A DNA stretch of 51,121 nucleotides from Halobacteriales archaeon SW_7_65_23 (GTDB lineage Archaea > Halobacteriota > Halobacteria > Halobacteriales > Haloarculaceae), in NCBI GenBank assembly GCA_003022725.1, contig PXSQ01000053.1, forward strand, positions 1 to 51,121, written 5' to 3'. Position 1 is the first letter of the stretch; each line of letters opens with the position of its first letter. Shown one piece after another: positions 1 to 51,121 of the stretch. A program made the position numbers and the translations under genes. Below the pieces are notes generated by a model, which was not told the DNA's origin, searched no databases, and was given only the letters and a program-made list of their open reading frames with translations.

Positions 1-100
1 TTGGTCGGTCGAGACCCTTCTCACGGTTCTCTTGCGTCAACAACCGTGGTCGTTTGCGGTTGCGGTGCGGTATCAGTACCGAACTTTGTGAGGTACTGAG
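1..100. repeat. 100-bp direct repeat, left copy
   Basis: Nearly identical (2 mismatches seen) to positions 8280-8379 in the same orientation; the match ends at the same place and may extend left beyond the window. It contains an 8-bp inverted repeat (TCAGTACC / GGTACTGA, 11-nt loop, about 76-102). In one frame it reads like the N-terminal part of a transposase-like protein (WSVETLLTVLL...VRYQYRTL, then a stop), and the right copy has more of that frame upstream. The two copies bracket the whole surface-protein island, so they may mark how it arrived or was duplicated. The transposase reading is inference. Confidence 0.85.
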
Positions 101-297
101 GTTCTTCGTGAGACGGATTCGAAACGTGCGACGGAAGCCCAACCGTCGATAGCGGCGTCTGTCTTGGGTTCGATGAAGACAGTCCTGTATACCTGAAGAT
201 TAAAATGGCCAGGACTCAAATACAGGGGATACGCACGGGTATATGTCTTCGAATATCAAACGGCCGTCCGAGCGCCCCCCCCTCACCTGAAGCACAC

Positions 298-936
298 ATG
301 TTGGGTGCCACATCAACAGTGACCCCAGATCCGATCTTGGAGCGCATCGGTGACGCATCAACTGTACTTTTACTCGCACCATCGCTCGACTCCTGTGAGG
401 ATGACGCGTGTCTCGACTTGCTGACCGTCACGGATCCAGCCCAAGAGAACGTGCTGTCGATCACGTTCACGCAATCGGCCACCGAGCGGGTCCAACTCTG
501 GGATGAATATATCGAGGAGCGACCGGCACAAACAGGCATCATCAGTATTGGTGAAATGATGCGGTCGACGACTGCGGACACGTCCACCACGATCCAGCAG
601 TCGGCGGGGCCGCTCGTCATCGAGACCGTGTCCGACCCAAGTGATCTGACGGATCTCGGAATGACGATCAGTTCATTCCTCTCAGAGTGGGACACCAACG
701 ATAATCAGACGGTTGCCTGTTTCCACTCCATCACGTCACTCCTCCAATACGCGGATGTCCAGCGGGTATTCCGCTTTCTCCACGTACTAACTGGGAAATT
801 CGACTCCAGCGAGGTCGTTGCGCACTATCATATGGATCCAAGCGCACACGACCAACAGACAATCAGCACGCTCACTCCCCTCTTCGACGCGATTGTCGAA
901 CGCGATGAGAACGACGAATGGACCGTCCGACAATGA
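298..936 (+). CDS. DUF7504-like haloarchaeal protein (RecA-like fold, regulatory)
   Basis: A 212-aa soluble protein. The order of segments (VLLLAPSLDS, a short strand near LSITF, an IISIGEMMRS strand, SDLTDLGMTIS, then VACFHSITSLLQY and VFRFLHVLTGKF) fits the haloarchaeal DUF7504 group, which looks like a degenerate RecA/KaiC-type ATPase without a Walker A loop and often sits near signal-transduction genes. Start chosen at ATG 298 because family-like sequence begins soon after; an in-frame ATG at 205 would add 31 unconserved-looking residues. It points toward the divergent-end PKD gene (10 bp between stops). Function unknown; family assignment is from memory of the pattern. Confidence 0.65.
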   Translation: MLGATSTVTPDPILERIGDASTVLLLAPSLDSCEDDACLDLLTVTDPAQENVLSITFTQSATERVQLWDEYIEERPAQTGIISIGEMMRSTTADTSTTIQQSAGPLVIETVSDPSDLTDLGMTISSFLSEWDTNDNQTVACFHSITSLLQYADVQRVFRFLHVLTGKFDSSEVVAHYHMDPSAHDQQTISTLTPLFDAIVERDENDEWTVRQ

Positions 937-946
937 CATCCAGTGA

Positions 947-2854
947 TTAGCTCGGTGGGAAGCGAGCGGCATGAATCGGCTGGCTCGTCCCAACGTGATT
1001 CCGGTCATCAACCGCACGTACCTGAATCTCATAGCCACCTTCAGCGGGCAGATCAACACCACCATACACGGAAATGCGCTCGGGGCTCGCCGTGTACGTG
1101 GATGCCGTCCCGACATCGATTTGCTTCCGAACGACTACCGCACCGTCCTCGCCAGTAACGGTTATCTCGACTGTGTCAAGCAGCCCGCCGGGGGACTCGA
1201 CCCGGAGCTCGTCGATATCGATACAGTCCCGGTTCGGATTCCACGTGGGAGTCCCCACCGTCACCACCCGCGGCGCGTCGGCGGCGAACGCGTCGCGAAG
1301 TAGTTTCACTCCTCGATAGATACGGGCTACCGCTTCTTGAACCAGCTGGGACCGGATGAGAAGTGCAGGAAGCGCCACCGCGATCACAGCCAATACGACT
1401 GCCGTCCACGCGGAGACTGGTGACACGACATCCTGCACCGTCGCGACCACTCCGTTCCCGCTACCAGCACTAGCGCCGATCGTCGTCGTGGCCTCGCCAG
1501 TGGCGCCGAACTCGTCCTCGACAGCGACCCGAACAGTCGCCCCGGATTCAAATTCCCGTGTGATCGTCTCGCCAACGACAGTCTCCCCACTGGGGAGCGT
1601 CCACGTCACCGTAGCATTCCCGATTTCGTTGGTGACATTCGCATGGAGCGTCGTCTGCTCGCCCGGCGTGGCGTTGGTGGCTCCCTGGATACTGACAGTT
1701 GGGTCGTCGTTCACGAGGATCTGTTGGCGAGTTTGATTCGACCGTCCTTCGGCATCGGTGACCGTGAGCGTGACGTTGTAGCGACCCGGCTCCTCGAACG
1801 CCGTTCGAAGGTCGTCACCGGCCACTGTCGTCCCGTTCGGGAGCGTCCATTGGTACGTAACCTGACTCTCGGGGAAAACGGTGAAGACGTTGAAGCCGTA
1901 CGTCCGCGCCTCTAACAGCACCGTATCCGTGGACGTCTGCACCACTTGCGTCGGGAGTAGCTGCCAGCCCTCTGGGGTCTGCCGACCGATACGTGCCTCA
2001 GTCGGGTCGGTCTCAGTGAATTTGTCCCGCGCAACCCGGATGCGCACCGTCGCAGGCTGGTCACGCAGCTCTCGAGGCGGCGTAATCGACACGATTGCGG
2101 CGGGCTTGGGATCGCTGGTGATCGCGTTTGCAGTCCGGATGTACGACCGCGTCCCGGTCAACGTGACCGACTCACCTATGATCGCTTCGGGGTCTCCAGG
2201 CTGCCCATCGTCTGGCAGCGAGTCGAGAGTAGTCACAGTGACACTCTCACCGGCATCAATATCTCCCCCGTCGAAGATCACCTCGACATCACCTTCGTCA
2301 ATATCGGTTTCGGTATCATTCTCAGTCGGTTCCGTGTCTTCAGGCGTCTCGGTGCCGGTGGGATCGTCATCAGTATCGTCAGTGGTCTCCTCGTCAGTAT
2401 CGTCAACGGTCTCCTCGTCAGGATCACCCACAGTGACCGTGAGCGTTCCCGTATCCGGCCCCTCATTATGGGTGTCGACGACGAATCCAACCGAAAGCGA
2501 TTCGCCGGGCTGGAGCGTACGCGGACGTGCCTGACCGAGTTCAGCCTCGGGGTCGGAACCCGTATAGGCAGTAACATGTCCGCCCAGGTCCGTCGTCACC
2601 CACATCTTCACCGGCTCGTCGGTCGTCGCGGTGATGGTCACGACATCGTCGACCGTGGTGGTTGCCCGGTCGTTTAGACCCTCGAAGTCAATACGTAGTT
2701 CGCCGTCCTCGATAACGGCGTATTCGCCGTTCGGCCCCTCAGCGGGTGCGAGTTCGACCCTCCCGTCGACGTCGTCCGTCCCCGTGGTCACGGCTGCTGT
2801 CGCTGGGACGGCGACGACCGCAACGACGAGGAGCGTGACGACGATGCGATGCAT
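947..2854 (-). CDS. Secreted/membrane-anchored PKD-type surface protein with DUF1102-like N-domain
   Basis: 635 aa. Residues 1-21 form a Sec signal peptide. Residues about 30-145 are a beta domain sharing a block (LNDRATTTVDDVVTIT, 60-75) with the small DUF1102-type protein next door (LNENATSEFDDILTVT). Residues 144-190 are an Asp/Thr/Glu-rich linker. Two PKD/Ig-like repeats follow (about 331-382 with YQWTLPNG and YNVTLTVTDAEG; 385-462 with VTWTLPSGE). A single membrane helix lies at 481-500, and a 135-residue beta-rich tail follows that would be cytoplasmic if the signal peptide is cleaved. Several NxT/NxS sequons suit AglB glycosylation. Likely a wall-spanning or anchoring partner of the secreted subunit; role inferred from architecture and neighbours. 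Confidence 0.75.
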   Translation of the reverse strand: MHRIVVTLLVVAVVAVPATAAVTTGTDDVDGRVELAPAEGPNGEYAVIEDGELRIDFEGLNDRATTTVDDVVTITATTDEPVKMWVTTDLGGHVTAYTGSDPEAELGQARPRTLQPGESLSVGFVVDTHNEGPDTGTLTVTVGDPDEETVDDTDEETTDDTDDDPTGTETPEDTEPTENDTETDIDEGDVEVIFDGGDIDAGESVTVTTLDSLPDDGQPGDPEAIIGESVTLTGTRSYIRTANAITSDPKPAAIVSITPPRELRDQPATVRIRVARDKFTETDPTEARIGRQTPEGWQLLPTQVVQTSTDTVLLEARTYGFNVFTVFPESQVTYQWTLPNGTTVAGDDLRTAFEEPGRYNVTLTVTDAEGRSNQTRQQILVNDDPTVSIQGATNATPGEQTTLHANVTNEIGNATVTWTLPSGETVVGETITREFESGATVRVAVEDEFGATGEATTTIGASAGSGNGVVATVQDVVSPVSAWTAVVLAVIAVALPALLIRSQLVQEAVARIYRGVKLLRDAFAADAPRVVTVGTPTWNPNRDCIDIDELRVESPGGLLDTVEITVTGEDGAVVVRKQIDVGTASTYTASPERISVYGGVDLPAEGGYEIQVRAVDDRNHVGTSQPIHAARFPPS

Positions 2855-2915
2855 GAATACCTAGCGCTCTGTGGGCCGCAGTGAGCCGTCCAGGTCGCGA
2901 TGGTTGCGACCGAGA

Positions 2916-3449
2916 TTAGTTACCGTCGTCGGCGACGATTGTGACGTTGCTTGGAACGTCGCCCACGGCGTTATTTATTAGATTGAACTTTGCACGGACG
3001 TTCACACTTCCCCAATTGCCGCCACTGTAGCTGATCGATGCGGCCTCTCCACTGCCGACGAGCGTCGAGTTGTCATCCTGGTTCTCGAAGTTGAGTGCCG
3101 AACTCGACCCAACCCCGGTTACATCTTCGAAGTAGATGTCGTATGAACTCGCGATGGCGTCGCTCGTGCTCGGGTCGCCCGCGTTCACGGTGACCGTCAA
3201 GATGTCGTCGAACTCTGACGTCGCATTCTCGTTGAGGCTGTCGAATGTGAACTCCACCTGGTTGCCGTTCACCGAGACATAGCTCCCATCTCCGGAGAGA
3301 TCGAGGTAGGCACTGCCGTCACCGACTGTGTTGGCAGTGATCGTTCGTTTTGCGGAAACCTGTGAGAAGGCGCCGGACCCGAATGCGACGCCCCCACCAG
3401 CTACAATTGTACCCAATCCAACCAGAACCTTTCTGCGATTCATGCCCAT
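2916..3449 (-). CDS. DUF1102-type secreted subunit (TasA/camelysin-like)
   Basis: 177 aa; ATG at 3449 or 3443. The N-terminus (NRRKVLVGLGTIVAGGG, then GSGAFSQVSAKRTITA) is a signal sequence followed by the GAF-x-x-V-x-x-x-R pattern seen in haloarchaeal proteins linked to SipW-like signal peptidases. The mature part is an all-beta, Asn/Ser/Asp-rich domain with no catalytic motif and no C-terminal anchor, as expected for a secreted structural subunit. The next genes are a winged-helix membrane protein (divergent) and a signal peptidase. By analogy with Bacillus TasA/CalY, processed by SipW, it may form extracellular fibres; that analogy is inference, the family resemblance is moderate. Confidence 0.7.
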   Translation of the reverse strand: MGMNRRKVLVGLGTIVAGGGVAFGSGAFSQVSAKRTITANTVGDGSAYLDLSGDGSYVSVNGNQVEFTFDSLNENATSEFDDILTVTVNAGDPSTSDAIASSYDIYFEDVTGVGSSSALNFENQDDNSTLVGSGEAASISYSGGNWGSVNVRAKFNLINNAVGDVPSNVTIVADDGN

Positions 3450-3656
3450 TGTTGTCTCACCTGAATACGCGTGGTCTGCGTAGTCGCACGTATAACACCC
3501 TCTTACTTTGTATTAGGGTACTTGAAACCAGCGAAAGCTGAGCTTGAAAGCCACCACCATCCTCACCGAATCCGGCCGCACACGGAGTGAGAACAGACAA
3601 TAGAGACGAAATCATTATCAGACCACAGATATTCTTTGTTAGTAACGGGGCAAGCA

Positions 3657-4193
3657 ATGGGGACGAGCACCACCGACGAGGGTGACCGGAATGAGATGTT
3701 CCACCTGCTCAGCAACCACCGTCGGCGGTACACGATCCATTATTGTAAAGCTGAGGACGGGCCGGTCTCTCTCTCCGATCTCGCCGAGCAAATCACCGCG
3801 TGGGAACAGGACAAGGAACTCACAGAAATCACGTCCGCGGAACGCAAGACCGTCTACACGTCGCTCCAGCAAACCCACCTCCCGACGCTGGACGAGGCCG
3901 GGATGATTCACTTCGAGAACGGCGAAGTCGAACTCACCGACCGGGCCAACGAATTGGACGTGTATCTCGATATCGTCCCGAGCGACTCGGTTCCGTGGGG
4001 TATTTACTATGCCGGGTTGTCCGCGTTCGGATTTGTGGTCCTCGGTGGCGTCTCGGCCGGGCTGGTGCCGACTGACCCAGTTCCGACCCTCGGCTGGGCA
4101 GTACTGGTACTCACCCTGTTCGCTGTCTCTGCAGTCTATCACGTGTATCAGAGCCGCAGCTACCGCCTCGGTGAACTTGAAACCCCACCATGA
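3657..4193 (+). CDS. Winged-helix (DUF7344-like) regulator with two membrane helices
   Basis: 178 aa from ATG 3657. Residues about 10-95 are a winged-helix domain (EMFHLLSNHRRRYTIHYC, SLSDLAEQI, ERKTVYTSLQQTHLPTLDEAGMI) typical of the haloarchaeal DUF7344/HTH group. Two hydrophobic helices follow (about 116-138 and 145-165). Such membrane-tethered HTH proteins are common in Halobacteria beside surface or flagellar loci and are presumed transcription regulators. It is divergent from the DUF1102-type gene and convergent with the signal peptidase gene (7 bp between stops), so it may control this island. An upstream in-frame start at 3636 is possible. Confidence 0.7.
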   Translation: MGTSTTDEGDRNEMFHLLSNHRRRYTIHYCKAEDGPVSLSDLAEQITAWEQDKELTEITSAERKTVYTSLQQTHLPTLDEAGMIHFENGEVELTDRANELDVYLDIVPSDSVPWGIYYAGLSAFGFVVLGGVSAGLVPTDPVPTLGWAVLVLTLFAVSAVYHVYQSRSYRLGELETPP

Positions 4194-4200
4194 CGTTCTG

Positions 4201-5370
4201 TCACCAGAATCGTCGTAGTTTCCGCCTGATTCGAACCTTCAGCGGGACGTTCGGACTCGGACGCATCCGGAAATACCCCGTTCCGAAGATCGCAATCCCG
4301 ACGGTCACGATAAACAACGCCACAACGAGATCGACGGCCAGCAGCGCGACCAGCGGATGAATCGAATGGAGCGCACCGAGCACGCCAACCGGCAGGATGA
4401 GCAAGTAGCGAGACTCACGGACGCCGTACGTGTACTCACCCGTTTCACGCGGCGCATCCATCTGTACATGTATCGTCTGTTGCCCATTTATCCCGAGGAT
4501 AGCACGCTCCGGGTCGACAGATACGGGCGGGTCCGGCGAATCGGTGATGACGAGCGTGGGAAAAATCCCACTGTTATGCGTCTCGTAGGTGATGTTGGCC
4601 GTCTCGCCTGGAGCAACTACCTGTGAGTCTGCTGTCGGGGAGTCCGTCACGACCACCTCGATATTGTGGCCACCCGCTGGAAGCACCATTGCGAGGGTCG
4701 CCGCCGTGGTCACGACCATGGCCGCGAGCAGCACGACGACCCACACGGCAATAAGTTCGTCACGCGACCGCGACCGAGACGTCGAGCGGTTCGTCGCGCC
4801 GCCCGTGGCACCTGCTAAAAGCATCAGAATCATCCCGCCGAATACCATAGCTGTCCCGGTTTGATCGACGCCAAGAAAGTCAAATGGAGCGGCGATTGTC
4901 GACCGAATGCCAGAGACAGCAGTCCCGAGGTAGGGAATCGCGACGACTCCGCCATTAATCTGGACCGCATACGCGACGATATCGTCCTCAGTGACGTAGG
5001 GCTCGCCATCGTCCTGATCAGTGAACGGATTGGCATCGCCCCGTGTCACGTAGCCCTGTTCAGTCTCACCAACAATGCGGTGTGTGGTCAGCCCACCACC
5101 CTGGATAGTTTCAGCCTCATAAACGACTACGTCGCCGGGAGTTGGTTCGCCCGCAAGCATCGGTGGAACGGCGATGAATCCGTCACCTGGTGATAACGCC
5201 GGCTCCATGCTCCCGGTGCTGACGAACCCGAACAGGAGTGGCTGGCCGAGAAGCTGGCTGATGACCATCACAAGAATCATGCCCACCAACAACACGGTCA
5301 CCGTGCCGGTCACCAAGCGGCGGAGTTTCATCTGGAACTGCCTCCATTCTGCCCTGTCAGGACGTAACAC
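4201..5370 (-). CDS. Signal peptidase I, SipW/Sec11 type, with fused C-terminal membrane domain
   Basis: 389 aa (start possible at internal Met14, 5331). A first membrane helix (about 20-42) leads to the box-B serine in STGSMEP (Ser54), a histidine in TTHRIVG (His97, replacing the bacterial Lys), and TRGDANPF (Asp112 region). This is the Ser-His-Asp arrangement of archaeal, ER and Bacillus SipW enzymes, which cut signal peptides on the outer face of the membrane. About 200 extra residues follow: a helix near 168-188, another near 207-231, an Ig-like extracytoplasmic domain (about 235-310) and two terminal helices. The gene lies between the likely substrate genes and the DUF5305-like gene, so a dedicated rather than housekeeping role is likely. 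Confidence 0.88.
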   Translation of the reverse strand: MLRPDRAEWRQFQMKLRRLVTGTVTVLLVGMILVMVISQLLGQPLLFGFVSTGSMEPALSPGDGFIAVPPMLAGEPTPGDVVVYEAETIQGGGLTTHRIVGETEQGYVTRGDANPFTDQDDGEPYVTEDDIVAYAVQINGGVVAIPYLGTAVSGIRSTIAAPFDFLGVDQTGTAMVFGGMILMLLAGATGGATNRSTSRSRSRDELIAVWVVVLLAAMVVTTAATLAMVLPAGGHNIEVVVTDSPTADSQVVAPGETANITYETHNSGIFPTLVITDSPDPPVSVDPERAILGINGQQTIHVQMDAPRETGEYTYGVRESRYLLILPVGVLGALHSIHPLVALLAVDLVVALFIVTVGIAIFGTGYFRMRPSPNVPLKVRIRRKLRRFW

Positions 5371-5443
5371 CAGTAGGACTCAGACAATCCCAGCTGCGCC
5401 TGGTATATATGTGCAGATCTCGTCGGCCACGGACGCTCGTCGA

Positions 5444-6469
5444 TCAGACACCAAGCCATTCTTCGAACTCTGTATTCCCTTCCGCGTAGTAGTAGACGAT
5501 ATCGTCATCCACCACGCCGTACGCCTCATAGTGACGGTCATAAATGACACGCTTGTTCGAGTCGATAGCGATATCGACGATATCCTCAAGCGTATCGATG
5601 CTGATATACTGTTTTTCGGAGTTCGTGGGGAGATCGCCGCGCGAGATCCACTCATCATGCCGCGACCGCGCCAGTTCGGTTTCGATGGTGTCGAGGTCGA
5701 ATCCCCGGAGAGACGAAATGCCAAGAACGCCTGCAAGCCCCAACGCAACGACACCAAGCAGACTCAAGCCACCGACCCGCAGCAGATCGGGTGACTGAGT
5801 GATCTCTCGGCTCGTCGTTTCCTCGTGGGTCTGCCCGGCTGCCAACGACCCCTCCACCCAGTACGCCCGGTCAGTCAGCACGATCGGGGCGGTCGCATTG
5901 AGAGTGCCTGAATAGTCCGATGTCTCATAGGTGGCTCGAAGCCGAACGACTGTCTGGAAGGTACCGACTGCGCCGATCTCGGATCGACGCTCCGCGACAG
6001 TCTGCTGGACCGCCCGCATATCGACGGTTGTCTCGGTAACGAGCTGTTCCGTCGTTGGTTGCTGTTCGCTCGTGACGAGCATCCGTCGCGACGACCAGAA
6101 CGTCTCGCCATCCCGTGTCGCACGGTGCTGGAGAACGAGACGCTGCGTGACGTTCACAGATTCTCCCTCGGGGAGATCAGTCACCGTCCGGAATGTTAGA
6201 TTCCGCGTCTCATTATAGAAATAGACCGGTTTATTCTCAAGTGTCGCACCATCTTGATAGAGGTCGGTGTCGTTCGCCACGACGGCACTGGTCATCGTCT
6301 CGCTTGCGATCCGCTGGTCGTAGACCGTCGAGGAGACCTGCTCCGTAGGTGGGTTCGTGTACGCCGCGTAGGCGCCGCCGAATGTAAGGACGCCGACGAG
6401 CGCCAGCGCGACAGCTAGGGGGATACCGTATCGGGCAACCAACCACTTCGACTGGGCAGTGACCGACAT
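5444..6469 (-). CDS. DUF5305-like membrane protein
   Basis: 341 aa. An N-terminal helix (about 14-37, GIPLAVALALVGVLTFGGAYAAY) leads to an extracytoplasmic beta domain (about 40-225, with several N-x-T/S sequons), a second helix near 228-252, and a cytosolic C-terminal part with SIDTLEDIVDIAIDSNKRVIYDR and YGVVDDDIVYYY motifs, which match the haloarchaeal DUF5305 family as I know it. DUF5305 genes usually accompany SipW-type peptidases and DUF1102 proteins. It lies 73 bp upstream of the signal peptidase on the same strand, so the two are probably co-transcribed. No enzymatic motif is visible; a scaffold or assembly role is inference. Confidence 0.78.
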   Translation of the reverse strand: MSVTAQSKWLVARYGIPLAVALALVGVLTFGGAYAAYTNPPTEQVSSTVYDQRIASETMTSAVVANDTDLYQDGATLENKPVYFYNETRNLTFRTVTDLPEGESVNVTQRLVLQHRATRDGETFWSSRRMLVTSEQQPTTEQLVTETTVDMRAVQQTVAERRSEIGAVGTFQTVVRLRATYETSDYSGTLNATAPIVLTDRAYWVEGSLAAGQTHEETTSREITQSPDLLRVGGLSLLGVVALGLAGVLGISSLRGFDLDTIETELARSRHDEWISRGDLPTNSEKQYISIDTLEDIVDIAIDSNKRVIYDRHYEAYGVVDDDIVYYYAEGNTEFEEWLGV

Positions 6470-6727
6470 CAGCCGCCCGACGGGTAGACTACCTGTATTC
6501 CCGTACGTGCCATGTTGTAAATTATCTTATCTACGGTACTAACGGTCTTTTGGTTTTTGATTTCCCGTAGGCGCTCTTTAATCATATATTGCTGGATGTA
6601 TCCCCTCCCTACTGGCTACTCGTTCGCTCCGCTCACTGCGTTGCTCCTTGAGGAAGGGGCTTACTGCCTGAAATCAGCTAAAAATCCGATGGGTTTATCA
6701 AATGTGTCAGGACTACACTACATCAAG

Positions 6728-8122
6728 ATGCGTCGGCGCAAACGCGGTGAGAGTGGGCCTCTCACCCGGCGACGGCTGCTGTTGCTCGCGGGTGCGGGGC
6801 TGGCCGGCGCTGGAGTCACCGGTACTGGCGCCTTCGAGTCGGTGACGGGGGACCGGGTCACGGATGCCTCGACGGCTAGCGACCAGAACGCGCTGCTGGG
6901 GCTGTCCGGGTTCAAGGAAAATCCGGACTCGGTCTATAAGGAGCCACATGAAGTGACGGTCACGAACCAGACCGAGTCGACACTGACCGACAACCGGGTG
7001 CGGAGCGACATCAACGGCGGGAACGGGTACCTGGAGTTCCGGGACGTAGGTGAGTCGAACTCGACGACGAACAAGGCACTCGGGGACCTATCGCCGTCCG
7101 GGAGCGACAGTTTCGAAATCGTCACCGCGCCTGACGAGTCGGGCGAGGTCACCGACACGGTCACGCTGGAATACGCCGCTCCCGGGGACATCAGCATCAC
7201 GGTTGTCCGGGACATCACGGTGAATTTTAAGTCAGGAGCCCAACTCGTCTACGCGGTCGACAGTGCCAGCCAGCAGGCCGACATCCGGGTGTACGACGCT
7301 GTCAACGACGTCCTCAACAAGCCACCACAGTCGGTGAAGGCGGACGCCATCGGTGCGAAAGCCGCCGACTTCGTCGGTGATAGAAACGCCGACATCGCGT
7401 TCGTGTCGAGGGATGACGATGACGTGTACGCGACGTGGGAAGGCGCAAGCGGTGATATCGCCCTCGGCAAGGGAACGAACCCCAGCCTGAATAAACAGAA
7501 GACGCGGCTGACAGTCGGGCCGTGGCCGCCGTCGAGTCTCTCGGGGTCGCTGGTGCTGGCTGCGGACAGCGCCGCCTCGAAAATCGTCGGTATCGACGAC
7601 AACGGCGACACCGATATCATCGCCAACCCGTCCGACGGCTGTGGGGGCGTCGCCGGGGCGAAGGACATCGACGGAGACGGAAAGCTCGAATTAGTGTTTG
7701 TCGACAGCTCACAGCAGATCCAGTATCTGGAGCAGGACGGCACGACGACGGAGGTCCAGAACGGCGGCGTCGGGGCGAACAACTCGACCGGGTTCGGCTC
7801 CCCGGCGGTGTTCCCGGGGAGTCCGCCGAGCACCTCGTCGGACCTTCTGGAGATTCCGTACATCGACGGGAGCAATAACGTCGCACTGGTGACCTACGAC
7901 GGGGAGAAGACGGTGCTGAAAGAAGGCGGGGCGAAGAAGGCGGCAATCGCCCCCATTGACATCGACGGCGACGGCGACCTCGAACTTGCGTTCCTCGGCT
8001 CCAGCAACGGAAAAATCAAGTACGTCGACAACATCCGCGGGGAGACCAAGACCAAGACACTGCAGGCCGACGGCAGCCCGGTGGTCCCCCTCGAACGGGT
8101 GGGGCTCAACTCCAAAGCTTGA
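6728..8122 (+). CDS. Secreted FG-GAP/integrin-like repeat protein
   Basis: 464 aa from ATG 6728 (a longer frame from 6557 exists but its extra 57 residues look non-native). The N-terminus has a Tat-like twin-Arg stretch (LTRRRLLLLAGAG) followed by GTGAFESVTGDRV, the same GAF-x-x-V-x-x-x-R pattern as in the DUF1102-type protein, and then ALLGLSG. Residues 60-165 are a beta domain; from about 170 on there are beta-propeller blades with calcium-type loops DIDGDGKLELVFVD and DIDGDGDLELAFLG. FG-GAP proteins are adhesins or polysaccharide-binding surface proteins. It is likely an exported partner of the island, and the shared N-terminal motif argues for common processing. Confidence 0.78.
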   Translation: MRRRKRGESGPLTRRRLLLLAGAGLAGAGVTGTGAFESVTGDRVTDASTASDQNALLGLSGFKENPDSVYKEPHEVTVTNQTESTLTDNRVRSDINGGNGYLEFRDVGESNSTTNKALGDLSPSGSDSFEIVTAPDESGEVTDTVTLEYAAPGDISITVVRDITVNFKSGAQLVYAVDSASQQADIRVYDAVNDVLNKPPQSVKADAIGAKAADFVGDRNADIAFVSRDDDDVYATWEGASGDIALGKGTNPSLNKQKTRLTVGPWPPSSLSGSLVLAADSAASKIVGIDDNGDTDIIANPSDGCGGVAGAKDIDGDGKLELVFVDSSQQIQYLEQDGTTTEVQNGGVGANNSTGFGSPAVFPGSPPSTSSDLLEIPYIDGSNNVALVTYDGEKTVLKEGGAKKAAIAPIDIDGDGDLELAFLGSSNGKIKYVDNIRGETKTKTLQADGSPVVPLERVGLNSKA

Positions 8123-8279
8123 ACGGAGCGGGCGTGCCGGGACAGTATTCGTGCAGCGTGGAACGCACTGTCAGTAAGACGTGAGGTACCAGCGAACAAG
8201 CCACCTGACGACCGATTCACTCGGTAGAGATCGACCAGGAAAGCCTGACCCGAGAGTGGCAACGCTGTCGTCGTCGCGA

Positions 8280-8379
8280 TTGGTCGGTCGAGATCCTTCT
8301 CACGGTTCTCTTGTGTCAACAACCGTGGTCGTTTGCGGTTGCGGTGCGGTATCAGTACCGAACTTTGTGAGGTACTGAG
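8280..8379. repeat. 100-bp direct repeat, right copy, in a 447-bp gene-free stretch
   Basis: Direct copy of positions 1-100. Upstream (about 8216-8367) an open frame with no start codon reads IHSVEIDQESLTREWQRC...LLTVLLCQQPWSFAVAVRYQYRTL and then stops, which looks like a short piece of a transposase or other DNA-acting protein. The rest of 8123-8569 shows no convincing gene. The repeat has the same internal TCAGTACC/GGTACTGA inverted repeat as the left copy. Confidence 0.85.
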
Positions 8380-8569
8380 AATCGGCTCAAGTCTGGTTCC
8401 GGACGGGTGACCCATCACCTCGCCCTGAAGTCGGGGACGCTGAACGGGACTGGCGACTACTCGCCTTCCATAGTGTAATGGACAGACCGGGAGTCCACCG
8501 GCAAACCTCGCCGGTCACGGCGAGGTAGGTGATACAGGTTTTTTGCCCCTCGGTGTGTGGTTCTGCAGC

Positions 8570-9022
8570 ATGACCGACGCTGGCTACTTCGAGGACATCG
8601 AGGAAGGGACGGAAATCGACTGCGGGCGTCTGGAGGTCGAGCAATCGGAGATGGTCGAGTTCGCCGAACGGTACGACCCACAGCCCGTCCACGTCGATCC
8701 CGAGGCAGCGGCGGAGTCGATGTACGACGGCCTGATCGCGAGCGGCTGGCTGACCTGTGCGCTCACGATGCGACTGCTCGTGACTGGATTTCTCAATGAG
8801 ACGCAGGTCATCGCCGCACGCGGGGTGGACGACCTCCGGTGGCACCTCCCGGTGTACGCCGGCGACGAACTGACCGTCGACGCCGAAATCCTGGAGAAAT
8901 ACGCCGGCGACGACCCGACCTTCGGCCACGCGAAGGCGGCCATCAGAACGACGAACGGCAACGGACATGAAGTGCTGACGATGACGGGACTGGTGATCGT
9001 CGAGAAGCGCGGTGGCGGCTGA
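8570..9022 (+). CDS. MaoC-like (hotdog-fold) dehydratase
   Basis: 150 aa from ATG 8570. The sequence YFEDIEEGTEIDCG at the N-terminus, EFAERYDPQPVHVDPEAA (the hydratase-2 type Asp-x4-His region), GLIASGWLTCALTMRL and WHLPVYAGDELTVDAEI are the standard MaoC/R-hydratase order. Such enzymes hydrate 2-enoyl-CoA or related acyl thioesters. It stands alone, downstream of the direct repeat, so the pathway cannot be fixed from context. Confidence 0.88.
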   Translation: MTDAGYFEDIEEGTEIDCGRLEVEQSEMVEFAERYDPQPVHVDPEAAAESMYDGLIASGWLTCALTMRLLVTGFLNETQVIAARGVDDLRWHLPVYAGDELTVDAEILEKYAGDDPTFGHAKAAIRTTNGNGHEVLTMTGLVIVEKRGGG

Positions 9023-9040
9023 TCCCGAGTTCCTCGCCAG

Positions 9041-9268
9041 TCAGTCGCGGTTGGTGTCCTGCCAGTCACAGTCCTGGCACTTGTACCCGGTGACGAACTC
9101 CATCGCCGAGGGCATGTATCCGACCGTGATCACGTTGCCGCCGCAGTCTGGACAGTCGCGCTCGGCATCCTCGATCGGCTCCGCGTCCATCACGTCCTCC
9201 CCCTCGATGAGTGCGGCCAGGCGTTTGGGGGTCACCATCCGCCCCTGAACTACGCGGTTGTCTGCCAT
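9041..9268 (-). CDS. Small zinc-ribbon protein (DUF5795-like)
   Basis: 75 aa. Two Cys pairs (CPDCGG and CQDCDW, about residues 39-42 and 64-67) form a zinc ribbon; the N-terminal MADNRVVQGRMVTPKRLAALIEG is characteristic of a conserved haloarchaeal family that I recall as DUF5795. No role is known. It ends convergently 18 bp from the MaoC-like gene. A MITE lies 28 bp upstream of its start and may now form part of its promoter region. Confidence 0.72.
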   Translation of the reverse strand: MADNRVVQGRMVTPKRLAALIEGEDVMDAEPIEDAERDCPDCGGNVITVGYMPSAMEFVTGYKCQDCDWQDTNRD

Positions 9269-9296
9269 ACCCGCACCTGGGTCGCCACACTCCTAA

Positions 9297-9442
9297 TACT
9301 GGTGGCTGTACGTACGTGAAACCTCGAATTGAGAATCCAGGCGGAACGGGTCTGTCTCCGCAGATAGACAGCCAGACGTGATTCAGGTACGCCATGCCGT
9401 CCCAACTCCCGTTGGTCGGGCCATGACATACAGCCACCAGTA
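9297..9442. mobile_element. MITE family 1, composite with a family 3 fragment
   Basis: Ends TACTGGTGGCTGTA / TACAGCCACCAGTA are perfect inverted repeats flanked by TAA direct repeats (9294-9296 and 9443-9445). The left part matches family 1 until the internal TA near 9370, where a family 3 end (GACAGCCAGACGTGA) starts; the family 3 sequence then runs to an ACAGCC word and joins the family 1 right end. This looks like insertion of family 3 into family 1 followed by a deletion between short ACAGCC repeats. Confidence 0.85.
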
Positions 9443-9546
9443 TAAGCGTTCCGTGACTCCGTTATCACGTCCGGGTGTAAAGCTGCCACCGGGCGGCAGT
9501 GAGGCAGGCCGGGTGGAACAGACCCGGACGCAGGCGACGGAACCAG

Positions 9547-12273
9547 CTACTCGTTCAGGAGTGGACGACTCACGTTCAGGCCGAGCGAGCCGGCGCTGAG
9601 GGCCACACCGGCGAGGGTGACCAGCGGGTTCAATATCCCGACTGCGGCGAACGGGAGCACGACCGCGTTGTACAGCAGCGCGAGACCGGTGTTGCGAGCC
9701 ACCCGCTTGCGTGCCGCAGTCGCGAGGTCGAACACCGTCTCGATGGCCGTCAGGTCATCGTCGACGATAGCGAGGTCGGCAGCGTCGGAGGCCAGCGCCG
9801 TCCCGCTCCCGAGCGCGACTCCGAGATCCGCCTGTGCGAGCGCCGGCGCGTCGTTGGTCCCGTCCCCGACCATCGTGACGTGGTCGGAGCCTGCCTGCAG
9901 CGCCCGGACAGTTTCGGTTTTACCGGCCGGTGGAACGCCGGCGAACACATTCCTGACTGCCGAGTGGTCGGCAAAGCGGTCCGCGGACTGCTCGTCGTCG
10001 CCCGTCAGCACGACTGCCTCGACGTCACGGTCAGCCAACCGATCGAGCGTCCGTTGCCACTCCGCACGCGGCTGATCGTCGAGCACGATGAGCCCCTCCG
10101 CGACGCCGTCCTGGCCTACGACGACAGGCAATCGACTCCCTGCACGTTCGCCCTCGACTTGCTCCTCGATACTCTCGGGGAGCTCCCATCCCTCTTCGAC
10201 GAACAGATCCGGATGCCCCACGAGCACCTCCGTGCCGTCGACAGTCCCGCTGACGCCAGTCGCGTGCGTGTCGAAGCTGACGACGTTTGGCGGCCCCGCC
10301 GTCGCTGAGCGATCCGGCTCTGTCCCGCCGTCAGTACGTGCATCGCCAGACGGATCAGTGGTGAAGCTATTCGCGATCGCCTCGGCGGCGGGATGGCTCG
10401 CACGCCGTTCGAGTTCGGCGACGGCGGCGAGCAACTCCGGCGGCGCGTCGGCGTTCACGACACGCATCGTTCCCCGCGTCAGCGTCCCCGTCTTGTCGAA
10501 CACGACCACGTCGGTCTCCCTGATCCGCTCCAGGACGGTTTCGTCGAACACGACGACGCCCTCGGACAGCGCGTCCCGAATGTTCGTCGCCACCGAGAGC
10601 GGTGTAGCCAACCCTACCCCCCACGGAGAGAGGACGAACACGCCGGCAGTAAACGCCAGCACAGCGAGTACGGGACGGTATCCGAGCGCTAGCGTCGCCG
10701 CTGCAGCGGCCAGGCCGCCACCCAGCACGACGGGAACGAGATAGCCCGCGAGCCTGTCGACGCGGCGCTGCAGACCGTGGGTCGCGCTGTGCAGATCCCA
10801 GACCGACTCCGTGAGCCTGTCGATGCTGCTGGTCGCGTCCGGACCGACTTCGACCACAGCCGCCCCCTCGGTGACCACCGACCCGCCGACGACCGGATTC
10901 CCTGGCTCCTTGCGGACCGGGAGCGATTCACCCGTGACGACTGCCTCGTCGATCCGGCAGTGGTCGCCCCGCAGCGTCCCGTCGACGGGGATGCGCTCAC
11001 CCTGCGTGACGAGCACCCGGTCGCCCGGATCGACGTCACCCACTGGAACGGACTCGGAACTCCCGTCGGCGTCCAGCAACCGCGCCTCGCCCACCTGTGA
11101 GACCGTGAGATCGGTCAGCTGCTCGACTGCGCGCTGTTTCATCAGCGACTCGTAGAGGATCGCTGCGACGACTGTCGCGGCGATCACGATCGTCAAATCG
11201 AAGTAGACGTCCAGTCGGCCGGCCAGCAGCGCGACCATCCCGTAGAGGTACGCGCTCGTGATCGTTACCGTAACCAGAAGGTCAGTGTTCGCCGTCCGCG
11301 TCTTCAGGCTGACGTACGCGCCGCGCAACACCGGAAACCCCGAAAAAAAGAGCACGACGCCAGAGACGATGAGAAACAGCGGTAACAACACGACGGTGTC
11401 GGCGACCCCCGTCACCTGATCGAACGGGCCGATCGAAATTCCGAACGTCGAGGACACGTACACCGGGTACAGGACGACCACGTACGGCAACAGCATGAAC
11501 GTCCCGAACACGACGCCGGCGATGTACCGGAACCCGAGCATCTCGTCCATGTCGCGGCGTGCTCGTCGTTCGTTCCGGGTCTCGGCGACCCCAGTGCTAT
11601 CCCCAGTCCGGTCCTCGCTCCCCGGATCCATCGGCGTCGCCTTATACCCGACAGTCGTGAGCCGGGCACACAGCTCCTCAGGCGTGATCGTCTCCGGGTC
11701 GTGATCGACGCGGACAGTTTCCGTGACGTAACTCGCCGAGGCACCGGAGACGCCATCACACCCCGTCGCTCTCGATTCGAGGAACTGCTCGCAGGTCGGA
11801 TTGTGCATCCCGTCGACGTGCAGGAACGTCCGGGTCGTCCCGGGATCGTCGGGACCGCCCGTCGCGCTCCCAGGGCCTGACGACTCCTCATACTGGTGGC
11901 TGTACGTACGTGAAAACTCGAATTGAGAATCCAGGCGGAACGGGTCTGTCTCCGCAGATAGCAGAGACTGGTGAGTAAAAGAATTACAGCCACCAGTATC
12001 AGAGCCCTGATCGGAGGGCTGTGGCGCGCTTTCCTCTTCGGGCCCGACGGGTGCTTCCTCGAGGGTCGCTGCGACCGTTTCACACCCCCGACAGCAGAAG
12101 GTCCCCGTTGACCCCTCCCGTGGCTGTTCGTCGATCACCCCGCCACAGAGCGCACAGTTGTCGGGTGTTCGATACACGGTCCTGCCACCGAGCCGATGGG
12201 TCCGGCTCCTGGAGTAACCCGGAATCTCGCCACCTGGGGAGCGCCCCACCACCGGGACGGTACCCGAGCACAT
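9547..12273 (-). CDS. Heavy-metal (copper-type) P1B ATPase with in-frame MITE insertion
   Basis: 908 aa as read; a GTG at 12177 gives a more family-like start just before YRTPDNCALCGG. Order: Cys-rich N-terminal metal site (CALCGG, CCRGC, residues 40-64); a 37-residue MITE-derived insert (about 92-128); an HMA-like domain where GMxCxxC is GMHNPTC; membrane helices; actuator TGES; SPW at 549-551 where P1B ATPases normally have CPC; phosphorylation motif DKTGTLT (Asp593); HP motif in SHPAAEA; hinge GDGTNDAPAL. The Cys-rich N-terminus recalls FixI/CopA2-like exporters feeding cuproenzymes. All ATPase motifs are intact, so it is probably made, but the lost CPC cysteines raise doubt about metal transport or specificity. 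Confidence 0.88.
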   Translation of the reverse strand: MCSGTVPVVGRSPGGEIPGYSRSRTHRLGGRTVYRTPDNCALCGGVIDEQPREGSTGTFCCRGCETVAATLEEAPVGPEEESAPQPSDQGSDTGGCNSFTHQSLLSAETDPFRLDSQFEFSRTYSHQYEESSGPGSATGGPDDPGTTRTFLHVDGMHNPTCEQFLESRATGCDGVSGASASYVTETVRVDHDPETITPEELCARLTTVGYKATPMDPGSEDRTGDSTGVAETRNERRARRDMDEMLGFRYIAGVVFGTFMLLPYVVVLYPVYVSSTFGISIGPFDQVTGVADTVVLLPLFLIVSGVVLFFSGFPVLRGAYVSLKTRTANTDLLVTVTITSAYLYGMVALLAGRLDVYFDLTIVIAATVVAAILYESLMKQRAVEQLTDLTVSQVGEARLLDADGSSESVPVGDVDPGDRVLVTQGERIPVDGTLRGDHCRIDEAVVTGESLPVRKEPGNPVVGGSVVTEGAAVVEVGPDATSSIDRLTESVWDLHSATHGLQRRVDRLAGYLVPVVLGGGLAAAAATLALGYRPVLAVLAFTAGVFVLSPWGVGLATPLSVATNIRDALSEGVVVFDETVLERIRETDVVVFDKTGTLTRGTMRVVNADAPPELLAAVAELERRASHPAAEAIANSFTTDPSGDARTDGGTEPDRSATAGPPNVVSFDTHATGVSGTVDGTEVLVGHPDLFVEEGWELPESIEEQVEGERAGSRLPVVVGQDGVAEGLIVLDDQPRAEWQRTLDRLADRDVEAVVLTGDDEQSADRFADHSAVRNVFAGVPPAGKTETVRALQAGSDHVTMVGDGTNDAPALAQADLGVALGSGTALASDAADLAIVDDDLTAIETVFDLATAARKRVARNTGLALLYNAVVLPFAAVGILNPLVTLAGVALSAGSLGLNVSRPLLNE
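11891..11998. mobile_element. MITE family 1 inside the P-type ATPase gene
   Basis: 108 bp with 14-bp perfect terminal inverted repeats (TACTGGTGGCTGTA) and TCA target duplications at 11888-11890 and 11999-12001. Element plus one duplication equals 111 bp, exactly 37 codons, and the ATPase frame has no stop inside it. This adds residues DTGGCNSFTHQ... to ...RTYSHQY to a linker between two metal-binding parts. Confidence 0.95.
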
Positions 12274-12369
12274 CCGGGCTCTACTGGCTATCCGTTACAC
12301 GTCGAGCCTCAAAACACTGACTCCCACAATGGCCGGCTATGGGACAGCCGTAGACGGCTCCTGGAAGCG

Positions 12370-13605
12370 CTACTCCGGCGTCGCGCCGAATTCGTCGAGC
12401 GTGGCGTTGATCTCAGTGCGGACGTCCCTGACGAGCGTGCCGTCGAGGTCGAGCCCGAGGGTCCGTATCGCGGCGTTACCGACCTGGTCGCTCTCCTCGG
12501 GTGGCGCGTACACGCCGAGGCGCCACTGATCACGCTGTGCAACACGAAGCGCACTCACGAGCGTGGACTGATCGCCGAGCCGCCGGACCTCGCCGTTTAC
12601 TAGCACCTGGGAGGTCGACTCGGCCATCGACGGCTCCGGCGGCACGTCAAGAATCACCGACTGTGGGTCGACGCCGGCTTCATCCGCGATCTCCCGCTCC
12701 TGACGCCTGATCGTTTCGTGATCGGCGTCCAGAAGCCGGTCCGGGACGGCCTCGTACTCCGCCCACACGCCCCGCTTGTACAGCGCGCGCTCGTCGAGAC
12801 GACGGGCGATCTCGGCGGTTTCCTCGCATTCGCGCAGTGTGACATGGAGGTCGTAATCGTCCATCCGGCGGACTGTCTCTGGGTCCGTGACGCCAGCGTC
12901 CAGCGCGCGCTCGGTTCCGCGCCGGAGCATCGCTTTCGCGATCCGGGCGACGTGGTGCTGGTACACCGTCGGGTTCATCAGCGCCCGCGCCAGCAGCAGG
13001 CTCTCCGCAGTCTGGACGTTGCCTTCGTCGAGGACGAGGTCGCCGTCAACGAAGCGGAGTTCCCGCACCAGTCGCTCGTGGTCGATCGTTCCGTAGGGGA
13101 CGCCGGTGTGGTGGGCGTCCCGGACCAAGTAATCCATCCGGTCGACGTCGAGCTCCCCCGAGACGAGCTGGCCCAACTGCCCCTCGCCCGCAATGAGGCC
13201 AGCGATCCTGTCGGGGTTCAGTCCGTGCTCTGAGAGCACCGTCGCGACTGACCCCGTCCCGATCAGGTCCGCTACCTCGTCGTGGTACTTCCCCGTGTGG
13301 CGGTACAGCAACTCCTCGACGTTGTGGCTGTACGGACAGTGGCCGACGTCGTGCAGCAGCGCCGCCGCGCGCACGCGCTCGGCCTGCTGGCCCTCACTGC
13401 TCAGGTGGTCGAGTGCGCGGTCCGCGAGATGGTACACCCCGAGGCTGTGTTCGAACCTCGTGTGGTTCGCCGACGGGTACACGAGCGTGACAGTGCCGAG
13501 CTGGCTCACCCGCCTGAGTCGCTGTACCGGCGGTGTGTCCAGCAGCGCCTCGGCCACACCGTGGATCTCGATGTGGTCGTGGACGCTGTCCTTGATCGTT
13601 GTCAT
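12370..13605 (-). CDS. HD-domain phosphohydrolase (SAMHD1/dGTPase-like)
   Basis: 411 aa from ATG 13605 (MTTIKDSVHDHIEIHG). Metal-binding residues of the HD fold are visible: RFEHSLGVYHLA, LLHDVGHCPYSHNVE and DRMDYLVRDAHHTG, in the order seen in COG1078 proteins, the dNTPase/SAMHD1 relatives. The family hydrolyses nucleotides, often dNTPs to nucleosides; the substrate here is unknown. The phosphatase-like gene starts 85 bp away on the same strand (downstream neighbour in reverse). No oddities in the catalytic residues. Confidence 0.88.
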   Translation of the reverse strand: MTTIKDSVHDHIEIHGVAEALLDTPPVQRLRRVSQLGTVTLVYPSANHTRFEHSLGVYHLADRALDHLSSEGQQAERVRAAALLHDVGHCPYSHNVEELLYRHTGKYHDEVADLIGTGSVATVLSEHGLNPDRIAGLIAGEGQLGQLVSGELDVDRMDYLVRDAHHTGVPYGTIDHERLVRELRFVDGDLVLDEGNVQTAESLLLARALMNPTVYQHHVARIAKAMLRRGTERALDAGVTDPETVRRMDDYDLHVTLRECEETAEIARRLDERALYKRGVWAEYEAVPDRLLDADHETIRRQEREIADEAGVDPQSVILDVPPEPSMAESTSQVLVNGEVRRLGDQSTLVSALRVAQRDQWRLGVYAPPEESDQVGNAAIRTLGLDLDGTLVRDVRTEINATLDEFGATPE

Positions 13606-13689
13606 TACCCGGAGTTGGGTGCCGACGACTAAAAAAGGCAACATGCCTCCCAGCAGCACGACGTACGCGGCGCACGAGCAGGAGCAGGC

Positions 13690-14259
13690 TCAGTCAGTCC
13701 GGCCCCGTTCGGCGAGCGTCCCGAGGACAGCAAACAGTTCCGATCGGGTCGCATTGCCGGCGTCGACGGCTGCCGTCGGGTCGCGGCCAGTCTCGCGGAC
13801 CGTCTTGACGGCGGCGCTCGGCTCGTAGCCGCGGCTGTAGATCAGCCAGGCGGCCAGCACCTGTCCGGTGCGGCCGACGCCGGCGAGCCCGTGCACGACG
13901 ACCAGACGGCCGGTCTCAACGCTCTCCTCGACGAACGGCAGTATCTCTCCGTCGAGGTGCTCCACGCCAACCAGTTGTTCGTCGGGAACAGGTGCGTGAA
14001 GGACGTTGGGGCTGCCGAACGCTGTCTCGTACTTGTCGAGGTTGGCGCGCTCGTCGGCCAAGTGGCGACCGGCCAGCAGACAACAGACGCGTTCGATCCC
14101 CTGTGACTCCATGAATCCGATCCACTGGTCGAGACAGGTCTCGTGGTCGGCTGCGGAGTGCCAGCCGGGACTGCACGATCCGTAGACGTACTGCTCTTCC
14201 GGGGCGGCGGGGCTGAACCGATGGGCAATCTCCCCTCGGCTGTCGGGCTCTCCCATCAC
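13690..14259 (-). CDS. Dual-specificity phosphatase-like protein lacking the catalytic Cys
   Basis: 189 aa. The C-terminal half has the DSP/PTP P-loop layout, but the loop reads VHGLAGVGRTG instead of HCxxGxxRTG: residue 124 is Gly (codon GGG), confirmed in the nucleotide sequence. The conserved Arg and the following helix (QVLAAWLIYSRGYEP) are intact. An N-terminal domain has GSCSPGWHS, DQWIGFMESQGIERVCCLL. Without the nucleophile it should not dephosphorylate, but a phosphate-binding pseudophosphatase is possible, as in eukaryotic STYX, which has the same Cys-to-Gly change. It could also be a decaying gene or a sequencing error (two base changes would be needed). Confidence 0.8.
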   Translation of the reverse strand: MMGEPDSRGEIAHRFSPAAPEEQYVYGSCSPGWHSAADHETCLDQWIGFMESQGIERVCCLLAGRHLADERANLDKYETAFGSPNVLHAPVPDEQLVGVEHLDGEILPFVEESVETGRLVVVHGLAGVGRTGQVLAAWLIYSRGYEPSAAVKTVRETGRDPTAAVDAGNATRSELFAVLGTLAERGRTD

Positions 14260-14393
14260 TGTCCCTCAGACTATCGATCCCCTTGAGTGTGCGTCCTCGG
14301 TTTTCAATTCTGAGACTCGGCGACCCGAATAAAAGGAGGTCCCTGTGCTCCCAGTTCCCCCAACTCCGTGGGTGCTGCTGCGGTTTCTCGATG

Positions 14394-14636
14394 TTACTCC
14401 GCGTTTTTGCCACCGGGGAGCAGTTCGTCGGTGTTGCCGGAGTACGTGATCGCAATCAGCACGAACGCGATGGCGAACACGATCAGGATTCCGAGCACCT
14501 GCAGGAGCGCCGCGGCCGTGTTCTCGATGGTCGCCCAGGGCACGCTGGCCACAGTTACCAGCCCCATAATGATCAGGAATGCGCCGGCGAGCACACCCAG
14601 GAGCTCGAGTTTGTCGTCGAACGAGTATCCCTTCAT
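14394..14636 (-). CDS. Small two-helix membrane protein
   Basis: 80 aa from ATG 14636 (MKGYSFDDKLELLG). Two hydrophobic helices (about 11-32 and 43-66) joined by a short loop, with a charged tail ending GNTDELLPGGKNAE. No known domain recognised; the composition is normal for this genome. A short gap (about 134 bp) separates it from the phosphatase-like gene on the same strand. Confidence 0.6.
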   Translation of the reverse strand: MKGYSFDDKLELLGVLAGAFLIIMGLVTVASVPWATIENTAAALLQVLGILIVFAIAFVLIAITYSGNTDELLPGGKNAE

Positions 14637-14693
14637 ACACCCTCTCTCGTTGAGCGCCACTGTAAATTGCGTGGTTTCGATCAGCCGGACATA

Positions 14694-14802
14694 TACAGCC
14701 AGACGTGACTCCGTACAGGGCCAGGACAGTCCATCGGCTGTGTCATGGCCCGCACAACGAGATCTGGGACGGCACGGCGTGAGTGAATCACGTCTGGCTG
14801 TA
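14694..14802. mobile_element. MITE family 3, full copy
   Basis: 109 bp bounded by TACAGCCAGACGTGA and its inverted copy, flanked by TA dinucleotides (14692-14693 and 14803-14804). It carries no coding capacity. Related pieces are at 9371-9430, 16438-16506 and 21951-22020. The TA duplication sets it apart from the other families, which duplicate TNA. Confidence 0.85.
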
Positions 14803-14814
14803 TAACCGTCGTCA

Positions 14815-14922
14815 TACTGGTGGCTGTAAATACGTGAAAACTCGAACTGAGAATCCAGGCGGAACGGGTCTGTCTCCGCAGATAGCAGAGACTGGTGAGT
14901 AAAAGAATTACAGCCACCAGTA
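14815..14922. mobile_element. MITE family 1, full copy
   Basis: 108 bp, perfect 14-bp inverted ends and TCA duplications (14812-14814, 14923-14925). It lies 10 bp from the family 3 copy, so the 280 bp between the small membrane protein gene and the tRNA region is almost wholly MITE sequence. Confidence 0.92.
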
Positions 14923-14974
14923 TCAGTTATGGAGCTTCGAAGCCGCGTGAGGTCAACCGACGGGGAAAGTGTAG

Positions 14975-15044
14975 CGGGCCGGGAGGGAGTTGAACCCGAT
15001 GCCAGACCTCGCTGCGCTCGGTCTGCCGTAGTTCAACTCCCTCC
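14975..15044. repeat. Duplicate of the tRNA-Lys 3' end plus inverted T-arm copy
   Basis: Positions 14975-14997 repeat the last 23 bp of the tRNA-Lys gene (15082-15104) in the same orientation. An inverted partner (15031-15044) pairs with 14982-14995 to form a 14-bp stem with a 35-nt loop. A tRNA 3'-end duplication is the usual mark left by integration of a tyrosine-integrase element; no integrase lies between the two copies, so this would be a relic. Confidence 0.75.
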
Positions 15045-15081
15045 GTGGCGTTGTCACTGCTCACAGTCGTTCGCAGGACAA

Positions 15082-15155
15082 CGGGCCGGGAGGGAGTTGA
15101 ACCCCCGACCATCTGGTTAAAAGCCAGACGCTCTGCCTGACTGAGCTACCGGCCC
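15082..15155 (-). tRNA. tRNA-Lys (anticodon TTT)
   Basis: Read on the minus strand it starts GGGCCGGTAGCTCAG, has anticodon loop CTTTTAA with a 5-bp stem (TCTGG/CCAGA), T-arm GGGGGTTCAACTCCC and acceptor pairing GGGCCGG/CCGGCCC with discriminator G. No intron and no encoded CCA. All four arms fold; anticodon UUU specifies lysine. Confidence 0.97.
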
Positions 15156-15218
15156 GCACGTGGAACTGAGTGTGTGCCTGGCTAAGTACTTACGGAAACT
15201 GCCCGGCCACCCACCCGA

Positions 15219-15893
15219 TCACTCTACACCGAACCTGTCGGCCAGCTCGCTGGCGATCACGTCACCCGGCTTCTGTTCAGCCAGGGCAACCCGTCGCCGA
15301 AGATCCGTGTACTGCTCTTCCGGGAGCTCGACTGACAGTTCTCCGAGCGTGATCCCTTGTTGCTCGAGGGCGTCGACGACATTCAGTCCGTCGTCGACCT
15401 GGCTCACGACTGTCCGCACGTCCCGGACGGTCATGTCGTGGTCGATCACAGCCCAGGCGACGCGGAACCGGTCCCGGCCGGACACGCGTGCGATGTGTTT
15501 CGCTGCGGATGGCGCGATGTCGCCTTTCGCGACGTGTGCGCGGATCGGCTTCGGGAGGTCGTGGACGCGTGACCACTTGCGGACGAACGACACGGTGACG
15601 TCCTCGCCAGCCCGTTCTGCGGCCGCCGTGTACGAGCCTTCCCCCCGGACCAGTGCGGCACACGCAGCAGCCCCCCTGAGCATCGCCACGTTGTCGCCGT
15701 GGCCGGCCGTCTGTGCTGCGAACCGGGCGGCCGCCGCGGCCGCACGGTCCAGACTCGCCTCGTCGTCCGGGTCGAACTGCACCGCCTCCCTCGCCCGCTG
15801 GCCCGTCAGGGACGGGTCGCCACGGATGACCGGCTCACCCACCGGCGTCTGGCGCTCTGTCGGAATCGAATCGTCCGGATCTCTGTCACTCAT
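15219..15893 (-). CDS. ParB/KorB-like helix-turn-helix protein (DUF7119-like)
   Basis: 224 aa. The centre (VSFVRKWSRVHDLPKPIRAHVAKGDIAPSAAKHIARV...RFRVAWAVIDHDMTVRDVRTVV) resembles the ParB HTH and following region, without the N-terminal ParB nuclease-like domain. The N-terminal 90 residues are Asp/Ala-rich. I recall it as a conserved haloarchaeal family (DUF7119); its function is unknown. Start ATG 15893; a family 2 MITE begins 24 bp upstream, so promoter elements may lie within the element. Confidence 0.7.
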   Translation of the reverse strand: MSDRDPDDSIPTERQTPVGEPVIRGDPSLTGQRAREAVQFDPDDEASLDRAAAAAARFAAQTAGHGDNVAMLRGAAACAALVRGEGSYTAAAERAGEDVTVSFVRKWSRVHDLPKPIRAHVAKGDIAPSAAKHIARVSGRDRFRVAWAVIDHDMTVRDVRTVVSQVDDGLNVVDALEQQGITLGELSVELPEEQYTDLRRRVALAEQKPGDVIASELADRFGVE

Positions 15894-15916
15894 TGTCGCC
15901 GGTGGTCCCCAACTGA

Positions 15917-16008
15917 TACTGTCGGACGTAACTCTGTGTCACATCGTGACACTCTCCTGGCTGTATTCGCACGGGTGAACGGCTGAACGTGACGCGTGAC
16001 TCCACGAA
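15917..16008. mobile_element. MITE family 2, right end degraded
   Basis: Starts TACTGTCGGACGTAA after a TGA (15914-15916) and follows the family 2 sequence through the internal palindrome GTGTCAC-atc-GTGACAC and on to CTCCACGAA, where it departs from the intact copies at 16544-16651 and 38832-38940. The right inverted end is missing. It overlaps the 3' end of the small acidic gene on the minus strand. Confidence 0.85.
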
Positions 16009-16229
16009 GCGGACACGTAGCGCAGTCCACTGGCGTCTGGCTGGCAATCCACGGTTCGTGCGTGTCCCCATTCGCCGCTGTCGCCCCCTTCGTGTCGCCG
16101 GTCGGACAGGAATTCCCACATTTCGGCACAGCCACACCTGTCCTCGATCCCTTGCAGGTGCTCACTCACGTCGTCTTGCAAGATCTCACCGACCTCCTCG
16201 TCCTCGCCGTCGCTGTCTGATGCTGACAT
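15939..16229 (-). CDS. Small Cys-containing acidic protein with MITE-derived C-terminus
   Basis: 96 aa from ATG 16229 (MSASDSDGEDEEVGEILQ). Conserved-looking part: DDVSEHLQGIEDRCGCAEMWEFLS, a pattern I associate with small haloarchaeal proteins of unknown role. Its last 25 or so residues (from about SWSHASR) are encoded by MITE family 2 sequence, so the native C-terminus has been replaced. A second frame just downstream reads VDCATCPLRG, which may be the original ending; a frameshift before the MITE is therefore possible. Moderate confidence that a protein is made. Confidence 0.5.
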   Translation of the reverse strand: MSASDSDGEDEEVGEILQDDVSEHLQGIEDRCGCAEMWEFLSDRRHEGGDSGEWGHARTVDCQPDASGLRYVSASWSHASRSAVHPCEYSQESVTM

Positions 16230-16437
16230 CGTTGTGCTCTGACCTCGGAACGTCAGGCCGGGCTCACCGGCTCGTTCCCCATCGGTTACCACGGTATGTG
16301 GGTGTCGGACTGTATTAAACTTCCCGAAGATTGCGATGAGCTGCATACGACGTCCGGCTGTATAGAGTACAAATGACGTTCGGTCGTCCGATTCTCATAC
16401 TGGTGGCTGTAATTCGTTTCCTCACCAGTCTCTGCTA

Positions 16438-16506
16438 GACAGCCAGACGTGACTCCGTCCAGTGCCAGGACAGTCCATCGGCTGTGTCATGGCACGTCTG
16501 GCTGTC
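16438..16506. mobile_element. MITE family 3, short copy nested in family 1
   Basis: 69 bp with ends GACAGCCAGACGTG / CACGTCTGGCTGTC and TA on both sides (16436-16437, 16507-16508). It keeps the block GTCCATCGGCTGTGTCATGG of the long copy but lacks about 40 internal bases. The insertion point is the same TA of family 1 used by the fragment at 9371. Confidence 0.9.
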
Positions 16507-16543
16507 TATCTGCGGAGACAGACCCGTTCCGCCTGGATTCTCA

Positions 16544-16651
16544 TACTGTCGGACGTAACTCTGTGTCACATCGTGACACTCTCCTGGCTGTATTCGCACG
16601 GGTGAACGGCTGAACGTGATGCGTGACTCCACGAAATTACGTCCGACAGTA
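16544..16651. mobile_element. MITE family 2, intact copy nested in family 1
   Basis: 108 bp, inverted ends TACTGTCGGACGTAA / TTACGTCCGACAGTA, TCA duplication at 16541-16543 and 16652-16654. The empty site (GGATTCTCAATTCG) is present in the other family 1 copies, so the 3-bp duplication is directly proven. Confidence 0.95.
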
Positions 16652-16727
16652 TCAATTCGAGTTTTCGCGTACCTACAGCCACCAGTATCAACCCATATTC
16701 TAACAAGCTCGCACACATACACGGGGT

Positions 16728-17024
16728 ATGGAACCGGGGACGCCGGGGAATCCAGCCGCGAGGGAACTCGGGTACTGTCCGTGCTGTGGCTACCTGACGC
16801 TGCCGGAAGGCCAACCCGGATCGTTCGAGGTCTGCCCGATCTGTCACTGGATAGACGATCCGATCCAGTTCGCCGACGTGAACTACGTCAGCGACTCCAA
16901 CCACATTTCACTGCGGCAGGCTCGCGAAAACGTCCGCGAGTTCGGCGCGGCAAGCGAGGATGTCGTCGACGAGACGCGCGATCCGACGGCGGCTGAGGAC
17001 CGCGACCCCAACTGGCCATACTAG
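16728..17024 (+). CDS. CPCC family cysteine-rich protein
   Basis: 98 aa. YCPCCGYLTL and FEVCPICHWIDD (Cys residues near 17-20 and 35-38), followed by NHISLRQARENVREFGA, are the hallmarks of the CPCC family (PF14206 type), a small putative zinc-binding protein found in bacteria and archaea, often as a laterally moved gene. Function unknown. It starts 41 bp after the nested MITE cluster and converges with the beta-CASP gene (20 bp between stops). Confidence 0.88.
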   Translation: MEPGTPGNPAARELGYCPCCGYLTLPEGQPGSFEVCPICHWIDDPIQFADVNYVSDSNHISLRQARENVREFGAASEDVVDETRDPTAAEDRDPNWPY

Positions 17025-17044
17025 GGGCTTGCGTCCGAGCGCAG

Positions 17045-18352
17045 TTATACGGACAGCCGGTCTCCGAGCGCTGGCGCCGAGGCCGTGAACCCGTCCGAAC
17101 TGAGGCGTTCAGCGAACCCCTCGCAGTCGTCACCGTGGTTGACGAGAATCCGTGCATCTTCGTACGCCCCGAGAAACGAACTGAGTCCCTGCTTATCGGC
17201 GTGTGCTGAGAAGTCGTACTGTTCGACCTGGGCGCTGACGGGGAGCACCCGACCATCGAACTCCGCACGGCCCGTCTCGATTAGTTCCCGGCCCGGCGTC
17301 CCGGGGACCTGGTAGCCGGTCAGCGTGATCTTGTTCGTCGGATTCGTCCGGATCCGCGGGACGTACGAGACCACAGGGCCGCCGCCGAGCATCCCGGCCG
17401 TCGTCAGGATGACCGTGTTCTGTGAGGCGATCCGCTCGCGCTGTCCGTCTTTCCCGGTCACAAATCGCGCGTTCGAGGCTGCCCGCTGCAGTGCCCCAGG
17501 ATCACGGACGTACTCCGGGTACTGTTTCAACAGTTGCGTGATCTCTTTGCCCATCCCATCGAGGTAGCAATCGATCTCATTGGCCGCACAGACCAGTAGT
17601 AGCTCCTGGGTCCGTCCGATGGCGAACACCGGAACGATCACCGTCCCACCCTCCCAGACGGTCGTCCTGACGCTTTCGGCGAAGGCGGACTCGAGCGCGG
17701 CCCTGTCGGAGTGGGCTTCGTTCGCGTACGTGCTCTCCGTGATGACGACGTCCGCGGGCGGCCGGGTCCGCGATGGCTCGACGAGACGCTGCCCGTCAAT
17801 CTGGCGACCGGTGCCGCCGCGCTGGTGCCCGTGTGCGTCATCCTGGTCCTCCCCAGCATCCTCGGTCCCCTGAACGTAGAAATCCCCAGTGTACAACAGG
17901 CGGGTGTCGCCGTCGTCGACCAGGACGTGTGCGCTCCCGGGAATGTGGCCCGCCTCGAACAGCGTTACCTCCTGCCCCGCCGCCTCGAACGTCTCCTCGT
18001 AGCCGTGGGTCTCGGAGACCTGCGTCACCCGACGGACGTGGGTCTCTGTGAAGGGGCACTGCGGCGTGTTCCCGTGCAGTTTGAGGGTATCCTGGGCGAG
18101 CCCCAGGGCGAGCGCCCGCGTCGGCGGCGTCCAGTGAACCGGCGGGCGGCTGTCACCAGTGAGCAGCGCCGGGACCGCGCCGGCGTGATCGAGGTGGGCG
18201 TGGCTGACGACCACCGCCTCGGGGTCGACGTCGCCGACCGGATACCGCGGCGGCGTCGACGTCTCCAGGCCGTAATCGAGCAGAAGCGAGTCGTTGACGA
18301 GGATCGCGCTCCGCCCCACCTCCCGGGCGCCGCCGAGAAACTCGAGCTCCAT
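17045..18352 (-). CDS. Metallo-beta-lactamase/beta-CASP nuclease
   Basis: 435 aa. MBL motifs: SHAHLDHAG (HxHxDH), GHIPGSAH, LYTGDF; beta-CASP motifs: ITESTYAN, VPVFAIGRTQELLL, SAHAD, and a C-terminal VNHGDDCEGF loop. These belong to the CPSF73-like RNA-processing nucleases. It lacks N-terminal KH domains, so it is not the archaeal FttA/aCPSF1 termination factor, and more resembles the shorter aCPSF2-type proteins. An Asp/Gly/His-rich loop (about 165-190) looks like a lineage-specific insertion. Confidence 0.9.
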   Translation of the reverse strand: MELEFLGGAREVGRSAILVNDSLLLDYGLETSTPPRYPVGDVDPEAVVVSHAHLDHAGAVPALLTGDSRPPVHWTPPTRALALGLAQDTLKLHGNTPQCPFTETHVRRVTQVSETHGYEETFEAAGQEVTLFEAGHIPGSAHVLVDDGDTRLLYTGDFYVQGTEDAGEDQDDAHGHQRGGTGRQIDGQRLVEPSRTRPPADVVITESTYANEAHSDRAALESAFAESVRTTVWEGGTVIVPVFAIGRTQELLLVCAANEIDCYLDGMGKEITQLLKQYPEYVRDPGALQRAASNARFVTGKDGQRERIASQNTVILTTAGMLGGGPVVSYVPRIRTNPTNKITLTGYQVPGTPGRELIETGRAEFDGRVLPVSAQVEQYDFSAHADKQGLSSFLGAYEDARILVNHGDDCEGFAERLSSDGFTASAPALGDRLSV

Positions 18353-18411
18353 CTACCTCGCGTTCGGTGCGGAGCCGTTTGGTCCTCTCGGTTTCCTGCG
18401 AGCTATCCGTG

Positions 18412-18690
18412 CTACTCCGCGAGGTCAGTACGGACGGAGAACCGCTGGTATCCGCCAAAGGAGAGGTCGAGCGAGCCGACCCACCAGTTCCAGCGCTCGA
18501 CCAGCGAGTACCCGTCGGGAGCGTCCTCGAGGTTGGAGACGACAACCTCAGGAGTCAGTTCGACGTCCATGTCCTCCTCGAGCCGGCCGGAATCGGCGAG
18601 GTCACCCGCCTGTCTGGCCACCGCACGGCGCGTCCGCTCGGAGCCACCGAATGTGGCTTCGAGCTCCGCGAGGAGGGTCTGTCGCTGCAC
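18412..18690 (-). CDS. Conserved haloarchaeal hypothetical protein
   Basis: 92 aa, start ATG 18690. Helical N-terminal half (LLAELEATFGGSERTRRAVARQAGDLADSGRL) and a C-terminal part rich in aromatic residues (YSLVERWNWWVGSLDLSFGGYQRF). I do not recognise a characterised domain. It lies 59 bp upstream of the beta-CASP gene on the same strand and may share its transcript; just upstream is the RNase P RNA gene. Confidence 0.6.
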   Translation of the reverse strand: MQRQTLLAELEATFGGSERTRRAVARQAGDLADSGRLEEDMDVELTPEVVVSNLEDAPDGYSLVERWNWWVGSLDLSFGGYQRFSVRTDLAE

Positions 18691-18742
18691 AGCCCTTCTC
18701 TGTCATCAACCCTCTTGAAAGTTGAGTTGGCGCGCTGCTGGT

Positions 18743-19113
18743 CGTCAGTGGGTGGCTGAGGGGAGTAAGCCCCCTTCTGTTCGGCCGGCATTCGGCTGAG
18801 CGTCCGGACCGTCGTCCGGGCTACCTTTCGGTCCGGACTTGCACCGGCGAGGGTTCGCCGTTCCATCCGTTCTCTCCCGTCGATCCTCGGTGGGTCAACT
18901 CCCCGTCGCTTGCGGCGTGAGCCGTCTGGCTCGGGGTTCGCGCACCTCATCGGTCGGGGAGAGGGGTCTCGTTTCTGTTCCAGAGCCGGCGGTCTCCCGC
19001 CCCGGGCTTGCGCCCGGTCGCCCGCCCGGACGGTGGGGGGGCTTTCCTCATGCCCCTTGCGCGGCAGCGCCGCGGGCCGGGACACGGGAGCCGGTCTCCC
19101 TCTGCCACTGATC
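18743..19113 (-). ncRNA. rnpB: RNase P RNA
   Basis: On the minus strand the conserved region I motif TGAGGAAAGCCCCC lies near the 5' end (about 19050) and the conserved region V motif ACAGAAGGGGGCTTAC near the 3' end (about 18764-18779). A P1 helix can be formed by TCAGTGG near 19112 and CCACTGA near 18745. The size (about 370 nt) and strong GC-rich stems fit haloarchaeal RNase P RNA, the catalytic subunit that trims tRNA 5' leaders. Exact ends are estimated from P1. Open frames across it (for example 18555-19085) are not genes. Confidence 0.93.
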
Positions 19114-19172
19114 GCTACGCGCTGGGGGAGCGTAAGCGGTTCGGTCCGGCTGCACTACCGGCCAGGGGCCGG

Positions 19173-19367
19173 TCACCCCAGGAAGAGGTCGACCATGTCA
19201 CTCGTGTTTCCACCCTTGTACAGTTCCGAGTAGCCACAGTTGGTACAGGAGACGACCCGGAACCGCCGGTTCTGGATGTCGAACATCTTCGAGAGGCCCG
19301 AGCCGGTCGTCGTGATATCGTCGACTTCAGTGGGGGTACAGCAGACTCGAGGACAACCGCTCCTGAC
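19173..19367 (-). pseudogene. Zinc-ribbon nucleic-acid-binding protein, start lost at a MITE
   Basis: The open frame reads TEVDDITTTGSGLSKMFDIQNRRFRVVSCTNCGYSELYKGG...MVDLFLG and ends TGA at 19173-19175. This matches the small zinc-ribbon family (PF09855 type), which normally begins with a CPxCG pair before EVDD. Here that part is garbled (GCPRVCCTP), and no ATG or GTG precedes it in frame before a TGA inside the adjacent family 1 MITE. The MITE target duplication lies at 19368-19370. The gene therefore seems to have lost its 5' end or first zinc knuckle. Confidence 0.65.
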
Positions 19368-19370
19368 TGA

Positions 19371-19478
19371 TACTGGTGGCTGTAATGCTTTTACTCACCA
19401 GTCTCTGCTATCTGAGGATACAAACCTTTTCCGCCTGGATTCTCAATTCGAGTTTTCACGTACGTACAGCCACCAGTA
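19371..19478. mobile_element. MITE family 1, full copy
   Basis: 108 bp with TGA target duplications (19368-19370 and 19479-19481) and perfect 14-bp inverted ends. Its interior differs at several positions from the other copies (GAGGATACAAACCTTTT region), so it is an older or separate insertion. Confidence 0.93.
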
Positions 19479-19638
19479 TGACAACCCCTCGTGTCGGTAT
19501 GGTCGAGAGTAATAGCAAGGATCGGAGGATTAGTCATTGTAATCTCACATCGCGAAAATTCACACAAAGCATAAACAAATCACCGCATATAATTGAAAGA
19601 TGGAAATCTATTAGCCACTGCCTGGCGTGTGTGTACCC

Positions 19639-20847
19639 ATGGCGGAGCCCGAACGGTTCGACACGCGCGCGATCACGGAGAGCACAGACTGGGAGTACGG
19701 CGACGTCGTGTCGCCCATCCACCTCTCTTCGACGTACAGGCTGGGGGGCGTCGACCCGGAGATGCGCCTCGAGGACGTCGATCCCGACCGCGGAGAGTTC
19801 CTCTACGGCCGGCTCTCCAACCCGACGCGCCACGCCGTCGAGGGGCAACTCGCGGAGCTGGAAGGTGGCGAAATGGGCTTTGCGTTCGCCTCGGGAACCG
19901 CAGCGATCGCGACAGCGGTGCTGTCGATTGTGGAACCGGGCGACCACATCGTCGCATTTGAGGATCTGTACGCCGGCACGCGCCGGATGTTTGACGAATT
20001 CGTCGCGGGTCGCATGGGTGTCGACGTAGAGTACGTCGACGCGACAGACCCCGAGCGGGTCGCCGCAGCGACGGGCGAGAAGACGGCGCTGCTCTGGATG
20101 GAGACGCCGACGAACCCGATGATCCGCCTCTGTGACCTGGCTGCGATCGCCGAGATAGCGGCCGACACCGACGCCGTCCTCGGCGTCGACAACACGTTTG
20201 CCAGTCCGTACTGTCAGCGGCCACTTTCGCTCGGCGCGGACCTCGTGATCCACAGCACGACCAAGTACCTCAACGGCCACAGCGACGGCATCGGGGGTGC
20301 CCTGGTGACTGACGACCCTGCGATCGCGGAAGCCGTCGGGTTCCAGCAACAGGTCGCACTCGGCAACGTCCTCCCGCCGTTCGACAGCTATCTGCTTGCC
20401 CGTGGGGTGAAAACACTCCCCGTCAGGATGCGCCGGCACGAGGCTAACGCGATGGAGCTGGCGGAGTATCTGACAGACCACCAGCAAGTCCAGCAGGTCT
20501 ACTATCCGGGCCTCCCTTCACATCCCCAACACGAACTCGCAGCTGAGCAGATGTCCGGCTACGGCGGCGTCCTTTCGTTCGAACTCGCTGGTGGCATCTC
20601 CAAAGCGACTGCGTTTCTCGAATCGCTGGAGACGATGAACCTGGCTGTCAGCCTGGGCGGCGTCGAGACGCTTGTAAATCACCCGGCAACGATGACTCAC
20701 GAACCACTCGGGGCCGAAAAGCGGGCAGCGCTCGGGATCTCCGATTCACTGGTCCGGCTCTCCGTCGGACTCGAGGACGTGGCTGACCTGCGGGCTGACC
20801 TCGAACGTGGGTTCGAAGCGATGCCCGCCGTCCACCCGACCCGATGA
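19639..20847 (+). CDS. Cys/Met-metabolism PLP enzyme (cystathionine synthase/lyase family)
   Basis: 402 aa from ATG 19639. Family marks: SSTYRLGG, EFLYGRLSNPTRHAVEGQLAELEGG, FASGTAAIATA, METPTNPMIRL, DNTFASPYCQRPL, the PLP lysine in HSTTKYLNGHSD, and SLGGVETLVNHPATMTH. Members interconvert cysteine, homocysteine and methionine precursors; sequence alone does not separate cystathionine gamma-synthase from gamma-lyase. A single-gene unit. The 160 bp before it is AT-rich and carries no other gene. Confidence 0.88.
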   Translation: MAEPERFDTRAITESTDWEYGDVVSPIHLSSTYRLGGVDPEMRLEDVDPDRGEFLYGRLSNPTRHAVEGQLAELEGGEMGFAFASGTAAIATAVLSIVEPGDHIVAFEDLYAGTRRMFDEFVAGRMGVDVEYVDATDPERVAAATGEKTALLWMETPTNPMIRLCDLAAIAEIAADTDAVLGVDNTFASPYCQRPLSLGADLVIHSTTKYLNGHSDGIGGALVTDDPAIAEAVGFQQQVALGNVLPPFDSYLLARGVKTLPVRMRRHEANAMELAEYLTDHQQVQQVYYPGLPSHPQHELAAEQMSGYGGVLSFELAGGISKATAFLESLETMNLAVSLGGVETLVNHPATMTHEPLGAEKRAALGISDSLVRLSVGLEDVADLRADLERGFEAMPAVHPTR

Positions 20848-21082
20848 GACGAGCGCACCAGGTAATGGTTGGGTAACAAACACAACTGAGCGGACGCCTG
20901 TTCCGATGGCAATCGTCCCGATATGGGGGGATTCAAGATGTTCTCACCCACGATATGGGTGGTGTACACTGGTTGGAGTAGCGGACAGACGTATAGATAT
21001 GAAGCAGGCACCGAGGCCGCAGATGGTATCGGGACCGACCACGCAGCGGATCGAGGGGGAGGAAGCCGAGTCGCTGGGACAG

Positions 21083-21874
21083 TCACAGGAGCCGGGTCGC
21101 GTTTTTCGAGAACACCTTGCGCATCGCGTCCTCCGGAACGTCGAGCGTGAGGATCTCCATCACTGCAACGCTTGGGTGAGCCGCGGGGGCGCCGCTGCCG
21201 AACAGGACTCGGTCCGGGTGCTCCATGATGGCACGTTCGAGTGGGTCACGGAGCCTGACGAAGCTGGTGTCCAGAAAACACTCGTCGTGGCGTTCGAGCA
21301 TGTCGATGGCCTCCGCCATCAGCGACTTTGCCAGCGGATAGCCCCCGAAGTGCGAGACGACGAGCGGAAAGTCGTACTGGAGCAGCGTCTCCTCGATGCT
21401 CTCCGGCGGGAACTCGCGGCCGCCGTACGTGAGGACGGGGAGCCCAACATCTTCCAGCCGCTCGAGCACTGCCTCCTCGGGCAGCCCGTCTGAGGCGGGA
21501 TCGATCATGAAGCCGACAAAGCGGTCCTCGTAGCCGTACTGTTCGATGTCCTCCGGCGACGTGTGGTGGTCCCCCCGCCGGCGGGTCACGTTGCGCAGGC
21601 GCGCACTCGCCGACTGGCCGGGGTCGCGGACACCGTTGATCCGCGCCAGGGCCTGCATCGGGCGCTCGACTGCCATCCGCGCGACAGCGTTGTTGGCTTT
21701 CAGATACTCCTCGTCGCGATCGCCGGCGAACGCCAGCGCCTCCACGATTCCGGCCTGGCGCATCTCCCGCTCGATCTGCTCCGGCCCCCCGATCCCCCGA
21801 GGGCGCTTCGTCTCCGCCGGCTCCAGTTCTACGTGTACGTCGACGATCCTGAACCCGTGCTCCAGCTCCAGCAT
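21083..21874 (-). CDS. Amidohydrolase-2 family metal-dependent hydrolase
   Basis: 263 aa. It has the TIM-barrel amidohydrolase-2 layout: IVDVHVEL at the N-terminus (the HxH motif is reduced to HVE), LPVLTYGG, VVSHFGGYPL, and FGSGAPAAHPSVAVMEI near the C-terminus where the family has FGSDxP. The HxH and Asp changes suggest an unusual metal site. Substrate unknown. Convergent with the PLP gene across a 235-bp gap (20848-21082) in which I see nothing. Confidence 0.78.
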   Translation of the reverse strand: MLELEHGFRIVDVHVELEPAETKRPRGIGGPEQIEREMRQAGIVEALAFAGDRDEEYLKANNAVARMAVERPMQALARINGVRDPGQSASARLRNVTRRRGDHHTSPEDIEQYGYEDRFVGFMIDPASDGLPEEAVLERLEDVGLPVLTYGGREFPPESIEETLLQYDFPLVVSHFGGYPLAKSLMAEAIDMLERHDECFLDTSFVRLRDPLERAIMEHPDRVLFGSGAPAAHPSVAVMEILTLDVPEDAMRKVFSKNATRLL

Positions 21875-21950
21875 CTACTCCCCTCATTCGCCTCACCCTA
21901 CTTAGTTTCCTGGGCCGCTTTCCTTCCTGTTTCCACTGCCAGCCCACCTA

Positions 21951-22020
21951 TACAGCCAGAACTGAATCACGTCACGGAAGCCGGGACGGAGCAGTCCGGG
22001 CCACGTGACCACGTGACGAG
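21951..22020. repeat. MITE family 3 remnant
   Basis: Begins TACAGCCAGAACTGAATCACG directly after TA (21949-21950) like the family 3 left end and keeps some interior similarity (GGGACGG, GGGCCA), but no right inverted end is seen. It lies just upstream of the thermosome promoter. Confidence 0.55.
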
Positions 22021-22039
22021 GTCCGATCGAGTAGCAAAA

Positions 22040-22047
22040 TTTATATA
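22040..22047 (+). promoter_or_regulatory. TATA box of the thermosome gene
   Basis: TTTATATA preceded by purine-rich GCAAAA (a possible BRE), 37 nt before the ATG at 22084. The spacing gives a short leader of about 10-15 nt, usual for haloarchaeal genes. Confidence 0.7.
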
Positions 22048-22083
22048 GAACTGCAAACCACAGTTTAAGTGAGGTACTCAACA

Positions 22084-23667
22084 ATGTCACAGTCTGGTCA
22101 GCGACGCATGGGTGGACAGCCTATGTTTATTCTGAGCGAGGACACGGAACGGACACGCGGGGACAACGCGCAGTCGTCGAACATCTCCGCGGGGAAAGCA
22201 GTCAGCGAGTCGGTACGGACCACGCTCGGTCCGCGCGGCATGGACAAGATGCTGGTCTCTGACAGCGGCGACGTCGTGATCACCAACGACGGCGCGACGA
22301 TTCTCGACGAGATGGACATCGAGCACCCGGCCGCCCAGATGCTCGTCGAGGTCGCCGAGACCCAGGAGGAGGAAGTCGGCGACGGGACGACGACAGCCTC
22401 GATCCTGGCCGGCGAGCTCCTCTCGCAGGCCGAAGACCTGCTTGAGGACGACGTCCACCCGACGACGATCGTCGAGGGGTACCACGCGGCAGCCGAGCTG
22501 GCCCAGGAGGCGATCGAGGACCAGGTCATCGCGACCGACCTCGACGACGAGCACCTGCTCAAGGTCGCCGAGTCGAGCATGACCGGCAAGGGCACCGGCG
22601 ACGTCGCGGCGGGCGATCTCGCAGAGACCGTGGTCGAGGCGATCAGTTTCGTTCGGGGCGACGACGGCGTCGACCGCGACAGCATCACGATCCACACGCA
22701 GGTCGGCTCCTCCTCGAGTGCGACCGAGCTGGTCGAGGGCGTCATCGTCGACGAGGAGCCGCTCAGCCCCGAGATGCCCCGCTCCGTCGAGGACGCCTCG
22801 ATCGCGGTCATCGAGGAGGACCTCGAAATCAAAGAGAGCAACATCGACGCCGAGTACCAGGTCTCGAACGTCGATCAGCTGAACGCGGCCATCGAGGCCG
22901 AGACCGAGCAGCTCCGCGAGTACGCCGAGGCGATCGCAGACGCGGGCGCCGACGTGGCGTTCGTCGACGGCGACATCGACGACCGCGTCGCGACACACCT
23001 TGCCGAGCACGGCATCCTTGCGTTCGAGGGCGTCGACAGCGACGACGTCACCTCGATCATCGCCGCGACCGGCGCGAGCCGTGTCGCCTCCGTCAAGGCG
23101 CTGGAGGCCGACGACTTCGGCGAGGCCGAGCAGATCAGCGTCCGGAAGTACGGCGACGACGAGCAGGTGTTCATCGAGGGCGGCGCGGCCGCGAATGCCG
23201 TCACGGTGTTCGCCCGCGGCGGCACCGAACACGTGGTCGACGAGCTCGAACGCGGCCTGCGCGACGCGCTCGACGTCGTGACCGCAGCGCTGGACGCCGG
23301 CGGCGTCGTCCCCGGCGCCGGTGCGACCGAAGTCGGCATGGCGAACTACATCCGCGAGGAAGCCGCGGGCGTCGAGGGCCGCAAGCAGCTCGCTGTCGAC
23401 GCCTACGCCGACGCGGTCGACCTGATCCCGCGCACCCTCGCCGAGAACACCGGGATGGACCCGATCGACGCCCTGGTCGACCTCCGCGCCGAGTCCGAGG
23501 CGGGCAACACCGCCGGCATCATCAGCGAGGGTCAGACCGGCATCGTCGCCGACCCCACCGAGTACGGCGTGCTCGACCCCGCCGCCGTCAAGCGTGAGGC
23601 CGTCGACAGCGCCACCGAGGCTGCGACGATGATCGTCCGCATCGACGACGTCATCGCCTCGAGCTAA
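22084..23667 (+). CDS. Thermosome (group II chaperonin) subunit, tail-less
   Basis: 527 aa from ATG 22084 ([20 protein letters not shown]). Chaperonin marks: [30 protein letters not shown] (ATP hydrolysis Asp), [10 protein letters not shown]. The C-terminus stops at DDVIASS and lacks the Gly-Met repeat tail usual in haloarchaeal CCT1/CCT2, resembling Haloferax CCT3-type subunits. It folds cytosolic proteins in a two-ring complex, probably mixed with other subunits encoded elsewhere. Start decided by the family N-terminus rather than the GTG at 22069. A long antisense open frame over it is a GC-rich shadow. Confidence 0.95.
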
Positions 23668-23780
23668 CTCTCGCCACTCTGGCCGGACTCCCGATCGCAC
23701 CGGCGCTTCGACGGTTTCTTTCGACGCCTGCGAATTTTACCCCGCCCAGCCCTGGATTTTAGCTGTATGCAGGCGCTAAG

Positions 23781-23845
23781 CCCCCACCCTCAACGAGCGT
23801 AGAGCTTTCGACTGCGGTCGGAAGCACAAGCGAGTAGGGTGGGGA
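23781..23845. repeat. Inverted repeat in a 349-bp gap after the thermosome
   Basis: CCCCACCCT (about 23782-23790) pairs with AGGGTGGGG (about 23836-23844), with a smaller hairpin between (TTCGACTGCGGTCGGA region). The AAGCCCCCACCCT wording is like the ends of haloarchaeal TnpB/IS1341-type elements, so this may be a solo transposon end; otherwise 23668-24016 holds no gene I can support. Confidence 0.5.
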
Positions 23846-24016
23846 TACAGCGCCGTCATCATTTTCTTCCGCTTTGTTCCGAAGTTTTACTACCCTTGCG
23901 GTCGAACGTGGTAGTACGATGCTCACCACGTCTCCGACGGTGTTCAAGCGCGACAAGAAGCGCGCATCGTCGGTTGTGGTCGAGTGTCCAACCTCGCCAC
24001 GACGCCAACGCCTGCT

Positions 24017-24391
24017 ATGGAACTTTTCCTCGGGGTACTGCTCGGGTTCCCGGTGCTCGCGCTCCTCGGGCTGGCGGTCTACGCGTACCTGGATGCGCCC
24101 GCGTACGGGATGAACCCCTACAAGTGGGCGCTCATCTCGTTTTTCGTCCCGCTGTTCGGCTTTTTCGCGTACCTGTTCGAGCGCAGCGAACGGACGCCGG
24201 ACTCGGGGCGTGACGAGATGTTCGTCGACGGCCCGTTCGAAATCCACAAGTCCCGCGCCGACGACGCGCCGTTCGTTTCGGATCCGGATGAACCGCCGGC
24301 CGAGCAGGATTCAAACGGGGGTCGCGATGAGCGGGGCGCTGACCGGAACATGGCCACTGATCGCTCGAACGGCGACCCGCGGGAACCATAA
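24017..24391 (+). CDS. Small membrane protein with PLDc_N-like helix pair
   Basis: 124 aa from ATG 24017. Two helices (about 1-24, MELFLGVLLGFPVLALLGLAVYAYL; 33-56, KWALISFFVPLFGFFAYLFER) match the short phospholipase-D N-terminal-like segment common in small haloarchaeal proteins. The remaining 65 residues are hydrophilic, Asp/Arg-rich and probably disordered. No enzymatic domain; role unknown. It converges with the methyltransferase gene. Confidence 0.65.
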   Translation: MELFLGVLLGFPVLALLGLAVYAYLDAPAYGMNPYKWALISFFVPLFGFFAYLFERSERTPDSGRDEMFVDGPFEIHKSRADDAPFVSDPDEPPAEQDSNGGRDERGADRNMATDRSNGDPREP

Positions 24392-24410
24392 CTGTCGCGT
24401 CCCCTTCCGA

Positions 24411-25097
24411 TCACTCACTCGGCGCGACGCCGACAGTCAGGAGCGTGCCGTACTCCCGATAGCGTTCGACCATCGCCTCCCGGGACTCCCAGTCGTCGGT
24501 CGGGAACGCATCGGCCGGCGGGATCTCCGTTTCACGGTCGGGGATGTTGTCCTGACTCGCCACCTCGAATCCCGCACCGCGAAACGCAGCCCGGTACTCC
24601 GGCGCGCTCCACCGCGTCATCTCGATGGAGATGTTGTCCTGCCAGGCGTGTGAGTGGACGTTCTCCTCGTAGTAGTTGACCGCACAGTAAAACGTCCCAC
24701 CGGGCCGGAGGATTCGCCGGACTTCCTTCAGCGTCTGGTCTGGATCGCTCGCGTAGTAGAACGCCTCCATCGAGAACACGTGATCGACAGTGTCGGTTCC
24801 AAAGGGCAGCGAGTCGAAATCCCCTCGCACATACCCGATCGCCGGGTCGTCCGCGTACGAGCGTGCGTTGCGGAGCATTTCGGGCGAGCCGTCGAGGCCA
24901 TAACCCCGCCCTATCCCGGCCGCGTCCCGCAGCGCGCGCAGCACGTATCCCGATCCTGTTCCGAGGTCGAGGATCGTTTCGCCCTCCTCGACCGGCATCC
25001 GCGACAGCGCGTGTTTGGCAGTGTGCCAGTGGCGCTGTTCCATCCCTCGATCCTTGCCGGCCGCTGCCCAGTCGTCGAACTCGTCGCGAACGCTCAT
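24411..25097 (-). CDS. Class I SAM-dependent methyltransferase
   Basis: 228 aa from ATG 25097 (MSVRDEFDDWAAAGKDRGME). Motif I is ILDLGTGSGYVLRAL, followed by GYGLDGSPEMLRNAR, FDSLPFGTDTVDHVFSMEAFYY and ILRPGGTFYCAVNYYEEN. This is a UbiE/Methyltransf_11 type fold; the substrate cannot be deduced. It follows the DUF368 gene by 52 bp on the same strand and may be part of the aglB transcript. Confidence 0.85.
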   Translation of the reverse strand: MSVRDEFDDWAAAGKDRGMEQRHWHTAKHALSRMPVEEGETILDLGTGSGYVLRALRDAAGIGRGYGLDGSPEMLRNARSYADDPAIGYVRGDFDSLPFGTDTVDHVFSMEAFYYASDPDQTLKEVRRILRPGGTFYCAVNYYEENVHSHAWQDNISIEMTRWSAPEYRAAFRGAGFEVASQDNIPDRETEIPPADAFPTDDWESREAMVERYREYGTLLTVGVAPSE

Positions 25098-25149
25098 ACG
25101 CGGCGTTCTCGCCCGCCGGGCTAAATCCCTTCGACAGCGCCGGGAGCCG

Positions 25150-26139
25150 TCACTCGTAGTCGATGTCCTCGGTTGCGAAGTCGAGCAACAGCACGGCGCC
25201 GCCACCGACGGCCACGGCCACCAGAATCGGGAGGATCGAACTGACCGTCAGGGAGTCGGTCGCCCCCACGACCTCGGCAGCAGGGAACCGCAGCGCCCCG
25301 GCCATCAGGCTCACCAGGAACGCGAACGTCGCCTCCCGGTACCGTTCGAGTGCCCACCGGACGGCGTACGCGACCGAAAACAGGCCGGTGACCGCACCCC
25401 CCAGGAACGTGACCACGACTGTACCCTCGCTGACGAACTGTGCGGTGACGGTCCCACTGGCGAGATCGAGCAGTGAATCGACGAACCCGTTCAGGGTCTC
25501 GACCATGTAGTCGTACTGGCCGAGCAACAGCAGGATCAACGCCCCCGAGATCCCGGGGAGGATCATGCCACAGATGGCGACGGCACCGGCAAGGAACACG
25601 ACCGGGAGCGTGCTCGGCAACAGCCCCTCCACAGCCAGTCCCGCAACGAAAAACGCCAGGACGAAACCCGCGAGAGCGGCGCCGGCGCGGCCGACAGTCG
25701 CGATCCACCGGCGGTCGTACAGCGCGATCGCTGACGCGGCGATCAGCCCGAAAAAGAAGGCGAACGTCGGTCCCGGGAACGATTCGAACGCGATCTCCGC
25801 CACACGCGAGACCGAGATGACAGCCGTAAGCATCCCCGACCCGAGGATTATCAAAAAGAGGGCGTCCATCTCCCGGAGCCGAGTGACGAGTTCCACCCAC
25901 CCTGCACGGCTGTGGAGTCGCGGAACGACTGCCAGCACGCCCGGGTCGAGATGCGTGACCGCCCGGATAAGCCGCTCGTAGATCCCGGTGATCAGCGCGA
26001 TCGTCCCACCCGAGATGCCCGGGACGGAGTCGGCGATCCCCATCGCGAGGCCCTTCAGATACACCGCTACCCAGTCACGGGCGGAGAAGCCCTCACTGTC
26101 AACCGCGGACTGGCGCGCAGTCTCCGGATCGCTAGCCAC
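25150..26139 (-). CDS. DUF368 polytopic membrane protein (polyprenyl-phosphate transporter family)
   Basis: 329 aa with about nine membrane helices. Twin family motifs: KGLAMGIADSVPGISGGTIALITGIYERLI near the N-terminus and GMILPGISGALILLLLGQY in the middle, an inverted-repeat pattern of DUF368. Bacterial members (PopT) carry undecaprenyl phosphate back across the membrane. In archaea the N-glycosylation carrier is dolichyl phosphate, and here the gene begins 2 bp after the aglB stop. That close link makes recycling of dolichyl phosphate the natural hypothesis; substrate is inferred from context. Confidence 0.88.
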   Translation of the reverse strand: MASDPETARQSAVDSEGFSARDWVAVYLKGLAMGIADSVPGISGGTIALITGIYERLIRAVTHLDPGVLAVVPRLHSRAGWVELVTRLREMDALFLIILGSGMLTAVISVSRVAEIAFESFPGPTFAFFFGLIAASAIALYDRRWIATVGRAGAALAGFVLAFFVAGLAVEGLLPSTLPVVFLAGAVAICGMILPGISGALILLLLGQYDYMVETLNGFVDSLLDLASGTVTAQFVSEGTVVVTFLGGAVTGLFSVAYAVRWALERYREATFAFLVSLMAGALRFPAAEVVGATDSLTVSSILPILVAVAVGGGAVLLLDFATEDIDYE

Positions 26140-26141
26140 GC

Positions 26142-29100
26142 TTAGGGGCGCATCCGCAGGGGCGGCATCGCGACGCCGCCCGTTTCGTCTGGCGTCCCGA
26201 TGCTGCTGGACTCGCTACCGCCACCCCCGTCGCCGCTGTCGTCCGTTCCGCCGTCGCCGCCCTCTCCGTTCTCCCCGTCGCTGTTGCCCGGCTCGGCCTG
26301 GATCGGCGGGATCACCTGCTCCTGCAGGGTCACTTCCACCGGCGAAGGGTCCTCGCCGATGACCTTCGACTCCGAGACGTCGAAGGATGCGACGTAGTTG
26401 AACCGGTAGCCGCTCTCGTTGGTCTCCAGCGCCTGGATCCGGTAGGTGCCGTTCGCCCGCGCGCTCACGTTCGTGTACCCCGCTTCGGGCCCCCACTCGT
26501 CGTACCCCTCGGTCGCGTAGGGCACGGTCGCGGTGAACTCACCGTTGTCGTCAGTCTCGACAGTCTGTGTGTACTGGAACTCCTGGCCGTTCTCCGGCTC
26601 GATCGGGACTCTGATCGTCACCTCGGAGTTCGCGGGAGCACCCTCACCTTCGATCGTCGCCCCGGGGACGCGCTCGAACACCTTCGTCCAGGCCGGCGTC
26701 GTCGGGTACAGGACCGACTCGCCGATCGCCTGGACCCTGTTTGCGAGCTCCGATTGCTGTCGCAGTTCGGAGATCAGGTCCTGCTGGGTCAATGACTGGT
26801 CGCCGCTGACCGCCCGGAGGATCTCGACACCTAGCCCGGTTCGCACGAGCGTCCGCTGGGTGAACCGCTGCTGTGGGAACCCGAGCCTGTGTTCGCTGTT
26901 TGCCCGCAACGACGCCTGTGACCGCGCGAGCGCGTTGACGTCGCTCATCTGGACCAGGCGGTAGTTCTTGAGCGCCGGCACGCGCTCGGACGGCATGCCT
27001 CCGATACCGCCGATCTGTGCGGAGGGGTTGTTCTCCGTGATGTTCCGGGCTTCGTCCATCGTGTTGACGAACCTGAGGGAGGTTCCATCTTCCTGTGCCT
27101 CGACGTACGTTGCACCGGAATCGAGCTCACGCTCCGTTCCCGTCCACTCCACGACCGGGATACCCAGCTGCGGGACCCGCACGTTCTCCGCACTCCCGTG
27201 GAAGTGGTACAGGCGGGCGGCCATCGACTGGTAGTACGGCTGCTTGTGCAGCATCGACAGCGTCTGGAGTCTGCCGCGGTCGCTGGTCCTCGCTAGCCGG
27301 GTGTAGAACTGCTGGTTCTCGTACTTGTCGGTGAACGCCGTCGGCGCGAAGAACTTCCCGCTCAGTGGGCGCTGGGTCTCCGTCTCGACCATCTTCCAGT
27401 CGATCATGACGTACCGCGTTTTGGCGTTCTCGTTCTCGTCGACCGACGAGATCACCCCCTCGGCCTCCGCCTCGTCCTGCGCGAGCAGGAACTCCGCTGC
27501 CGTCGTCGCGCCCTGCTGGAACGGGTTGGCGATCGGGATGCGCTCTGCCTGTCCGGTGATCCAGTGGCCGTAGTCCCACCAGGACAGCACCCCGTAGGCG
27601 CCGTCGGGATAGTCGTAGTCCTCAGTCAGTGTGTACTGCCCCCAGAGGTCCATCGGCTCGCCGTCGGGGTTCCCGTACTGTCCCTCCTTGGGGGTATTCT
27701 CGTTCATCCAGTCGAGGCTGCTTTTCCAGCCCACGATACCACCCGGGGCCGAGCGGGCGTCGGCAGCCTCCATCGCCGTGTCCGCCCTGTTCTCGTCGTT
27801 GAACAGACCGACCACACCGAACATCGGGACGAAAATGACCATCACGGCGATGACCAGTGTCATGACCTGGAACCGGTTGATGTCCAGCAGCCGGACTCCC
27901 CTGTCGGAGCCCAGGAACTGCACGATCAGACCGACGAGCGCCGCGTTCAGCGCCCCGATCGGGATCGTCAGGTAGTAGCCGAAGCGGATCTGTGTGAACG
28001 TCGCTGCAACCATGAACGCTGCCCACACCACGATCAGCAGTTCCTCGCCGCGGTTTCGGTTCCCGAACACCTGCTTTCCTAGCAGGACGAACGCACCGAG
28101 TACCGCCGTGTAGTTCGCCAGTTTGTACCACCTGTCGAAGTCGTCACTGCTTGCAGGCTGTGCCTCCCCGACGGTCCCGGCGGTCTCGCCCGGGGAGGTG
28201 ATGAACCCGAGCACGCGGTCGACCTGGCCGAAGAAGAAATCGAAGATACCGGGCAACAGGAGGTACACGGCGCCGACGACAAGCAGGATCGATCCGGCGA
28301 CAGCGCCGGGGTACGCGTAGCGGCTGACGTCGCGTCCGTCGAGTTCCCGCGAGAGCCACGCCAGGAAGACGATCCCGACGACTACCGCGAACCCGAGTCC
28401 CGGCTGGATGTACGACCGTGCGGTCGAATTGAGTTCGAACGATCGGAGCGTGAGAAACTGCATGAGGCTCGCGGTCGAGAGCGCGATCACGCCGACGAAC
28501 GCCGGGTGTTCGGGGCTGTGGCCGCGGACGTGTTCCGCGCTCATGTGGATCACGAAAAACATGCCGAGGATCCCGAACAGCCAGAGGCCGGGCGGCCAGA
28601 CCCAGATGTACATGCCGATTCCGACCCCCGCGAGTAGCGACCAGCCGATCGGTCGCCGGATGGCGTCGAACTCACGCGATGCGACCAGTTCGTACACCGG
28701 TTTCTCCTGCTCTGCGGCGGTCAGGGCGACCATCACGCCGAGTAGCCCGACTGCCATGAACAGCGCCTCTGCCGTGTGGTGCTGGACGTTGCCGGCAACC
28801 CCCTGTGCCAGCAAGCGGTCCGGCGCAAACGCGACCATGCCAGCCGTAATCAGCCCGCCGAACCGACCGCCGACGCGTCGGCCGATGACGTATGCCGGAA
28901 GACAGATCAGCGCCACCCAGAACGCCGGTGCCATGATGAACACGAGCCGCGTCGTGTACTGCCCGGGACTCCCAAGGCCCACCACCAGCGCGACAAGCGC
29001 GATGACCTGGTCGAACAGGGTCCCGAACTGCGCCGCGTAGGTCCCCAGCGGGAACTGGGTCCAGGGATCGAACGGCATCGTCTGCGGGAAGTTCCGCACG

Positions 29101-29312
29101 GTGTACTCCGTGGTCCGCATGTGATACCACGGGTCGTTCGCGGTCGGAATCACCTCACCGTCCACGATAAAGTTGTCCCAGTTGCGAATCCGGTTCCAGA
29201 TGGCGAACCCGATTACGAACAGGAGGATCGGGACGTGGTAGTACTCGTTGGCCCACGCCACCACGGCTCTGGACTCCGCGTCCTCCGATAATTGTTCCCG
29301 CCAGTTGCTCAT
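26142..29312 (-). CDS. aglB: Oligosaccharyltransferase AglB
   Basis: 1056 aa. The N-terminal half is a multi-helix STT3 domain with DPWYHMRTTEYTVRNFP (first external loop acidic motif) and the H-H pair in VQHHTAEALF. The catalytic signature WWDYGHW is at residues 578-584. The C-terminal globular part is beta-rich and ends in an acidic Gly/Asp/Ser tail. AglB moves a lipid-linked glycan to Asn in N-x-S/T sequons of surface proteins on the outer face of the membrane. The surface-protein island at 1-8 kb contains many potential targets. Co-transcription with the DUF368 gene is likely (2-bp gap). Confidence 0.96.
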   Translation of the reverse strand: MSNWREQLSEDAESRAVVAWANEYYHVPILLFVIGFAIWNRIRNWDNFIVDGEVIPTANDPWYHMRTTEYTVRNFPQTMPFDPWTQFPLGTYAAQFGTLFDQVIALVALVVGLGSPGQYTTRLVFIMAPAFWVALICLPAYVIGRRVGGRFGGLITAGMVAFAPDRLLAQGVAGNVQHHTAEALFMAVGLLGVMVALTAAEQEKPVYELVASREFDAIRRPIGWSLLAGVGIGMYIWVWPPGLWLFGILGMFFVIHMSAEHVRGHSPEHPAFVGVIALSTASLMQFLTLRSFELNSTARSYIQPGLGFAVVVGIVFLAWLSRELDGRDVSRYAYPGAVAGSILLVVGAVYLLLPGIFDFFFGQVDRVLGFITSPGETAGTVGEAQPASSDDFDRWYKLANYTAVLGAFVLLGKQVFGNRNRGEELLIVVWAAFMVAATFTQIRFGYYLTIPIGALNAALVGLIVQFLGSDRGVRLLDINRFQVMTLVIAVMVIFVPMFGVVGLFNDENRADTAMEAADARSAPGGIVGWKSSLDWMNENTPKEGQYGNPDGEPMDLWGQYTLTEDYDYPDGAYGVLSWWDYGHWITGQAERIPIANPFQQGATTAAEFLLAQDEAEAEGVISSVDENENAKTRYVMIDWKMVETETQRPLSGKFFAPTAFTDKYENQQFYTRLARTSDRGRLQTLSMLHKQPYYQSMAARLYHFHGSAENVRVPQLGIPVVEWTGTERELDSGATYVEAQEDGTSLRFVNTMDEARNITENNPSAQIGGIGGMPSERVPALKNYRLVQMSDVNALARSQASLRANSEHRLGFPQQRFTQRTLVRTGLGVEILRAVSGDQSLTQQDLISELRQQSELANRVQAIGESVLYPTTPAWTKVFERVPGATIEGEGAPANSEVTIRVPIEPENGQEFQYTQTVETDDNGEFTATVPYATEGYDEWGPEAGYTNVSARANGTYRIQALETNESGYRFNYVASFDVSESKVIGEDPSPVEVTLQEQVIPPIQAEPGNSDGENGEGGDGGTDDSGDGGGGSESSSIGTPDETGGVAMPPLRMRP

Positions 29313-29409
29313 TAGGTGGTTGGAAAAGCAGTGCGCGCATAAGCCTTATGTAATCTGTCCGGCCGCCCGAATCCGGCGTTGCAGTCCCGCTCCCTCCTGG
29401 CAGTTGGAT

Positions 29410-29949
29410 CTAGGCGCCGAACTCCGACTCGGTGACCCTGACGACAAGTGTCTCCTCGACGTCCCTGAGATCGTAGTCAGGAATCGTCTCCCCCGTGCGG
29501 GTGACCAGCATCGGCTCGACGAGCCGCGGTGGCTGCTCGCTTTCCCCCTGGCCACGCTCGTCAGATCCCGGTTGACCTCCTGATCCATCCTCGGTGTCCT
29601 GGCTCGCCTCAGCAACTGGTTCGATCCCGAGCACCTTCAGAAATCGTCCGGTGTCACCCGGATCGATCTCGTCGTTGCGGATCGCACGCGCCAGCTCCCG
29701 AGAGAGCCACTCCTCCTCGCTGACCGAGGGTTCGTAGACGAGGGCGTGATCGACGAAGCGTACGAGATACCAGTCCAGGTCGTTCAGCAGGGCAACTGCG
29801 GCACCGAGGCTGACGGTGTCGACGGCAACGGTGTTTTCGAACGGCTCCGCGAGGTCGTAGGCAGCCAGTGCGTCCCGCGCTGTCTCCCGCGAGAGGAGCT
29901 CGTACTGCAGGTTCAGCTCCGGCGAGCCGACCAGGCAGACCTGCGCCAT
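29410..29949 (-). CDS. DUF5804-like haloarchaeal protein
   Basis: 179 aa. N-terminal part AQVCLVGSPELNLQYELLSRETARDALAAYDL and VSLGAAVALLNDLDWYLVRFV is a pattern I recall as DUF5804. A Gly/Glu/Gln-rich segment (about 118-145) separates it from a C-terminal beta part (PMLVTRTGETIPDYDLRDVEETLVVRVTE). Function unknown. It follows thiI by 65 bp on the same strand. Confidence 0.68.
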   Translation of the reverse strand: MAQVCLVGSPELNLQYELLSRETARDALAAYDLAEPFENTVAVDTVSLGAAVALLNDLDWYLVRFVDHALVYEPSVSEEEWLSRELARAIRNDEIDPGDTGRFLKVLGIEPVAEASQDTEDGSGGQPGSDERGQGESEQPPRLVEPMLVTRTGETIPDYDLRDVEETLVVRVTESEFGA

Positions 29950-30014
29950 ACTCCTCCAGTGTCACGGACATGGCAAAGCGGTTTCGCCTGGCTGCTTCCC
30001 GCGAGGTCCGCGAG

Positions 30015-31199
30015 CTACTCCGCGTCGACGACCTCGAGGTGCTCCGCCGCCCGGGCGGCCAGCGCCTCGACGTCGTCGGGTTCTGCAGCCCGGACAGTCG
30101 ATAGCGGCGGGCCGGTCGCCGGGTTCTCGGGTGCGAGCCGGTGACAGCCGGTATCGATCGTCGAGTCGTCGAACGTCCCGATCCGCCGCGCCCGGTCCGT
30201 GATCGTCGTCTTGTCCGTCGTCGCGAGCGGTCGGTGGACCGGGAGATCAGTTACTGCCCCAGTTAGTCGGAGGTTCGCGCTCGTCTGGCTCGACTTCTGG
30301 CCGATCGACTCGCCGGTGACGATCCCGGCGGCGTCGACCGACTCGGCGACCCGCTCGGCGACCCGCAGCATGAACCGGCGAACGGCGAGCATCCGGCAGC
30401 TGTCGGCCCCCGCGGCGATCCGCCCGATCCCGTCACCACCGGCTGCGATCCGGAGCTGTAACTTACCGTCTGGGACGTATTGGGCAAGGGTCTCGACCGT
30501 CTCGACCGCTCGCAGGCGTTCGTCGACCCCGCCGTACTGGCCGAGGTCGACGTACAGGGGGTACACTGGACAGCCGCGTTTCATCACCTCCCAGGCCGCC
30601 ACCGGGGAGTCGATCCCGCCGCTCACGAGCGCGACGAGCGGCTCCTGGGTGCCCAGCGGGAGGCCGCCGGGCCCAGTGCGCTTCTCGAAAAACACGAACG
30701 CGGCCCCTGACCGACACTCAACGAAGAACGTCAGATCGGGGTTCTCCAGATCTACCGCAGGATCGACGCCATCAGCTTCAGCCGCCTCCCAGATCGCGCT
30801 CCCGCCCTCCCGTTCCAGATCCTCGCTCGTGAACGGGTGGTCCTCGCCGGCCCGCCGGGCCCGGACGGCGAACGTTCCCCCGTCGTAGTGGCGCTCGGTC
30901 GCTGCTGTGAGCGTTTCGGTTATCGCCGCCATCGTCGGTTCCACGCGGACGGCCGGACTCGCCGAGACGACGCCGAACGAGTTCGTGACGACGTCGGTCA
31001 CCGAGTCGATCCGCTCGGGAGCGGTCTCGACGTACAGGCGCGTGAACTCCCGGGAGACAGTCGCGTCGAACCCATCACGGTCGAGGGCGATTGTGAGGTT
31101 TTCCCGCAGGCGGTCCTCCATGCGGCGCTGGACGTGCTGGCTCTTGACGCCGATCTCCCCGTAGCGGACCACCACGGTGTCGGCCCCTGGCGGGTGCAT
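30015..31199 (-). CDS. thiI: tRNA 4-thiouridine synthase ThiI
   Basis: 394 aa from ATG 31199 (MHPPGADTVVVRYGEIGVKSQHVQRRMEDRL). THUMP domain roughly 60-165, PP-loop SGGIDSPVAAWEVMKRG, and the downstream ThiI motifs GESIGQKSSQTSANL and RPLATTDKTTI. It has no C-terminal rhodanese domain, as usual in archaea. It adenylates U8 of tRNA and inserts sulfur. It sits directly downstream of the SAM synthetase gene (stop and start nearly touching), so both belong to one transcript. Confidence 0.95.
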   Translation of the reverse strand: MHPPGADTVVVRYGEIGVKSQHVQRRMEDRLRENLTIALDRDGFDATVSREFTRLYVETAPERIDSVTDVVTNSFGVVSASPAVRVEPTMAAITETLTAATERHYDGGTFAVRARRAGEDHPFTSEDLEREGGSAIWEAAEADGVDPAVDLENPDLTFFVECRSGAAFVFFEKRTGPGGLPLGTQEPLVALVSGGIDSPVAAWEVMKRGCPVYPLYVDLGQYGGVDERLRAVETVETLAQYVPDGKLQLRIAAGGDGIGRIAAGADSCRMLAVRRFMLRVAERVAESVDAAGIVTGESIGQKSSQTSANLRLTGAVTDLPVHRPLATTDKTTITDRARRIGTFDDSTIDTGCHRLAPENPATGPPLSTVRAAEPDDVEALAARAAEHLEVVDAE

Positions 31200-31204
31200 G
31201 GCGT

Positions 31205-32360
31205 TCAAAAGGTCGACAGCTCCCCGTCGATCACGCGCTGAGTGATGTCGGTGACCCCTGCGAGTTCCTCGTCGATCGCGGCCCGGATCTCGTCGCGGAT
31301 CTCGCCGAGTTCGACGCCATCTTCCGTGCTGACCATCGCGTCGGCGACGTGCGGGTGGTCGATCGGGCGGCCGATCTGGCTCAGCAGCCGGATCTGGAGC
31401 TGTCGGATGCCGTCGACGTCCGCCACGACTGACTCCGCGATCTCCGTGCTGAGGAGGTTGTAGATCTTCCCGATGTGGTTGATCGGGTTCTTGCCGCTGG
31501 TGGCCTCCATGCTCATCGGGCGGTTCGGCGTGATGAGGCCGTTCGCACGGTTGCCCCGCCCCACCGAGCCGTCGTCGCCCTGTTCTGCGCTCAGCCCGGT
31601 CGTCGTGAGGTAGATCGCGCCGTCGTCATAATCGTCTGCCGTGTTCACGTGGACGGTCACCGTACGGTCGGTGTACTCCGTCGCCAGGTCCGCGACGTAC
31701 TCCCGGACGTCCTCGACGGCGTTCCTGTATTCAGCGAGGCTGTCCAGGTAGCTGTCGATCATCGCAACGGCGACCGTGACGTCGATGTGGTCGCCCTCGC
31801 GCTTGCCCATCACCTTGATGTCCGGGCCGACTTCGGGGTTGTCGGCCGCGTAGGCGGTGTTGAGCCGCCGCTCCGTGTTGTAGACGATCTGTTCGGTCTC
31901 GGTCAGCGGGGCGTGCCCGACGCCGTAGCTCGTGTCGTTGGCCATCGGGACCGCCTCGCCGTCCTCGCCAAACACGTCCTTGAGGTCGCCGCTCCCCTCC
32001 CCGAGGCGGACGTCGACGATGACGTCGGACCCCACGTCGAGGTGCGGGTACGTCTCCTCGAGGTACTCCCGCGCCGCCCGGAGTGCGACCGTCTCGGCGG
32101 GGATCCGCTGTCCCTCGTAGGTTTTCGTCGCCCGGCCCACGATCAGCAGGCGCCACCAGCTGCGTCTCGTCCGTGTTGAAGTGCAGCGGCTTCCCGACCC
32201 GATCGAGGTACGTCCGAGCGAGCGCACGCGAGACCCTCTCGGCCACCCCGTCACAGATCGAATCGGGGTGCCCGATCCCCTTTCGCTCGACGATCTCGAT
32301 GTGCTGGTCCTCCACGACGTCCCCGTTTGTCGGTTGAACGTGGATGTTCCGCTCGCTCAT
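31205..32360 (-). pseudogene. mat: Archaeal S-adenosylmethionine synthetase, internal deletion with frameshift
   Basis: The N-terminal frame (32360 to about 32151) reads [39 protein letters not shown], a perfect archaeal MAT start. It then leaves frame; the correct protein continues in another frame from about 32149 ([20 protein letters not shown]) to TAG-side end ITQRVIDGELSTF. Joined, 384 residues remain of about 400, and the Gly-rich stretch between TQLVA and LLIVGRATK that the family has is missing, so about 50 bp appear deleted. MAT makes the methyl donor SAM and is expected to be essential. Either another copy exists or the assembly is faulty here. Confidence 0.85.
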
Positions 32361-32445
32361 TACCTCTCCGCTTTGCTACCACGGGGTCTATAACTTTCGA
32401 AACGATTGACCGGAGAAAATATAACCCCAGGTTATGCTCGTCCAG

Positions 32446-33021
32446 TCAGCCGTCGGCGAGGAGGAGTCCGAGGTAGGAGGTACGGATGCCGTCGGCGGGG
32501 TCGAGGCCGAGGCGTTCGAGCACTGCCTCGGCGTCCCCCCGGAGGTCCTCGAGTGCATCGTCGGCCGCGGCGTCGCCTGCCTCGAGGTCCCGCTCCGTCT
32601 CCACCTCGACCTCGACGAACTCGCCGAGGCCCTCCACTCGGTCGAGTGTCACGGTACAGCTGTCAACGCTGTAGCGCGTACGCTCCTTGCTGACGGTCGC
32701 CGCCGGCTCGTACCCCAGGCCCGTGAGGATTGCGTGGATCGCATCGCCGTCCGCGACGCGTGTCTCTGCCTCCTCGCGCGTCTTGGACTCGTCGTCGACG
32801 AGTGGCCCCTTGTAGGTGATCGCCACGGTCGGATCGGTCTCGCCGCTCTCCGACTCCTGTCGGATCCGCAGGGCTTCGTCGGTCTCCGCGAAATTACGGT
32901 CCGGCGCGTCGAAGTACGTGTCCACCTGTCTGACAGTTCCGACGGCCTCGGCGTCGATGGCTTCCAGCCGGTCGCGGACGGTAGCGTGGTCGGCGCGCAC
33001 CTTCAGCTCGACCTCGTACAT
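32446..33021 (-). CDS. CYTH-domain protein (class IV adenylate cyclase/ThTPase family, CyaB-like)
   Basis: 191 aa from ATG 33021. YEVELKVRAD (the ExExK signature), VDTYFDAPDRNFAETDEALRIRQ, ITYKGPL, EEAETRVAD, RTRYSVDSCTVTLDRVEGLGEFVEVEVE are the ordered CYTH beta strands with metal and triphosphate ligands. Archaeal members hydrolyse or cyclise triphosphates; which one cannot be told. Divergent from the FKBP gene over a 144-bp intergenic region holding both promoters. Confidence 0.9.
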   Translation of the reverse strand: MYEVELKVRADHATVRDRLEAIDAEAVGTVRQVDTYFDAPDRNFAETDEALRIRQESESGETDPTVAITYKGPLVDDESKTREEAETRVADGDAIHAILTGLGYEPAATVSKERTRYSVDSCTVTLDRVEGLGEFVEVEVETERDLEAGDAAADDALEDLRGDAEAVLERLGLDPADGIRTSYLGLLLADG

Positions 33022-33165
33022 ACACGGGTGTCCGGGAGCACCGGCCAAAAACGCCCGCATTCGGCACTCCCGGGCCACAGTCGCCCGGTCGATGCGGTGT
33101 GGTACCGCGGCGGGCGACCGTATCGAAACGGTGTCCTTAAGAGTACTACGACTGACTCTCACGGT

Positions 33166-34194
33166 ATGAGCAACGATTCCGAGGCCGAGAGCGAGGCGGC
33201 CGGCGGAGGCGACGAGGACGCAGAACAATCGCAAGAGGAGACGGGACTGCTGGAGGACGACTTCGTCCTGCTCGACTACACCGCGCGCACGACCGACGAC
33301 GGGACACTCGTCGACACGACGGACCCGGAGGTCGCCGAGGAGGAGGACGTCGACGCCGACCAGGAGTTCGCCCCCCGCACCATCGTGCTCGGCCACGGCC
33401 ACATCTTCCAGTCCGTCGAGGACGACATCATGGGAAAGGAAGTGGGTGACACAGGGACCGTCGTGGTCCAAGCGGAGGAGGCGTTCGGCACCTACGACGA
33501 GGACGAGGTCCGGACGATCAGCAAGGACAAGATCCCCGAGGACGACCGGTACCCGGGCGCCCAGGTCCGCATCGACGGCGAGGAAGGGTTCGTCGAGACG
33601 ATCATCGGCGGCCGCGCGCGCGTGGATTTCAACCACCCGCTGGCCGGCGACGACATCGAATACGAGTACGAGATCGTCGACATCGTCGAGGACCGCGAGG
33701 AGAAGGCGAGCGGCCTGCTGGACATGTTCCTCGATCTCGACCTCGAAATCTGGTTCCAGACCGATACGGTCGAGGAGGAACAGCTCGTCGAACCTGACGA
33801 GGACGGGGAAGCCGCCGAGGACGAGGAAGCCGCCGAGGAGGCAGAAGGTGAGGACGCCGACGCCGAAAGCGGGGAAGACGCCGAAGATGAAGAGGAACCC
33901 GAGCCCGAGTTCGAAACCGTCGAGGTCGAGAAGGAGACGCTGTACATCGAGGCGACGCCGGAGCTGACGATGAACCAGCAGTGGATGATGCAGAAACAGC
34001 AGATCGGCCAGCAGCTGATCGACCTCCTGGGGATCGACCGGATCGTCGTCCAGGAGACCATCGACGGCAGCGGCATGGGCATGCCCGGCATGATGGGCGG
34101 CATGGGTGGCATGGGCGGCGGTGGCGGCGACATCGAGGAGGCTCTCGAAGAGGCAGACATCGACGCCGACGACCTCGCCGAGGAACTCGAGTAA
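33166..34194 (+). CDS. FKBP-type peptidyl-prolyl isomerase (SlyD-like) with long acidic C-terminal extension
   Basis: 342 aa from ATG 33166. An acidic N-terminal tail (1-25) leads to the FKBP domain (FVLLDYTARTTDDGTLVDTTD, APRTIVLGHGHIFQSVEDDIMGKEVGDTG) with an IF insert as in SlyD (about 95-140). A Glu/Asp-rich linker (about 205-245) is followed by a C-terminal domain and a Gly/Met-rich loop (MGMPGMMGGMGGMGGGGG). It speeds proline isomerisation and acts as a chaperone in the cytosol. An apparent upstream extension of the frame to 32434 crosses the CYTH gene and is a shadow. Confidence 0.93.
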   Translation: MSNDSEAESEAAGGGDEDAEQSQEETGLLEDDFVLLDYTARTTDDGTLVDTTDPEVAEEEDVDADQEFAPRTIVLGHGHIFQSVEDDIMGKEVGDTGTVVVQAEEAFGTYDEDEVRTISKDKIPEDDRYPGAQVRIDGEEGFVETIIGGRARVDFNHPLAGDDIEYEYEIVDIVEDREEKASGLLDMFLDLDLEIWFQTDTVEEEQLVEPDEDGEAAEDEEAAEEAEGEDADAESGEDAEDEEEPEPEFETVEVEKETLYIEATPELTMNQQWMMQKQQIGQQLIDLLGIDRIVVQETIDGSGMGMPGMMGGMGGMGGGGGDIEEALEEADIDADDLAEELE

Positions 34195-34281
34195 CAGAAC
34201 GCCCAGGCGATGTTCTCGCGGATGCGGCGTCGCGTGCCCGAACCGAGCAGGGTTTAAACTGCAGAGCCACTACGTTCGTCC

Positions 34282-35013
34282 ATGCACAGACGGGCGTTCC
34301 TGAAAACTGGCGCGGCGGCAGGACTCTCGGTGTCAGTCGCCGGCTGTCTCGACGTGGGCCCGCTGTCGAGCTCTCCTGGAGCCACGGACGACGTGGTGCT
34401 CGAAAAGCCCGAACGGTACGACGACCTCCGGTCTGCCCGGGACGACGGCGCGCTGGCGTACCCGATTCACGCGGATCCGCTGCCGGAAGCGACCGTGCCG
34501 GCGCCGTTGCACGACCGGACGGTTTCGACGCGGGAGTTCGTCGGCGAGCGCCACGTGCTGATGACGTTCATCTTCACCCGGTGTCCGAACGCGTGTCAGC
34601 TGCTGACGGACGCGCTCCGGCACGTCCAGGACGACTCCGTCGAACAGGGGTTCGCCGACGAGGTCGCGTTCATGCCGGTGACGTTCGATCCGGAGCACGA
34701 CACGGCCGAGAAACTCCAGGAGCACGGCGAACGCCACAGCGTGATCAGAGAGCCCGGTCACTGGTACTACCTCCGGCCGGACGGACCCGAGCGGGCGGAG
34801 GAAGTTGTCAACGGACAGTTCGGGATCGGGTTCGAGTCACTCTCCCCCGAGGAGCGCGAGGAGCGCGGGATGGGCGAGGACATGTTCTTCCAGCACATCT
34901 CGGCCATCCTGCTGGCGAACAAGGACGGCTACGTCGAGCGACTGTACACCGGCGGCGACGCCAGCCCGGTCACCCTCGTCGACGGCGTCGAAACACTCAG
35001 GGAGCGGTGGTAA
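34282..35013 (+). CDS. SCO1/SenC family copper-related lipoprotein
   Basis: 243 aa. A Tat/lipoprotein signal (MHRRAFLKTGAAAGLSVSVAGC, lipobox Cys22), then a thioredoxin-fold domain with the Sco metal motif FTRCPNACQ and the matching His in the FFQHISAILLANKDG segment. Sco proteins deliver copper to, or reduce, the CuA site of terminal oxidases on the outer membrane face. Followed at 1 bp by a TlpA-like gene; the ccdA gene that would complete the set lies beyond a mobile insertion. Confidence 0.92.
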   Translation: MHRRAFLKTGAAAGLSVSVAGCLDVGPLSSSPGATDDVVLEKPERYDDLRSARDDGALAYPIHADPLPEATVPAPLHDRTVSTREFVGERHVLMTFIFTRCPNACQLLTDALRHVQDDSVEQGFADEVAFMPVTFDPEHDTAEKLQEHGERHSVIREPGHWYYLRPDGPERAEEVVNGQFGIGFESLSPEEREERGMGEDMFFQHISAILLANKDGYVERLYTGGDASPVTLVDGVETLRERW

Positions 35014-35014
35014 C

Positions 35015-35548
35015 ATGAAGCGACGCGAACTCCTCGCTGGCGTCGGCGCGCTGGGTGCGCTCGGCGTCGGCGGCGCGGTCGCGTTCACCGACCTGAGCCT
35101 CACCGACAGTGGCAGCGTCCAGGGCGTCGAGCCGGTCGAAATCCAGCGGTTCGAGGCCCGCGGCAGCCCGCCGGGGACGGAGATGGTGCCGGAACCGGGC
35201 AGCGTGACGTTCGTCGAGATGTTCGCCACCTGGTGTGGGATCTGTCAGCGGAACATGCCAGAACTCGTCGAGGCCGCCGAGGCAGTCGACGACGACGACG
35301 TCCAGTTTCTCTCTGTCACCAACGAGCCGGTCGGGCAGACCGTCCAGCCGGCCGACGTCGTGGAGTGGTTCGAGTCCCGCGGCGGGAACTGGCACCTGGC
35401 GGTCGACGACGAACTGGAGCTGAGCAGGCGGGTCGACGCCACGGGCGTTCCCACGCACCTGGTGTTCGACGCCGAGAACCGGATCACCTGGGAGAAAACC
35501 GGATTCACCGGGAGCGATACCATCGTCGAGCAGATCCAAAGCGCCTGA
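35015..35548 (+). CDS. TlpA-like exported thioredoxin
   Basis: 177 aa from ATG 35015. N-terminal signal/anchor (MKRRELLAGVGALGALGVGGAVAF), then MFATWCGICQRNMPELV, a CGIC active site, and the cis-Pro loop GVPTHLVF. It should pass reducing power to Sco or cytochrome-type targets outside the cell, normally fed by CcdA. Co-transcribed with sco (stop and start 1 bp apart). Its TGA stop (35546-35548) is the target duplication of an adjoining MITE. Confidence 0.92.
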   Translation: MKRRELLAGVGALGALGVGGAVAFTDLSLTDSGSVQGVEPVEIQRFEARGSPPGTEMVPEPGSVTFVEMFATWCGICQRNMPELVEAAEAVDDDDVQFLSVTNEPVGQTVQPADVVEWFESRGGNWHLAVDDELELSRRVDATGVPTHLVFDAENRITWEKTGFTGSDTIVEQIQSA

Positions 35549-35628
35549 TACTGAGTATTGTGACTGGTTACCGGGTCGACCGCACGCAGTCACGCGGTCG
35601 ATCCCGGAACGATTCACAATACTCAGTA
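35549..35628. mobile_element. MITE family 4 on the stop codon of the TlpA-like gene
   Basis: 80 bp bounded by TACTGAGTATTGTGA and its inverted copy; TGA duplications at 35546-35548 (which is the gene's stop) and 35629-35631. No coding capacity. Only copy of this family seen in the window. Confidence 0.92.
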
Positions 35629-35717
35629 TGAAAGCGTACTGGCTGGCAAGAACCCGATCCACGTCTTCACAGCGGTAACAGCGCGGAAGCCCATCGGCTT
35701 TGGCCGTGGGAGGAACG

Positions 35718-36405
35718 TCGTGTTAAGATAAGGATGAGGCGGTCGGTGTTTCGAATGGTCTATGCCCGAAATCGACCGCCTCAACGGAGGTAGCGACTGG
35801 ATTGATTTGGATTTTGTGGAGCGCGAGCGGACACCCGAGCAGATCATTGAAAAGGGTATTCGGTTGCATTTAGCTGGCCTATCGCTTTCGAATACCAAAC
35901 AGCATCTTGAGAGGGTGGGTGTCCAGCGCAGTCGAACAGCTATTCACAACTGGGTGCAGAAAGCCGATCTACAGCCGATGGGGACACGATCCTCGAATTA
36001 CATTGCGCTCGACGAAACAGTAATTCAGCTGGGGACCGAGCGCTACTGGCTGTATGCCGCTGTCGATCCCACCACCAACGAATTCCTGCACGTGAAACTT
36101 TTTCCTACCACGAATTCAGGACTCACACAGGTATTTCTGCGTCAACTCCACGAGAAACACGACATTGACGATGCGACATTTCTCATTGACGACGCCGACC
36201 ACCTCCAAGCCGCACTCTCACGACTCGGACTCCAATTTCAAATCCGCCGCCACGGAAATCGGAACAGCGTTGAACGTGTTTTTCGTGAGGTAAAACGACG
36301 AACTTCCTCGTTTTCAAACACGTTCAGCCACGTCGAGCCACCGACAGCAGAAGTGTGGCTCGAAGCCTTCGTAGTCTGGTGGAACCGATGCCAAAGTTAA
36401 CACGA
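35718..36405 (+). mobile_element. IS6 family insertion sequence
   Basis: About 690 bp around a complete transposase. Imperfect inverted ends TCGTGTTAA (35718-35726) and TTAACACGA (36397-36405). The transposase stop lies inside the right end, as in other haloarchaeal IS6 elements. No target duplication could be recognised with certainty. Confidence 0.85.
35762..36400 (+). CDS. IS6 family transposase
   Basis: 212 aa. N-terminal HTH region (EQIIEKGIRLHLAGLSLSNTKQHL), DDE residues in YIALDETVIQ, FLIDDADH and NSVERVFREVKRRTSSF, ending WLEAFVVWWNRCQS, all typical of the compact haloarchaeal IS6 transposases. Full length and without frameshift, so probably active. Base composition is lower in GC than the neighbouring core genes. 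Confidence 0.93.
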   Translation: MPEIDRLNGGSDWIDLDFVERERTPEQIIEKGIRLHLAGLSLSNTKQHLERVGVQRSRTAIHNWVQKADLQPMGTRSSNYIALDETVIQLGTERYWLYAAVDPTTNEFLHVKLFPTTNSGLTQVFLRQLHEKHDIDDATFLIDDADHLQAALSRLGLQFQIRRHGNRNSVERVFREVKRRTSSFSNTFSHVEPPTAEVWLEAFVVWWNRCQS

Positions 36406-36527
36406 TGCCCTCACTATGCACAGACGACAGTTTCTCGCGCCCGGCGGCGACCTGCTCGCAACCGAGGTGGCTGTCGGTAGATGACCGACGCAACCTTTAC
36501 TGGACAGCATACGTTATTTCCAGTACT

Positions 36528-37703
36528 ATGGTTTCCACCTATTCTCAGTTACTGACAGTTCTGAATGAAGCAGGAACCGATGGGTACCTGATAGACGCCA
36601 ATGGCGAGGACAGCAACCAATACTATCTCTCAGGCTTCGATGCCATGGGAAGTTTCGTCACGCTGTACACTGGCGAAGAAATTCGGCTTCTTGTTCCCGA
36701 TCTCGCCTATCCACGAGCGAGCGCGGACAGCAATGGTGATGTCGTTCGTCGGCGCTCGGAATTTGATTATGGGAACAAGCACACCGAATACGGGCCAACG
36801 AAAGCTGGTCCTCTTACAACTGCGGAGTTCCTTGCCGAATACGGGGTCGAATCAGTATCAGTACCAGCCTCGTTTCCCAACGGTACTGCGGATATCCTTC
36901 GGGATCATGACATCGAGGTTGTCACAGACTACGAGCTCACTATCGATGATGTTCGCGCGGTGAAGACTGACGAGGAGATCGAGCACATCACAGAAACCCA
37001 GCGGGCAACCGAGAGAGCGATGGCAGTCGCTGAGGGAATGCTCGAACGCGCGACGGCTCAAGACGATACTCTATCGCTCGAAGGCGAAGTGCTGACCAGC
37101 GAACGAGTTCGCCGCGCGATCGAGGTCACCCTTTTGGAGGAGGGCTGTGAGGTAAATGTCTGCATCGTCGCCTCCGCCGCAGAGGGTGCCCGAGGTCATG
37201 ACGCCGGGACGGGAGCGATCGAGGCCAGTGAACCGATTATCATCGATATTGCTCCGCATAGCAAGGAGTCGCGATATTTCGCAGACATGACTCGAACCTT
37301 TGTGAAGGGTGAACCGAACCCAAAGATCAGGGAGTGGTACGATCTGACTCGGGAAGCATACGACGTAGCACTGGAGACGATCGAAGCTGGCGTAACTGGC
37401 GAAGCGGTACATAATGTGGTCTGTGACGTGTTCGAGCGGGAGGGATACCCAACGCTTCGGACCGATGAATCAACCGAGGACGGCTTCACGAGCGCCACCG
37501 GTCACGGCGTCGGACTGAGTGTTCACGAACAACCAAAGCTCATCTGGGGTAGCGGGGAGCTACAGGCCGGTCACGTTGTCACAGTCGAGCCGGGTCTATA
37601 CGAGCAGGGAGTCGGCGGCGTCCGCCTTGAAGATCTCGTCGTTGTAACCGAAACCGGCTACGAGAACCTGACCGACTATTCCAGGGAGCTCGGCGAGGTG
37701 TAG
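36528..37703 (+). CDS. M24 family Xaa-Pro aminopeptidase/dipeptidase-like peptidase
   Basis: 391 aa from ATG 36528 (MVSTYSQLLTVLNEAGTDGYLIDANGED). N-terminal creatinase-like domain (about 1-145), then the pita-bread catalytic domain with metal ligands Asp in IIIDIAPHS, Asp in YFADMTRTF, His in GHGVGLSVHEQP, Glu in VEPGLYE and Glu in VRLEDLVVV. It removes or splits proline-containing N-terminal residues from peptides. It lies between an IS6 element and an IS6 remnant in the same orientation and has lower GC than neighbours, so it is probably mobile cargo. Confidence 0.9.
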   Translation: MVSTYSQLLTVLNEAGTDGYLIDANGEDSNQYYLSGFDAMGSFVTLYTGEEIRLLVPDLAYPRASADSNGDVVRRRSEFDYGNKHTEYGPTKAGPLTTAEFLAEYGVESVSVPASFPNGTADILRDHDIEVVTDYELTIDDVRAVKTDEEIEHITETQRATERAMAVAEGMLERATAQDDTLSLEGEVLTSERVRRAIEVTLLEEGCEVNVCIVASAAEGARGHDAGTGAIEASEPIIIDIAPHSKESRYFADMTRTFVKGEPNPKIREWYDLTREAYDVALETIEAGVTGEAVHNVVCDVFEREGYPTLRTDESTEDGFTSATGHGVGLSVHEQPKLIWGSGELQAGHVVTVEPGLYEQGVGGVRLEDLVVVTETGYENLTDYSRELGEV

Positions 37704-37760
37704 AGCTTCCATGTTAATGGATCCGCTGCTCTTCCAGTATTAGGCAGGTTAGTCATTTGG

Positions 37761-37874
37761 GAAATAAAAAGACGAACATCATCGTTCGCAAATAGTTTTA
37801 GTCATGTCGCGTTAGAGACCGCTCAAAATTGGCTTGAAGCCTTCGCCGTCTATCACAATTCACGCCAAACTTAA
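37761..37874 (+). pseudogene. IS6 transposase 3' remnant
   Basis: Reads EIKRRTSSFANSFSHVALETAQNWLEAFAVYHNSRQT then TAA, corresponding to the last 38 codons of an IS6 transposase but from a different copy than the one at 35762-36400 (several substitutions). The rest of that element is missing. Same strand as the complete IS6. Confidence 0.9.
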
Positions 37875-37889
37875 CGCGACCTGGGAGAA

Positions 37890-38143
37890 AGCGCGTAATC
37901 TTGATGTGACTCCGGCTCGAACGAAATAACACGTCCATCAGGGGCAGAAGTCCTCGGATGGACGGGCTGTCTGTCAGCCAGCCCCGGAGTCAGGGGACGG
38001 CGAACGAGTCCCTCCGACTCCCGACCCGGAAGCCACCTGAGAAAGCCCCGGAGTAGAAAGTCCGAGGCATGGGGCTTTCGAGCCGGGAGCGCGAAACTCG
38101 GGAGTCCCACTGGCAAGCCCACGAGTTTACTCGTGGGTAGCTG
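37890..38143. other. Probable TnpB-type element right end (solo, omegaRNA-like)
   Basis: A GC-rich, highly structured 250-bp tract between the IS6 remnant and ccdA with no credible gene. It ends in the hairpin CCCACGAG-TTTA-CTCGTGGG (38118-38137) followed by TAGCTGAC, the wording typical of right ends of haloarchaeal IS200/IS605 (OrfB/TnpB) elements, where the 3' region also yields the guide RNA. No TnpB frame precedes it. The identity is inference from the hairpin and context. Confidence 0.55.
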
Positions 38144-38150
38144 ACTGAAC

Positions 38151-38816
38151 ATGGCATCTACGACCGCGATGACAGCGTTCGCAATCGGCGCGGGGACGGC
38201 CACGTTTTTCTCGCCGTGCGTCTACGCCCTGTTGCCCGGATACGTCAGCTACTACGTCGCGTCCGTCGACGAGGAGGGAGCGCCGCTGGCGGGTGCGACG
38301 GCGCGCGGGCTGGCTGCGACGGCCGGCGCCGTCGGGACGTTCGCTGTCCTCGCCGTGTTGGCCGTGCTGGCGAGCGAAGCGGTCGAACAGGCGATCCCGG
38401 TGATCGAACCGCTGGTCGGGCTCGCGCTGATCGCGCTCGGTCTGCTGGTGTTCTGGAAGGGTGCCGTCTCGCTGTCTGTGCCGCTGCCGAAACGCCGCAG
38501 CAGCGTGCTCGGGTTCGGGCTGTTCGGCGCGGGCTACGCGGTGGCTGCGACCGCCTGCGTGCTCCCCGTGTTTCTCTCGGTCGCCTTGCAGGCCGTCAAC
38601 CTCGGCGTCGGCGGCACGATCGTCGTCCTCGCCGCCTACGCCGGGACGTTCGGCGCACTGATGCTGGCGGCGACCATTGCGACCGCTGTCGGTCACGACG
38701 CGCTCCTCAGCCGGATGACTACCCACTCGGGCCTGCTGACGCGGGCCGCCGGCGTGGCCATCGTCCTGGCGGGTGTAGCGCAGCTGTACGTCGCCTGGCA
38801 GATTTCGGCCGCGTGA
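38151..38816 (+). CDS. ccdA: Cytochrome c biogenesis/thiol transporter CcdA
   Basis: 221 aa with six membrane helices. The two family cysteines sit in ATFFSPCVYALLPGYVSYY (helix 1) and VAATACVLPVFLSVAL (helix 4). CcdA passes electrons from cytosolic thioredoxin to extracellular thioredoxin-like proteins, such as the TlpA and Sco proteins encoded 2.6 kb upstream. The start directly follows the TnpB-type end (14 bp after the hairpin), so its original promoter has been cut off. Confidence 0.93.
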   Translation: MASTTAMTAFAIGAGTATFFSPCVYALLPGYVSYYVASVDEEGAPLAGATARGLAATAGAVGTFAVLAVLAVLASEAVEQAIPVIEPLVGLALIALGLLVFWKGAVSLSVPLPKRRSSVLGFGLFGAGYAVAATACVLPVFLSVALQAVNLGVGGTIVVLAAYAGTFGALMLAATIATAVGHDALLSRMTTHSGLLTRAAGVAIVLAGVAQLYVAWQISAA

Positions 38817-38831
38817 ACCACCTCGGGGTCA

Positions 38832-38940
38832 TACTGTCGGACGTAACTCTGTGTCACATTGTGACACTCTCCTGGCTGTATTCGCACGGGTGAACGGCTG
38901 AACGTGACGCGTAATTCCACGAAATTACGGTCCGACAATA
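38832..38940. mobile_element. MITE family 2, full copy
   Basis: 109 bp, ends TACTGTCGGACGTAA / TTACGGTCCGACAATA (one extra base and one change), TCA duplications at 38829-38831 and 38941-38943. Carries the internal palindrome GTGTCAC-att-GTGACAC. It fills the gap between ccdA and the convergent histidine kinase gene. Confidence 0.93.
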
Positions 38941-38963
38941 TCAAGTGGTTCGAAGCTGATCGG

Positions 38964-40583
38964 TCATCGGTCCTGGTCGGGGACCCGGATTTCGACGGTC
39001 GTCCCGCCGTCGTTGTCGATCGAGAGCTCGCCGTTGAACTTCCTCACGGCCCACTTGAGCTGCCAGAGGCCCAGCCCGGTCGCGTGCTGCAGCGGCGTCT
39101 CCGTCCCGGCCGAAATCGTCTCGATTTCCTCGTCCGGAATCCCCGGGCCGTCGTCGACGACGGTGAGGCAGTGCCCCGGTTCGATCGGTTCGAGCGTCAC
39201 ACGGACTTCGGTGTCTGCCCGGGAGAGGGCGTTCTTGATGGCACTCTCGGTGGCCGCGACCAGCGCGTGGCGCTCGGTGACCACCATCGCTTCCTCGGGG
39301 ACCGACAGGGAGAGTTCGACGCCGTTCCGGGTGCGGGCGTTCTCGGCGATCTCGCGAACCAGTGCCGCCACGTCGACGTCGCCGGTCGTCGAGGGCTGGG
39401 AGACGATCTGGTCGATCGAGCGTGCGCTTCGGCCGAGTTCGGTCAGCCGATCGGCGGACTCGATGATGGAGTCGGCGTACCCGTCCGCCGTCCCGTCGGC
39501 CAGGACCTCGGCGTTGCTCTTGATCACCTCGATCTGATTGCGGAGGTTGTGCCGGAGCACTCTGTTGAGCACTTCCAGGCGCTGTTCGCGCAGCTCCAGT
39601 TCGGTGACGTCGTGGAGGCTGAGCGTATGCCCGAGTTCCCGGTCGTGCTGGTCGGTCAGCCGCGAGATCACTGGATCGAACTGCCGGCTCCCCTCGTCCG
39701 TGAGGAGTTCGATCGTCTCCATCCCCTCCAGGTCGTCGATGCTGGCCCCGATGACCTCGGACAGTTCCTCGCCGAGCGCCTCGGTCTTCGAGACGTCGAG
39801 GCGGTCGGCGGCGGTCCGATTGAGCCGGATCACGCGCTCTTCCTCGTCGACGACGAACATCAGATCCTCGGTCTGCCTGACGATCACGCGCTCGCCGATC
39901 CGCCCGACGGCGGGCGTCGACTGGAACGTCTCGTAGCGGTACAGTGACGCGCCCACGGCTGCGGTAAACCCGACCATGCCGAGCGCGAACACCCCCACTG
40001 CGCCACCCTCACCGAGTGATTCGACGAGCGGCCTGGAGAAGTTCGCGATCATGAAGAAGGTGACGGGGGCGAGCGACAGCACGACCCCCTGGCGGAGCGT
40101 CAGGTGCCCGTAGCGGTAGGACGTTCTGACCACGAGATAACACCCGATGGTCAACAGTCCGATCAGGTACAACGCGCTCAGCGACCCGAGGATGCTGAAG
40201 ATGGTCCGTTCCCCGAACCAGATGCTGGTGAAAAGCAGCGGGAAAGCGGCCGCGGGCAACGTCAGTGCGACGATGGTCCGACGCGTAATCCGGGTGTATG
40301 TCCCCGTGTACTGGAGGACGAACGTGATCCAGGGAATCATCGTGAGCGCCCACAGCGAGATGCCGAGCGGCGACCAGATGTGCCCCCCGATATCGAACGT
40401 CGGTGCTGCCAGGCTGGCGACCGCGATCCCCACCAGGCCGATTCCCGTAATCACAACGAACGCGACGAACGGGACCGTTCCCGGTTGATCCCATGTCCGG
40501 TACGTGTGATACCCCATCGCACTGAGGACTACCCCGGTGCACAGCAACACCAGCTGGAACGCAGTCGCCAGTCCGATGGCCAT
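38964..40583 (-). CDS. Membrane sensor histidine kinase (7TM-PAS-HisKA-HATPase)
   Basis: 539 aa. Seven N-terminal helices (about 1-225, 7TMR-HISK type), a PAS domain (about 235-345, MFVVDEEERVIRLNRTAADRL), a phospho-acceptor helix NRVLRHNLRNQIEVIKSNAEVL (His in RHNLRN), and an ATPase domain with ESAIKNALSRA, VVDDGPGIPDEEIE and GTETPLQHATGLGLWQLKW. It senses an unknown membrane or intracellular signal. No response regulator is next to it, which is usual in Halobacteria. Confidence 0.92.
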   Translation of the reverse strand: MAIGLATAFQLVLLCTGVVLSAMGYHTYRTWDQPGTVPFVAFVVITGIGLVGIAVASLAAPTFDIGGHIWSPLGISLWALTMIPWITFVLQYTGTYTRITRRTIVALTLPAAAFPLLFTSIWFGERTIFSILGSLSALYLIGLLTIGCYLVVRTSYRYGHLTLRQGVVLSLAPVTFFMIANFSRPLVESLGEGGAVGVFALGMVGFTAAVGASLYRYETFQSTPAVGRIGERVIVRQTEDLMFVVDEEERVIRLNRTAADRLDVSKTEALGEELSEVIGASIDDLEGMETIELLTDEGSRQFDPVISRLTDQHDRELGHTLSLHDVTELELREQRLEVLNRVLRHNLRNQIEVIKSNAEVLADGTADGYADSIIESADRLTELGRSARSIDQIVSQPSTTGDVDVAALVREIAENARTRNGVELSLSVPEEAMVVTERHALVAATESAIKNALSRADTEVRVTLEPIEPGHCLTVVDDGPGIPDEEIETISAGTETPLQHATGLGLWQLKWAVRKFNGELSIDNDGGTTVEIRVPDQDR

Positions 40584-40628
40584 TGTTAGGGGTTCACCGG
40601 TGATCCATCAAAAAGATGGTTGATCCGT

Positions 40629-41336
40629 TTACTTCGATCTCGCCTTCCCCGCCCTTTGGTCGTCCTCGACGGTCTCGACGTCGTTGTACAGCCCCGAGAG
40701 CGGCGGCTCCGAGACAGCCGGATCGTTCGTCCCGACGGTCACCAGGATGGCCAGGGCCTGTCGCACCGTCAGCTCTGTCTCGCTGACGCGTTCGTGTTTG
40801 ACCGCCAGCAGGTGGCCGCCGACCGTGGGGTTCGGCGCGAGCGGGACGTACACCGTCACGCGCTGCGAGCCCGATGTCCAGTCCGCCCCACCCTCGCGGC
40901 CAACGACGAAGCCGAGCATGTCGACGCCGTCGGCAAACTCGACCGCAACCACCTCCCGGAACGCGGACGCACCGTCGCCGGCAACGAGCTGTCGGGACCG
41001 CCGGAGTTCGACGTAGATCGGGCCCAGCCCCGGAATCCGTTCGATCCCGCTGTCTATCGCCCCGACCAGCGCGTCGCCGTATCGGTGGCGGAGCAATGCA
41101 CCGGTAGCGACGAGCAGCAGCGGCAGGCTGGCGAGCACTCCGGTGACGGCCAGCGTCGTCGCGAGCGCCCCCTCGATCCCAAACAGCCCCAGCGTTCTGT
41201 CCACCCGGAGTGCAGTCCGGTACCCGACTCCGATTACCCCCCACGCAACGAGCGCGAGCAACACCAGCGGCAAGAAAAACGCCAGCCCCGAGAGCAGGTC
41301 CCGGCGGAGCCGACGGCGGGAACGATCCGACACCAT
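40629..41336 (-). CDS. DUF502 family membrane protein
   Basis: 235 aa from ATG 41336. Two N-terminal helices (about 13-35 and 55-80), then IPGLGPIYVELRRSRQLV, FREVVAVEFADGVDMLGFVVG, VTVYVPLAPNPTVGGHLLAV, the ordered DUF502 blocks (the family motif is usually PTSPNPTSG near this site). Role unknown; plant relatives (LCV-type) act in membranes. Lies 45 bp upstream of the histidine kinase on the same strand. Confidence 0.88.
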   Translation of the reverse strand: MVSDRSRRRLRRDLLSGLAFFLPLVLLALVAWGVIGVGYRTALRVDRTLGLFGIEGALATTLAVTGVLASLPLLLVATGALLRHRYGDALVGAIDSGIERIPGLGPIYVELRRSRQLVAGDGASAFREVVAVEFADGVDMLGFVVGREGGADWTSGSQRVTVYVPLAPNPTVGGHLLAVKHERVSETELTVRQALAILVTVGTNDPAVSEPPLSGLYNDVETVEDDQRAGKARSK

Positions 41337-41365
41337 ACGGCACCCCTCGGCGGGGTGGGTTGTCA

Positions 41366-41391
41366 TACTGTCGGACGTAATTTCGTGGCGG
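41366..41391. repeat. MITE family 2 end fragment
   Basis: TACTGTCGGACGTAATTTCGTGG is the inverted right end of family 2, preceded by TCA; the remainder is missing. It lies upstream of the DUF502 gene. Confidence 0.8.
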
Positions 41392-41471
41392 CGTGTCGGT
41401 AAAACGGCTCTTTGACTCTCAGATACGGGTTTATCAACGGGGGACAAACGGGAGTATACGGAGCGATTCCG

Positions 41472-41720
41472 ATGACACCAGACCCCGCCTCCCTGACGCG
41501 CGAACACCTCCAGCGATCCCTGACGGGGTTGCTCTCCCGCTACTACGGCCTGACGCCGGCGAAAGTCCGCGCGGTGCCGTTCTGGCTGACAGTGCTGCTC
41601 CCGTGGGCGGTCCTCCTGTTGACTGTCACTGGGACCATCAGCGAGCGGCCCGCCCTCCTGGCTGGCCTCGTCGGCGCGACACTGCTGTGTGCGGTGCTCG
41701 GCCGGCGCTACCCACAATGA
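41472..41720 (+). CDS. Small membrane protein
   Basis: 82 aa from ATG 41472 (MTPDPASLTREHLQRSLTGLL). Two helices (about 33-52 and 57-76, VPFWLTVLLPWAVLLLTV and PALLAGLVGATLLCAVL). No family recognised. After it, to 41863, a startless frame reads LQGDATDLQIERWAYSNATTWRVEPV then stop, perhaps the end of a lost gene. Confidence 0.5.
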   Translation: MTPDPASLTREHLQRSLTGLLSRYYGLTPAKVRAVPFWLTVLLPWAVLLLTVTGTISERPALLAGLVGATLLCAVLGRRYPQ

Positions 41721-41863
41721 CCGGAGAGCAGTCCCGACCGACGGATACCGCCTCGAAGAAACAGCTGGTGAAGGCGTATCGGCCAACTCCAGGGTGACGC
41801 GACGGACCTGCAGATCGAACGCTGGGCCTACTCGAACGCGACCACCTGGCGCGTGGAGCCCGT

Positions 41864-41896
41864 GTAATTCTTTTCACGTACGTACAGCCGCCAGTA
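41864..41896. repeat. MITE family 1, internally deleted remnant
   Basis: Inner left words (GTAATTCTTTT) are joined directly to the right end CACGTACGTACAGCCGCCAGTA, followed by TAA. It lies between the small membrane gene and the alkyltransferase-like gene. Confidence 0.75.
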
Positions 41897-41912
41897 TAAG
41901 TACCACCTCCGC

Positions 41913-42377
41913 TCAGATGCCTTCGATCGAGTGCAGCGTCTCGCCGACATCGGCGGGTTCGCCGGCCCGCCCGCCCCGCACCCGGTGAGTCGGGATCAGG
42001 ATCGGCGCGGGGTTTTCGCCCAGCGCGTCGCGGACCGCCGCGAGGTCGCTCTCCTCATCGACATCCCGGCCTGGAACCATCCGCGTGAGTTGCTCGATCG
42101 ACGCCGACTCGCCGTATGGAATCTCCCGGACAGCGTCGAGTACCTCCCTGGTCGTGGTTGGCATCGTCATCGCGACAGTGACGTCCGCGAACTCGTCAGG
42201 CTCTCCGCCGAGATACGCCTCGATGCGGTCCAGCAACTCGTGGTCGGTCTCGACGTCGGTGACGTCGTCGGGGAATTCGACGGAGAGGACCCGTCCCTGT
42301 GCGATCCCGAGCTGAACGTACCGTCCCAGGACTGGGGACTCCCGGGCGTAGATGCCGGCGGTCTCGTCTGCTACCAT
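41913..42377 (-). CDS. O6-alkylguanine alkyltransferase-like protein lacking the acceptor Cys
   Basis: 154 aa. The DNA-binding domain of MGMT is clear (REVLDAVREIPYGESASIEQLTRM, then AVRDALGENPAPILIPTHRVRGG), but the acceptor site PCHRV reads PTHRV: residue 130 is Thr (ACT codon checked). Loss of the cysteine is the mark of ATL proteins, which bind alkylated bases and flag them for nucleotide excision repair, although known ATLs mostly have Trp or Ala there. It probably recognises rather than repairs damage. A normal start at ATG 42377. Confidence 0.85.
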   Translation of the reverse strand: MVADETAGIYARESPVLGRYVQLGIAQGRVLSVEFPDDVTDVETDHELLDRIEAYLGGEPDEFADVTVAMTMPTTTREVLDAVREIPYGESASIEQLTRMVPGRDVDEESDLAAVRDALGENPAPILIPTHRVRGGRAGEPADVGETLHSIEGI

Positions 42378-42422
42378 GGGAGTCTGTAGGCTCCGGGGTG
42401 TGAAAAACCTCCCAGCCGATCA

Positions 42423-42531
42423 TACGGTCGTGCGTGAGTCTATTCAGCACCGAGTGTCAATATCGGCGGGTTCGCTGGCTGACACGCGCACTGCCTGCCT
42501 CCAGAGCGATTTCTAGTCACGCACGACCGTA
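42423..42531. mobile_element. MITE family 5 on the stop codon of the PPOX gene
   Basis: 109 bp, ends TACGGTCGTGCGTGA / TCACGCACGACCGTA, TCA duplications at 42420-42422 and 42532-42534. The right duplication is the TGA stop of the minus-strand PPOX gene. No coding capacity and no second copy in the window. Confidence 0.93.
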
Positions 42532-42951
42532 TCACGAGGGAACGCGTTCCGATCGCCGTCCGGAGACGTTGCTGACGTCGATCCGTGCGAGCAGGTACTT
42601 CGAATCGGCGCCCTGTTCGAGCACGTCAGTGACCGGAATTCCCAGGTCATCGATCGACTGCAGCACCGGGCCGTCGATCGTCGGTTCGGACAGCAGCTCT
42701 AGGCGCCCCTCGGCGACGACGCTCTCGAACCCGTCGCCGTCGTCGTAGGACACGAGCGACACTTCATCCCCAGTGTCTATCGACAGTTCGCGCCGGCTGT
42801 CCGGCTCGTGGGCGTAGCGCAGGTACACGTGCCGGTTCTCGTCGTCGTAGCTGAACGTGACCGGGAGCCCCTGTCCGCCCTCGCCCGCGCCCACGCAGAG
42901 CACCCCGCTCCGGTGGGACTCCAGATACGCTGTGATGTCTGTTGCGTCCAT
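42532..42951 (-). CDS. Pyridoxamine 5'-phosphate oxidase family (split-barrel flavin-binding) protein
   Basis: 139 aa from ATG 42951 (MDATDITAYLESHRSGVLCVG; a start at 42975 is possible). GEGGQGLPVTFSYDDENRHVYLRYAHEPDSRRELSIDTGDEVSLVSYD is the split barrel with flavin or F420 contacts as in haloarchaeal PPOX proteins. Substrate unknown; such small members are usually flavin- or F420-dependent reductases or flavin-binding proteins. Its stop codon is shared with a MITE target duplication. Confidence 0.82.
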   Translation of the reverse strand: MDATDITAYLESHRSGVLCVGAGEGGQGLPVTFSYDDENRHVYLRYAHEPDSRRELSIDTGDEVSLVSYDDGDGFESVVAEGRLELLSEPTIDGPVLQSIDDLGIPVTDVLEQGADSKYLLARIDVSNVSGRRSERVPS

Positions 42952-43139
42952 CGCACGATCGGGAGATCGGCTCATGCATGCTAGTTAGTACCAACAACCA
43001 AAAGGCTTCCCGCGAACAGTTACGTTACCCTGTCGGCGTGAGCACGCATCGATCCCGAACGGCGCCTCCGAGTGCTGCAGTGACTCCACGAGCCAGCCTG
43101 CAACAGGCCGAAATAGCCGGCGGGTAAAGCTACAGTCCG

Positions 43140-43811
43140 ATGAGCAATCTCTCATCGCCGGGCTTCGCCCGACTGTACGATACGATCATGGCCATTCCCG
43201 AGGATCGGATGCTGGGCGAGCATCGCGCCTTTCTCGCCGACGGTCTCTCCGGTCGTGTGCTGGAGATCGGCGTCGGGACGGGCGCACAGTTCCCGGCATA
43301 CGTCGAACACGGCCGTGAGATTACGACCCTGCACGGCATCGACCCCGATCCGGCGATGCTCGGACGGGCTCGCCAGCGGGCGGCCGACCTGGACATGGCT
43401 GTCGACCTGACCGACGCTGACGCCGAATCACTCCCGTTTTGCGACGACTCCTTCGACGCCGTCGTGGCGTCGCTGGTGTTCTGCACGATATCTGACGCGG
43501 CGGCGGCATTCGACGAGGTGGCCCGCGTGCTCGCTCCGGGCGGGGAGTTCCGCTTTCTCGAGCACGTCCGCGCGACCGGGGGCGTCGGCCACCTTCATGA
43601 CCTGCTGACGCCGTGCTGGCGACCGGTCGCTGGCGGCTGCCACCTCAACCGTCGCACCGGCGACATGTTCCGCCGCGACGATCGTTTCGAGCTGCTCTCA
43701 TACGACCGGTTCGAGGCCGGTCTCACCCGCGGACTGCCGCTGGTCCGGGGCGCGCTGCAACGCCGCACCGACCCCTCGATCCTCTCGCGGATCGTTCCCG
43801 GCAACGACTGA
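43140..43811 (+). CDS. Class I SAM-dependent methyltransferase (UbiE-like)
   Basis: 223 aa. Motif I VLEIGVGTGAQFPAYV, acidic loop HGIDPDPAMLGRA, motif II FDAVVASLVFCTISDAAAAF, motif III VLAPGGEFRFLEHVRA; C-terminal GGCHLNRRTGDMFRRDDRFELL. Such proteins methylate quinones, lipids or small molecules; the substrate cannot be inferred. It lies 47 bp upstream of trpC but probably has its own promoter. Confidence 0.87.
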   Translation: MSNLSSPGFARLYDTIMAIPEDRMLGEHRAFLADGLSGRVLEIGVGTGAQFPAYVEHGREITTLHGIDPDPAMLGRARQRAADLDMAVDLTDADAESLPFCDDSFDAVVASLVFCTISDAAAAFDEVARVLAPGGEFRFLEHVRATGGVGHLHDLLTPCWRPVAGGCHLNRRTGDMFRRDDRFELLSYDRFEAGLTRGLPLVRGALQRRTDPSILSRIVPGND

Positions 43812-43825
43812 ACCGGTTCACAAGT

Positions 43826-43858
43826 CTTATGTACATCTCTGTGCATTAGTGTTCATTA
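43826..43858 (+). promoter_or_regulatory. Promoter/operator region of the trp operon
   Basis: CTTATGTACATC (TATA-like, with a TGTACA word at 43830-43835) followed by a short direct repeat GCATTAGTGTTCATTAATG up to the ATG at 43859. TGTACA is the box bound by TrpY in methanogens; whether a related regulator works here is inference. No leader peptide is seen. Confidence 0.45.
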
Positions 43859-44616
43859 ATGGACGAGAGTGCAGCAGTCGCACCGGCAGTACAGTCGATC
43901 CTGGCGGCGGCGCGCGAGCGGCAGGGCAACGGGGAGCGGGTGTCCGTCGAGGCACGGTCGCTGGAAGCAGCGTTCGAACGGGCGCGGGTTGCGGGCAGGA
44001 CTCCGGTGATCACGGAGGTGAAACCGACGTCGCCGACGACCGAGGGCCGGCGGGACGATGACCCTGTCGATCTCGCGGAAGCGATGGTCGACGGCGGCGC
44101 GGCTGCGCTGTCTGTGCTGACGGAGCCGGAGCACTTCGGCGGCAGTCCGGAGACGTTGCGGCAAGTGCGGGAAGCGGTCGACATGCCGGTGTTGCGCAAG
44201 GATTTCGTGCTCCGGGAGCGGCAACTGGACACAGTCGGGGCAGATGTCGTCCTGCTGATCGCTCGGTTCGTCGACGACCTGGTGGCGCTGACGGCGGCGG
44301 CCCAGGAACGTGGGTTCCAGGTGCTGATCGAGGCGCACACCCGCGCGGAAGTCGAGGCGGCGCTGGAGGCAGGCGCAGACGTGATCGGGATCAACAATAG
44401 GGATCTCGCGGCGCTGGAGGTCGACCTGGGGACGTTCGAGCAGGTCGCGCCGGCGGTGCCGGCGGGGCAAACGCTGATAGCGGAGAGCGGTCTACAGACA
44501 CGCGAGGACGTCACGCGGATGCAGGCAGCCGGGGCCGATGGGGTACTCGTCGGCTCGGCGATCATGGACGGCGACGTACAGGAAAACACGCGACGCCTGA
44601 CGGGAGATACAGAGAC

Positions 44617-44620
<4 letters not shown>
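43859..44620 (+). CDS. trpC: Indole-3-glycerol phosphate synthase
   Basis: 253 aa. [83 protein letters not shown] and [11 protein letters not shown] are the TrpC barrel motifs, with catalytic Lys and Glu present. Converts CdRP to indole-3-glycerol phosphate. It overlaps trpB by 4 bp (ATGA). Confidence 0.95.
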
Positions 44621-45869
<1,249 letters not shown>

Positions 45870-45873
<4 letters not shown>

Positions 45874-46727
45874 CGCTGTCAGACGCCTTCGACGAACCCG
45901 CGTTCGTCCCGTACCTGGTCGCCGGCGACCCGGATTTCGGGTCGTCACTGTCATACGTCGAGGCGCTGGAACGCGGCGGCGCTGACGTGATCGAACTCGG
46001 CCTGCCGTTCTCGGAGCCGATCGCCGAGGGCCCGACGATCCAGGAAGGAATCGTCCGGGCGCTTTCGGCGGGCATGGCCACCGAACGGTACTTCGAGTTC
46101 GTCGAACGACTCGACGTCGACGTGCCGATCGTCTGCATGACGTACTACAACCTGATCTACCAGTACACCGGGACCAGCGGTGACGCGGGTGGGGCTGCCG
46201 GCGAGCGCGGACCACGACCGTTCGTCGAGCGCGCGGCCGGGGCCGGGATCGCAGGGCTGGTCGTGCCGGATCTCCCGCCGGAGGAGGCTAGCCCGCTACG
46301 GGCGGCCTGCGACGAGTTCGGGCTGGATCTGGTGTTCATCGTCGCGCCGACCACCCGCGGTGACCGCCTCGACCGGATGCGCGAGCAGGTGTCCGGGTAC
46401 GTGTACGTGCAGGCGCGCCTGGGCACGACCGGCGCGCGCGATGACGTCTCCGAACAGACGGACGCGTCGCTGGAACGCGTCGGGGACTGGGAGGTCCCGA
46501 AAGCGGTCGGGTTCGGCATCAAGACCGGCGAGCACGCCGAACGGATCGTCGCGGCGGGCGCCGACGGCGTAATCGTCGGCTCGGCGCTGGTGGATATCGT
46601 CGCCGAGGGCGTCGCAGAGGACCGCGATCCGGCGGATGTCGCGGCGGAACTGGCGGCGAAAGCCGAGGAGCTGAAAGCCGGCGCCCTCGCCGGCGCGAAA
46701 CAGCGGACACCACCCGAACACACATGA
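45870..46727 (+). CDS. trpA: Tryptophan synthase alpha chain
   Basis: 285 aa with a GTG start overlapping the trpB stop (GTGA). [33 protein letters not shown] (catalytic Glu and Asp region), [32 protein letters not shown] and [11 protein letters not shown] are present. It releases indole from indole-3-glycerol phosphate to TrpB. Confidence 0.95.
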
Positions 46728-46791
46728 TCGGAGCCACACACACTTGCGGGCACGACAACACTGATAATCCCGGTTCCCGGAGAATGGAACA

Positions 46792-47534
46792 ATGACAGCA
46801 GGCAAGCAGGCACGGCTCGACCGGATCGGGACAGACGGGCGGTACCTGGTGGTACCGATGGACCACGGGATCACACTGGGGGCTGTGTCGGGGCTAGTCG
46901 ACATCGAATCGACGATCGACGCGCTGACACGTGGCGGCGCCGACGCCATCCTGACCCAGCGCCCGCTATCGGACCCGACGAGGCCGACAAACGCGAGACG
47001 GGCACCGTCGAAGATGCCATCCGCGCGGGCGCCGACGCCGTCTCCTTTCACATCAATGTCGGCAGCCAGTACGAACCCGACCAGATCACCGCGCTCAACG
47101 AGGTCACGCGCGAGGCCGAACGCTTCGGACTGCCGGTGCTTGCGATGACCTACGCCCGGGGTCCGGACATCAGCGACCAGAGCGACCCGGAGGCGTACGC
47201 CGAGGATCTCGGCCACGCCGCCCGCCTCGGGGAGGAACTCGGCGCCGACCTGATCAAGACGAGCTACTCCGGGGACGCCGAGAGCTTCGAGCGGGTCGTC
47301 GAGTCGACGCGGCTGCCGGTGCTGATCGCCGGCGGGAGCAGGGGCACCGACCGCGAAACGCTCTCGATGGTTCGCGGCGCGATGGACGCGGGGGCCGACG
47401 GCGTCTCGATGGGCCGCTCGCTGTTCCAGCACGGGACCCCCGAAGCGATCGCCGAGGCCGTCGCCGCGGTGATCCACGACGACGCAACCCCGGACGAGGC
47501 TGCCGACCTGGCCGGCCTGACTGCCGAGGTCTGA
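46792..47534 (+). pseudogene. 2-Amino-3,7-dideoxy-hept-6-ulosonate synthase (aroA'-type), internal deletion with frameshift
   Basis: The first 56 codons (MTAGKQARLDRIG, LVVPMDHGITLG, GGADAILTQ) are a normal start of the class I aldolase-like enzyme that begins the archaeal shikimate pathway. After 46962 the frame is wrong; the protein continues from about 46965 in another frame (AIGPDEADKRETGTVEDAIRAGADAVSFHINVGS, AMTYARGPDI, LIKTSYSG, IAGGSRG, SMGRSLFQ). Joined, about 248 residues remain of about 265, so roughly 20 codons are missing. As part of the trp cluster it would supply the common aromatic precursor. Its TGA stop (47532-47534) adjoins a MITE fragment. Confidence 0.85.
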
Positions 47535-47569
47535 TACTGGTAGCTGTAATTCTTTTACTCACCAGTCTC
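47535..47569. repeat. MITE family 1 left-end fragment on a stop codon
   Basis: TACTGGTAGCTGTAATTC...CACCAGTCTCT follows TGA 47532-47534 exactly as in complete copies; the rest and the right end are lost. The TGA is the stop of the aroA'-type gene. Confidence 0.85.
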
Positions 47570-47572
47570 TAG

Positions 47573-47911
47573 CTACGGTTCAACGGGCGGTTCGATACGC
47601 TCGTCAGTCTCGGAGTCCGGTGGTTGCAGGGTCAGTTCGTGCCCGGTGTGGCGCGCGTGGGTTCGGGCGAAGCGCCGTGCCGGTCGTTCGGCGAGGAACC
47701 GTTCCCCGGCCGGACAGTGCCGGCAGTTCGCGATCCAGGGGGTGACCTCGTCGGGGTAGTGGCCGGTGTGACGCTGGTGGTCCAGTGCGAACTGCTCCAG
47801 GGCGCGGTTGCCCGCCGCCTGGTCGTCCAGTTCGTAGGACAGTTCCCACTCGCGGTCACAGCGTGAACACGAGACAGTAGGTGTCATCTCGATGGGGTCG
47901 TCGTCGCTCAT
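47573..47911 (-). CDS. Zinc-binding haloarchaeal hypothetical protein
   Basis: 112 aa from ATG 47911 ([41 protein letters not shown]). Two Cys pairs (CSRC, CRHC) with histidine repeats [10 protein letters not shown] and RHTGHEL suggest two zinc-finger-like units. No family recognised. Divergent from SRP19; it ends beside the MITE fragment, which may have altered its last codons. Confidence 0.65.
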
Positions 47912-47971
47912 ACCCCTCCTAGGACGAGTGGCGTCAAAAAGAGGTATGTACCAGCCTCTCCCAGAATCAGT

Positions 47972-48250
47972 ATGGTCGAGAACGTTATCTGGCCCGCCTA
48001 CCTCGATGCGGAGAAAACGCGGGCCGAGGGGCGGCGGGTGTCGACGGAGCTGGCAGTCACAGAGCCGACCGTCGACGAAATCGCACAGGCAGTCCAGCAA
48101 GTGGGCTACGATGCGGTGATCGAACGCTCGAAAACGTACCCACGGGAGTACGAACCCCGCGGCCGGGTGCTGGTGAAAGGTGCCGACGACGCCAGCAAGA
48201 GCGACCTGCTCGGCGCGACGGCCGCGTACCTCGACGCTATCCGGGCATGA
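47972..48250 (+). CDS. srp19: Signal recognition particle 19 kDa protein
   Basis: 92 aa. [42 protein letters not shown], then [21 protein letters not shown] is the SRP19 signature. It binds 7S RNA and helps SRP54 load. Its stop overlaps the start of gar1 (ATGA), a common archaeal pairing. Confidence 0.95.
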
Positions 48251-48471
48251 AACGGATCGGTGAGATCGTCCGCGCGACTAGCACCGTTGCAGTGGCTCGC
48301 AGCACCGACGATACGGTCCCTGACCTCGGAACGGCGCTAATCGACGAAAATCTCGACGACGTCGGGAGCATCGTCGACGTGTTCGGCCCGGTCGAGCGCC
48401 CCTATCTAGCCGTCATCCCGGACGGCGGCAACACCGCACAGCTCGTCGGCCGCACGGTGTACGCACGGTGA
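48247..48471 (+). CDS. gar1: H/ACA RNA-protein subunit Gar1
   Basis: 74 aa: [50 protein letters not shown]. The conserved GxVxDVFGPV block is the Gar1 beta-barrel mark. Works with Cbf5 in guide-directed pseudouridylation of rRNA. Translationally coupled to srp19. Confidence 0.93.
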
Positions 48472-48535
48472 CTGGCCCTCTCCAGTCGGCGTCCGAGGTC
48501 GAAATCCTGATACGCGTCCTGGTCGCAACGCGAGT

Positions 48536-49669
48536 ATGACCGACCGCCAGCGGAAGCTGCTCGCCTGCTGTGGGATCGCCGCGATCTTCCTGGCGGTGCA
48601 GATCGGCGCGCTGGCACTGGTCGAGCCGTTTCAGCAGGAGGGCCACCAGGTGGTCGAGGACACTGGCAACCCGACGATCAGCATCCTGTATGTCGGTGCA
48701 ATCATCGTAGTGACGGGGCTGATGCTCGTCGCGATGAAGTACGGCGGCGACGACGTGCTCCGCTTGATCATCATTTTCGCGAGCGCCTACATCTCCCTAT
48801 TCGTCTTCCAGGTGATCGTTCCGAACGTCGTCACGGTTGAGGTGGGCGGGACGTCGGTTGACGTGATCGCCTGGCTGGGCGCAGCCGCGGTCGGGGCCGC
48901 GCTGTACGCTTACCCGGAGTGGTACGTCGTCGACGCCGCCGGCATCGTGATGGGAATCGGCGGTGCCGGGCTGTTCGGGATCAACTTTGGGATCCTTCCC
49001 GCGCTCGTGTTGCTGACCGTCCTCGCTGTCTACGACGCGATCAGCGTCTACGGCACGGAACACATGCTGACGCTTGCCTCCGGCGTGATGGACATGCGTG
49101 TGCCGGTGGTCCTGGTCGTCCCGCTGACGTTCTCGTACTCGTTTCTGGATGCCGAGAACCCCGTCGAGGAGGGAGAGACACAGGACGACCCCGACGGAGC
49201 CGACGACAACGATGTCAACCAACCGGATACGGAGGAACTGGAGACGCTCGGCCCTGAAGGGATCGCCGACCTCGATGAGGAACGACTGATGGCCATCGAG
49301 GACGAGACAGTCGAGGAGCTGGACGACGAGATCGTCGAGGCCGTCCAGGACGCGCTGCCCGGGAGGGATGCGCTGTTCATCGGCCTCGGGGACGCCGTGA
49401 TTCCGACGGTGCTCGTTGCCAGCGCGGCATTCTTCGTGGAATCAGGCCCGACCGTCTCGCTGCTGGGGGTCTCGGCAAACCTCCCCGCAGTCGGAGCGAT
49501 CGCCGGCACGATGGTCGGGCTGGCGATCCTGCTGTGGATGGTGCTCAAGGGCCGCGCACACGCCGGCCTCCCGCTGTTGAACGGCGGCGCGATCACGGGC
49601 TACCTGCTGGGTGCGCTGCTCAGCGGCCTGACGCTCCTCGAAGCGCTCGGCGTCGAGGGCTTGCTTTGA
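48536..49669 (+). CDS. Presenilin-type intramembrane aspartyl protease (PSH, A22)
   Basis: 377 aa with about nine helices. Catalytic aspartates in VYDAISVYGT (Asp167) and GLGDAVIP (Asp286), with an acidic cytosolic loop (about 208-270) between them and the PAL region as GLPLLNGGAITGYL (346-348, PLL instead of PAL). It cleaves membrane-embedded segments such as leftover signal peptides. Its TGA stop is followed directly by CATCCTCCC, the same word as at the TnpB end at 50531. Confidence 0.92.
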   Translation: MTDRQRKLLACCGIAAIFLAVQIGALALVEPFQQEGHQVVEDTGNPTISILYVGAIIVVTGLMLVAMKYGGDDVLRLIIIFASAYISLFVFQVIVPNVVTVEVGGTSVDVIAWLGAAAVGAALYAYPEWYVVDAAGIVMGIGGAGLFGINFGILPALVLLTVLAVYDAISVYGTEHMLTLASGVMDMRVPVVLVVPLTFSYSFLDAENPVEEGETQDDPDGADDNDVNQPDTEELETLGPEGIADLDEERLMAIEDETVEELDDEIVEAVQDALPGRDALFIGLGDAVIPTVLVASAAFFVESGPTVSLLGVSANLPAVGAIAGTMVGLAILLWMVLKGRAHAGLPLLNGGAITGYLLGALLSGLTLLEALGVEGLL

Positions 49670-49855
49670 CATCCTCCCTACCCTGAAGAGCTGTCTCTTA
49701 CCCGTAACTCAGTGTCAGCGCGTATCGTCCTGACCTGGCGGATTCGATGATCGGGGCCGAACCGGAGCAACGACCACACTGTTCGAACGGGACGCGCCTG
49801 GATGAGAGAGTTGTCCCACCCAACAATGTAGTGACAGCGGGGCGAACAGTCGAGC

Positions 49856-50530
49856 ATGGGCGACTCACAGACCGACTCGGTCAACCGTACTGACTCGGAT
49901 CTCCTCGCGACACTCCGGGAGGACAGGTCGACGAGCATTTCGCTGCTGGGTGACTTCTACCGGGCTGAAGTGGACCGCGCCACGACCTGGCGTGGACGGT
50001 TAGATCAGACGACCAACTGGGCGGTCGTCGTCGTCGCAGCGATTCTGACCTGGGCGTTCTCCAGCCAGAACAACCCCCACTACATCCTGTTGATCGGCAT
50101 CTTCGCTGTCGTCACATTCCTGCTGGTCGAGGCCCACCGCTACCAGGAGTACGACATCTGGCGGACGCGAGTCCGCGATCTCCAGAAGAACCTCTTCGTC
50201 GGCATCCTCCAGACGGAGAGTTCACGCGATCCGGACTGGCAGACTGAGCTGAGTACGAGCCTCAAAAACCCGACGTTCAATATTTCGTATCGGAGAGCCG
50301 TCGCGCATCGCTTCCGCCGAATGTACCTCGCGTTGCTCACCATATTGCTCATTGCGTGGATCGTGCGCATCACCGTCTTTCAGACCGGCGAGTCGTGGCG
50401 ACAGACGGCCGGGATTCTCGGGGTAGACGGCGCGCTCATCGTCCTGGTCGTCGTTGGGGTGTACGTGCTCCTCTTCGCATTCACGATATGGTCGGCGATC
50501 GTAGCGGAATCCCGGGAACTCCAAGAATGA
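49856..50530 (+). CDS. DUF2270 family membrane protein
   Basis: 224 aa. LLGDFYRAEVDRATTWRGRLDQTTNWAVVVVAAILTWAFS, EAHRYQEYDIWRTRVRDLQKNLF and a C-terminal pair of helices (about 147-170, 187-212) are the DUF2270 pattern, with four helices in two pairs. Function unknown. The 186-bp gap before it (49670-49855) holds only a degraded element end and a doubtful minus-strand frame. Confidence 0.88.
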   Translation: MGDSQTDSVNRTDSDLLATLREDRSTSISLLGDFYRAEVDRATTWRGRLDQTTNWAVVVVAAILTWAFSSQNNPHYILLIGIFAVVTFLLVEAHRYQEYDIWRTRVRDLQKNLFVGILQTESSRDPDWQTELSTSLKNPTFNISYRRAVAHRFRRMYLALLTILLIAWIVRITVFQTGESWRQTAGILGVDGALIVLVVVGVYVLLFAFTIWSAIVAESRELQE

Positions 50531-50536
50531 CATCCT

Positions 50537-50556
50537 CCCCGGCGTTCACGCCGGGG
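50537..50556. repeat. Hairpin at the right end of a TnpB element
   Basis: CCCCGGCGT-TC-ACGCCGGGG, a 9-bp stem 6 bp after the DUF2270 stop. It lies beyond the 3' end of the tnpB pseudogene and matches the subterminal hairpin of IS200/IS605-type right ends; it may also act as a transcription terminator for both genes. Confidence 0.75.
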
Positions 50557-50575
50557 TTTCCCAAGCGTTGGGATA

Positions 50576-51121
50576 TTATGGTTCGCGGCGCACCTGCTCT
50601 TGTGGGCGTACTCGGCCCGTGGATTTGTCGAACAGGCGAACCGCTGGCTGTGCCATCCAGCCGTTATCCCTATCTCCCCCATCACAGGCGAGACTCGGGA
50701 GTACCTTCTGTCGGATGTTCTCGGCCCCGTTCACGTCGTGTCGTCGGTGAACCCACAGGTTGCACACGATTTCGACGTGTCGCGTTCGTCTACGCGCTCG
50801 ACGCTGATGCCGCGTTCTGCGGCTTTGTATTCCACCATCTCGGTAAAGCGGTCGAACGCCCACCCGTGCAAGTCCAGATTGCCGTGGTCGCCCCAATCGG
50901 TATCCTCGCGGATACCAGAGAGGTCGCCTACGGCAATCATGCCGACATTCCGGGCGGCGCACTCGGCCACGATGTCCGTCGAGACGGCATGGAAAAAGTG
51001 GGTGCGGCGCTCGTCGCGCTTGCGGTCCAGTCGCCGTGCCTTCTGCGAGTCGCTATCATCGCACTTCGCCCGCTCTTTCTGGAAGTAGTAGTCGTCCTCT
51101 TTGAGCGCCCCACCGGGATAC
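50576..51121 (-). pseudogene. tnpB: TnpB (OrfB, RuvC-like nuclease) gene, damaged and cut by the window edge
   Basis: From the window end inward the frame reads ALKEDDYYFQKERAKCDD, RTHFFHAVSTDIVAECAARN, IAVGDLSGIREDTDWGDHGNLDLHGWAFDRFTEMVEYKA, VDERDTSKSCATCGFTDDTT and then stops. The normal ending (NGAENIRQKVLPS...MAQPAVRLFDKSTGRVRPQEQ) continues in another frame. Of the zinc ribbon only the first CxxC remains, so a deletion with frameshift removed the second Cys pair and likely the third RuvC residue context. The nuclease is probably dead; the guide-RNA-bearing end may still be present. Confidence 0.85.

Follow-up and report, generated by a model that had tools for sequence, protein, structure and literature searches.

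The window, a 51,121-nucleotide stretch of contig PXSQ01000053.1 from Halobacteriales archaeon SW_7_65_23, carries a compact group of seven genes at 0.2–8.1 kb. All of the open reading frames named in the original prediction are present in the places assigned to them, and its gene list and shared motifs were borne out. The features of the region are as follows.

1–100, forward strand: end of a dispersed insertion element, located where the contig starts and outside the module
205–936, forward strand: DUF7504 protein, 243 aa, accompanying the set in close relatives (PF24336, 142.3 bits)
947–2854, reverse strand: membrane anchor with signal peptide, pilin-like head, PKD spacer, transmembrane segment at residues 482–500 and a tail of ~135 aa predicted to be cytoplasmic (PF00801, transmembrane scan)
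2375–2785, reverse strand: anchor head, residues 24–160, with the LNxxAT block common to the small subunit (hhalign, AF2, Foldseek)
2916–3449, reverse strand: small fimbrial subunit, 177 aa, TafE-like, with RR signal and GSG/AFSQV junction (NCBIfam TafE, PDB 9p0a, AF2)
3450–3635, no strand: divergent intergenic region between the subunit and regulator genes, presumed from gene order to be a control region
3636–4193, forward strand: membrane winged-helix regulator, DUF7344, with two C-terminal transmembrane segments (PF24035, 97.1 bits; transmembrane scan)
4201–5370, reverse strand: dedicated signal peptidase of the S26 type (S54/H97/D112) with additional transmembrane segments around a C-terminal extracellular part (TIGR02228, motifs, transmembrane segments, tree)
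5444–6469, reverse strand: DUF5305 membrane protein with an N-terminal transmembrane segment, a second at 233–251 and a conserved C-terminal part (PF17231, transmembrane segments, alignment)
6557–8122, forward strand: FG-GAP protein, TafC/pilin-like at its N-terminus and carrying an RR signal and a GTG/AFESV junction, a candidate tip adhesin (TafC, FG-GAP_3, homologues); the frame probably starts at 6728 instead of 6557
8195–8379, forward strand: second copy of the element end, solo and decayed, matching at 8195–8233 and 8280–8379

The small subunit, whose gene is single in this genome, has a solved relative. It is homologous to PDB 9p0a, named "Pilin" (phmmer E 2.8e-11), and its profile matches the same entry at E 1.4e-32 over 1–152 of 166 positions. 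Among fimbrial families, the subunit is closer to the "adapter" than to the major-subunit type. It scores 87.4 bits against the NCBIfam fimbrial adapter TafE (NF052522), below the cutoff of 155, with positions 1–165 of 176 aligned, and 53.5 bits against TafA (NF052520), below the cutoff of 190 and over positions 1–43 only. The subunit of the closely related L091 cluster reaches 153.6 bits against TafE. A profile search gave no other TafA match in this genome, which is 79% complete. The original description of the subunit as DUF1102-type did not hold: no Pfam family matches it at E 0.1, TasA- and camelysin-type families included, and PF06510 matches neither the subunit nor the anchor of the window. 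DUF1102 (PF06510) is just above its cutoff in the anchor homologue of L092, a Halovivax asiaticus locus (23.1 versus 22.2 bits). The AF2 model of the subunit consists of beta strands and is of moderate confidence (pLDDT 74.6, 26 residues below 50). In a fold search with this model, FimA pilins came first (E 1.3e-4), with the thread 7pnb at E 0.013 and the bundling pilus 7ueg at E 0.13. Query TM-scores were 0.45 at best, and TasA is not among the matches listed (50 of 467).

The PKD anchored protein was recognized, as predicted, by PF00801 (48.6 bits), a signal-like helix and the later membrane helix at 482–500. Its tail is probably cytoplasmic, judging from the predicted topology. The LNxxATxxxDDxxTxT block that had been noticed in two proteins is present as LNENATSEFDDILTVT in the subunit and LNDRATTTVDDVVTIT in the PKD protein. 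This sharing goes beyond chance because the profiles of both regions align over 110 columns; hhalign gives a probability of 93.5 and E 2.2e-7 in a single comparison. The AF2 model of the anchor head is likewise built of beta strands (pLDDT 77.3). Foldseek returned MSP-type Ig folds first and the bundling pilus 7ueg at rank 7 (E 6.6e-3), with none of the matches reaching E 0.001. The head profile together with the tail was recovered in 25 loci, and the tail was aligned. Two tails of 140 and 144 aa (L078 and L049) were left out of the long-tail count because they align poorly with the tail of that clade.

A second motif, GAFxxVxxxR, is common to the subunit (GAFSQVSAKR) and the FG-GAP protein (GAFESVTGDR), again as first reported, and GAFxxV coincides with the predicted signal/mature junction. 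Of the 92 subunit relatives, 80 carry the pattern G[STAQ][GS]AF; six-frame open reading frames without a match, 772,257 aa in all, contain it 12 times. GxGAF is found in 80/92 subunit frames, whereas 2/87 other frames with RR plus a hydrophobic stretch have it. The fifth place of AFxxV is V in 68 of the 80 relatives and I in 4. RR lies upstream of GxGAF in all 80, at one fixed spacing in 75. This arrangement suggests Tat-type export of the subunit, with a cleavage that would free a donor strand. The sole match to the Tat profile TIGR02811 is weak (14.3 bits versus a cutoff of 48.45). At the predicted cleavage site, AFSQV of the subunit and AFESV of the FG-GAP protein fit the pattern AFxxI/V of the TasA mature start. 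Among the nine frames nearest the FG-GAP protein, some of which look antisense, only three have the junction motif. Anchors have RR in only 4/25 cases and GAF in 5/25 (4/23 in a hand-picked set), and GAF is absent from all seven long-tail anchors. A polarity rule, by which an anchor without the donor motif is always the acceptor, is weakened because GAF is present in those five.

The signal peptidase contains the predicted Ser54 and His97, and Asp112 as well. With 54.6 bits against the archaeal signal peptidase I model TIGR02228, it exceeds the cutoff of 51.85. Residues 248–314 give a weak Ig-type match (15.9 versus 25.5 bits). Against the SipW model NF046067, the peptidase scores 37.7 bits, far from the cutoff of 190, and four related peptidases score 32.8–40.2 bits. 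Because Ser/His signal peptidases are usual in archaea, the "His-type" label of the original prediction is no evidence for SipW. The companion claim, that the peptidase is dedicated to the cluster, agrees with its gene company and its own group in the peptidase tree. Under a strict pattern, the 46 cluster loci contributed 28 rows to the tree and the 19 non-cluster loci 12. One branch separates the cluster forms from the 12 non-cluster ones (support 84/86, bootstrap unsettled), and the non-cluster row L117 adjoins the cluster group.

Co-occurrence of these families in haloarchaea, a check set beforehand, was observed: the regulator accompanies the subunit in 37/40 related loci, the peptidase in 34/40 and DUF5305 in 29/40. 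The 40 loci come from 40 genomes among 83 positive ones; they are mostly the better-scoring, and their detection leaned on the signal region. In the 34 loci, a peptidase of the module form lies within the fetched 3–19 kb. The fetched stretch holds only the subunit and regulator in 4/41 loci, several stretches being cut by contig ends. Subunit relatives are present in 83/116 family genomes and in 29/39 genomes drawn from the class, our genome included in both counts. The membrane winged-helix protein, identified as such from the outset, is divergent from a subunit gene in 26/46 loci. Its recurrence is less telling because similar regulators are common (101/116 genomes at E 1e-25). The DUF5305-like assignment is sound (PF17231, 156.5 bits), with mostly one match per genome of ~3.5 Mb. 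The complete set, FG-GAP protein included, is present in the named MAG loci L087 and L091, where the FG-GAP homologues match at E 3.4e-91 and 6.4e-88. The seventh gene, DUF7504, was matched beside the cluster in these two and in L073, L077 and L079. L088 and L090, which duplicate the genomes of L073 and L077, do not enter the motif, tree and anchor counts. The FG-GAP assignment itself is weak, with a match to PF13517 (FG-GAP_3) of 24.5 bits, under the 26.9 cutoff. The same protein scores 28.2 bits against TafC (NF052521) over 6–205 of 373 positions, below the cutoff of 410, and its best PDB match, at E 0.091, is uninformative. A plasmid habit is not shown by a plasmid search, because it gave only one subunit record and five anchor records, the latter by the PKD part only.

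These data make it fairly likely that the region encodes a Taf-like fimbria module of haloarchaea whose subunit is exported by Tat, cut by the peptidase and assembled by donor strands. The product of the cluster is probably a thin protein fibre that is exported, cut and assembled at the cell surface. In the proposed mechanism, twin-arginine precursors of the 177-aa subunit and of the FG-GAP protein would be made and exported through Tat, probably folded. The dedicated peptidase would then cut at G(S/T)G|AFxxV, releasing an N-terminal AFxxV strand that could fill the groove of the next subunit. TasA, the threads of archaea and bundling pili provide the model for such donor-strand complementation. 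Carrying a Sec-like signal, the anchor would span the membrane while its pilin-like head holds the fibre base, and the FG-GAP protein would probably act as the adhesin at the distal end. Control of the module genes may fall to the divergent membrane winged-helix protein. A bolder version of this scheme is doubtful as a whole: a folded, self-complemented single subunit would be exported by Tat, the dedicated peptidase would trigger assembly by cutting at G|AFxxV, and a conserved 135-aa cytoplasmic anchor domain, DUF5305 and the winged-helix membrane protein would together report the state of the fibre to transcription.

The alternative that deserves most attention, although unlikely, is a short, non-polymerizing surface complex, in which the anchor head would directly carry a TafE-like adapter that presents the FG-GAP adhesin, with no long fibre. 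It would account for the single adapter-type subunit, for the lack of TafA in this 79%-complete genome and for the close clusters L087, L088, L090 and L091, which have one small subunit each. However, the nearest solved relative is named a pilin, and pilins also head the fold matches of the subunit model. Moreover, the genomes with one subunit match (ours, G010, G033 and G100) are only 60–88% complete, whereas G104 and G045, which have near regulators and are 99 and 97% complete, contain two and four matches. Instead, the signal peptidase could be a housekeeping enzyme and its neighbors ordinary secreted proteins of the surface, their grouping being that of general envelope genes. Signal peptidase matches in 113/116 family genomes and the usual Ser/His type of archaeal peptidases are compatible with this idea, but the module-form peptidase recurs in 34/40 loci in a tree group apart from non-cluster forms, and the only other peptidase match in the genome is weak (20.2 bits). 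We regard it as very improbable.

Little credence, and slightly less, can be given to a true bacterial SipW-TasA-TapA/camelysin member transferred from Bacillota. The SipW score of 37.7 bits and the similar AFxxI/V mature start in the excerpts of PMC10269814 and PMC9674648 are set against the unreached SipW cutoff, the lack of any TasA-type Pfam match, the spread of the subunit family through the class (29/39) and the RR signals of the subunits. The direct repeats of ~100 bp had further suggested that the island between them is mobile or duplicated. The repeats are real, as positions 1–100 and 8280–8379 are 98% identical and flank the island. Yet the genome has two more almost complete copies, along with several shorter ends, dispersed over both strands, and the repeat is absent from 48 related stretches. 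In addition, a Pfam search of the seven gene products gave no recombinase match, and genes for AdoMet synthetase, CYTH and DUF5804 proteins are neighbors common to the window, L087 and L091. The mobile unit is thus scarcely credible.

With the Taf-like fimbria module as the preferred reading, a widespread haloarchaeal gene set is placed in one testable picture of the export, cutting and anchoring of a non-type-IV fibre in archaea. If subunits do cross folded by Tat, cleavage-triggered strand exchange would differ from both chaperone-usher pili and Sec-exported TasA. The compact one-subunit version is a convenient minimal set for expression. The novelty first implied was too high: NCBI already names TafA, TafC and TafE fimbrial families, and archaeal TasA-like fibres are in print, as excerpts of PMC9674648 and PMC10151520 indicate. 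Among the papers listed by a literature search that fell short of most subscription journals and preprints, none was about the Taf names, 9p0a or haloarchaeal TasA-like systems.

The proposed parallel to Bacillus SipW-TasA reasonably holds by analogy, as a system that works alike: a surface fibre served by a peptidase of its own, with a pilin-like subunit, an anchor and a similar predicted AFxxV start. It does not hold as membership, given a SipW score of 37.7 of 190 bits and no Pfam match. As in TasA-SipW-TapA/CalY, an ER-type peptidase adjoins the fibre subunit gene. The predicted AFxx(I/V) start is also alike, with F at P2′ and, in TasA, donor-strand contacts by F29 and I32 (excerpts of PMC10269814 and PMC9674648). 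TasA arrives through SecYEG, according to the excerpted text of PMC10151520, whereas the module has twin-arginine signals. Bacillus has TapA where the module has a head-PKD membrane anchor, and DUF5305 and the membrane regulator are additions of the module. The Sulfolobus threads (Saci_0406, 7pnb), donor-strand fibres in the portion of PMC9715654 drawn on here, resemble the module in the subunit fold match; the TafA model matches S. acidocaldarius too, below its cutoff. Unlike the module, the threads have a predicted LVA/DV cleavage site and isopeptide bonds (same portion, and part of PMC11607397). The bundling pilus 7ueg is alike only through weak fold matches of the subunit and anchor head and is not among the sequence matches. 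The Taf families and 9p0a share the signal region, the GxGAF junction, a TafE-like subunit, a TafC-like start of the FG-GAP protein and the 9p0a sequence match. The module differs in falling under all three equivalog cutoffs, in showing no TafA in its 79%-complete genome and in having a PKD anchor with a long tail and an FG-GAP part. Because the subunit matches the 9p0a "Pilin" and, below cutoff, the TafE model, the kind of fibre is already named in databases, and the locus is a variant of it with a single TafE-like subunit and a 135-aa anchor tail.

The gene set in the first 8.4 kb of the contig is a Taf-like fimbria module, a variant of an already known kind. A frame check located the open frames named in the original prediction within 1-8379. 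The genes of the region are assigned as follows:

205-936, DUF7504 protein (Pfam)
947-2854 (-), PKD membrane protein, the anchor (Pfam)
2916-3449 (-), small subunit of 177 aa, without a Pfam family
3636-4193, DUF7344 membrane winged-helix protein, the regulator (Pfam)
4201-5370, S26 signal peptidase (Pfam, weak match)
5444-6469, DUF5305 protein (Pfam)
6557-8122, FG-GAP protein (Pfam, weak match)

NCBIfam is more informative than Pfam for these genes. The peptidase passes the archaeal signal peptidase model (54.6 bits versus a cut-off of 51.85). The subunit scores under the cut-offs of the TafE fimbrial adapter model (87.4 versus 155 bits) and the TafA model (53.5 versus 190), as does the FG-GAP protein with TafC (28.2 versus 410). 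The module has one small subunit, and a TafA search of the rest of the sequenced genome, a 79% complete draft of 115 contigs in which the window makes up all of contig C53 (51,121 bases), revealed none.

The LNxxATxxxDDxxTxT block is indeed common to the subunit and the anchor head (residues 24-160), and the likeness extends further. Aligning their profiles gave a match of 110 columns (probability 93.5; E = 2.2e-7, taken as a single comparison), and the head accordingly resembles a remote pilin-like domain. The predicted subunit structure has ten strands (pLDDT 74.6, pTM 0.65); the values for the predicted head are 77.3 and 0.66. A PDB fold search with the subunit model returned seven matches with E ≤ 0.001, every one FimA in wild-type, N-terminally reversed or self-complemented form. 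The archaeal thread 7pnb ranks 13th (E = 0.013, query TM-score 0.30) and the bundling pilus 7ueg 40th (E = 0.13, query TM-score 0.37); the highest query TM-score is 0.45. The head model yields zero matches at E 0.001, with MSP-type Ig folds at the top and 7ueg at rank 7 (E = 6.6e-3). TasA and CalY lie outside the best 50 matches listed for the subunit model (50 of 467) and likewise the best 50 for the head. By sequence, the closest solved protein to the subunit is chain C of 9p0a, named 'Pilin' (E = 2.8e-11; 1.4e-32 against a ten-sequence subunit profile), which is outside the best 50 fold matches listed for the subunit model. The head profile found nothing significant in a PDB sequence search (best E 0.076).

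GAFxxV, also predicted to be shared, is present in the subunit and the FG-GAP protein where the signal sequence ends. Across 47 loci (the window, 40 genome loci and 6 named loci), G[STAQ][GS]AF occurs in 80 of 92 subunit-like frames, a conservation that the search favors because the subunit family is partly detected via that region. As background, the motif turns up 12 times in the 772,257 aa of hit-free frames and in 2/87 frames that have RR plus a hydrophobic stretch. It is found in 3/9 frames of the FG-GAP group, some of which appear antisense, and in PKD (1/16), DUF5305 (2/35), peptidase (0/40) and regulator (0/46) frames. In the motif-bearing subunit frames, the residue after AFxx is V in 68/80 and I in 4/80; this F-x-x-I/V spacing, compared by eye, is presumably that of TasA. 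All 80 have an upstream RR, with a single spacing in 75. Such a signal would imply Tat export; the sole Tat profile match is weak (14.3 bits versus 48.45). A redoxin/thioredoxin-like protein at 34745-35545 (+), not a fibre subunit, also has AF after an RR signal. Among 25 anchors, RR occurs in 4 and GAF in 5. The GAF junction is seen in anchors of loci L093, L060, L078, L049, L082 and L075 and is absent from those of the window clade; anchors may therefore be processed by different peptidases.

The peptidase carries S54, H97 and D112, and its C-terminal half has more membrane segments, flanking an extracellular portion that weakly matches an Ig-type family. A tree was built from 40 catalytic regions, 28 of them from a set of 46 cluster loci and 12 from a set of 19 non-cluster loci. 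The cluster peptidases fall on one side of a branch with support 84/86, and one non-cluster row is placed just outside them.

Within the family, 83 of 116 genomes have subunit relatives; in a draw of 39 genomes across the class, 29 do. The window's own genome is counted in both. The genes recur together, as had been anticipated: among 40 loci from 40 genomes (stretches of 3-19 kb, from the better-scoring of the 83 positive genomes), the regulator is present at 37, the peptidase at 34 and DUF5305 at 29. The last figure is far above chance, since DUF5305, found in 93/116 genomes, mostly has a single match per genome. Regulator co-occurrence is less specific; matches at E 1e-25 are found in 101/116 genomes, several in many of them. 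PKD-protein matches occur at 10/40 loci, and anchors recognized by head profile plus C-terminal membrane helix at 21/41 (window included). All five parts are present at 14/41 loci, all except a recognized anchor at 14/41, and subunit and regulator alone at 4/41; the regulator and subunit genes form a divergent pair at 26/46. The opposite extreme from a one-subunit cluster is L047 (G070:C360, 1-7386), with eight subunit-like frames in 7.4 kb, two on the opposite strand, and one cluster peptidase beyond.

Homologous PKD anchors mark a close clade: the window, L087, L091, L079, the same-genome pairs L077/L090 and L073/L088, and the short contig L089 (titles include 'Halobacteriales archaeon QS_4_69_225' and 'Natronomonas sp.'). 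DUF7504 adjoins the cluster in all of these but L089, whose contig is too short to judge, and is further seen at L049 and L083. FG-GAP protein homologues occur at L087 and L091, a 288-aa protein at L079 matches TafC and TafE weakly, and in the L073 genome DUF5305 sits on a separate contig. At 7 loci, clade anchors share a conserved tail of 135-139 aa past the membrane helix, and the basic stretch that follows the helix suggests that this tail is cytoplasmic. Among the remaining 18 anchor-bearing loci, the helix is followed by 4-11 residues in 13, by 44-103 in 3 and by 140-144, aligning poorly with the clade tail, in 2.

The direct repeats (1-100 and 8280-8379) are real, with 98% identity over 100 bp, but the mobile or duplicated unit once read from them is not borne out. 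The repeat is dispersed in the genome, with two further copies on other contigs and shorter ends elsewhere on both strands. A blastn comparison at E 0.1 found no copy in 48 related stretches. On C43, another contig of this genome, inverted repeat ends bound a 472-bp element; because 8195-8233 of the window matches its interior, 8195-8379 looks like a solo element end. Two of the four long copies stand at the start of a contig, as expected if the repeat interrupted the assembly. The AdoMet synthetase, CYTH and DUF5804 genes at 29.4-34.3 kb also lie ~5-10 kb past the cluster in L087 and L091, suggesting a long-resident region that has undergone rearrangement.

Other repeats and RNAs were observed in the window. 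A ~98-bp sequence (15929-16008, 16556-16655 and 38844-38945) lies inside a short element whose ends are GATACTGTCGGACGTAA-like and TTACGTCCGACAGTATC and which looks like a MITE; it occurs at at least 41 genome places at 95-100% identity (40 of 144 candidates scored), several of them contig starts. The copy at 16556 is seemingly nested within another repeat, and as RNA the sequence is no more stably folded than its shuffled versions (z -0.32). A 79-bp repeat (9289-9367 and 11883-11961, the latter within a heavy-metal ATPase open frame at 9547-12273) has 40 or more genomic copies at 95-100% identity, with 40 of the 236 candidates scored. An Rfam sot0042 (sense-overlapping transcript RNA) match lies at 50536-50706 (-) (116.1 bits, gathering 88), RNase P RNA at 18754-19106 (-) and a tRNA gene at 15082-15155 (-).

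The SipW-TasA parallel originally drawn fails as membership: the peptidase scores 37.7 bits, far under the NCBIfam SipW cut-off of 190, and the module fails the TasA-type Pfam as well as the TafA, TafC and TafE equivalog cut-offs. As a way of working, the parallel stands. In TasA, according to an excerpt of PMC10269814, F is P2' of the site cut by the dedicated peptidase SipW; excerpts of PMC9674648 describe an N-terminal strand that mediates polymerization and donor-strand residues F29 and I32 that touch the next subunits. The module likewise has its own peptidase, and strand exchange is probable; its proposed working would comprise Tat use, a peptidase-substrate link and polymerization.
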